From Nitrospirota bacterium (GTDB lineage Bacteria; Nitrospirota; Thermodesulfovibrionia; Thermodesulfovibrionales; UBA6898): 40,334 bases of DNA. Position 1 is the stretch's first letter, and every line of letters begins with the position of its first letter. A program made the position numbers and the translations under genes. This document shows positions 1-40,334 of the stretch, piece after piece. The stretch lies in assembly GCA_024275975.1 (NCBI GenBank), contig JAJRYC010000057.1, positions 1 through 40,334 of the forward strand. The letters run 5' to 3'. The notes under the pieces were generated by a model. It was not told the DNA's origin and searched no databases. It saw only the letters and a program-made list of their open reading frames with translations.

Positions 1-1394
<1,394 letters not shown>

Positions 1395-1442
1395 CTATCT
1401 CCCGATGAAACATGTAATATCCTGCAAGTTAATCCGGTGAAT

Positions 1443-3569
1443 CTATACGGCCGCCTTCAGCGCCCTGGAGTAAAACTTCATCACATACTCCTTTACCATC
1501 CTGCGTGCGCTGAACCCGGCACCTGTCTTTTTTATCGCCTCTTTCATGACCTTCACCCAGCCATGCGGTATTCCATTATCATCCAGTTTGTAATACAGCG
1601 GGATTATCCGCGACTCAATAAGATCGTAAATTGATTCAGCATCGCTCTCATCGCCTCTTCCTGTCACCGCCCATCCGTTCCTGCCGTTATACCCCTCAAT
1701 CCACCAGCCGTCAAGTACGCTCAGGTGCGGCACTCCGTTAAGGGCGGCCTTCATGCCGCTCGTTCCGCTTGCCTCCATTGGCGGCAGGGGGTTGTTAAGC
1801 CAGAGGTCTACGCCGTGCACCATGTATTGAGCAAGCTGTTCATCGTAGTTTTCAACAAAGGCGATTCTTCCTCCAAAATCAGGGTTATCGGCAAAATTGA
1901 ATATGCGCTGAAGTATTCTTTTGCCGTCGTCATCAGCAGGGTGGGCCTTGCCGGCAAATATGATCTGGAGAGGTCGCCATCGGTTATTCAGCAGTTTCTT
2001 GAGCCGTTCCGGATTCCGGAATATCAGGTCCGCCCTTTTATAGGTCGCAAAACGGCGCGCAAACCCTATTGTCAGTGTCATCGGATCCAGCAGCGTACCA
2101 CCTGCTACAACATTCAACGGACTCGGCCTATCCTCCACCCAGCGTTTTCTCACCCTCTCGCGGATGAAATCGATCAGTTTTAGCTTGACCCATATGTACG
2201 TCCTCCATAATTCTTCATCCGGGATATCATCAACAGACTTCCACATATCGGGATTGTCATGGTCCTTCAGCCAGTCTTCACCAAGGTATTTATTGAACAG
2301 AAGCTCCATCTTCGGCTCGATCCAGGTGGGAACATGGATGCCATTGGTTATATAATCTATCGGTACATCTTCTTCTTTACGGTCCGGCCATAGTGACTGC
2401 CACATTTTCCGCGCGACTTCGCCATGCCTTTTGCTTACACCATTATGATGGGCTGACATTCTCAGTGCAAAAGCGGTCATATTAAACCCAGCACCCGGAT
2501 TTTCAGGGTGCATCCCAAGATGAAAAAACTCTTCTCGGCTCAGACCGAGGATAGGATAGTATCGGCTGAAATACTTGTCCATGAGATGGAAAGGGAAAAC
2601 ATCATGACCCGCGGGCACTGGCGTATGAGTTGTAAAAACAGTGGTGGCACGGACGTGTTCCGCCGCATCTTTAAAGCTCAGACCGCTTTCCATCTGTTCC
2701 CTGATTTTTTCCAGAAGGGCGAAGGCGGGATGTCCTTCATTCAGATGCAACACCGAATGCTTTATCCCGAGGGTGTCCAGGATCTCACGACCTCCGATTC
2801 CGAGCACGATTTCCTGACGGAGCCGTTGTTCAATATCACCGATGTAGAGATGCGCGGATATCAACCGGTTCCACGGATCATTCAGGTCTATATCCGTATC
2901 CATAAGGTAAAGAGGCACTTTGCCGACAGAAACCTTCCAGACAGCAACATGTATAGGTGGATCAACAAACGGCACCTTGACTACAAGCTGTTCACCTTTT
3001 TCATTCAAGACCCTTTCGATCGGGGCCGCATCCCTGTCAAGGACTTCATCCACATGTTCCTGCCAGCCATCTACACGGATTTTCTGACGAAGATATCCTT
3101 CCGGATACATAAAACCAACCGCTGTTACGGGTATACCCAGATCACTGCATTCCTTGATGTGGTCCCCCGCAAGAAAACCTAGTCCGCCGGCGTAAAAAGG
3201 AAGGGAGTGGTGCAATCCGTATTCAGCTGAAAAATAGGCCACGGCTGAAGATTCCGTATCACCGATATTCTCTGTAAACCAGCTGGATTTTGCTTCCAGT
3301 TCATCATTGAATCTCGCGAGCAGAATATCGTACTGCCGCAGGAAGTCCGGATTTCGGGCGGCTGATTCCAGGATTTCACGGGGAATTTCTCTTAACATAC
3401 TTACCGGATTATGAACGCTCTCCTTCCATGCGGGCCTGTCTATCATCTTAAAGAGCATCCTTGCGGCAGGATGCCAGCTCCACCACAAGTTGTACGAGAG
3501 ATTCCCCAATCCGATAATTCTCTCCGGGAGATTAGGAAATACGTCCTTAATATCTTTAGAATGGTTCAC
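1443..3569 (-). CDS. glgP: Alpha-glucan (glycogen/maltodextrin) phosphorylase, GT35
   Basis: Releases glucose-1-phosphate from storage alpha-glucans using pyridoxal phosphate. The 708-residue protein matches the shorter bacterial alpha-glucan phosphorylase type, not the roughly 800-residue E. coli type. Visible motifs are SAEYGLHHSLPFYAGGLG near residue 114, HLNEGHPAFALLE, FTTHTPVPAGHD, NGIHVPTW, RRFATYKRA, and the PLP-lysine region EASGTSGMKAALNG (lysine near 606). The start is GTG at 3569, preceded by GAGGAG; its GTGA overlaps the stop of yidH, so the two are probably translationally coupled. The cytosolic enzyme has no visible defect. Family assignment is secure; substrate preference is not readable from sequence. 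Confidence 0.94.
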   Translation of the reverse strand: MNHSKDIKDVFPNLPERIIGLGNLSYNLWWSWHPAARMLFKMIDRPAWKESVHNPVSMLREIPREILESAARNPDFLRQYDILLARFNDELEAKSSWFTENIGDTESSAVAYFSAEYGLHHSLPFYAGGLGFLAGDHIKECSDLGIPVTAVGFMYPEGYLRQKIRVDGWQEHVDEVLDRDAAPIERVLNEKGEQLVVKVPFVDPPIHVAVWKVSVGKVPLYLMDTDIDLNDPWNRLISAHLYIGDIEQRLRQEIVLGIGGREILDTLGIKHSVLHLNEGHPAFALLEKIREQMESGLSFKDAAEHVRATTVFTTHTPVPAGHDVFPFHLMDKYFSRYYPILGLSREEFFHLGMHPENPGAGFNMTAFALRMSAHHNGVSKRHGEVARKMWQSLWPDRKEEDVPIDYITNGIHVPTWIEPKMELLFNKYLGEDWLKDHDNPDMWKSVDDIPDEELWRTYIWVKLKLIDFIRERVRKRWVEDRPSPLNVVAGGTLLDPMTLTIGFARRFATYKRADLIFRNPERLKKLLNNRWRPLQIIFAGKAHPADDDGKRILQRIFNFADNPDFGGRIAFVENYDEQLAQYMVHGVDLWLNNPLPPMEASGTSGMKAALNGVPHLSVLDGWWIEGYNGRNGWAVTGRGDESDAESIYDLIESRIIPLYYKLDDNGIPHGWVKVMKEAIKKTGAGFSARRMVKEYVMKFYSRALKAAV

Positions 3570-3838
3570 AAATGCTCCTCTTCAGTAATTATTCTTTTCA
3601 TCTTTATATAACTGATAATCCCTTTTATTAAAATCATTATCCCTAAAGGGATTAATATCCAGCCGGTTATCTCATAGATTACATGTCCAAAAAACTTAAT
3701 TAATGTTACTCCAGCCACAAAGAGTGTCAGTGCGGTCCTGATATATGCAAGGTAAGTTCGTTCGTTGGCGAGCATGGTCCGTTGTGCAGCTAAATTATCC
3801 CGGAGAACAGGACTTTGATCTTTATTCCGGGAAGACAT
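3566..3838 (-). CDS. YidH-like DUF202 small membrane protein
   Basis: A 90-residue inner-membrane protein of the DUF202 (YidH) family, whose function is not established. The motif LAAQRTMLANERTYLAYIRTAL (conserved ERTxLAxxRT) is followed by two hydrophobic segments, about residues 29-49 and 56-75. A longer frame runs upstream to 3943, but the ATG at 3838 is preceded by AAGGA at good spacing and gives the normal family length, so I chose it. Its TGA overlaps the GTG start of glgP (GTGA), an unusual pairing of a membrane protein with glycogen phosphorylase. A hairpin separates it from the permease upstream. Confidence 0.85.
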   Translation of the reverse strand: MSSRNKDQSPVLRDNLAAQRTMLANERTYLAYIRTALTLFVAGVTLIKFFGHVIYEITGWILIPLGIMILIKGIISYIKMKRIITEEEHL

Positions 3839-3977
3839 TCTATATTCCTTCATCCGTTTCCATAATAATGCATTCTCCTTGATTTTTCCGCAAAAAAAAA
3901 TTGTTGCAATAAAGATTTTACGCCAAAAATATTGAGATCGCAACTCATAATATTCTGCTTATAGTTAAATATTTTCC

Positions 3978-4007
3978 TGTATAAAATATGCCGACATTTC
4001 TGTCAGC
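3978..4007 (-). terminator. Candidate terminator after the permease gene
   Basis: Read on the minus strand, GCTGACA-GAAA-TGTCGGC forms a 7-bp stem (one G-T pair) with a GAAA tetraloop, starting in the permease stop codon, followed by the T-rich ATATTTTATA. On the plus strand the same stem is followed by TTTTT, so it could work in both directions, but no plus-strand gene ends here. Confidence 0.5.
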
Positions 4008-5315
4008 TTTTTCCTCTCTGGAACACCCTTCTTTCGCTGAACAGCAGTTCAGCGATAATAACACTCAGATAGAAAACACAAATCCAGGTCAGACTACTCC
4101 GGCTTGTTTGCCAGAGATATACAATCAACACCACCCAGGAAGCCGTGGTTAATGCAAGCCCTGTCAAAGGCATCGTTGTTCCGATATTGATTTTCTTCTG
4201 AGCCTGAATGCGGAAAGGTTGATTGACGCAAAGATCAACAGAAAAGTGGAGCTGGCAAAGGCCGATATAATGGTCAAATCGCTGGTATTCACGAAAAAAA
4301 TGGTAACGGCAGTAATGAATACCAGACTCACCCACGGAATATTCCTGAGGCGTTCTTTATGCGCAAAAACCCGTGGAAGGTCTTTGTCTTTGGCCATCAC
4401 CATGGCGAGACGCGCAGTACCGAATAACGTAGCGTTGATGGCTGAGGCAGTAGACAGAAGGGCGGCCAGTCCGATCAGCATAAACCCAGCCCGGCCCAGA
4501 AAGGGTTTGGCCGCTACAGCCAGGGCATATTCCTTATAACGGGCTATATCGGATGGAGAAAGATTGCCGACGGCCACCGTGGCGACGAGGATATAAATAA
4601 CTGTTGTAATGAGAATCGAAATCAAGATGGCCCTTGGCAGGTCCCTGTCCGGATTTTTCATTTCCTTGACGGCGTTTGGTATAAGTTCAAACCCCTCATA
4701 GGCGACAAAGATGAGCGCTGACCCCATCAAAACTCCCGTCAATCCCTGGTTAAAGACCGGAAAGAGATAGTCTGTTTTGATATACAGAAAGCCGATGACG
4801 GCAAAGAGCGAGAGGATCAGCACTTTGACCATAACGATAACATCCTCGCTCTTTCCCGCGGCTTTCACTCCATACAGGTTGATTCCAAGGAAGACGAGCA
4901 GAATCATAGACTGGAGAAAATGATGCATGGCGATACCATGCGCGTTTCCACCAAACATCGCCGTCCCATAAACACCGAATGTATACGAATATAGCGCCAT
5001 TGTTCCGATATATCCCGCAACAAGCAGCCAGCCGCCGATTCCCGCTATATTCCGGTGTCTGAACGCATGCTCGAGATACGTAAAGCTCCCGCCGTCGGAC
5101 TGGAACCGAAGACCGAGTCTGGCATAGGAAAAGCCGGTCAGCAGAGCGATTACCCCTCCCAGGATAAAAGCGACTGGTGCCGCATGTCCCGCCACACCAA
5201 CGGCTAGACCGAGCACGGAGAAGATACCTCCCCCCACCATCCCACCGACACCCATCGCAACGAGCTCCTTAAGTCCGAGTTTTTCATCCATTCCGGTTTC
5301 AACCATCTTCCTCAT
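4003..5315 (-). pseudogene. APC-superfamily amino acid permease, single frameshift
   Basis: Predicted inner-membrane amino acid/polyamine transporter. The first part (to about residue 375) starts with the typical APC opening LKELVAMGVGGMVGGGIFSVLGLAVG and carries about ten hydrophobic segments, including VAYEGFELIPNAVKEMKNPDRDLPRAI. At 4191-4194 the run of four A (minus strand) appears to lack one A: restoring it joins NLSAFRLRRK to INIGTTMPLTGLALTTASWVV and yields an uninterrupted protein of about 437 residues with two more membrane helices, the usual family length. The restored length is a multiple of three. Candidate starts are ATGs at 5315, 5306 and 5291; MDEKLGLKE at 5291 resembles many relatives. 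A 44-codon ORF ends 18 bases upstream, suggesting an operon. Sequencing error versus true frameshift cannot be decided here. Confidence 0.82.
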
Positions 5316-5333
5316 CCATGCCCCGATCTATTC

Positions 5334-5468
5334 TCAAGTTATGCCATGACCTCCCACCAGGTGATAAATAAGGCTGGGATCAGCCACATAGGAAAACGTT
5401 CCTGATTCATCATAGTATACCAGAGGCGTGTCTTTATCTTTATCTGATAAATGCCGTGTCTCAGACAT
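5334..5468 (-). CDS. 44-residue small protein upstream of the permease, unknown function
   Basis: I do not recognise this protein. The frame begins with ATG at 5468 preceded by AAAAAGGAG at good spacing and encodes MSETRHLSDKDKD, then a tyrosine-rich stretch PLVYYDESGTFSYV and ADPSLIYHLVGGHGIT. It is acidic and charged at the N-terminus with no membrane segment or signal peptide. It ends 18 bases before the first possible permease start on the same strand, so it is likely co-transcribed. It could be a small regulatory partner of the transporter or a translated leader; both are guesses. The ribosome site and the sensible composition are the only support. Confidence 0.5.
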   Translation of the reverse strand: MSETRHLSDKDKDTPLVYYDESGTFSYVADPSLIYHLVGGHGIT

Positions 5469-5776
5469 AATTCCCACTCCTTTTTAAAATAGCTTTTATT
5501 CCCGTGTTTCAAAAAGATGTTAGAAAGATAACCCTTATTACATTACGGTTCTGCTACTTAAGTTACATACTTTCCACGCACAGTCTCAACAGTCACCAGC
5601 GGGCAGGTACCAGGCAAAAAAGGTAAATCATTGCTTTTCTGGAAAAATCATGGAGAGGCCGCGAATTTTTCCAGTAATATTAAAACAATATAAAGTTATT
5701 CAGGTTTAATAACCGTGATATTTCAGAATGGCCTTCATCGATATCAGGAAGAAAAATTCTGAACAGAATGACCGCA
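5469..5776. other. Intergenic region, no gene recognised
   Basis: About 300 bases between the 44-codon ORF and the cardiolipin synthase gene, both on the minus strand. It is AT-rich and probably holds the promoter of the small ORF and permease; a minus-strand TTGAAA near 5509 with TATTTT downstream is suggestive but only 15 bases apart. No RNA gene or convincing hairpin was seen. Confidence 0.4.
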
Positions 5777-7219
5777 TTAAAGATAAGGTGAAAAGAGCCG
5801 GGCAAACCCGTCCCGCAACTTAACCGGCAACCTCCGGTTGTTCACATCATCTAAAGTCACCTGCCTGGCCACCTGAATTTTTGTCTGTATAAAGGCTTCC
5901 ATTCGGGCGGCCAAATCCCGGTCATAACATTCCACATTGAACTCAAAATCCAGCCAGAAGCTTCGCGGATCCATGTTCGCGGATCCGAACAATGTCCAGG
6001 CCGCATCCATAATCATGAGTTTTGTGTGATCAAAAGGCGGCGGAGTAAGCCATATCCGGCACCCATATTCCAGAATCCGCCCGTACAGTTCCGTGGACGC
6101 CCACTTGACTATCGGCAGGTTATTCACGGAAGGAAGAATTATGTCTACAGTCACTCCGCGCATCGCCGCAAGGTTGAGAGATCTGATCAGGGCGGAATCC
6201 GGAAGAAAATATGGGGTTACGATCCGTACGGATGATTTTGCACACGCAAGTGCTCCATGTACCGTCCAGAGAACTTTTTCAAAATCCTCATCAGGACCGT
6301 CCGGTATGCCGCGCGCCATTACAGTGCCTCTTGGCTCCAGGACTGGAAACCATCTTTCGTCCCGCAGGAGTTCCCCGGTACAGAACGCCCAGTCTTCGGC
6401 AAAGGCCATGCGCAGGTGGTCCACAACAGGCCCTTCCATGAAAAAATGTAAATCCTGCAGCGGATTGCGTGGTTGTTCCTTCAGCAAAAGCCCTTCCCTT
6501 ATATTCATGCCCCCTGTAAAACCAGCCCTCCCGTCCGTTACGAGAATTTTGCGGTGATTTCTCAGGTTTACAAAAGGCATCCGCCAGGGGAGCAATGTAG
6601 GAAGAAATCGTGTGGCCGTTATGCCTGTCCGCCTTAATTTTGCGGTAACAGAAGGCAGGGAATAGCGCGCGCCCATGTCGTCAATAAGCACACGCACTTC
6701 CACATTGCGGGCGACCGCGCGGGCAAGGGCATCAAGAAACAACCGCCCCGCTCTATCGTTATCAAAGATATAGGTTGAGAGAGCGACAGAGCGTTCTGCT
6801 TCATCAATAGCCTTAATCATAGCCGGAAAGGCTTCATCTCCATTAACAAGAGGGACTATCCGGTTCCCCTGCAGAAGCGGCATCAATACAATTTTATCCA
6901 CCAGTCCGGACAGAACGACAAATTGGTCCTCCAGGGCGTCTTCATTGTTTTTATGAAACTGATAAGTCGTGTTCGGAGAGCTTATATATCGGGTCCGGCT
7001 GCCGCGTAATGCCTTGGCGCGTCGCCTGATGCGGTTAATCCCCAGAATGACATAGAGAACGGCTCCGAGCACGGGAACAAGCCAGATGACACCCACCCAT
7101 GCAACCGCGGAATGGGTATCCCGCTTATTCAGGATAGCATGTCCCGAAGCCAGCAGAGTCATCAAAAGGATAATGCCCTGGACTACAAAAGGCCAGATTT
7201 CATAGAAAAATTCCGACAT
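5777..7219 (-). CDS. cls: Cardiolipin synthase (PLD superfamily)
   Basis: Membrane phospholipase-D-type enzyme that condenses two phosphatidylglycerols into cardiolipin and glycerol. The 480-residue protein has two N-terminal membrane helices (about 9-28 and 38-60), followed by two HKD catalytic motifs: NHRKILVTDGRAGFTGG (H222, K224, D229) and FDHTKLMIMDAAWTLFGSANMD (H398, K400, D405). It ends in ARLFSPYL, a typical Cls C-terminus. Length and architecture match the bacterial Cls family (ClsA type). No clear ribosome site lies directly before the ATG at 7219. It follows an mtfA-like gene on the same strand with a gap of about 100 bases. Confidence 0.92.
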   Translation of the reverse strand: MSEFFYEIWPFVVQGIILLMTLLASGHAILNKRDTHSAVAWVGVIWLVPVLGAVLYVILGINRIRRRAKALRGSRTRYISSPNTTYQFHKNNEDALEDQFVVLSGLVDKIVLMPLLQGNRIVPLVNGDEAFPAMIKAIDEAERSVALSTYIFDNDRAGRLFLDALARAVARNVEVRVLIDDMGARYSLPSVTAKLRRTGITATRFLPTLLPWRMPFVNLRNHRKILVTDGRAGFTGGMNIREGLLLKEQPRNPLQDLHFFMEGPVVDHLRMAFAEDWAFCTGELLRDERWFPVLEPRGTVMARGIPDGPDEDFEKVLWTVHGALACAKSSVRIVTPYFLPDSALIRSLNLAAMRGVTVDIILPSVNNLPIVKWASTELYGRILEYGCRIWLTPPPFDHTKLMIMDAAWTLFGSANMDPRSFWLDFEFNVECYDRDLAARMEAFIQTKIQVARQVTLDDVNNRRLPVKLRDGFARLFSPYL

Positions 7220-7316
7220 AGCTGGTAAATAAGTGTAGCAGTATTCCTGAAAGGATTCTACATCTATTTTTTAAACGCGAAGCCGCCGGATTGAGAGAGC
7301 CGGAATGTATTCTGTT

Positions 7317-8165
7317 TCATGACTGCAGGTCGGCCTGGGACACCCACTTAAGCGGGTCCATCTTATAGTAGAGTTTTAATTCCTCGTAAAGTTCAGGGTG
7401 CTTCTTGTGCAACTTTGCCGACTTTGTGAAAAAAGCCTCCGTAATCACCGCAAAAAATTCCGCCGGATTGGTCGCTCCGTACGCGTCAATCACATCTTTG
7501 TGATGCTTTTTTTTCATGTCAACGAGTTCTCCGTACTCCCTGCCCAGAATCCTCGCCCAGGCAACATAACTGGACACTTGATCAAGAATCGGCGCGCCAT
7601 CAGCACTGCCATCTTCCTGATCCAGTTGATGGGAGAATTCATGCAGAACAACATTGTGCCCATACCCGATATCCACGGACTCCTGTTTGACATGGTCCCA
7701 GGCCAGCACCAGGTCGCCTCGCGTCCATGATTCGCCAAGCCTGGCACTGTCCATCTGGACGGGGATACTCCCGATAAAAGATGTCTGCTTCGCAACGTAG
7801 GCCCCTGGATAGACCAGTATGGATTTCAGCCTGGGATAAAAGGTAGGGTTCCCCTTCAACAACAGCAGGCACGCCTGCGCTGCTATGGTCACTTTTATTG
7901 CATCGGTAAGTTGAAGTCCGCCGCAGCCCTCGAATTTCTTTTCATCCAGAAATACATTAATGTAGCCGTGAAGCGGCTCCCGGAATTTTCCGGGGAGATA
8001 TTTATAAAGCGCCACGTTTTTTCTGAGTATTTCCTCCCATTCCCAGGGAAACGGCTGCTTCATCAGCCGTTGACGTCTGGCGTTGCGCATATATGTTCCG
8101 GCAGCGATAAAGACCATTACCAGGGCAATAAGACCCAGGATATAAAATACGGGGCCGATCAACAT
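7317..8165 (-). CDS. mtfA: MtfA-like zinc-dependent peptidase
   Basis: A 282-residue protein of the MtfA (DUF980, M90) family. In enterobacteria MtfA is a gluzincin-type aminopeptidase that binds the Mlc repressor and so affects glucose uptake; here only the enzymatic fold can be inferred. It has one N-terminal hydrophobic helix (about 4-24) and FPWEWEEILRKNVALYKYLP, then VVLHEFSHQLDQEDGSADG with the zinc motif HEFSH (H175, E176, H179) and a downstream ITEAFF glutamate as third ligand. The N-terminal anchor differs from the soluble E. coli protein. The ATG at 8165 follows GGAG and overlaps the end of a small upstream frame. Confidence 0.88.
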   Translation of the reverse strand: MLIGPVFYILGLIALVMVFIAAGTYMRNARRQRLMKQPFPWEWEEILRKNVALYKYLPGKFREPLHGYINVFLDEKKFEGCGGLQLTDAIKVTIAAQACLLLLKGNPTFYPRLKSILVYPGAYVAKQTSFIGSIPVQMDSARLGESWTRGDLVLAWDHVKQESVDIGYGHNVVLHEFSHQLDQEDGSADGAPILDQVSSYVAWARILGREYGELVDMKKKHHKDVIDAYGATNPAEFFAVITEAFFTKSAKLHKKHPELYEELKLYYKMDPLKWVSQADLQS

Positions 8166-8410
8166 GCGCTTTCTCCTACTGTGTGTCGAATATATACATC
8201 ATCATCCCCTGCAGCAAACAGGTCGCTGGGTAAAGGACCAGCCCATCCCCTTGCAGGTGCATGAAAATGGTTGTTGAATCTGCCTTTGTTTTCAAGCAAA
8301 TCAAATGGAACATCTACTGCGTCTTCAAGGTTTACACCTTCTCTTATCCATCTAAAAGATTCTATTGGTTTTCCAATCCATTTAAGTTCACCGCGTGCGC
8401 TGCGACCCAT
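8159..8410 (-). pseudogene. Possible fragment of a phospholipase C / S1-P1-nuclease-like gene
   Basis: An 83-codon frame with no upstream continuation (an in-frame TGA lies just before its ATG). Residues 9-50 (LKWIGKPIESFRWIREGVN ... GRFNNHFHAP) resemble the WIREG...HFHNP segment of secreted zinc-dependent phospholipase C / S1-P1-like proteins, with AT-rich codons unlike mtfA. The remaining residues do not look like that family, and the frame runs into the mtfA start. I read it as a remnant of a once larger gene; a chance ORF is possible. Confidence 0.35.
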
Positions 8411-8563
8411 ATCTCAACATATAAAAGCCTAACTCAGCGGGAAGTGAAGTTTCAAGGTTTTTTTCAGGTTATATATATAGACAATGGTCATTATTATATG
8501 ATAGCGGCGGCAGCCTGATTTCTGGTAGAATATTTATGTTAAAATTCAAGAGGTAAAAGGCCG

Positions 8564-8593
8564 GAATGTTAACGCTTAGGGAGATGAACATTC
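8564..8593. promoter_or_regulatory. Perfect inverted repeat before thpR-recA
   Basis: GAATGTT (8564-8570) and AACATTC (8587-8593) are perfect 7-base inverted copies separated by 16 bases. They lie 17-46 bases before the thpR start, at the head of the cluster containing recA. This could be a repressor operator (recA is commonly under LexA, whose site differs between phyla) or an RNA hairpin covering the GGGAG and ATG of the short frame below. Confidence 0.4.
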
Positions 8594-8613
8594 TAAAGGT
8601 TCCAGGGGCATGA
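8584..8613 (+). other. Nine-codon upstream frame overlapping the thpR start
   Basis: ATG at 8584 is preceded by GGGAG and encodes MNILKVPGA, ending in a TGA that overlaps the thpR ATG as ATGA. It sits on the right arm of the inverted repeat. This may couple translation of thpR to a leader peptide, or may be chance. Confidence 0.25.
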
Positions 8614-9188
8614 ATTTGAGGTGTTTTATCGCGGTTGAGATGCCCGAATCCATAAAAAAATCTATTGGAGATATCATAGAGGTCCTCGGAAAGGCTGAAG
8701 CTGACGTAAAATGGGTGTCCGCGGAAAATCTGCATATAACGCTGAAGTTCCTTGGACAGACGGATGAATCGCTTATCTCCCCGATAAAAGACTCTCTTCA
8801 TAAAAAAATAGCGCATTATAACCCGTCATATATTAAAATATCAGGTGCGGGATGCTTCCCTGATACGAAACGTCCAAGGGTTATATGGTTCGGACTTAAC
8901 GGTTCCGAATTTCTGATTAACCTTCAAAGGGACATTGAGCATGCAATGACTCAATTCGGATTCGGAAAAGAGAAGAGGGATTTTTCCCCTCACCTGACAA
9001 TAGGAAGGGTGAAATCTCAAAAAAGGATTCCTGCAATGATAAAGATACTTGATGAATTCCGCAGTCATGATTTTGCCTGCGTGGAAATCAACAGCATAAA
9101 ATTAATGAAAAGTGAACTCAAACCGGCGGGGGCGGAGTATTATGACCTTGCTGAAATACCATTAGGCGGGAGGAATGATGACGGATAA
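8610..9188 (+). CDS. thpR: RNA 2',3'-cyclic phosphodiesterase (LigT/2H family)
   Basis: A 192-residue cytosolic 2H phosphoesterase that opens 2',3'-cyclic phosphate RNA ends; formerly called 2'-5' RNA ligase. It begins [19 protein letters not shown], typical of the family. The two HxT catalytic motifs are present: HITLKFLG near residue 45 and HLTIGRV near 127. AGGGG precedes the ATG. Its 3' end overlaps the recA start by 14 bases, so the two are co-translated. thpR directly before recA is a recurrent order in Nitrospirota and former Deltaproteobacteria. Confidence 0.92.
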
Positions 9189-10176
9189 AGACAAAACCAG
9201 GGCCCTCGATATGGCCATAGCACAGATCGAGAAAAATTTCGGAAAGGGATCAATAATGCGGCTGGGGGGGGACAGTTCAGTAGAAGGATTCCCCTTTATC
9301 TCCACTGGTTCATTGACCCTCGATATCGCCACCGGAATAGGAGGTCTGCCAAGGGGAAGGGTCGTGGAAATATACGGGCCTGAGTCTTCGGGAAAGACCA
9401 CCCTTGCACTGAATACGGTGGCCCAGGCGCAAGCCGCCGGGGGCACATCCGCGTTTATAGACGCAGAGCATGCGCTGGATGTAAATTATGCCAGAAGGAT
9501 CGGTGTGAACATTGACGATCTCCTGGTTTCACAGCCCGATACGGGCGAGCAGGCGCTTGAAGTGGCGGAATATCTTGTAAGAAGCGGCGCTGTCGATATT
9601 ATCGTCATAGATTCCGTTGCCGCTCTTGTGCCGAGGGCTGAAATAGAAGGCGACATGGGGGATTCTCTTCCCGGCCTACAGGCAAGGTTGATGAGCCAGG
9701 CGCTCAGAAAACTGACGGCGTCCATATCAAAGTCGAATACAACCCTGATATTCATCAACCAGTTAAGAATGAAAATCGGCGTCATGTTCGGAAACCCGGA
9801 AACAACAACCGGAGGCAACGCACTGAAGTTCTACTCAACCATGAGGCTTGATATCAGGAAGATCGAAAACATCAAGGAAAACCAGGAAATAATCGGGGGC
9901 CGGGTGAGAGTAAAGGTGGTAAAGAACAAACTGGCGCCACCTTTCAGGCAGGCCGAATATGACATATATTTCAACCAGGGTATTTCGAAAGAGGGTGAGC
10001 TTGTAGACCTCGGCGTCGAAAAAAACATTATCGACAAATCGGGCTCGTGGTACAGCTACAGCGGAACTAGGATCGGACAGGGAAGGGAAAACTCCAAGGA
10101 ATACTTAAGGAACAATCAACCCATAGCCGCCGAGATAAAGGAAAAGATCATTGAAGCTTATAACCTCAAAAAATAA
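9175..10176 (+). CDS. recA: Recombinase RecA
   Basis: DNA strand-exchange protein and SOS co-protease. At 333 residues it is slightly shorter than most RecA proteins because the acidic C-terminal tail is reduced (ends IEAYNLKK). Present: [21 protein letters not shown], Walker A GPESSGKT (68-75), DAEHALD, Walker [16 protein letters not shown]1 region EIEGDMGDS, and L2 [27 protein letters not shown] split over the DNA-binding loop. The double ATG at 9175/9178 follows GGGAGG; spacing slightly favours 9178. It overlaps thpR, and pilT follows 24 bases later, so recA expression is probably tied to the whole cluster. Confidence 0.97.
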
Positions 10177-10200
10177 CTCCCGGGTTAGAAGGAGACAATA

Positions 10201-11340
10201 ATGGATATCAACGAACTTTTAGAAACCGCGCATACAATGGGCGCGTCCGACCTTCATCTGAAAGCAGGATCATATCCTATCCTGAGAATAAACGGCGAGC
10301 TTAGCCCGATAACATCGGAAAACAGGCTCAGCCAGGAAGATACACTGAAGATAGCGTTCATCGTGATGAGTCCCGGTCAGCAGGATTCATTCAAGAAAAG
10401 AAAAGATATTGATCTTGCGTACAGTGTCCCGGGATTAGGCCGTTTCAGGTGCAACATCTTCATCCAGAGAGGCACGATAGGTCTGGTCTTCAGGGTAATC
10501 CCGATGAGGATCCCGACCATCGAGGAGCTTATGCTTCCGGAAATCATCAAAAAGATTTCCGCTGAACAGAGAGGCCTGATCCTTGTCACCGGAACAACCG
10601 GAAGCGGTAAATCCACAACACTCGCAACAATGATCGATACAATGAACGCCAGCAAAACCGACCACATAATCACTATCGAGGATCCGATAGAATATCTTCA
10701 CCGGGACAAAAGGTCCATAGTAAATCAGAGGGAAATAGGCAGCGACACGGAATCTTTCAGCAGGGCGCTGCGATCCTCGTTAAGACAGGACCCGGACGTC
10801 ATTCTTGTCGGTGAAATGAGGGACTTCGAAACAATCCAGACAGCGCTGACCGCGGCTGAAACAGGTCACCTCGTCCTGAGCACGCTGCATACCGTTGATG
10901 CGACTGAAACCGTCAACAGAATCATATCCGTATTCCCGCCGTATCAGCACAAACAGGTAAGGAGCCAGCTCGCATCCATACTCAGGGCCATTATTTCGAT
11001 GAGACTTATCCCCAAGGTGGACGGAATGGGCAGGGTCCCGGCAGTCGAGATACTGATCGCCACGGCGACGATTAAGGATTGCATACTCGACCCCGACAAA
11101 ACCAAGATGATCCACGATATGATAGCGCAGGGAGCGATACATTACGGAATGCAGACATTTGACCAGTCGCTGTTCAATCTCTTCAAGTCGGATCTGATAT
11201 CATACGAAGAAGCATTGAGAAGGGCGACCAATCCCGATGATTTCGCACTGAAGGTAAAAGGCGTTCAGTCCACCAGCGACCTTATGCTCGAAGACCATCT
11301 GCCAAAGGACGAAATAAAGATTGACAGATTCGGCAGTTGA
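10201..11340 (+). CDS. pilT: Type IV pilus retraction ATPase PilT
   Basis: Hexameric secretion-superfamily ATPase that powers pilus retraction and twitching motility. The 379-residue protein opens MDINELLETAHTMGASDLHL as PilT proteins do. It carries Walker A GTTGSGKST (131-139), the Asp box ITIEDPIEYLH, Walker B DPDVILVGEMRD, the His box GHLVLSTLHT, and RLIPKVDGMGRVPAVEIL. It is slightly longer than the usual 345-365 residues because of a C-terminal extension after the AIRR-like segment. No other pilus gene is in view; the gene is placed between recA and recX. It has an AAGGAG ribosome site and overlaps recX by 20 bases. Confidence 0.95.
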   Translation: MDINELLETAHTMGASDLHLKAGSYPILRINGELSPITSENRLSQEDTLKIAFIVMSPGQQDSFKKRKDIDLAYSVPGLGRFRCNIFIQRGTIGLVFRVIPMRIPTIEELMLPEIIKKISAEQRGLILVTGTTGSGKSTTLATMIDTMNASKTDHIITIEDPIEYLHRDKRSIVNQREIGSDTESFSRALRSSLRQDPDVILVGEMRDFETIQTALTAAETGHLVLSTLHTVDATETVNRIISVFPPYQHKQVRSQLASILRAIISMRLIPKVDGMGRVPAVEILIATATIKDCILDPDKTKMIHDMIAQGAIHYGMQTFDQSLFNLFKSDLISYEEALRRATNPDDFALKVKGVQSTSDLMLEDHLPKDEIKIDRFGS

Positions 11341-11794
11341 CGCAAAAAAATACGCTTTCAGACTCCTCGGATACAGAAGCAGAAGCGAGAGGGAATTAAG
11401 GGAAAGGCTCAGTCAGAAGGGGTTTGCCGAAAACATAATAGCCGGGACGCTGAACTATCTGAAAGAGATCGGGTATCTTGACGACATAGCGCTCGCGCAA
11501 AACCTGACAAGACAGGTCATCCAGGACAGATTGCTCGGATATAGCGGGGCAAGAAGATTTATGCTGAAAAGAGGACTATCCAGGGAAGTTATTGAATCAA
11601 CCCTGGAATATGATGAAGACATTGAACTTCGGAACGCAAAAAAACTTATAGACAAAAAGATGAAATCCATGGCAAATTATCACTCTATCAGGGAAAAGAA
11701 ACGTCTCTGGAATTTTCTTCTGCGTAGAGGTTATTCCCTGAGCACGGCAAACAAAGTTTTAAAACACTATAATTTTGAAAAGGAGAACGGGTAA
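11321..11794 (+). CDS. recX: Regulatory protein RecX
   Basis: Small modulator that limits RecA filament growth. The 157-residue protein has the RecX three-helix repeats: LLGYRSRSERELRERLSQKGF, IGYLDDIALAQNLTRQ, LLGYSGARRFMLKRGLSREVI and RGYSLSTANKVLKHY near the end. The start is TTG at 11321, inside the end of pilT, preceded by AAAGGA; no later ATG retains the first repeat. Its TAA overlaps the ATG of the following lipoprotein gene (TAATG). recX separated from recA only by pilT supports the call. Confidence 0.9.
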   Translation: MTDSAVDAKKYAFRLLGYRSRSERELRERLSQKGFAENIIAGTLNYLKEIGYLDDIALAQNLTRQVIQDRLLGYSGARRFMLKRGLSREVIESTLEYDEDIELRNAKKLIDKKMKSMANYHSIREKKRLWNFLLRRGYSLSTANKVLKHYNFEKENG

Positions 11795-12138
11795 TGAAAA
11801 AAACTGTCTTATTACTGATTTTAGTAATGCTGGTCCCCTTGGTGGGATGCACATCAAAAGCAATGAGGTATTCGACCGAAGAGATACAGGACTTACCGCC
11901 TTCCATACAGGAACATATCAAGAAAAGCGAGATTGCGGTGGGAATGACCATGCTGCAGGTCAGGTACGCTTGGGGAAGCCCTGATATGATTATTGTCCTG
12001 CCCCCGGATGAAGACGGAAAAGAAAGGGTCGAATGGACATACAAAAATCTTTATGTTTTTAAAACCCGGCTCATTTTCACCGGCAACAGGCTCACGGAAA
12101 TAGTAAGCACCGACCCCGGAGCTGGATTGGCGAAATAA
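11794..12138 (+). CDS. Small lipoprotein with BamE/SmpA-like fold
   Basis: A 114-residue secreted protein. Signal peptide MKKTVLLLILVMLVPLVGC ends in the lipobox LVGC, with lipidation at Cys19. After it come EIAVGMTMLQVRYAWGSPD and a short beta-rich domain ending KTRLIFTGNRLTEI, the helix-then-sheet pattern of BamE/SmpA-like lipoproteins. A role in outer-membrane assembly is possible but unproven. It overlaps recX by one base (TAATG) and alaS starts four bases after its stop, so it belongs to the same transcription unit. Confidence 0.8.
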   Translation: MKKTVLLLILVMLVPLVGCTSKAMRYSTEEIQDLPPSIQEHIKKSEIAVGMTMLQVRYAWGSPDMIIVLPPDEDGKERVEWTYKNLYVFKTRLIFTGNRLTEIVSTDPGAGLAK

Positions 12139-12142
12139 GATA

Positions 12143-14800
12143 ATGACAAGCTCCGAGATAAGAAGAACGTTCCTGGAATTTTTCAGATCAAAAGACCATG
12201 AGGTCATACAGAGTTCCCCTCTCATGCCAGGGAATGATCCAACGCTTTTATTTACAAACGCCGGCATGGTGCAGTTTAAAACAGTTTTTCTCGGCGAAGA
12301 AAAACGCCACTTCAGGCGCGCGGCATCCAGCCAGAAATGCCTGAGGGCCGGGGGCAAGCAGAGTGACCTCGAAAACGTCGGACATACATCGCGCCATCAT
12401 ACGTTTTTCGAGATGCTCGGTAACTTCTCATTCGGAGACTACTTTAAGAAAGAAGCGATACAGTTCGCGTGGGAACTGCTGACCGAACATTTTAAACTGC
12501 CGAAAGAAAAGCTCTGGATCACAATTTATGAAGATGATGATGAATCCGCCGAACTATGGAAAAACATTACGGATGTTTCCGTCGAAAGAATAGTCAGACT
12601 CGGGGCCAAAGATAATTTCTGGCAGATGGGCGACACAGGCCCATGCGGCCCGTGTTCGGAAATAATAATAGACCAGGGCAGAGACATCGGCTGCGGCAGG
12701 CCGGGCTGTGCCGTTGGATGTGATTGCGACCGTTATCTCGAACTATGGAACCTTGTATTCATGCAGTACAGCAGGGACAAATCAGGGAAGCTGCATCCGC
12801 TCCCACAACCGAGTATCGACACAGGGATGGGTCTCGAGAGAATCGCCGCGGTTTTACAGGGCAAATCCAACAATTTTGATATAGATTTATTTCAACCCAT
12901 AATATCCTCCATATGCGCCCATTCAAGAAAATCATACGGCGCTGACAGAGAGACTGACACCGCGATAAGGGTGGTCGCCGACCATATCAGGGCCGTCACC
13001 TTCCTGCTCGCCGAAGGACTCGTCCCTCTCAATGAAGGCAGGGGCTATGTCCTGAGGAGGATCATCAGGAGGGCTTCACGATACACAAAAATGCTTGGTA
13101 TCGATAAGCCGATGCTCTACAGATTATGCGATTCCGTAGCTGAAACAATGAGCGATGTTTATCCTGAGATTACTGAAGAGATGCCGAGAATCAGGGAGAT
13201 GCTCCGGGTGGAAGAAGAGCGGTTCAATAAAACCCTGGAGCAGGGACTCCTGCTTCTTAACGGTATAATAAAAGACGCAAAAAACTCCGGTAAAAACATA
13301 ATCGATGGAAGCGACCTATTCAGGCTCTACGACACATACGGCTTCCCTCTCGATATCGCCAGGGATGTGGCTGAAGAGAACAGCCTCAAAATTGACGAGC
13401 CGGGGTTCCACCGGGAGATGGAGATACAGAAGACAAAGGCAAGGGCGTCATGGACAGGGGAAGAAGCTGCGGTGGCCACGGTATACAGAGATCTGTCCGA
13501 TAAATACAAAGAGACGGAATTCCTCGGATACGAGACACTGGAGTCTGATGCTACCGTGCTTGCCATAATCATAAACGGTAAAATAGTTGATAGAATAGCG
13601 GCCGGAAGCGAAGGAGAAATCCTTCTCGACAAAACGCCTTTTTATGCCGAATCAGGCGGCCAGGCCGGGGACACTGGCGAGTTAAGGGCCGACAATATGA
13701 CGGCTATTGTATCAGATACGAATAAACCGTTCAGGGGTCTTTTTATACACAGGGTAAAAGTAAAAAAAGGGGCGATAGAAAAAGGCTCCGGAATCCATTG
13801 TTCGGTCGATCAGGGAAAAAGGGCCGCCACAATGAGGAACCATACCGCGACCCACCTGCTCCATTCAGCCCTCGGGAATCTGCTCGGCGGGCATATCAGG
13901 CAGTCAGGCTCGTACGTTTCTCCCGAAAGACTCCGCTTTGATTTCACGCATTTTCATTCGCTGGACCAGGAGACACTGGATGCGATCGAGGACGACGTCA
14001 ACAGTAACATCCTCAAAAACGCAAAGGTGGACACATCCGTCCTGGCGAGAGAAGAGGCGATAGAATCCGGCGCGGTGGCGCTCTTCGGCGAAAAATACGG
14101 AGATAAAGTCAGGGTGATCACGATACCCGGCATAAGCTCGGAATTATGCGGTGGAACGCATGTCAACGCGACCGGAGATATAGGCCTGTTCAAGATTCTC
14201 TCGGAGGGAAGCGTGGCCTCCGGAATCAGGAGAATCGAAGCCGTTACAGGAGATAAAGCCTTCAGTTATCTCAGAAATACAGAAAAAGAACTTAAAAAAA
14301 TTTCAGAGATACTGAAGGTATCGTACAACCCCGCTGAAAGATTAATAAAGACCCTGTCAGAGATGAAAGAGCTCGAAAAAGCAGTCGAAAAACTCAAGGG
14401 GAAATCAGCTGCCGATAATTCCACGAAAATCATGGAGAATGTCAGGGACATTAACGGCGTAAAAGTAATAGCACATAGAATTGACGGCATGGAACAGAAG
14501 GACCTCCGGGTCATGGCGGACAATATAAGGGACAGGCTGCGTTCAGGCATTATACTGCTGGCGTCCGTCAAGGGTGGCCAGGCGTCGATGGTGACCATGG
14601 TGACAAAAGACCTTGAAAGCAGGTTCAATGCCGGACAAATACTGAAAAACATCGCGGCGGCGGCCGGCGGCAGGGGGGGAGGCAAGGCCGACCTGGCGCA
14701 GGGTGGCGCTAAAGATATTAAAAAACTGGACAAAGCCCTTGAATCATTATACGATATCATAAAAGCTATAGAATCACGGCAGGCGGAAACCTGTAGTTAA
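12143..14800 (+). CDS. alaS: Alanine--tRNA ligase
   Basis: Charges tRNA-Ala and edits mischarged Ser/Gly. The 885-residue length is typical. In order: class II core with DPTLLFTNAGMVQFK and GHTSRHHTFFEMLGNFSFGDY, a cysteine-rich insertion GCGRPGCAVGCDCDR near residue 192, motif 3 with GMGLERIAAVLQG, an editing domain with HTATHLLHSAL and CGGTHVNATGDIG (zinc-site H, H, C, H), and a C-terminal DHHA1 domain ending in GGRGGGKADLAQGG. All are intact. It is the last gene of the recA cluster, so DNA repair and translation genes share a transcript. Confidence 0.97.
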   Translation: MTSSEIRRTFLEFFRSKDHEVIQSSPLMPGNDPTLLFTNAGMVQFKTVFLGEEKRHFRRAASSQKCLRAGGKQSDLENVGHTSRHHTFFEMLGNFSFGDYFKKEAIQFAWELLTEHFKLPKEKLWITIYEDDDESAELWKNITDVSVERIVRLGAKDNFWQMGDTGPCGPCSEIIIDQGRDIGCGRPGCAVGCDCDRYLELWNLVFMQYSRDKSGKLHPLPQPSIDTGMGLERIAAVLQGKSNNFDIDLFQPIISSICAHSRKSYGADRETDTAIRVVADHIRAVTFLLAEGLVPLNEGRGYVLRRIIRRASRYTKMLGIDKPMLYRLCDSVAETMSDVYPEITEEMPRIREMLRVEEERFNKTLEQGLLLLNGIIKDAKNSGKNIIDGSDLFRLYDTYGFPLDIARDVAEENSLKIDEPGFHREMEIQKTKARASWTGEEAAVATVYRDLSDKYKETEFLGYETLESDATVLAIIINGKIVDRIAAGSEGEILLDKTPFYAESGGQAGDTGELRADNMTAIVSDTNKPFRGLFIHRVKVKKGAIEKGSGIHCSVDQGKRAATMRNHTATHLLHSALGNLLGGHIRQSGSYVSPERLRFDFTHFHSLDQETLDAIEDDVNSNILKNAKVDTSVLAREEAIESGAVALFGEKYGDKVRVITIPGISSELCGGTHVNATGDIGLFKILSEGSVASGIRRIEAVTGDKAFSYLRNTEKELKKISEILKVSYNPAERLIKTLSEMKELEKAVEKLKGKSAADNSTKIMENVRDINGVKVIAHRIDGMEQKDLRVMADNIRDRLRSGIILLASVKGGQASMVTMVTKDLESRFNAGQILKNIAAAAGGRGGGKADLAQGGAKDIKKLDKALESLYDIIKAIESRQAETCS

Positions 14801-14899
14801 GCCGAGGATTGAGGAAAGGACCATCCGGTTCCCGCCAATGAATATATATGCGACACAAACGGCAACGAATTATAAACAGCTTACCCAAGGAGGTTAAAC

Positions 14900-15208
14900 A
14901 TGACACCATTTGATATTTTGAGAAATGCCCTGCTGGCGGGTTTCGGGGTCCAGGAGAAGGTCAGGGAATTTATTGACGATCTTGTCAAAAAAGGAGAACT
15001 CAGTGAATCCCAGGGCGCGAAACTGGTTAAAGAGTGGTCCGAGAAGGCCGAAAAAAACACCGATGAGATAGGCAAAAGTCTCGGTGACATTGTAAGGAAG
15101 ACGCTCGAAAAAATGAACATGCCGACCAGGGACGATATCCAGAAACTGGACGAGAAAGTCAATTCTCTCGCCTTAAAACTTTCGAATATGGAAGAGACAA
15201 AGAAGTAA
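14900..15208 (+). CDS. Phasin-like coiled-coil small protein
   Basis: A 102-residue soluble helical protein with a strong AAGGAGG ribosome site. It reads LRNALLAGFGVQEKVREFID, then KKGELSESQGAKLVKEW, and ends in a heptad-like coiled coil DDIQKLDEKVNSLALKLSNME. This matches small polyhydroxyalkanoate granule-associated / phasin-like proteins found widely in bacteria, often beside ubiB. No PHA synthase is in the window, so a storage-granule role is not shown. ubiB starts 18 bases downstream on the same strand. Confidence 0.7.
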   Translation: MTPFDILRNALLAGFGVQEKVREFIDDLVKKGELSESQGAKLVKEWSEKAEKNTDEIGKSLGDIVRKTLEKMNMPTRDDIQKLDEKVNSLALKLSNMEETKK

Positions 15209-15226
15209 GGGCGAAAAGAACGGCAT

Positions 15227-16929
15227 ATGCCCTTATCTTTTTTACGCTTCAGGAGGACATACAGAAATGTAAACAGACTGAGACAGATCATAAATGTCTT
15301 CCTCAAGTACGGATTCGGCAAAGTAATTGACCAGATACATTTAAGCAGGTTCATCCCCTTCAGGAAGAGGATCAAAACCTTCGGACAATGGCCCCAGCTG
15401 AAAAGTCCGACAACTCCCGAAAGACTGCGGATGGCGTTTGCCGAACTCGGCCCCAGCTTTATAAAGCTTGCCCAGCTCCTCTCCACAAGACCCGACCTCA
15501 TCACCAAAGAGTTCGCCAATGAATTCAAAAAACTTCAGGACAGGGTCCCACCCTTCCCTACCGAAGAGGCTGTAAAGCTGATCGAAGAGGAGAATCTGCT
15601 CTCCATAAAGCAGATTTTCTCGCAGCTCGATGAAAAACCGGTGGCCGCCGCTTCCATAGCACAGGTTTACCACGCAAGACTTCTGGACGGCAGCGAGGTG
15701 ATAGTAAAAGTACAGCGGCCTCATATAGGGGAACAGATTGAGAGCGACATAAACATCCTGAGCACAACGGCGCGCCTAATGGAAAAGTATATACCTGAAA
15801 GCGTCTTTTTTAACCCTACGGGCATAGTAGAAGAATTCACCAAAACAGTAAAAAAAGAACTGGACTTCATAGAAGAAGCGAAAAATTGCTGCCGTTTCAG
15901 GAAAAATTTCGAGAACGACCTCAATGTCTACATCCCGAAAATCTTTGCCGAATTCACAACAAACAAGGTGATTGTGATGGAAAAGATCGACGGGGTGAGA
16001 ATCGATGATATAGAAGGGATAGCCAGGATGGGCCTCGACCGCCGGAAACTCGCTCAAATCGGGGTTAATTCTTATTTCAAGCAGGTACTTGAAGACGGTT
16101 TTTTCACGCTGACCCTCACGCCGGAAATATCTTCGCGATGCCAAGCGGAATGATAGGATTCATGGACTTCGGCATCGTCGGCAGGGTCTCGAATGACCTC
16201 AGAGAGACGATGGCCAATACGTTTCTCGCGCTTATTCACAAGGATTTCGACAGGCTCATTGACCAGTACGTCGAACTCGGCCTCGTACCCGAACATCTGG
16301 ACATCGACATCTTCAGGAAAGAGTTCAAGTCGGACCTTTCTGATTTCCTTGAACCACTTTACGGACTGACGCTGAAAGATATAAACTTCGCGGATTACCT
16401 GGAAACCCTTACCCGTCTTGCGATCAAACACAGGATACAGATCCCCCCCGACCTCCTGCTTGTCAACAAATCAATGCTTATTCTTGAAAACATCGGAAGC
16501 GAATTAGACCCTGGGTTTGATTTTATCGCAGCGGCGGAACCTTACGCCACAAAGCTTATAAAAGAGAGAGTTAAACCGGCGAAGCTTTACGAAAAAGCCA
16601 TGAAAAATGTTATGGAAATAAGCGATATATTCATGCTTTTCCCGAAACAGTTCAGGCAGCTCATGCGGAAGTTACTTAGAGACGATATAAACATTAAAAT
16701 AACCCCTATCGGCATTGACAAGTTTATCAGGGACATGGACCGATCCAGCAACAGGATATCCTTCAGCCTGATTATCAGCTCCATTCTCCTGAGTTCCGCC
16801 ATACTGCATGCGACGGGAGTAGGACCCAAGGTCTACGGCATGTCTCTCTTGGGTCTCACGGCCTTTGGATTCGCTTTTATGCTCGGCATCTGGCTTATCA
16901 TTTCGATAATCCGGTCAGGAAGATTATAG
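15227..16929 (+). pseudogene. ubiB: UbiB/AarF (ABC1/ADCK) atypical kinase-like protein, single frameshift
   Basis: Membrane-anchored ATPase/kinase-like protein that supports quinone biosynthesis. The first frame contains GPSFIKLAQLLSTRPDL (the KxGQ motif reads KLAQ, residues 80-83), the A-rich loop AAASIAQVYHA and the lysine motif VIVKVQRP. At the T run 16099-16104 one T appears to be missing: seven T would give GFFHADPHAGNIFAMPSG, the catalytic loop, directly joined to MIGFMDFGIVGR with the DFG metal-binding motif. The corrected gene encodes 567 residues, a normal length, with two C-terminal membrane helices (last 60 residues). As read, the protein stops near residue 308 before the DFG. A homopolymer sequencing error is likely. 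Confidence 0.88.
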
Positions 16930-17069
16930 CTCCAGTCGCTCTTCACTCAGTCCACCTACGGAAAAAAGTCTTCAGGAATGGCATAAGCAAGGTTCCTCCC
17001 TGCCGGGCCAAACCGGGTTTCAGCATTATGACTATAGGACTGCCCTTTATGTCAAAACTCTCTCTATGC

Positions 17070-17099
17070 TTGACAATGCCATGCCTTTTTAAGTACATT
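17070..17099 (+). promoter_or_regulatory. Sigma70-type promoter of tpiA
   Basis: TTGACA (17070-17075), an 18-base spacer, and TACATT (17094-17099). The -10 box ends nine bases before the tpiA ATG and no Shine-Dalgarno sequence is seen, so the transcript would be nearly leaderless. Confidence 0.6.
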
Positions 17100-17108
17100 A
17101 AGTAGCTT

Positions 17109-17854
17109 ATGAAATACTTTATTGCGGCCAACTGGAAGATGAACAAGACTATAACGGAAACCAGAGAGTTTCTGCGGATTTTCATGCCCGCTGTAAGAAA
17201 AGTCAAGGATGTTGACATTGTCATCGCACCGCCTTTTACTTCCCTTTCGGCTGCTTATGAAAAAATCAAGGGCAGCAACATAGTTTTATCCGCCCAGAAC
17301 ATCTTCTGGGAAGAAAAGGCGCCTACACAGGTGAAATTTCCTCCACAATGCTGGCTGACGCTGGATGTCGATATGTTATAATAGGCCACTCAGAGAGAAG
17401 ACAGTATTTCCATGAAACCAACGAAACCGTTAATAAAAAAATAACATCGGCACAGAAAGATGGTCTCCATGTCATTTTCTGTGTCGGGGAATCCCTGAAA
17501 GAAAGAGAAGCCGGCAAGACTTTTGATGTAATAAAAAAAGAGATCAGGGAAGGACTCAAAGGGGTGAATGCCGGTAATTTTGTAGTCGCGTACGAGCCGA
17601 TATGGGCCATAGGGACCGGCAAGACGGCAACTACCGGCCAGGCGCAGGAGATGCATGAATTTATAAGAAAAATCCTCGGGGAATTATACGGGGACAAGGC
17701 TGACGAAATTCGTATATTGTATGGCGGAAGTGTCACTCCTGAAAATGTCGACGACCTTATGGCGTGTAAGGATGTAAACGGCGCGCTCGTTGGCGGCGCG
17801 GGACTCAAACCCGAGAGTTTTTCCAGGATTGTTTGTTTTAAGAAGGAGATTTAA
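17109..17854 (+). pseudogene. tpiA: Triosephosphate isomerase, single frameshift
   Basis: Interconverts dihydroxyacetone phosphate and glyceraldehyde-3-phosphate in glycolysis/gluconeogenesis. Frame one begins KYFIAANWKMNKT (catalytic Asn and Lys) and runs to SAQNIFWEEK. At 17318-17319 GG should be GGG: one added G gives KGAYTGEISPTMLADAGCRYV, then VIIGHSERRQYF (catalytic His), and the second frame supplies VAYEPIWAIGTGKTA (catalytic Glu), RILYGGSV and GALVGGAGLKPESF. The corrected length is 248 residues, standard for the enzyme. No ribosome site precedes the ATG. The stop overlaps the secG start (TAATG). Real inactivation of tpiA would be costly, so a consensus error is favoured. Confidence 0.92.
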
Positions 17855-18225
17855 TGACAACTTTTTTACTGGTAATTCATTTGTGTGTCTGTTTTTTTCT
17901 GATTTTTATTGTTCTTATACAGAGTGGCAAGGGGGCCGAGGTCGGCGCGGCCTTCGGCGGATCCAGTCAGACCATGTTCGGCGCTCGTGGAGCCGCGACT
18001 TTCTTCAGTAAACTGACCACCACCGCCGCTGTAGTCTTTATGCTGACTTCATTAACCCTGTCGATACTTACAACAAAGACCGGACCTGTTATAAAATTAC
18101 CAACTCCGGCAGCGACGGAACAGCAAAAAAATCTGCCTCAGGAACCCGGCCCCATCCAGACAGAGAAACCATCACAGCCGTCAGAAGGAAATATTCCGGC
18201 GGATTCACCTAACCCTTCTGAATAA
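17854..18225 (+). CDS. secG: Preprotein translocase subunit SecG
   Basis: Small inner-membrane subunit of the SecYEG channel. The 123-residue protein has two membrane helices (about 4-22 and 56-74) separated by the conserved loop QSGKGAEVGAAFGGSSQTMF and GARGAATFFSKLT. A proline/glutamine-rich cytoplasmic tail of about 45 residues follows, longer than in compact SecG proteins but common in the family. It overlaps tpiA by one base and has AAGGAG inside the tpiA end, so it is translationally coupled; tpiA-secG is a classic gene pair. Confidence 0.93.
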   Translation: MTTFLLVIHLCVCFFLIFIVLIQSGKGAEVGAAFGGSSQTMFGARGAATFFSKLTTTAAVVFMLTSLTLSILTTKTGPVIKLPTPAATEQQKNLPQEPGPIQTEKPSQPSEGNIPADSPNPSE

Positions 18226-18428
18226 GAACCCTCCTGAACACTTATTCTCATATTACCTCAGTCTTTTTACTCATGATTCCCGCCGTCCTAGCAAGGGTCA
18301 ACGCCCGTGGTATTCAATGCCGGCAATTGCCCCGTAAATAAAATGTGCCAGCGGTCTGAATTTATCACCTGCTTTTTCTCTAAATTGCTTCTAATTTGTC
18401 ACAAAAATTGTTACAATTAAAAGCTTAA

Positions 18429-18434
18429 TATAAT
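18429..18434 (+). promoter_or_regulatory. -10 box of the receiver-protein gene
   Basis: A perfect TATAAT ends nine bases before the ATG at 18444. A weak ATTGTT/TTGTTA lies 15-16 bases upstream. No ribosome site is visible, suggesting a leaderless or near-leaderless mRNA. Confidence 0.5.
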
Positions 18435-18443
18435 TTAACTACC

Positions 18444-19025
18444 ATGGAAAATACACAATACTGTTTATGCTGTAATGAAGAAGTCCCTTTCAACACTGTC
18501 TTCAGGAATGAAAGACAGGAGACGACATGCGCCTTCTGCGGGTTCACGCTTGATGTACAGAAATTGTGGGAGGCCAGGAAACCTTCCGGAAAAGGATATA
18601 CTCTTATCGCTGACGACTCAAAGTATACTCGGAAAATAATAGAAGACCTTCTGAGAGAAAAGAGTTTTTCCTCCAATCTCCTGTCGTTTGAGAACGGCCT
18701 TGAGCTTATATCCTCTTATTCCAGGCTGCTCAAGGAAAAACAGAAGATAGATATCGCGATTATAGACCTGAATATGCCCGTGATGGACGGTCTCACCGCA
18801 GCGAGGACAATGCGGTCGTTGGAGTCACAGGGTATGGCGAAGAAGACCCCGATTATTTTTTTCTCTTCCGAAAAGGCCGACGAAGGACTTAAGAAGCAGA
18901 TGGAACTGCTTAAGCCCGCCAACTATGTCAATAAAGGCTCCGACCCAGATCCAGATAACCTTGCACTGAGAATAGAGTTTCTGGTGACCCATTTGATAGA
19001 CAAATACGAGCAGGCAACCGGTTAA
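18444..19025 (+). CDS. Zinc-ribbon plus receiver-domain protein
   Basis: A 193-residue cytosolic protein. The N-terminus has two Cys pairs, C7/C10 and C29/C32, that form a small zinc ribbon. A CheY-like receiver domain follows (about 52-188): acidic pair D57-D58, phospho-acceptor D108 in IIDLNMPVMDG, a serine switch position in IIFFSSE, and the conserved lysine in NYVNKGSD. There is no output domain after it, so it may act by protein-protein contact, with the zinc ribbon as a possible docking or nucleic-acid element. No histidine kinase is in the window. It has its own -10 box and is followed by lysS with a separate promoter. Confidence 0.8.
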   Translation: MENTQYCLCCNEEVPFNTVFRNERQETTCAFCGFTLDVQKLWEARKPSGKGYTLIADDSKYTRKIIEDLLREKSFSSNLLSFENGLELISSYSRLLKEKQKIDIAIIDLNMPVMDGLTAARTMRSLESQGMAKKTPIIFFSSEKADEGLKKQMELLKPANYVNKGSDPDPDNLALRIEFLVTHLIDKYEQATG

Positions 19026-19038
19026 GCAGCCTGTTTTC

Positions 19039-19068
19039 TTGACTTACCCTGAAAATAATCATTATAAT
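19039..19068 (+). promoter_or_regulatory. Sigma70-type promoter of lysS
   Basis: TTGACT (19039-19044), an 18-base spacer and TATAAT (19063-19068), a near-consensus promoter. The predicted start is about 10-17 bases before the first GTG, leaving room for the GAGGTGA ribosome site. Confidence 0.7.
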
Positions 19069-19091
19069 TCATAGATTTACGCGAGGTGAGA

Positions 19092-20567
19092 GTGGAAGAT
19101 ATCAACGAACTTATCGAACAGAGAATAAAAAAAGCGGAAGAACTCCGGGAAATGGGCGTAAAACCGTACGGCGGAGCATTTGACGCGAATGACCATGCCG
19201 CCGATCTGATTAATAAATACAATAATACATCAAAAGAGACGCTTGAGGCCGAACCATTGGGGTGCGCGCTTGCCGGCAGGATCATGTCACTCAGAAATTT
19301 CGGGAAGGCCGCATTCGCCCATTTACAGGACAGCTCCGGGAAATTACAGATATATTTCAGGAAAGACTTGCTGGGCGATGATCATAAGCTGCTAAAAAAA
19401 CTGGACATCGGTGACATCATAGGCGTCAAAGGCAGACTCTTTCGGACAAGAACAGAGGAATTGACCGTCGAAGTCAACAGTTTTGAGTTGCTCACAAAGT
19501 CCATCAGGCCGCTGCCGGAAAAATGGCACGGATTGAAAGACGTGGAAACACGGTACAGGCAACGCTATGTGGACCTGATAGTCAACCCGGAGGTCAGGGA
19601 AAAGTTCGCGAAGCGAAGCGTGATAATAAAATCGGCCAGGGATTTTCTTGAGGCAAAAGACTTCATAGAAGTGGAGACACCGATGATGCACCAGATACCG
19701 GGGGGGGCGACCGCCAAGCCTTTCAGGACCCATCACAATGCCTTGGGTATCGACCTCTACCTCCGGATCGCGCCTGAACTCTACCTGAAAAGACTTCTCG
19801 TCGGAGGTTATGAACGGGTTTATGAATTAAACAAAAACTTCAGGAATGAGGGGATATCGGCAAAACATAATCCTGAATTTTCGATGCTGGAATTTTATAT
19901 CGCCTATAAAGACTATAACTTTCTTATGTCTTTCACCGAAGAACTCATTGGCCACGTGGCCATGAAAACCGCAGGGACATTACAGATACAATATGGTGAG
20001 ACAACAATCGACCTGACCCCTCCCTGGCCGAGGATACCCATGCTGAAAGCCCTTGAAGAAAGCGGGGTCCCCACTGAACTATTCAACGATCCCGGCAAGT
20101 TAACATCATGGGCCAGGGACAACCGCATCGATATACCGCATGGTTCGTCGCCGGGCAAGGTGATGGACGAGATCTTCAAGGAAAAAGTGGAGCCCGGCCT
20201 CATCCAGCCGACATTTATCACGGACCACCCGGTGGAACTCTCCCCGCTCGCCAAGAGAACAGCTGACGATCCTTCACTTGTCGATAGGTTTGAACTATTT
20301 ATCTGTTCAAGGGAAATCGCCAACGCATTCTCTGAACTTAACGACCCTTTTGACCAGAAAGAAAGATTCCTCGATCAGGTCAAGGCAAAACAGGCCGGAG
20401 ACGAAGAGGCGCACTGGATGGATGAAGATTTTATCAGGGCGCTTGAATACGGCATGCCGCCGGCCGCAGGGGAAGGCATAGGCATCGACAGGCTGGTCAT
20501 GCTTCTGACGGATTCCCCCTCGATTAGGGATGTGGTATTATTTCCTCAACTGAAACCAGAGCAGTAG
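19092..20567 (+). CDS. lysS: Lysine--tRNA ligase, class II
   Basis: Charges tRNA-Lys. About 491 residues. The N-terminal OB-fold anticodon-binding domain is seen in AGRIMSLRNFGKAAFAHLQD and GDIIGVKGRLFRTRT. The catalytic core has motif 1 (DFIEVETPMM), motif 2 (NKNFRNEGISAKHNPEFSMLE) and motif 3 (GEGIGIDRLVMLLTDSPSIRD). I place the start at GTG 19092 because GAGGTGA ends just before it; the GTG at 19086 adds two residues and is also possible. The gene is followed by lolC and lolD on the same strand, a gene order common in Nitrospirota and former Deltaproteobacteria. Confidence 0.95.
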   Translation: MEDINELIEQRIKKAEELREMGVKPYGGAFDANDHAADLINKYNNTSKETLEAEPLGCALAGRIMSLRNFGKAAFAHLQDSSGKLQIYFRKDLLGDDHKLLKKLDIGDIIGVKGRLFRTRTEELTVEVNSFELLTKSIRPLPEKWHGLKDVETRYRQRYVDLIVNPEVREKFAKRSVIIKSARDFLEAKDFIEVETPMMHQIPGGATAKPFRTHHNALGIDLYLRIAPELYLKRLLVGGYERVYELNKNFRNEGISAKHNPEFSMLEFYIAYKDYNFLMSFTEELIGHVAMKTAGTLQIQYGETTIDLTPPWPRIPMLKALEESGVPTELFNDPGKLTSWARDNRIDIPHGSSPGKVMDEIFKEKVEPGLIQPTFITDHPVELSPLAKRTADDPSLVDRFELFICSREIANAFSELNDPFDQKERFLDQVKAKQAGDEEAHWMDEDFIRALEYGMPPAAGEGIGIDRLVMLLTDSPSIRDVVLFPQLKPEQ

Positions 20568-20612
20568 GAAGATGAAGATTATAATAAATTACGTTTTCCC
20601 GGCCGAATCCAT

Positions 20613-21842
20613 ATGAAACTGCCTTATCAGGTATTCATAGCAATTCGATATCTGAAATCCAGGAAAAAACATAGTGGATTGTCCGTAAATACCGGGATTT
20701 CCATAGGTGGCGTGGCCCTGGGCGTGATGGCCCTTCTGGTAGTCCTGTCTGTCATGAGCGGGTTCCATCAGGATCTGCAGAAGAAGATTTTGGGCGCCAG
20801 CGCCCACATCATTGTCCGGCATTATTACGGTACGATACCGGAGTACAGAAAAGTATTAGAAAGCTTAAAGGGTGATAAAGAAGTGGAGTCATTTTCACCC
20901 TTTGTGCTCGGACAGGTTATGATATCCTCGGGGAAAAGGGTCCACGGGATTTTTATCAGGGGGATAGAACCTGAGATGGAGGCAAAGACCACTGAATTGC
21001 TTTCGCGTATAAAAGAAGGCGATGTACGGAACCTGGCTGAAAAAAACGGAATACCCGGCATCATACTCGGCAAGGAACTTGCGAATAATCTCGGGGTGCT
21101 TACAGGCGACATGATCAATATCGTCTCACCGGTTGCCGAGATAGGCCCAATGGGCATGCTTCCGAAAGTTAAGCAGTTCAGGGTGGCAGCCATATTCGAG
21201 ATCGGAATGTTCGAATATGATTCTAACCTGGCGCTGACACTCATGAAACCCGTTCAGGAATTTTTCGGACTGGGAGATGATATATCCGGCATAGAGATGC
21301 GCCTGCGGGATATAGACAAAGCTCCCGAGGTACGAAGGCGCCTGCAGGAGAAACTGGGGTTGTCATTCTATGTTATGGACTGGATGCAGATGAATAAAAA
21401 CCTCTTCTCCGCCCTCAAGCTCGAAAAGCTGGCCATGTTTATTATGCTTGTCCTTATTGTAATCGTCGCCTCGTTTAATATTATAAGCAACCTTATAATG
21501 AACGTAATGGAAAAAAGCCGGGAAATAGCGATTATGAAGGCAATAGGCGCTAAAAACAGCGGCATCATGATAATATTCATGCTGCAGGGGCTGTTTATCG
21601 GCCTTGTCGGTACTTCTCTCGGGCTGACTGGGGGCTATCTGCTCAGCTATCTACTCGATACATACCAACTGATAAAACTGCCTTCCGATGTATATTATCT
21701 CAGCCACCTCCCAGTCAAGATGCAACTGAGCGACTTCGTCGCCGTGTCTCTCTCGGCAATAATAATAAGCTTCCTTGCAACCATATATCCCGCATGGCAG
21801 GCGGCGAAACTGAACCCGGTTGAACCGTTGAGATATGAGTAG
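20613..21842 (+). CDS. lolC: Lipoprotein-releasing ABC transporter permease (LolC/LolE family)
   Basis: Inner-membrane subunit that extracts mature lipoproteins toward the outer-membrane carrier LolA. At 409 residues it has a standard length. It starts LPYQVFIAIRYLKSRKK and has one N-terminal membrane helix (about 22-48), a large periplasmic MacB-like domain, and three C-terminal helices in the FtsX fold, with NLIMNVMEKSREIAIMKAIGA and the terminal PAWQAAKLNPVEPLRYE. A single permease gene is present, so the transporter may be a homodimer (LolF-like) instead of LolC plus LolE. It overlaps lolD by eight bases. It confirms a diderm envelope. Confidence 0.93.
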   Translation: MKLPYQVFIAIRYLKSRKKHSGLSVNTGISIGGVALGVMALLVVLSVMSGFHQDLQKKILGASAHIIVRHYYGTIPEYRKVLESLKGDKEVESFSPFVLGQVMISSGKRVHGIFIRGIEPEMEAKTTELLSRIKEGDVRNLAEKNGIPGIILGKELANNLGVLTGDMINIVSPVAEIGPMGMLPKVKQFRVAAIFEIGMFEYDSNLALTLMKPVQEFFGLGDDISGIEMRLRDIDKAPEVRRRLQEKLGLSFYVMDWMQMNKNLFSALKLEKLAMFIMLVLIVIVASFNIISNLIMNVMEKSREIAIMKAIGAKNSGIMIIFMLQGLFIGLVGTSLGLTGGYLLSYLLDTYQLIKLPSDVYYLSHLPVKMQLSDFVAVSLSAIIISFLATIYPAWQAAKLNPVEPLRYE

Positions 21843-22506
21843 CCTGATTGAAGCGATTGATATCTCGAAGTCTTACGATACCGAAGCAGGAGCACTCCAT
21901 GTATTAAAAGGTATTAACCTTTCGATACAACCAGGGGAGATGGTCGGGATCATGGGCGCCTCGGGCGCGGGCAAGAGCACGCTGCTTCATATACTTGGGG
22001 CTCTGGATAAACCGACCTCAGGAAGGGTGCTGTTTCAGGGGGCGGACATAGCGTCGATGGATGACAATTCACTCGCAAATTTCAGAAATTCGAGCATCGG
22101 GTTTGTATTCCAGTTTCACCACCTCCTGCCGGAATTCAGTTCACTCGAAAATATTATGCTCCCGGGCCTGATCAGTAATCTACCATACCAGGAAGTCGAG
22201 AAAAAGGCCAAAGGTCTTCTCGGCGAACTGGGTCTTTCGAAACGGATAAAACACAGGCCGGGTGAACTGTCGGGAGGTGAACAGCAGCGTGTCGCGGTTG
22301 CGAGGGCACTCATACAGAGTCCGCATATAGTCCTTGCGGACGAGCCGACCGGCAATCTTGACGCCAGGACAGGTAATGAACTTTTCGAACTCTTTCTCGA
22401 TCTGAACACAGAAAAAAAAATCGCGTTCGTTATTATCACACATAACAGATCGCTTTCGAGCCGGTGCCACAGGGAAATTGAGATGGCGGACGGCATGATC
22501 ATATAA
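21835..22506 (+). CDS. lolD: Lipoprotein-releasing ABC transporter ATPase LolD
   Basis: ATPase partner of the LolC/E permease. The 223-residue protein carries Walker A GASGAGKST, Q-loop VFQFHHLLPEFSSLENIMLP (the LLPEF pattern is typical of LolD), ABC signature LSGGEQQRVAVARAL, Walker B HIVLADEPTGNLD and H-loop VIITHN. It overlaps the permease gene by eight bases, so the two subunits are made together. A nitrilase-family gene follows 34 bases later. Confidence 0.95.
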   Translation: MSSLIEAIDISKSYDTEAGALHVLKGINLSIQPGEMVGIMGASGAGKSTLLHILGALDKPTSGRVLFQGADIASMDDNSLANFRNSSIGFVFQFHHLLPEFSSLENIMLPGLISNLPYQEVEKKAKGLLGELGLSKRIKHRPGELSGGEQQRVAVARALIQSPHIVLADEPTGNLDARTGNELFELFLDLNTEKKIAFVIITHNRSLSSRCHREIEMADGMII

Positions 22507-22540
22507 TCCAGGAAGATATGAAAAAGGCTTTTCTAAACAG

Positions 22541-23332
22541 ATGAAGGCCGGGTTTTTACAGTTCAGCCCGGTATTCGGAGATATAAAACATAATATTGAA
22601 ACGGTCAGCCGGATATTAACATCCGTCAACAACGGTCTCATCGTCCTGCCAGAACTCTTCAACACCGGCTACCAGTTCATTGCAAGGCATGAAGCAGAAG
22701 CACTTTCCGAGGAGATACCATCAGGCTATACAACACAAAGGCTGATCGAATTGTCAAAAAACCGGTCTGTCTACATATCAGCCGGCATTGCCGAGAGAGA
22801 CGGCAACAATCTATACAACTCCGCCGTCTTAACCGGTCCGGAGGGATTTATCGGGGCTTACAGGAAAACACATCTTTTCTTCGAGGAGAAGTTATGGTTT
22901 TCTCCAGGCGACACCGGGTTCAAGGTCTGGCAAACACCCATCGGAAATATAGGTATGATGATATGCTTTGACTGGTTCTTTCCAGAGTCCGCGAGAACCC
23001 TGGCCTTGCAAGGGGCGGATATCATAGCGCACCCCTCAAATCTTGTTCTCCCCTACTGCCCTGACGCAATGGTGACAAGGTGTATCGAGAACAGGCTATT
23101 CGCCATTACCGCAAACAGAACCGGACGGGAGAAAAGAGGGGAGAAAGACGCCATGGAATTTATCGGCTGCAGCGAGATCGTAGCCCCAAACGGCAAAATA
23201 CTCTCCCGCGCTGCAAAGGATGCGGAGACGATCATTCAGGCAGAGATTAACATAGATGACGCCAGAAATAAAAGCCTGAATCCCCTCAATAATATATTCA
23301 GCGACAGGAGGGAAAGCCTTTACCGTTCCTGA
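22541..23332 (+). CDS. Carbon-nitrogen hydrolase (nitrilase superfamily)
   Basis: A 263-residue cytosolic amidohydrolase of the nitrilase superfamily, which hydrolyses amide C-N bonds in small metabolites. The catalytic triad is visible: Glu38 (LPELFNTGY), Lys109 (GAYRKTHLF) and Cys142 (GMMICFDWFFPESAR). The protein is close to omega-amidase / N-carbamoylputrescine-amidase-like enzymes in size, but the substrate cannot be read from sequence. It follows lolD on the same strand, probably in the same transcript, without an obvious functional link. Confidence 0.85.
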   Translation: MKAGFLQFSPVFGDIKHNIETVSRILTSVNNGLIVLPELFNTGYQFIARHEAEALSEEIPSGYTTQRLIELSKNRSVYISAGIAERDGNNLYNSAVLTGPEGFIGAYRKTHLFFEEKLWFSPGDTGFKVWQTPIGNIGMMICFDWFFPESARTLALQGADIIAHPSNLVLPYCPDAMVTRCIENRLFAITANRTGREKRGEKDAMEFIGCSEIVAPNGKILSRAAKDAETIIQAEINIDDARNKSLNPLNNIFSDRRESLYRS

Positions 23333-23436
23333 TCACGTCTCCTCATGCCTCTCCCTGATTCCATCGACCGAGCCATCCACTTTCCAGCCTGTGCGCTCCC
23401 TCCGAAGGGTACGGCCTGCAACATCAAACTAACGAC

Positions 23437-23709
23437 CTAATAAGGAATCACAACATCATAATTGACAAGCTCCCGCGCAATATCCTCCGTGCTCATCAAC
23501 TCGAAGTCGCTGTTTTCAGCAGTATTGGTATAAATCCTGGCATCGAGATCACCCAGAGTCTCCACATTAAGAGGCACCCCTTCCGCCTCTTCCAGTTTCT
23601 TGTCCATAACAAAAACACTCACCTCATCATCCGCCAGCGTAAGCCCGACGGCCATCCTCAATGCCTCAGCCTGCTTGTCCCTGACAACCACTGCTATCTT
23701 CTTGGCCAT
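23437..23709 (-). CDS. DsrE/TusB-like small protein
   Basis: A 90-residue cytosolic protein with an AAGGAGAG ribosome site. The pattern MAKKIAVVVRDKQAEALRMAVGL, then VSVFVMDKKLEE and a terminal VNYDVVIPY, matches the alternating alpha/beta fold of DsrE/DsrF/DsrH-type sulfur-relay proteins. It has no cysteine at all, so it cannot carry sulfur like TusD/DsrE itself; a non-catalytic subunit or another role is likely. It is transcribed alone, away from the nitrilase gene, from a promoter with a tandem repeat. Confidence 0.6.
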   Translation of the reverse strand: MAKKIAVVVRDKQAEALRMAVGLTLADDEVSVFVMDKKLEEAEGVPLNVETLGDLDARIYTNTAENSDFELMSTEDIARELVNYDVVIPY

Positions 23710-23775
23710 TTCTCTCTCCTTTTTACAGTATTAATTGAATTTTCCCGGAAATTCCGATATTTTTTACTGTTCTTT

Positions 23776-23801
23776 TTTATCACAAAAATTTATCACAAAA
23801 A
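23776..23801. repeat. Perfect 13-base tandem direct repeat in a promoter
   Basis: TTTATCACAAAAA occurs twice back to back (23776-23788 and 23789-23801). It overlaps the spacer and -10 region of the predicted promoter of the DsrE-like gene. It is a possible binding site for a regulator occupying successive turns, or simply AT-rich slippage. Confidence 0.6.
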
Positions 23802-23816
23802 ACAGATATTAGTCAA
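23787..23816 (-). promoter_or_regulatory. Candidate promoter of the DsrE-like gene
   Basis: On the minus strand TTGACT (23816-23811), an 18-base spacer and TAAATT (23792-23787). It leaves a leader of about 70 bases before the ATG at 23709. Confidence 0.45.
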
Positions 23817-23969
23817 GAGATATCATAATAAATTCGCCGAACAACAGATTTGGTGTTTATCATTTCAACCCCGGCCACGGCAGACCGGGCTTGTAAAGTG
23901 TTTTCTCCGCAACCGGCGGATGGGCCGGAAAAACGTCCTGATCAGCAACGCCGGAGTAAAAAACAACTC

Positions 23970-24995
23970 TTATTTGAGCCCCGGGACTTTTTTCCCGGTG
24001 AATATAATCCTGGCATCTTTCCCTGAGCCGTCTCCAGGAAAGAATGAGGGCATCTTAAAGTGATACCCCCTGGGGAGAGGGACCTGCCTGCGGCCTTTGC
24101 CGTTGGGCCTGATAGTATAAATACCGATTTTTCGAATATTCTTCATATCAACATGCCAGTACGCCAGCAGTCTTCCGTCACTGGACCATTCCGGCATCAC
24201 GTCCGTTGTCACCCGTCTGGAAATATCTTTCTCCCGACCGGTTTTGAGGTCTAAAACTATTGTATGGAAATTGCCTTTTCCGAAATGACGGGTAAAGGCC
24301 ACTTTTGTCCCATCCGGTGACAGTTTCGGATCAGAGTCGCCGGGCGGTGGCTTACGCTTCATAGCAGACTTTGGAAAGGCAGGATGGGTTATCTGTTCGG
24401 CCCTTCCGGAGCCAAGCTTCATGAGCCAGATGGATCTGACATCTCTTTTATCAATCGTGGCCGGGAAAACAATTTTTCTGTCTACCTGGTGAGGGTCCGA
24501 TACCCAGGGAATATCCGCGGGTGACACATTAGTGATCCGCCGCGTGGCGATGTCAATATGTTTAATCCGGAGCTTTCTTTTATCCGGATTATCATTGGAC
24601 ATATAAATAAGACCTTTTCCGTCGGGGGTCCAGTAGCTGTTAACATTGATAATATTTTTGCGGGGCGGGATAAGGCTCTTAAGACCGCTGCCATCCATAC
24701 GTACGATCATAATCTCGGTGTTTGTATAGCCGTTTTTTTCTTCCGCAAGCCCCAATATCGGTTTGCGGTTATTAAAACGGGAAAAAGTAATCCATTTCCT
24801 GTTCGGAGAAACCCTCGCGTGGTTCAATTCCCGATAGGAATCAGAGACAATCAGCCTGAAATCCCTCCCATCAAGCCTGCTGGTATAAACCCCAAATCGT
24901 TCAGGGGCTGCTTTGTTTGCCGCCGCCATACAGGCCGTAAAGGGAAAAACCAACAGAAATACAACCAATCGCCAATATTTGCTCCCCAATTTCAT
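23970..24995 (-). CDS. Secreted TolB-like beta-propeller protein
   Basis: A 341-residue exported protein. Its hydrophobic N-terminus (about 8-27) ends PFTAC, an imperfect lipobox, so it may be a lipoprotein at Cys22 or be cleaved after AAA. The body has repeated PD40/TolB propeller blades: HARVSPNRKWITFSR, SYWTPDGKGLIYMS, DPKLSPDGTKVAFTR and MPEWSSDGRLLAYW. It lacks the TolB N-terminal domain and no tol-pal genes are near, so it is TolB-like only in fold. It is divergent from the glycosidase gene at 25270, sharing a 274-base upstream region. Confidence 0.8.
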   Translation of the reverse strand: MKLGSKYWRLVVFLLVFPFTACMAAANKAAPERFGVYTSRLDGRDFRLIVSDSYRELNHARVSPNRKWITFSRFNNRKPILGLAEEKNGYTNTEIMIVRMDGSGLKSLIPPRKNIINVNSYWTPDGKGLIYMSNDNPDKRKLRIKHIDIATRRITNVSPADIPWVSDPHQVDRKIVFPATIDKRDVRSIWLMKLGSGRAEQITHPAFPKSAMKRKPPPGDSDPKLSPDGTKVAFTRHFGKGNFHTIVLDLKTGREKDISRRVTTDVMPEWSSDGRLLAYWHVDMKNIRKIGIYTIRPNGKGRRQVPLPRGYHFKMPSFFPGDGSGKDARIIFTGKKVPGLK

Positions 24996-25080
24996 AATCC
25001 TGTAACCTCATTCTTTTAAAATATTAATATTAATTTACGCCCGTTTATAGATACCACAACCAGCACGGAAAATCAAGCTG

Positions 25081-25102
25081 TTTGAATTCATTTTGAATTC
25101 AT
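25081..25102. repeat. Perfect 11-base tandem repeat upstream of the glycosidase promoter
   Basis: TTTGAATTCAT is repeated twice head to tail. Each copy contains the palindrome GAATTC, and the centres are 11 bases apart, one helical turn. It lies 11 bases before the -35 box, as expected for an activator or dual operator in the divergent region. Confidence 0.6.
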
Positions 25103-25113
25103 ATAAAAAACGC

Positions 25114-25142
25114 TTTACATTTGAAATTTCCTGTTCTACTAT
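25114..25142 (+). promoter_or_regulatory. Candidate promoter of the glycosidase gene
   Basis: TTTACA (25114-25119), a 17-base spacer and TACTAT (25137-25142), with about 120 bases of leader before the chosen start. Confidence 0.5.
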
Positions 25143-25269
25143 TTTAAATAATAATATCTTATAAAGGAAAAGGTGTTAAAAAATGCTGAAAAATTGTCAC
25201 GAGGCCAATTCAATCTCACGTATAACTCAAATCCCCCGGAAAGATAAACAGCAGAAAAAAGGAGACGTT

Positions 25270-26349
25270 ATGACCAGCAAAAAATTCTTACCGGGCGAAA
25301 GGATGAACAGACCTTTCAGCCCGGGACTCTGGATACTCATCGCCAGTCTGATTATCGTCTTATCTCCCCTGAACGTAATTGCAAAAGACAATACACCTTT
25401 GGGGGTCAATATCACTATGGCGAACGCCCCGGACAGTTCGACGGAAGACCTTACCGACGCCTTGTCTGAAGCAATAACCCTCGGCAGCCATGGAGGTTTT
25501 ATATGGCATTGGGCAAGACAGGCGTCATTGCCGTTTCGCCTGACGCAACAGTGGCTCATACAGCAGGTCGGCCTCAAAAGCTTTGTTCAGTTATCGATCC
25601 AGAGCTTCGGCCTGCCCCAGCCGCCGGGCGGACTGGCGCCCACTTTCGCCGATCCCGAAACCAGGGCGAAATATCTGGAAAACGTTGAGATGTTCGCCTC
25701 ATTGCAACCCGACTACATGAACCTGTCGACGGAAGCAAACTTCATGTATTTCTGGGCGAAGGAGGAATGGGATAATTACAAGACACTTTACCGGGAAGCC
25801 TATCAGTTGATAAAAGAAATTTCACCGGAAACAAAAGTTGGAGTCTCATATCATTACAGTCTTTTCATGTGGCAGCAGCAGTTCGATCTTCCCGCTGATC
25901 TGGGTCCGTACGATTATATCGCCTTCACCTCCTATCCTGCGTGGCTTGTAAATGATGGGCACTATGCATCAATTGATGAAATACCCTCTAGCTGGTATGG
26001 CGCTGTGCGTACTGTTTTCCCCGATGCGCCCATCCTCTTCTCCGAGATAGGGTGGTCGAGTAACGGGACCGGAAGCCTGGAAGACCAGGCCAAGTTTGTC
26101 GAGGCGCTGCCAAGGCTGATGTCGGATGTTCAGCCTGAGTTAATAACATGGATCTTTCTGCATGAAACAGACTACTTCCAGCCGGAGTTGCTGGATCTCC
26201 TTTCAGAGCAGGAACAGCAAATCATAGCGGAGCTGGGTATTGACATGGCGCTCCTGTTTGTCAGATTCAACGGGATGGGACTACGCCATCTGGATGGCAC
26301 ACCCAAACCGGCCTGGTTCAGTGCGATCGGCCTGGATTTCGGTTATTAA
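25270..26349 (+). CDS. Secreted clan GH-A-like glycoside hydrolase
   Basis: A 359-residue exported protein. I chose ATG 25270 because AAAGGAG precedes it and it leaves a proper signal sequence (membrane stretch about 19-37, ending NVIAKD); the frame extends upstream to 25183 without support. The mature part resembles a TIM-barrel glycosidase: YMNLSTEANF supplies a possible acid/base Glu155 at the end of strand 4, and PILFSEIGWSS a possible nucleophile Glu259 at strand 7, about 100 residues apart as in clan GH-A (for example GH53-like galactanases). Specific family and substrate are unknown. It precedes glycan-related genes (GT2, epimerase), which suggests matrix polysaccharide turnover, an inference. 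Confidence 0.65.
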   Translation: MTSKKFLPGERMNRPFSPGLWILIASLIIVLSPLNVIAKDNTPLGVNITMANAPDSSTEDLTDALSEAITLGSHGGFIWHWARQASLPFRLTQQWLIQQVGLKSFVQLSIQSFGLPQPPGGLAPTFADPETRAKYLENVEMFASLQPDYMNLSTEANFMYFWAKEEWDNYKTLYREAYQLIKEISPETKVGVSYHYSLFMWQQQFDLPADLGPYDYIAFTSYPAWLVNDGHYASIDEIPSSWYGAVRTVFPDAPILFSEIGWSSNGTGSLEDQAKFVEALPRLMSDVQPELITWIFLHETDYFQPELLDLLSEQEQQIIAELGIDMALLFVRFNGMGLRHLDGTPKPAWFSAIGLDFGY

Positions 26350-26480
26350 ATAAAAAACCGCTGACGGGAAACAGGAGACGTCCCACTTTAATACCATATT
26401 CATGCTCGCAAAAAATCAGCCTTTAAAAAATTACGCTGGCATAGAATGCCCTGTTTATTGCATAATAGAATAACCACGTT

Positions 26481-27470
26481 ATGAACAAAATGATTTCCGT
26501 AGTAATTCCAAACTACAATGGCGGCGATACGATCGGCAAGTGTCTTGAAGCCGTTTACACCTCCAGTTACGACAATTTCGAAGTCATAGTCGTAGATGAC
26601 GGCTCAACCGACAATTCGGCCCATGAGATAGAGAAATTCCCCTGCAGGTTTATCCGGCTGGAGAAAAACTCGGGTGCTTCAGTCGCGAGGAATACAGGCG
26701 CGTTAAACAGCAAGGGTGACATCATCTTCTTCACTGATTCCGACTGCGTTATGAAGGAAGACACCCTGTCGATAGCAGAGAGGGCGATCTCTGAAGAAGG
26801 CGCTGACGCAGTCATAGGCGGTACGTACACCCGCATGCCTTATGACCGGAGGTTCTTCAGCATCTTCCAGTCCGTATTCGTTAATTACTCTGAGATCAAA
26901 GACCCTGAAAACCCCGACTATATAGCGACACACGCAATGGCCATTGACGCCGGGACATTCAAAAAGACAGGCGGCTTCCCCGAGGTCTTCATGCCGATAA
27001 TCGAGGATGTGGAATACAGCCACAGGATACGCAGGGCAGGTTACAGGCTTGTGATGAGGCCTGATATGCTTGTGCGACATATATTTAACTACTCCATGAC
27101 GGTCTCTCTCTCGAATGCCGTCAAAAAATCGAGGTACTGGACTATATATTCATTAAACAACAAGGACGTGCTTGCGGATTCCGGAACGGCATCCGTGGAG
27201 CTGAAGGCCAATGTCGCTTCATATTTCCTGGGTCTTCTTCTGTTAATAGCATGGCTGTTTTCAGGGCAGACATTCTTTTTACTGCCACTACCCCTGGTAT
27301 GCGGCGTTAACCTCTACATAAACAGAAACCTTATAAAGGCTTTTTATGAGACCAACGGCATATTATTTGCCGTATCCGCGGCTATATACTACACGATGAT
27401 CTATCCGCTTGCGGTAGGCGCTGGCGCTTTCATCGGCATAGCACAATATTTCCTGAAAAGGGGGGCATGA
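26481..27470 (+). CDS. GT2 family glycosyltransferase
   Basis: A 329-residue membrane-attached glycosyltransferase. The GT-A fold is clear: VVIPNYNGGDTIGKCLEAV, EVIVVDDGSTD, SGASVARNTGA and the DxD metal motif FTDSDCV (D86, D88), followed by an acceptor-side ED pair in MPIIEDVEYSHRIRRAGY. Two or three C-terminal hydrophobic helices (about 240-325) anchor it in the inner membrane. Donor and acceptor are unknown. TAGAAT lies nine bases before the ATG with no ribosome site, another possibly leaderless start. Its TGA is immediately followed by the ATG of the radical SAM gene, so the two are coupled. Confidence 0.85.
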   Translation: MNKMISVVIPNYNGGDTIGKCLEAVYTSSYDNFEVIVVDDGSTDNSAHEIEKFPCRFIRLEKNSGASVARNTGALNSKGDIIFFTDSDCVMKEDTLSIAERAISEEGADAVIGGTYTRMPYDRRFFSIFQSVFVNYSEIKDPENPDYIATHAMAIDAGTFKKTGGFPEVFMPIIEDVEYSHRIRRAGYRLVMRPDMLVRHIFNYSMTVSLSNAVKKSRYWTIYSLNNKDVLADSGTASVELKANVASYFLGLLLLIAWLFSGQTFFLLPLPLVCGVNLYINRNLIKAFYETNGILFAVSAAIYYTMIYPLAVGAGAFIGIAQYFLKRGA

Positions 27471-28550
27471 ATGTCCTATTCGCCGTTATCACACGTAAGC
27501 GATATACTCTGGAAGAGAAGGCCCATCCACCTGACCTTCTTCCTGACGAAGAGGTGCAACTCAAAGTGCCCGTTCTGCTTTTATCTCAAGAGCACCGATG
27601 ACCAGGCGGAATCAAATGAGCTGACACTTGATGAGATCGGCAGGATATCCTCATCCATGGGCAAACTGCTCTGGCTCGCCTTTTCCGGGGGGGAGATACA
27701 CCTAAGAAAAGACCTCTTCGAGATAAGCAAAGTCTTCTACGACAACAACAGGCCTTCCATAATGCTCTTTCCCACCAATGGCATGCTTCCCGAACTGATC
27801 AGCGAGAGGATGGAGCGGATACTTCAATACTGCGAAAAAAGCGTTGTTGCCGTGAAGCTCTCACTCGACGGACTGAACGGGGCGCATGACAGGGTCCGCA
27901 ATACCCCGGGCAGTTTCGAAAATACCATCAGGACCTATCATAGGCTCGAAGGCCTGCTTGAGAAATATCCCAATTTCGAACTCGGCATCAATACGGTCTT
28001 CTGTTCGGAGAACCAGGATGACATGGACGGTATCATAGACTTTGTAAGCGGCCTGGAAAACATAAAGACCCATACAATCTCCCTTGTGAGGGGCAACCTC
28101 TCGGATACAAGTTACAAAAACGTCTATCTCGAAAAATACTATCATGCCATAGACCGGCTGGAGAAGAACCAGAAAGACAGAACAGCCAGGGTCTACCGTT
28201 TCAAGGGGGCCAAAATAAAGGCCGCGCAGGACATTGTGCAGCGCCGACTTATCCACCAAACCAGAATGGAGAACAAGTGGCTGATCCCCTGCTACGCCGG
28301 CAGGCTGAACCTGGTCCTGACCGAAAACGGCGATGTCTTCCCATGCGAGATTCTGACGAAGAGTTTCGGCAATGTGAGGGATTACGGCCTGGACATGGCC
28401 AGGGTCGCCCGAACGGACAAGGCACTAAAGATCATAAATGATATCCGCAGCAACAAATGCTTCTGCACTCACGAATGCAATTTCATGATTAATATCCTCT
28501 TCAACCCGATGATGTACCCCGCTCTACTGAAGGAATACCGCCAGATCTGA
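27471..28550 (+). CDS. Radical SAM protein with SPASM-like C-terminus
   Basis: A 359-residue radical S-adenosylmethionine enzyme. The 4Fe-4S site is CNSKCPFC (C29, C33, C36), followed by the SAM-binding GGE-like LAFSGGEIHLRKDL and VKLSLDGLNGAHD. Further cysteines near the C-terminus (IPCYAGRLN, DVFPCEIL, CFCTHEC) look like a SPASM/twitch auxiliary cluster site. Its reaction is not identifiable; sequence style is that of MoaA/HpnH-like enzymes and of peptide or sugar modifiers. It starts directly after the GT2 stop, so its product may work with that enzyme. No precursor peptide was recognised nearby. Confidence 0.82.
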   Translation: MSYSPLSHVSDILWKRRPIHLTFFLTKRCNSKCPFCFYLKSTDDQAESNELTLDEIGRISSSMGKLLWLAFSGGEIHLRKDLFEISKVFYDNNRPSIMLFPTNGMLPELISERMERILQYCEKSVVAVKLSLDGLNGAHDRVRNTPGSFENTIRTYHRLEGLLEKYPNFELGINTVFCSENQDDMDGIIDFVSGLENIKTHTISLVRGNLSDTSYKNVYLEKYYHAIDRLEKNQKDRTARVYRFKGAKIKAAQDIVQRRLIHQTRMENKWLIPCYAGRLNLVLTENGDVFPCEILTKSFGNVRDYGLDMARVARTDKALKIINDIRSNKCFCTHECNFMINILFNPMMYPALLKEYRQI

Positions 28551-28609
28551 CCCTGAAATGTCTCTGGGACCGGAATGATAATTTCCTTACTGGGGCCGGA
28601 GATAGAACC

Positions 28610-28628
28610 CCTTTCAGAAGTTGAAAGG
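28610..28628. other. Hairpin between the radical SAM and dCMP deaminase genes
   Basis: CCTTTCA (28610-28616), loop GAAGT, TGAAAGG (28622-28628): a perfect 7-bp stem 60 bases after the radical SAM stop. No T tract follows, so it is at best a weak terminator or mRNA-stabilising end. Confidence 0.4.
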
Positions 28629-28650
28629 ACCTTTCGGGCCAGAAACTAAA

Positions 28651-28680
28651 ATGACAAATCCACGATGTTTCTATTATAAT
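28651..28680 (+). promoter_or_regulatory. Sigma70-type promoter of the dCMP deaminase gene
   Basis: ATGACA (28651-28656), an 18-base spacer and TATAAT (28675-28680), about 45 bases before the ATG at 28727. Confidence 0.55.
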
Positions 28681-28726
28681 AATCCCAGTTTAAATTTATA
28701 AGTTTCCGGTATCAGGATTAAATAAT

Positions 28727-29209
28727 ATGGCTTCCAGGAAAAAAGAAAAAAGAATAAGGCCCGGATGGGATGAATACTTTATTAATATAGCAAAGGCTGT
28801 ATCCGCGCGTGCCACATGCCTCAGACGGAGGTACGGGGCCGTGATTACAAAAGATAAAATAATCATCAGCACCGGCTATAACGGAGCTCCCACCGGAATG
28901 AAGGACTGTATCGAGACCGGCAAGTGCACGAGAAAAGAACTGGAGATCCCGCACGGCGAGCGCTATGAACTCTGCCATAGTGTGCATGCCGAGGCGAACG
29001 CGATTATAAGGGCCTCCGCGGATGAACTTAATGGCGCGACTATTTATATATCAGGAGAGGAAGACGGCCAGGGGGAGTGCCTGTCCGAAGCCTGCATGAT
29101 GTGCAAAAGAATGATACTTAATGCAAAAATAGTACGGGTTGTCTATTCTGACGGAAGCGGCAAATATCACGTCATAGCACCCAGCCAATGGCTTAAAAAA
29201 CGGGTCTGA
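28727..29209 (+). CDS. dCMP deaminase family protein (ComEB-like)
   Basis: A 160-residue zinc deaminase converting dCMP to dUMP, which feeds thymidylate synthesis. The active-site motif is HAEANAI (H87 ligand, E89 proton shuttle) and the second zinc motif is EACMMC (C123, C126); the usual Pro before the first Cys is Ala here. An additional cysteine-rich insertion (C61, C67, C83) typical of the dCMP deaminase/ComEB group could bind a structural zinc. It starts with RPGWDEYFINIAKAVSARATC. The epimerase gene follows 38 bases later on the same strand, probably co-transcribed without a clear link. Confidence 0.9.
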   Translation: MASRKKEKRIRPGWDEYFINIAKAVSARATCLRRRYGAVITKDKIIISTGYNGAPTGMKDCIETGKCTRKELEIPHGERYELCHSVHAEANAIIRASADELNGATIYISGEEDGQGECLSEACMMCKRMILNAKIVRVVYSDGSGKYHVIAPSQWLKKRV

Positions 29210-29247
29210 CTTATCTTAAAATACCGATTACAACGAAAAGGAAATAC

Positions 29248-30219
29248 ATGAAGACGATAATTGTCACGGGATGCGCGGGGTTTATAGGCGGGAAGGTTTC
29301 AGAACAGCTTCTAAAAAACAACGACAGGGTCATCGGCATTGACAACATGAACGATTACTATGATCCTGCATTAAAGGAATGGCGTCTTCAGTCTTTAAAG
29401 AAATACGATGGGTTCTCTTTTGTAAAAGCCGACATCTCCGACTTCCCCGCGACCAGGAAACTATTTGCCGGCAAAAAAATCGATGCCGTCATAAACCTTG
29501 CCGCGCGGGCCGGCGTCAGGGCCTCGGTTTCAGACCCATGGATTTACCTTGATACCAATGTAAAAGGCACTCTGAACCTCCTGGAATGCTGCAAGGAATT
29601 CAATACTAAAAAATTCGTCCTTGCTTCCACATCCAGCCTGTACGGTTTCAACAAAATGCCGTTTCTGGAGGACAGCCCCACCGACTCTCCGCTTGCGCCC
29701 TATTCAGCAACCAAAAAAAGCGCGGAAGCGCTCTGTTACAGCTACCATTACCTGTATGGAATCGATATAACCATCCCCAGGTATTTTACTGTCTACGGCC
29801 CCGCAGGCAGGCCGGATATGAGCATATTCATATTCATCAAAAATATAGATAACGGTACCCCCGTCCCTGTATTCGGCGACGGGAAACAGCAGAGGGATTT
29901 TTCGTATATAGACGATATCGCGGACGGCACGATACGGTGCCTGAGGGATGTCGGATATGAAATATTCAACTTCGGCAACGACAAGCCGGTCGAGCTAATG
30001 TATGTAATAAATATGATAGAAAAGGAACTGGGCAAAAAAGCCTTTATAGAATTTTCTCCCCGGCATCCGGCGGACGTTGTTGCAACCTGGGCCAATATCA
30101 ACAAATCACGGACAAAGCTCGGATGGGAGCCGAAGACCTCCATCGAGGAAGGCATCAAAAATACAGTCGCGTGGTACATGGAAAACAGGGATTTTCTTAA
30201 CAGTCTCAGGAGTCCGTAA
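29248..30219 (+). CDS. NAD-dependent epimerase, UDP-glucuronate 4-epimerase-like
   Basis: A 323-residue extended short-chain dehydrogenase. Rossmann motif GCAGFIG (8-14), catalytic Y152 and K156 in PYSATKKSAE, and Ser near 129 in LASTSSLYG. The segment DNMNDYYDPALKEWRL is typical of UDP-glucuronate 4-epimerases (CapI/LspL), which make UDP-galacturonate for capsule or LPS; dTDP-glucose dehydratases are the main alternative. AAAGGAAA precedes the ATG. The 3' end overlaps the convergent helicase gene by 14 bases. With the GT2 and glycosidase genes upstream it points to a surface-polysaccharide theme. Confidence 0.87.
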   Translation: MKTIIVTGCAGFIGGKVSEQLLKNNDRVIGIDNMNDYYDPALKEWRLQSLKKYDGFSFVKADISDFPATRKLFAGKKIDAVINLAARAGVRASVSDPWIYLDTNVKGTLNLLECCKEFNTKKFVLASTSSLYGFNKMPFLEDSPTDSPLAPYSATKKSAEALCYSYHYLYGIDITIPRYFTVYGPAGRPDMSIFIFIKNIDNGTPVPVFGDGKQQRDFSYIDDIADGTIRCLRDVGYEIFNFGNDKPVELMYVINMIEKELGKKAFIEFSPRHPADVVATWANINKSRTKLGWEPKTSIEEGIKNTVAWYMENRDFLNSLRSP

Positions 30220-32449
30220 TACCACACCATCTCCGGAGCAGAAACTTTGCTCCAGCCTTGTCAAGGGGTTCATTGCTGTTTCCGCAGTGCGGGTCCTGCA
30301 CACACGAAGGACAGCCGTAAACACATGAGCACTCCTCGATAATCTTCCGGGTCATATTCAGCCATTCACCAGCAATCTCGATCGCCCGTTTCGAGAGACC
30401 GACTCCTCCCTCGTGGCCGTCATAGATGAAGATGGCCGGCATACCGAAATCAGGAAAACATGTATGGCTGAGCCCCCCGATATCTCCCCTGTCACATAAC
30501 GCGAAGAGGGGCATGCAGGCGATCAACACATGTTCAACGGCATGAAGCGCCCCCGCGAGGTCGAAGCCCCCCGCCACTATCTCCGCTTGAGTGGCGCTGT
30601 CAACAACTGTCCAGAGGCCTTCGGTCTCAAATATATACTCCGGAAGCTGGAGGGTATGGCCCGATATCTTTTTCCTGTCATATACCCGCTTCTTTTCATA
30701 ACCGGTTATCCGCCGGGTTATCCGGAGAAAACCCCATCTGAAGATCAGGCTGTTGAATTCCAGCATCGCTTTTTCCTCGATTATTTCGGTTGTCTCACTG
30801 CTCAACGCCTGAGTATAATACGTGGATTTCGCCGGCCTGCATACAGCCTTCTTTTTTTCGGTATCAAGTTCCAGCACCTCATACTGTCTTCCCCTGTGGA
30901 GATATATAGCGCCCGGGAACGCCTCCCGGTAAACCCGTCCGCCGTTTAATTCTCCGACCGCCCTGCCCGACTCACTCACAAGCATAAAACGGTCTCCGAT
31001 CGCCCTTATGCCGACCTCCCTCTGAGGCATTCTATCACGCGAAAACCAGACATCGCCTTTTTTGCCGGGATATAAGGCATTTTCAGCCGCAAGTTCAGTG
31101 ATAAGGGGCGACAGCTTGTCCATATCATAGACTCTGTCGTCACGTCCCAGGTAAAGTTCAGACGCAGCACAGACGATATGCTTTTTGAGTATATTTTTAT
31201 TGTCGGGGTCGATTACAGCGGCCTCATGGCTCTTATCGAAAAACTCATCCGGATGTTTTATAAAAAAATGGTCCAGCGCGTCCTGAATCGCCACAAGAAC
31301 GACTATGGATTCACGGTCCTGCCTGCCGACGCGGCCCGCCCTCTGCCATGTGCTCGATACAGAACCCGGATAACCGCAGAGGATACAGCAATCAAGTCCT
31401 CCGATGTCCACACCCAGCTCCAGAGCGCTTGTTGATATAACACCCATCAGCTCTCCGCTGAAGAGTCTTTCTTCTATCTCACGTCTTTCCCCGGGCAGAA
31501 ACCCGGCCCTGTAAGGGCTTATCTTATCCGCAAGTTCAGGGGCATAGTCCAATGTCCAGGAGTATATCAGCTCCGTGATCTTTCTCGTCTTGGTGAAGAC
31601 TATCGTCCGGATTCCAGCCCTTATACATTTAACAAAGAGTCTTGTGGCAACGCCGTAAGGGCTTTCGATCGGGTTGACAAAGAAAAAATTCTTGCCGGCG
31701 GACGGCGCCCCGCTTTCCCGGATTACACTAAAAGGCCGTCCTGCGAGATTCTCTGCAAGCAGCTCTGGATTCGCTATGGTTGCCGATAAGGCTATGAACC
31801 GGGGACTCGAACCATAAAAATCGCAGATACGGCGCAGCCTCCTGAGCACCTGCGCGACATTTGATCCGAACACACCCCTGTAAGTATGAATTTCGTCTAT
31901 CACAACGTATCTCAGGTGCCTGAAGAAATCCGCCCATTTCCTGTGAAACGGGATTATCGCGAGATGCAGCATATCAGGGTTTGTAAATATTACGTTCGGG
32001 GGAGATTCCCGGATATCTTTCCTCTTCTGCGCCGCTGTGTCGCCGTCGTACACCTCTCCCGCGTTATCAATACCAAGCGCATCGGAAAGCTCTTTCAGGT
32101 TTCTGAGCTGGTCCTGTTCAAGACCCTTCAGCGGGAATATAAAGAGTGACGCGGAATGCGCGTCATCCATGATCGATTCGAGCACGGGGATATTGTAGGC
32201 AAGACTCTTGCCGCTCGCGGTCGGCGTCATCAGCACAACATTTTCGCCCTGTCTGATCAATTCGATCGCCTTCACCTGGTGGCTGTAAAAATCGTTTATA
32301 CCTTTCTCTTCCAGTACCGCCCGGATCCTTTCATCGAGGTCGAGCTTCATATGCCGGGGCTCTACAGGGCGGATATATCTTTCGCCCGACACCTGGAGTT
32401 TAAACTCCCTGTCTTTTTCTAGTAATTCTATGAATTTCCGTATATCCAT
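30206..32449 (-). CDS. MrfA/YprA-like DExH helicase with C-terminal zinc-binding domain (DUF1998)
   Basis: A 747-residue superfamily 2 DNA helicase. Motif I PTASGKS (76-82), motif II DEIH (185-188), motif III SATIANPELL and motif VI QRAGRVGRQDRES are intact. The C-terminal part holds four clustered cysteines CSCVYGCPSC plus CVQDPHC in the MrfA zinc-binding (DUF1998) region. Length and architecture equal Bacillus MrfA (YprA), which acts with the exonuclease MrfB in repair of mitomycin lesions; no MrfB-like gene is in view. The frame could start at TTG 32455, but ATG 32449 is preferred. TATTAT lies six bases before it with no ribosome site. Confidence 0.88.
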   Translation of the reverse strand: MDIRKFIELLEKDREFKLQVSGERYIRPVEPRHMKLDLDERIRAVLEEKGINDFYSHQVKAIELIRQGENVVLMTPTASGKSLAYNIPVLESIMDDAHSASLFIFPLKGLEQDQLRNLKELSDALGIDNAGEVYDGDTAAQKRKDIRESPPNVIFTNPDMLHLAIIPFHRKWADFFRHLRYVVIDEIHTYRGVFGSNVAQVLRRLRRICDFYGSSPRFIALSATIANPELLAENLAGRPFSVIRESGAPSAGKNFFFVNPIESPYGVATRLFVKCIRAGIRTIVFTKTRKITELIYSWTLDYAPELADKISPYRAGFLPGERREIEERLFSGELMGVISTSALELGVDIGGLDCCILCGYPGSVSSTWQRAGRVGRQDRESIVVLVAIQDALDHFFIKHPDEFFDKSHEAAVIDPDNKNILKKHIVCAASELYLGRDDRVYDMDKLSPLITELAAENALYPGKKGDVWFSRDRMPQREVGIRAIGDRFMLVSESGRAVGELNGGRVYREAFPGAIYLHRGRQYEVLELDTEKKKAVCRPAKSTYYTQALSSETTEIIEEKAMLEFNSLIFRWGFLRITRRITGYEKKRVYDRKKISGHTLQLPEYIFETEGLWTVVDSATQAEIVAGGFDLAGALHAVEHVLIACMPLFALCDRGDIGGLSHTCFPDFGMPAIFIYDGHEGGVGLSKRAIEIAGEWLNMTRKIIEECSCVYGCPSCVQDPHCGNSNEPLDKAGAKFLLRRWCGITDS

Positions 32450-32758
32450 AATCAAATAATAATCCGGGGGATAAAATAACCGTCTGGCTGCATTCCGGGA
32501 AAAAGCAACGGGGTCGCACTTTGACAGGCTGTCAGGGATTGACCGTCTCTTTGCCTGTTTTTAAACATGTCACTGCCAAAAACTGACAATGTTAAAGATA
32601 ATGGAATAAGGGGGTTATAGTCAAGGCTTGCGGTGATTGCCTCTGCTTTTGGAAAGCGATAGGATTTACAGGTTGGAGCGACTCCTGGCCGTTATCTCAA
32701 GGTTGCTGACTTCACCCCAAAAAAATGTGGGGCTTATATACCCCTCCCAGAGATGGAT
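32450..32758. other. Intergenic region with TGACA/TGTCA inverted repeats
   Basis: About 300 bases between the helicase and cohesin genes, both on the minus strand. It should contain the helicase promoter and the end of the cohesin transcript. Seen: TGACAggcTGTCA (32522-32534), a second inverted pair ACATGTCA...TGACAATGT (32565-32592, 9-bp stem with one bulge), and CCCCA...TGGGG near 32714-32732. No coding potential was recognised. The second pair could end the cohesin transcript, although its T tract is weak. Confidence 0.4.
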
Positions 32759-33305
32759 TTATGCCCTAATTACATCAAAGATGAACTCTCCGGTGTCTGT
32801 GCCTGCATCCAACATGCACACTGCCGCCTGTCCCATTGGGTGTACCTATTGTATCGCCCAATTCGTTGGCAAGAGTATTAACATCAAGACCTAATGGGCT
32901 CTGCCCGACGTTATTCAGCACATCAAAATAGATTATCAACACATGGAGGTCACGGCTTGGTCCAGTGCCGGTTATGTCAAACCCGTTCACTGTAATTGTG
33001 CCGTTTGTATTATCCAGATTAACAGCCGCTATAAACCCATCTATTCCTGCCTCTACCCCATTTGTGCCTTTTGTGGTGTCCACATTAATTAGAGCAGGGT
33101 CAAAAGTTGTGGTAAATTGATATGCTCCGAGTTTGTCGAAACCAGTGTCAGCATGCACCTCAAGTATAAACGAATTATTCACATTTACTGAAATGGATGA
33201 CGGTTGTATCCACACATCTCCAGCAGCCGCATAAACATTTAAAGGAGACATAAGAATTAAAACTCCAACTATAAATGTTAAGTTTTTACCCCACTTGCAG
33301 ACCAT
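32759..33305 (-). CDS. Secreted cohesin-domain protein
   Basis: A small exported protein (about 181 residues if corrected). Signal peptide MVCKWGKNLTFIVGVLILM...VYA, then one cohesin domain: GDVWIQPSSISVNVNNSF, YQFTTTFDPALINVDT, TVNGFDITGTG and VLIIYFDVLNNVG, the jelly-roll pattern of type I-like cohesins that bind dockerins. As read, the frame ends at 32775 with the unlikely tail VGCRHRHRRVHL; skipping one G at about 32809-32816 instead gives VDAGTDTGEFIFDVIRA and a stop at 32759. GAAGGGGG precedes the ATG. It lies 76 bases after the dockerin gene, so cohesin and dockerin are likely co-expressed. There is no cell-wall anchor or second cohesin visible, so it cannot act as a multi-site scaffold. 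Confidence 0.82.
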
Positions 33306-33381
33306 TTTATTGCCCCCTTCTTATAATTCGTCACTGACCACAGTAGGATAGCCCATTCTGTGGCTAAACAGTTATTATCTT

Positions 33382-33595
33382 CTATCTCCCACACCAGGTA
33401 TCCACTGTAAACCCTGCAGAGTACCTTGCTATTAAAAGGGCATCTACTATGTCAATAATGTCATCGCAATTTACATCCGCTACCTCTGGAATGAAATTAT
33501 CTTCCGACAGCCCCGCCGCATACCTCGCCACAAGCAGGGCATCAACTATGTGTATATCTCCATTGCCATCCACATCACCAATTACATATTCAACT
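33382..33595 (-). other. Dockerin type I domain
   Basis: Two duplicated calcium-binding segments with the same core IVDALL[VI]ARY[AS]AG: first loop DVDGNGDIHIVD and second loop DVNCDDIIDIVD. Residues at loop positions 10-11, which set cohesin specificity in cellulosomal dockerins, are Ile-Val in both halves, so the module is symmetric. Confidence 0.85.
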
Positions 33596-35775
33596 GTTAC
33601 TGCCACATTGTCAAAATCAGAGTCCTGCCCATCGGTTACCATAAGCTCTAATACATATGTCCCTATTACATCAGGGATAAAGGACGGAGACACAGTAACA
33701 CCGCCAGAAAGGTCGCCGTTTGTAATGCTGCTTTCAGTAGGCACTGTCACAAAACTCCACAAATAAGATAATGGCTGAGGTCCGTTATCAGGATCATTGC
33801 TTATAGATCCATCAAGCACAGCAGTCACACCGAAAGAAATAGTAATATCGTCTCCTGCATTGGCATTAGGCGGTACATTCTCTGTAATAGCCATAATTTG
33901 CATTGTATCCTCGGACGTAAGCTCTCCATCACTTACTACTACTCTGACTACATATGTACCATCCACCTCGGGAGTGAAGCCCGCATTTACCTGCTCCTTA
34001 TTAGTAATATCGTTGTCAGTTAACCCGCTTGCTTGAGGAAGCTCATCAAAACTCCACAAAAAAGATAATGGCTGAGGTCCATTATCAGTATCATTGCTTG
34101 CAGAGCCATCAAGAGATACCAAACTTCCGGTTAATACATTCTGGTCAGGTCCCGCATCAGCATTTGGCGCTACATTAGCTGTAGTGGCAAAGATAGAAAC
34201 AGTATCTGAATCCTGCAATTCTCCATCACTCACCGTTAGCTCAAGCACATACGTGCCATCAACATCTGGAGTAAATATTGGCTTGGCGCCTGTGACATCA
34301 GAGAGGGATGCGTCGGTAATACTACTTCCAGGAGGAATACCTATAACCGTCCATAGGAATGTGATAGTTTCTCCTTCTGGGTCATAGCTCCCGCTTCCAT
34401 CAAGAGTTACAATCTCTCCAGTAAAAACATTTTGATCAGGGCCTGCATTGGCAACTGGTGGTTCATTTACTCTGATATAGTTCTCTTTTGTCAGTGTATC
34501 AGAACTACCATCCACATCTGTCACTGTCAGGCTCACAGTGTAAGTGCCTGCTGTGTCATATATGTATGTCGGATTCTGAACCGTCGAATCAATCACTCCA
34601 TCATCATCAAAATCCCACCCATAGCTTAAAGGTTGATCATACACTGTAGAGCTGTCAGTGAAAGTGACGGTAAGCGGTGCTGCGCCACTCGTTGGACTAC
34701 CGGTGAACCCAGCCGTCGGTGAGCTGTCACTCGCCACTATCACTGTTGATGCCGTATCTGTAGAACCATCACTGTCGGTCACTGTAAGTGCAACTGTATA
34801 GCTTCCATCCTGACTGAATGTATGGGATACTGTTACACCTGAGTCTGTATTGCTATCTCCAAAATCCCATGCATAGCTTAATGGCACATCATAACCACTT
34901 GACCCAGAGGCATCAAAGTTTACGGTCAGAGGCTCTACACCCGATAATGGATCAGTAGTAAAGGAGGCTACAGGTGAGATGTCAGAAATGGTGGCTGTTG
35001 TGGTTGCCTCATCTGTTGCACTGAGATTGTCTGTAACCCTAAGCTTTATGGTGTATGTGCCCTGTTGGGCATAAGTATGGCTATGGGTTGGTAATGGAGA
35101 ACTATAATCATATGTCCCATCATTATCTATATCCCATTCATAAAGCTCTATACTTCCATCTTAATCGTTTGAGCCTGAACCGTCAAGGGTTACTACCTGC
35201 CCTTCAATGCCTGTATATGGGCCGTTGGGGTCGGAGGTAGGCAGGTTGTTCGTCCCTGTCCCACTTAACGGTACATTTAATGTCAAAGTATCAGGGTCAT
35301 TGGATGGCATACTCAGATTGGCACTCTTAAACCCACCTGACATGGGTGAGAAGACCACATCCACAGTGCAGTCTCCTGATGATGGGGCTATCGTTTGCCC
35401 TGAGCAACTGTCATTCTCCATTACAAACTCAGACACATCTGGGCCTGTTATAGAAACTGCCCCTATCACAAGGTCTGCATTGCCATCATTTGAAACCGTG
35501 AATGTCTGTATACCAGATGTGCTTCCCACATTTACACCGCCAAAGTCATATGATACGGGTAATACAGAAATGTCAGGAGGAGATAGTGTCAGTGAAATCC
35601 TATTGCCAGCTGCATCATAAGTATATTTCTCGGTATTCCCATTTCCATAATCTACGTTCGTAATGCGGTTAAGAGAGTCGTAAGTGTAGGTCACTGTGGC
35701 GGCATAAGATTGTCCCGATATGACCGCAGTCAGAAGAAAAATAATTGAAATAATCAAGATATTTTTATATTTCAT
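33382..35775 (-). pseudogene. Secreted YD/ASH/PKD multidomain protein with C-terminal dockerin, in-frame TAA
   Basis: About 797 codons when read through one stop. The start ATG 35775 follows AAAGG and gives a signal peptide (about 1-25). Then: two YD repeats (27-62); a choice-of-anchor-D/ASH-like beta domain (about 68-175); three PKD domains, including LSYAWDFGDSN and LSYGWDFDDDG; three PKD/REJ-like domains each starting PxANAGPDQNV or similar; and a type I dockerin (last ~68 residues) with Ca loops DVDGNGDIHIVD and DVNCDDIIDIVD. Codon 205 is TAA (35161-35163), inside PKD1 between GSGSND and DGSIELYEWD; both sides are one frame with no length change. A single substitution explains it. As read, a product of 204 residues would lack the dockerin. 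It lies between the RHS and cohesin genes on the same strand. Confidence 0.85.
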
Positions 35776-35828
35776 AACAGGCCTTTTCCCCTCGCAACCT
35801 ACAACCTGAAAAAATTGCCTTAAAGTCT

Positions 35829-35960
35829 TTAGCGATAGTAACAATCCAAATCATAATTACATTTCCTAAGTTTAAAGGTACTTCCTCCAAAAGTTTGAGG
35901 CTCTTCACCTTTCTTTATATTTCTTATATCTTCTGCTATCGGCAGCCAATTTTCTGTTAT
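35829..35960 (-). other. Open frame directly after the RHS stop codon (possible RHS C-terminal tail)
   Basis: Immediately after the RHS TAG (35961-35963) the same frame stays open for 43 codons, to a TAA at 35829-35831. It encodes ITENWLPIAEDIRNIKKG followed by EEPQTFGGSTFKLRKCNYDL and DCYYR. It has no start codon of its own. Balanced composition suggests that it was coding, which would make the TAG a nonsense change or misread base. Chance is possible over so short a stretch. Confidence 0.35.
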
Positions 35961-38900
35961 CTAAACAGTAGCTTTCGATGTTCCATAAGGACTCCATGGT
36001 AAAAACAAATCAAAGAAAGAACCAATCTTGTCAACAATTTTTTTAATTAATGAAGTTTTTTCTGCTTTAGCAACAATTATTATAGATGTAATTTCTCCAC
36101 CCTCAAGCAAAGGATTATTACGCAAATCTGAAGAACTCGACAAATTCTGAACAGTGCTCCCCTCCAGCGCACTAAATCCAGATATATCAATCAAAATCAC
36201 AGGATTATTCAATGCATATACATACCTATTCAGACTCTGACTATCCCCATCCTTCCCTGTCACAGTGTCTTTGGTGATAAATCTACCAATTTCAGGTGCA
36301 TAGTATCTTGCCCTGATGTAATTAAGTCCGTTTCCTTCCTCAATCACTCCGTATCTACCGACATACTTGAATGGATTCTCTGTTGTACCCTGACTGTTAA
36401 CAATATTACCAAATGTGCCATAGGCGTATTTATCAGTTAAATTTTCTGAAGAATCACTCAAGGCAACAGTGCTTCCTCTGGAATCGTAGTGGTAGTAATA
36501 ATCTGTGCCGTCAGGCAAGACATTTGAAATAAGTCCGAGCCCATACACATAATAAGATGTTATTGTTCCGACATTGTCTGTCTCAGCAAGAACATCAGAG
36601 AGGCTTCCATTTATATCAAGAACATATTTTGTAGTCGTGCTGCCTTCTGTTTTTGAAAGCCTGTTCCCGAATCCATCATAGTCATACTGTGTAGTTACAC
36701 CGCCAATACTACTTTCTATGAGCCCGTCCTCGTCATCGTATACAAAAGCATCACTCCCCTTTGATGTAAGATTGCCATTGGGATCATAGATATATGTTGT
36801 GCCGCCAGCATTTGTAAGTCTGTTTTCAGCATCATAGGTATAAGTATTATGCTGGCTTGTAAGCATCGGGGGTAGCGGTTCATCCTTCACCACACTGGAA
36901 TGATTCCCGATTTCATCGAGCGTGAATTTATAGCTTGATATGACCGTAGAATCTGACTTTTTATTAGATAACCCTGTTAATCGCCCTGCATCATCGTAAG
37001 TGTAAGTTGTAGCTGTATTATTTGGGTTTAATGTGCCTACAAGATTACCTGCGGCATCATACGCATATGCAGTTGTATTTGTAAACCAGTCTGATACAGA
37101 TGTTAGCCTGTTAAGTTCATCATAAACATAATTTACGACCTTGCTGTCAGGATAAGTCAATGATATCCTGTTACTGTTGGCGTCATATCCATAGCCGATT
37201 GTCTTTCCAAACGGGTCAATATGTGAAACCATCCTGTTTAATGCATCATATGTGTATGTTGAGATTCCGAGACTGTCAACCATCTGTATTCTGTTTCCAT
37301 TGGCGTCATAGGAGAATGTAACTGTTGAGGCATCAGAGTATGTGATTGCTATGAATCTGTCATTGGCATCATAGGTGTAGCTTATTGTATTGCCATTTGC
37401 ATCTGTCAGGCTTATCCTGTTGCCAACTGCATCATAGACATATTGGCAAGTGTTTCCAAGAGGTTCGACTTTCTGAACAAGCCTGTTTAAGGCATCATAG
37501 GTATATGAGGTTGTATTTCCATTCGGTTCTGTCATTGTAATACGATTGCCGTTTTCATCATATGTATAAGTGACTATGCCTCTATCAGCGTCTGTGACCT
37601 GTATGAGTCTGCCCAAAACATCATAGTCGAAATCTGTGGTCTGTCCTTTGGCATCGGTCGTAGATGTGATTTTACCGATAGCATCATAGGCGTTTGTTGT
37701 TATATTGCCAAGAGGATCAGATATCGAGATAAGCCTGTTTAAGGAATCGTATGTATACGTCGTGGTCTGCCCCAAAGGATTTGTCCCTGTGAGTTTATTG
37801 CCATTTACATCATAGGTATAGGTTGTTACATTGCCCAAAGCATCGGTTGTGGAAACAATGTTTCCAGCCCAATCATAGCTATAGTTTGTTATATTGCCGT
37901 TTTTGTCCGTTGTGGATATTCGTCTGTCTAACCCGTCATAGGAATAGCTGACAATGCCGCCAAGAGTGTCTGTAACGGTTGTCAGCAGGTCTTTTACATC
38001 ATAGGAAAAATTCGCTGTATTCCCCAGAGGATCGGTGATTGAAAGTTTGTTATTGTTGGCATCGTATGTATATGATCTTACATTCCCTAATGGGTCTGTT
38101 ACTGAGAGAAGATTGTCATTATCGTCATAATTATAGGTTGTTGTCCTTCCGAGGGCATCTGTGACTGTAAGCCTTCTTCCGGCACCATCGTATGTATAGG
38201 CAGTTGTATTTCCAAGGACATCTGTCACCGATAGTAGATTACCCTCTGAATCGAATGTGTTTGTTGTAACTCCACTCCTGGCATCCGTTATTGTAAGGGG
38301 CCGTCCATTCGGATCATAAGTAATCGTTGTAAAATATCCTAATGGAACAGTCGTTTTTGTAAGATTGCCATTTGCATCATACCCAAATGTCGTGATATTC
38401 CCGAGTGCATCGGTTCTTGTAAGAGGATTATTGTTTGAATCATAGGTGATGGTGGTGACATTACTGAGAGCATCGGTCTTAGTCAGAACATTTCCACTTG
38501 AATCATAGGTGTAATTTGTCTCATTACCATTTTTATCTGTTACCTTAATCCTGTTTCCCGCGGAATCATATTCGTAATATGCAGAGTTGCCTGAATCATC
38601 CGTTTCCTGAATAAGCCTTAACAATTCATCATGATAATGAATAGTCGTATATCCAAGCTGATCAACCAGGGTTGTCTTTTTGTTCACCTCGTCATATGTA
38701 TAGGTAGTCACTCCTCCTTTGGCATCGCTCTGGGAGGTTACAACTCTCTTTAGCGCATCATAGACATTGGTGACGACTGTGTTTCCCCTCGGATCAACCA
38801 CAGTCAAAAGCTGGTGATTGATGTCATATGTGTAGGCAGTGGTGTTTCCATTCATATCTATAGCGGCAACAAGATCTCCATTTGTATCGTAGCTGAACTG

Positions 38901-40334
38901 GAGAGTCCTTCCTATGGGGTCTGTAATGAGGGTTATCCTGTTGTCTGCATCATATGTAAAGTCAATGTTCCTGTCCACCGTATCTGTAATTTGTGTAAGA
39001 TTACTGCCTGTATAGGTAAGACTTATTGTATTGCCGTTTTTGTCAACAATACTTGAAAGAATCCCTGATGTATCAAAGTTGTATTCTGTTAGATCCTTTT
39101 TCCTGAGTGTATATGTCCCGTCACCATTGGATATCAGGGTGTCAAACACTCCATATTGAGGTGAAAATCCACCTAAACCGTCAGGGGTCCATGTTTCTGT
39201 CTTCCCATCACCCCATCGGATGGTAACGGTAGAATCAACAGTTACTGTCAATGTAATGTTATAACTATATGTCCATCCAAAACCCAGAGGACCATCTGTT
39301 TCATCTTGAGAATTGTAATTCCTTTCAAAAACAAATGGCTGACCCCTACCGGGTATTTCTAAATCCTTCTTCTGATAGATATAATTTCCTGTAGCTGTAT
39401 TAACAGGGTCTGGTCCGTAACCTGAATTGGTATCACCACCATAAACAGTCTCTGGTTTTGTAAGGGAAATGTCCCATGTAGTATCTCCACAGATACTAAC
39501 ACCCTGATAGTATGGAAAGTAGCTGACGGTAGAAACGCTGATTGTATATGAGCCGGTAGTAATAATAGGAAAGGCATAATAGCCTGAGGCATCTGTTACA
39601 GCGGTTAAACCATTGCTTAAGTACACTGTTACACTTTGCAACTCGCTATTTGTTAAGGTATCCCGGACATATCCTGATAAAATACCATCAGTACATGTGT
39701 CGGATTTGGGCGTCAGATAAATATCACGAGTTTTCGAAACTGTAAGGTCGATATTGGTTGTATAATCAAAATAATCTGTCTTAGATGCAACTATTGTATA
39801 AATACCACCCGCAATCTTTTTAATAATATAGTGGCCATTGCTATCTGTAGTGGATGAGTAAGGGGCAAGATCGACAGATGCACCGGAAATGGGAGAATTG
39901 GTATTTGCTTCATATACATTGCCGGATAGTTCATTATTCGGATCATAGCCAAGCCATGGTTCATAATCAACATAATCGCTGACCCTATCACCTGTCCCGT
40001 TCGGGTTATACCAGCCTCCTGTAGCTCTATCATCTGATGGGTCATATGGACCACTGGAAGCACCCCAGTAATTATTTTCAGCAGTAACTATTACTGAAAC
40101 ATCTCCATTATAAAGCCCATAATTGCCGTTGCCACTAAACATATTCCCTGTTATTATCGGATTTGATCCGTTTGTACACTTAATACCATCCACCGTATTA
40201 CCCTGAATTATACTGTCTCTGATCTCCGGACTCCCATTGCTTACATATATCCCTTGTCCAGTATTGTTCAGTATGTTGCTTGCCACTATCTGCGGTGATG
40301 CTCCATTTACATATATCCCCAGCTGGTTCTCTGA
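35961..40334 (-). CDS. RHS/YD-repeat giant secreted protein, 5' end beyond window
   Basis: At least 1457 residues visible; the N-terminus is cut by the right edge. Order from the edge: parallel beta-helix repeats (IYVSNGSPEIRDSIIQGN and similar), two carboxypeptidase-regulatory-like domains (SGNVYEANTNSPISGASVDL; SGYVRDTLTNSELQSVTVYL), a DUF6531-type opening (DPVNTATGNYIYQKKDLEIPG), about 37 YD repeats with a roughly 21-residue period, then the RHS core (YYYHYDSRGSTVALSD, RYYAPEIGRFITKD, NRYVYALNNPVILIDISG). A 71-residue variable tip follows, with a hydrophobic/amphipathic region SIIIVAKAEKTSLIKKIVDK. RHS shells usually encapsulate a toxic or effector tip; no nuclease motif is recognised here. 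Codons are more AT-rich than in the housekeeping half. The next gene downstream is the dockerin gene and there is no obvious immunity gene. Confidence 0.9.
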   Translation of the reverse strand, partial: SENQLGIYVNGASPQIVASNILNNTGQGIYVSNGSPEIRDSIIQGNTVDGIKCTNGSNPIITGNMFSGNGNYGLYNGDVSVIVTAENNYWGASSGPYDPSDDRATGGWYNPNGTGDRVSDYVDYEPWLGYDPNNELSGNVYEANTNSPISGASVDLAPYSSTTDSNGHYIIKKIAGGIYTIVASKTDYFDYTTNIDLTVSKTRDIYLTPKSDTCTDGILSGYVRDTLTNSELQSVTVYLSNGLTAVTDASGYYAFPIITTGSYTISVSTVSYFPYYQGVSICGDTTWDISLTKPETVYGGDTNSGYGPDPVNTATGNYIYQKKDLEIPGRGQPFVFERNYNSQDETDGPLGFGWTYSYNITLTVTVDSTVTIRWGDGKTETWTPDGLGGFSPQYGVFDTLISNGDGTYTLRKKDLTEYNFDTSGILSSIVDKNGNTISLTYTGSNLTQITDTVDRNIDFTYDADNRITLITDPIGRTLQFSYDTNGDLVAAIDMNGNTTAYTYDINHQLLTVVDPRGNTVVTNVYDALKRVVTSQSDAKGGVTTYTYDEVNKKTTLVDQLGYTTIHYHDELLRLIQETDDSGNSAYYEYDSAGNRIKVTDKNGNETNYTYDSSGNVLTKTDALSNVTTITYDSNNNPLTRTDALGNITTFGYDANGNLTKTTVPLGYFTTITYDPNGRPLTITDARSGVTTNTFDSEGNLLSVTDVLGNTTAYTYDGAGRRLTVTDALGRTTTYNYDDNDNLLSVTDPLGNVRSYTYDANNNKLSITDPLGNTANFSYDVKDLLTTVTDTLGGIVSYSYDGLDRRISTTDKNGNITNYSYDWAGNIVSTTDALGNVTTYTYDVNGNKLTGTNPLGQTTTYTYDSLNRLISISDPLGNITTNAYDAIGKITSTTDAKGQTTDFDYDVLGRLIQVTDADRGIVTYTYDENGNRITMTEPNGNTTSYTYDALNRLVQKVEPLGNTCQYVYDAVGNRISLTDANGNTISYTYDANDRFIAITYSDASTVTFSYDANGNRIQMVDSLGISTYTYDALNRMVSHIDPFGKTIGYGYDANSNRISLTYPDSKVVNYVYDELNRLTSVSDWFTNTTAYAYDAAGNLVGTLNPNNTATTYTYDDAGRLTGLSNKKSDSTVISSYKFTLDEIGNHSSVVKDEPLPPMLTSQHNTYTYDAENRLTNAGGTTYIYDPNGNLTSKGSDAFVYDDEDGLIESSIGGVTTQYDYDGFGNRLSKTEGSTTTKYVLDINGSLSDVLAETDNVGTITSYYVYGLGLISNVLPDGTDYYYHYDSRGSTVALSDSSENLTDKYAYGTFGNIVNSQGTTENPFKYVGRYGVIEEGNGLNYIRARYYAPEIGRFITKDTVTGKDGDSQSLNRYVYALNNPVILIDISGFSALEGSTVQNLSSSSDLRNNPLLEGGEITSIIIVAKAEKTSLIKKIVDKIGSFFDLFLPWSPYGTSKATV
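36660..38965 (-). repeat. YD-repeat array within the RHS gene
   Basis: About 37 copies by eye of a 21-residue (63-base) unit around [YF]xYDxxGNxxxxxDxxGN. Copies are diverged at the DNA level, so it is an old protein-level repeat rather than a recent tandem expansion. The repeats wrap into the RHS beta-cage. Confidence 0.85.

Follow-up and report, generated by a model that had tools for sequence, protein, structure and literature searches.

Noncellulosomal cohesin and dockerin modules, including a pair from Archaeoglobus fulgidus, were reportedly described by Peer et al. in 2009. A further case is the cohesin of Clostridium perfringens NagJ with its secreted partner dockerins (PDB entries 2OZN and 2JH2). 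Cohesins and dockerins are known to occur outside cellulosomes, where published work describes their role as unclear (PMC9012536, PMC5244752). Organisms that are not thought to degrade cellulose have single modules of this kind on proteins other than cellulases, and the archaeal versions show specific binding (PMC9012536). Cohesin, dockerin and Rhs modules are combined on one chain in ScaO1, ScaO2 and ScaP2 of the cellulosome-making Clostridium alkalicellulosi, whose ScaO/ScaP scaffoldins are similar to those of Acetivibrio cellulolyticus (PMC6780208). The claim in the preliminary description of the present locus that no described system combines these three modules was hence too strong.

The locus studied here occupies the end of contig C25 and is encoded on the minus strand. 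This contig, 40,334 bases long, makes up the whole stretch of DNA that was analysed (the window). The genome comprises 2.51 Mb in 111 contigs. Judged from sequence comparisons, we consider it fairly probable that the locus encodes a non-cellulosomal cohesin-dockerin tether beside an RHS gene, with binding between the two modules as a prediction.

Three genes at the end of the contig

In the downstream direction, an RHS/YD ORF is followed by a gene for a YD-ASH-PKD-dockerin protein and by a small cohesin gene (Table 1). ORFs and domain matches thereby confirm the three consecutive same-strand genes of the preliminary description. That description had also suggested looking for further cohesins and dockerins; genome-wide profile searches yielded one cohesin, one dockerin and one full RHS gene in total, all inside these 7.6 kb, which is therefore not chance crowding. 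Its view of the locus as non-cellulosomal held, as no second cohesin, scaffoldin or other dockerin was found in the genome. RHS-repeat matches in the genome are those of the full RHS gene, of the YD repeat in the dockerin gene and of a single-repeat gene on contig C82. The PADLOC defence models gave no match to the locus.

Table 1 Features of the locus and frame-disrupted genes elsewhere in the window
Feature	Position	Strand	Details
RHS/YD protein, 1457 aa	35961-40334	-	RHS_repeat, DUF6531 and RHS core matches; N-terminus cut by contig end
Dockerin gene, 5' piece	35161-35844	-	Signal peptide, single YD repeat, ASH / choice-of-anchor-D domain, start of first PKD
In-frame TAA	35161-35163	-	Breaks otherwise open frame 35844 to 33382
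Dockerin gene, 3' part	33382-35160	-	PKD domains, C-terminal dockerin
Type I dockerin	33421-33579	-	Two F-hand loops (DVDGNGDIHIVD, DVNCDDIIDIVD); PF00404 and PDB dockerin matches
Single-cohesin protein, 176 aa	32775-33305	-	Signal peptide (by eye); cohesin domain 32808-33221
tpiA	16900-17851	+	Split by frameshift
ABC1/UbiB kinase gene	15227-16929	+	Split by frameshift
Amino-acid permease gene (named by eye)	4164-5315	-	Split by frameshift

The first protein belongs to the RHS family, with 473.6 bits to PF05593 in 23 stretches, a DUF6531 match and 62.8 bits to TIGR03696. It is composed of the end of a right-handed beta-helix, two carboxypeptidase-regulatory-like domains, DUF6531, RHS repeats, an RHS core and a tip of ~75 residues. 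The ORF is open at the contig end, so that any signal peptide would lie outside the sequence. Of the giant secreted RHS/YD protein proposed earlier, the RHS/YD identity therefore stands, whereas the N-terminus needed to judge secretion runs off the contig. Past the TAG stop codon of the gene, the frame stays open for another ~45 codons (about 35830-35960, minus strand), possibly a remnant of a longer tip.

The RHS core with its short, variable tip would fit a polymorphic-toxin style RHS protein, as would the tip-like orphan ORFs that are present at a second locus (L068, see below). Taken alone, the RHS gene could be an ordinary representative of this style beside unrelated surface-protein genes, an explanation that is compatible with the tether. 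Profile searches with the tip matched no known domain and no toxin domain, and the ORF list of the window contains no ORF of at least 100 aa, and none of immunity-gene size, in the interval that separates the RHS gene from its downstream neighbour. The features by which an RHS polymorphic toxin is recognised, a toxin tip and an adjacent immunity gene, were thus not observed. As the linkage of RHS genes with a certain class of secreted proteins is also non-random, we regard this explanation as possible, though doubtful.

The likely ATG start codon of the dockerin gene is at 35775, and its mini-YD module spans 35584-35775. The dockerin reaches 29.5-33.9 bits against PF00404, above the cut-off of 22.9, and is thus a member of the type I dockerins. 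It resembles solved PDB dockerins by sequence, and the calcium positions of the two loops are mostly occupied by Asp/Asn, as judged by eye. The domains expected for a secreted YD/ASH/PKD-dockerin protein were all found; the single open frame from signal peptide to dockerin was not. As sequenced, the TAA leaves no open frame that links the two, so that the dockerin does not form part of a secreted product. The ORF list gives the 3' part as 33382-34887; its start codon, a GTG at 34887, falls within a PKD domain, and it lacks a signal peptide. Unless the TAA is a sequence error, this genome may not encode a functional dockerin protein. Readthrough, recoding or a changed code at this position is not favoured, with TAA, TAG and TGA all terminating genes in the window.

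At least three genes on the contig besides the dockerin gene are broken by frameshifts (Table 1). For tpiA, a consensus error is more likely than a biological cause, and the frameshifts in the three genes suggest consensus errors in the assembly. The TAA in the dockerin gene may therefore be a sequence error as well.

The cohesin gene starts 80 bp after the dockerin ORF. Alone, the protein scored 18-18.9 bits against the Pfam family Cohesin (PF00963), below the cut-off of 24.1, and a six-frame search with this family missed it. Single-protein queries gave few relatives, and relatives were collected with alignments. All 14 members of one of these (A2) match PF00963 with E values of 0.05 or better. 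The A2 profile matches solved PDB cohesins (scaffoldin cohesins) at up to 1e-18 and also the PDB chains 2OZN and 2JH2. By these profile comparisons, assignment to the cohesin family is secure, and the secreted single-cohesin protein of the preliminary description is retained, with the signal peptide recognised by eye. Inspection of the C-terminus and Pfam revealed neither an anchor nor a PEP-CTERM sorting signal. The C-terminal residues, GSVHVG followed by CRHRHRRVHL, look unnatural. A single-sequence AlphaFold model of the cohesin was of no use (pLDDT 30.6).

The in-frame TAA and the odd cohesin C-terminus could mean that the locus has decayed. A true nonsense mutation would then truncate the dockerin protein, the cohesin tail would be lost and nothing would be assembled here now, while relatives keep working pairs. 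In line with this, the searched close relatives are without a copy, and an in-frame stop is also present in the genome's one further mini-YD gene. However, apart from the TAA, the frame of the dockerin gene is open for ~590 codons with its domains intact, and the frame disruptions in tpiA and the other contig genes make consensus errors an equally good explanation. Decay thus appears unlikely to us. The second mini-YD gene, which also encodes a signal peptide and a single YD repeat (L153, contig C82), contains one TAG at 1228 (minus strand) in an otherwise open frame.

Two modular associations in the phylum

Among 396 genomes of the phylum, cohesins are present in 23 and dockerins in 36, with both in 8 genomes compared to ~2 expected. 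The dockerins occupy about 45 places in these genomes, and chance adjacency with cohesins is therefore negligible. When the flanks of cohesin loci were scanned with profiles built in this analysis, a dockerin gene was found within 1.6 kb of 16 of the 28 non-secretin cohesin genes, on the same strand every time (the 28 leave out five secretin-type cohesins and the three dockerin-found loci L112, L118 and L124). The 12 cohesin genes without a dockerin neighbour include four that are located on short contigs or where a contig ends (L077, L167, L168, L169) and three whose upstream gene has a dockerin-like tail, as judged by eye (L078, L086, L087). For the other five, flanking sequence is available and no dockerin neighbour was found in it (L072, L074, L082, L093, L166).

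A dockerin neighbour was found for none of the five secretin-type cohesins. These are located at the C-terminus of secretin-like proteins of ~800 aa (L083, L089, L090, L091, L092), the genes of which mostly lie within type II secretion / type IV pilus clusters.

Adjacent pairs occur in at least 12 families. According to Pfam, the cargo encoded near partner cohesins ranges over multicopper oxidase, GDSL lipase, sortilin/BNR with metallopeptidase, lactonase propeller, laminin-G and RHS. PEP-CTERM signals score above threshold in the partner cohesins of L066, L067 and L079, just below it in L070 and weakly in L118, and PEP-CTERM-like tails are visible in the cohesins of L069, L164 and L165. Several partner dockerins fall below the Pfam cut-off (L068, 21.0 bits; L070, 18.5; L118, 17.3; L124, 16.5), and two were not recovered by Pfam (L067:8748-10910 and L079). 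The recurrence of adjacent same-strand genes across families of the phylum supports the earlier prediction that the cohesin would pair with the neighbouring dockerin.

A second type of conserved pair was also observed, in which a protein of ~320 aa with a C-terminal dockerin is encoded directly upstream of a large cohesin protein (L080, L084, L085, L086, L088, L170; degenerate in L078 and L087).

A module consisting of a signal peptide and a single YD repeat heads many secreted proteins of the class, as seen in a module search. An RHS gene lies within 6 kb of 16 of the 42 genes with this mini-YD module and of none of the 40 control windows. The corresponding Fisher p value of about 5e-6 is only indicative because dockerin-only and secretin-type loci served as controls, the mini-YD loci were found via a YD query and the genomes are phylogenetically non-independent. 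The RHS neighbours are on the same strand in 17 of 17 cases, and RHS is upstream in 14 of 16. The linkage between RHS and mini-YD genes is thus non-random.

Secreted single-YD proteins with a same-strand full RHS gene as neighbour are encoded at L205, L207, L211, L214, L216, L225, L228, L229, L231, L232, L234, L235 and L239. In the whole set, a recurrent 'GGYDC...LKG...FILKK' domain or 'PVSV' repeats are frequently located at the C-terminus of the mini-YD proteins.

Among the searched relatives from the same family and order, only isolated members have the cohesin-dockerin pair. Conserved co-occurrence of all three genes, as envisaged in the preliminary description, was absent from the searched close relatives, but was found once elsewhere. 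In genome G291 (L068, L171), an RHS gene is followed by a gene for a protein with signal peptide, YD repeat and dockerin and then by a cohesin gene, which is the same order as in the window. In G291, the RHS and dockerin genes are separated by small ORFs. Downstream of its RHS gene (L068, 10850-13367), small ORFs repeat the C-terminal RHS core in the manner of orphan tip cassettes. In G286 (L069), dockerin and RHS repeats are on one chain, encoded beside a PEP-CTERM-like cohesin. In G233 (L074), an SpvB/TcdB-type RHS protein is encoded near a cohesin gene, with no dockerin gene beside the latter.

These three genomes, together with the YD repeat at the start of the dockerin protein itself, would be consistent with a single dedicated machine, with the PKD fibre attached to the RHS shell, or to what surrounds it, by the cohesin-dockerin bond. 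However, an RHS neighbour is present in a minority of pairs (the window, L068 and L069), most cohesin-dockerin pairs being without a nearby RHS gene, and most RHS / mini-YD loci contain neither dockerin nor cohesin. A dedicated machine is thus improbable. That the three genes form one fixed system, as initially envisaged, is not supported, RHS having its own link to leading-YD proteins. Instead, the window is the overlap of two modular associations, one of RHS with a leading-YD secreted protein and one of dockerin with cohesin.

Predicted tether

For the tether, we propose that the unbroken dockerin protein would be exported and show one YD hairpin, an ASH domain and a PKD stalk, with a calcium-type dockerin at its end. 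The cohesin from the next gene, exported as well, would capture this dockerin 1:1 and hold the cargo outside the cell. Since a PEP-CTERM-type sorting signal is common in the partner cohesins of relatives, the socket on the envelope side is probably the cohesin, with the dockerin as the plug that the cargo carries. The RHS gene would be present at this locus since leading-YD proteins are habitually encoded beside RHS genes.

The adjacency could also be real without the two modules binding each other, with the dockerin as a calcium-stabilised C-terminal cap and the cohesin binding another partner or being merely adhesive, as cohesin-like domains without dockerins in the secretin-type proteins and the many dockerins of the phylum without a cohesin gene nearby might suggest, but pairs in at least 12 families with unrelated cargo are hard to explain without interaction, which renders this improbable.

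A contact between the YD repeat and the RHS shell is speculation. In the tether as extended in this way, the single N-terminal YD repeat would dock on the neighbouring RHS shell and the dockerin would plug into the cohesin socket, so that RHS shells would be tethered to the envelope. The dockerin-cohesin half would have been transferred to many other cargoes in the phylum. We give this extension little credence.

Comparison with known systems

Like the noncellulosomal modules known so far, the single cohesin and the dockerin of the window sit on proteins that are not cellulases. The differences are repeated adjacent same-strand gene pairs across a bacterial phylum, diverse cargo, PEP-CTERM cohesins and, at this locus, an RHS neighbour. 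As with C. perfringens NagJ, non-cellulosomal proteins would be joined here by a cohesin-dockerin contact, both of them secreted if the dockerin gene is unbroken. The modules of NagJ are on large secreted glycosidases, whereas here a dedicated small cohesin protein is encoded beside the dockerin gene. The ScaO/ScaP scaffoldins likewise combine cohesin, dockerin and Rhs modules, but do so on one chain in full cellulosome systems with many cohesins, in contrast to the separate genes and single pair of the window.

DUF6531, RHS repeats and an RHS core near the C-terminus are shared with RHS / YD-shell proteins; here, however, neither toxin tip nor immunity gene was recognised, and the next gene encodes a secreted protein starting with a single YD repeat. 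The PEP-CTERM motifs at the end of partner cohesins in relatives correspond to PEP-CTERM/exosortase surface sorting (PMC1569441), whereas the window's own cohesin is without the motif.

A literature search found no paper treating dockerin, cohesin and PEP-CTERM together, and none on dockerin with a YD repeat. Within the searchable literature, the phylum-wide series of single neighbouring pairs, with its diverse cargo and its PEP-CTERM sockets, and the linkage of RHS with single-YD proteins appear to be new. Taken together, the results suggest that cohesin and dockerin are used as a general coupling for surface attachment. Adjacent gene pairs with one plug and one socket constitute ready candidate cognate pairs for the question of non-cellulosomal cohesin-dockerin function, and the RHS / single-YD linkage provides a testable lead on the partners of secreted RHS proteins.
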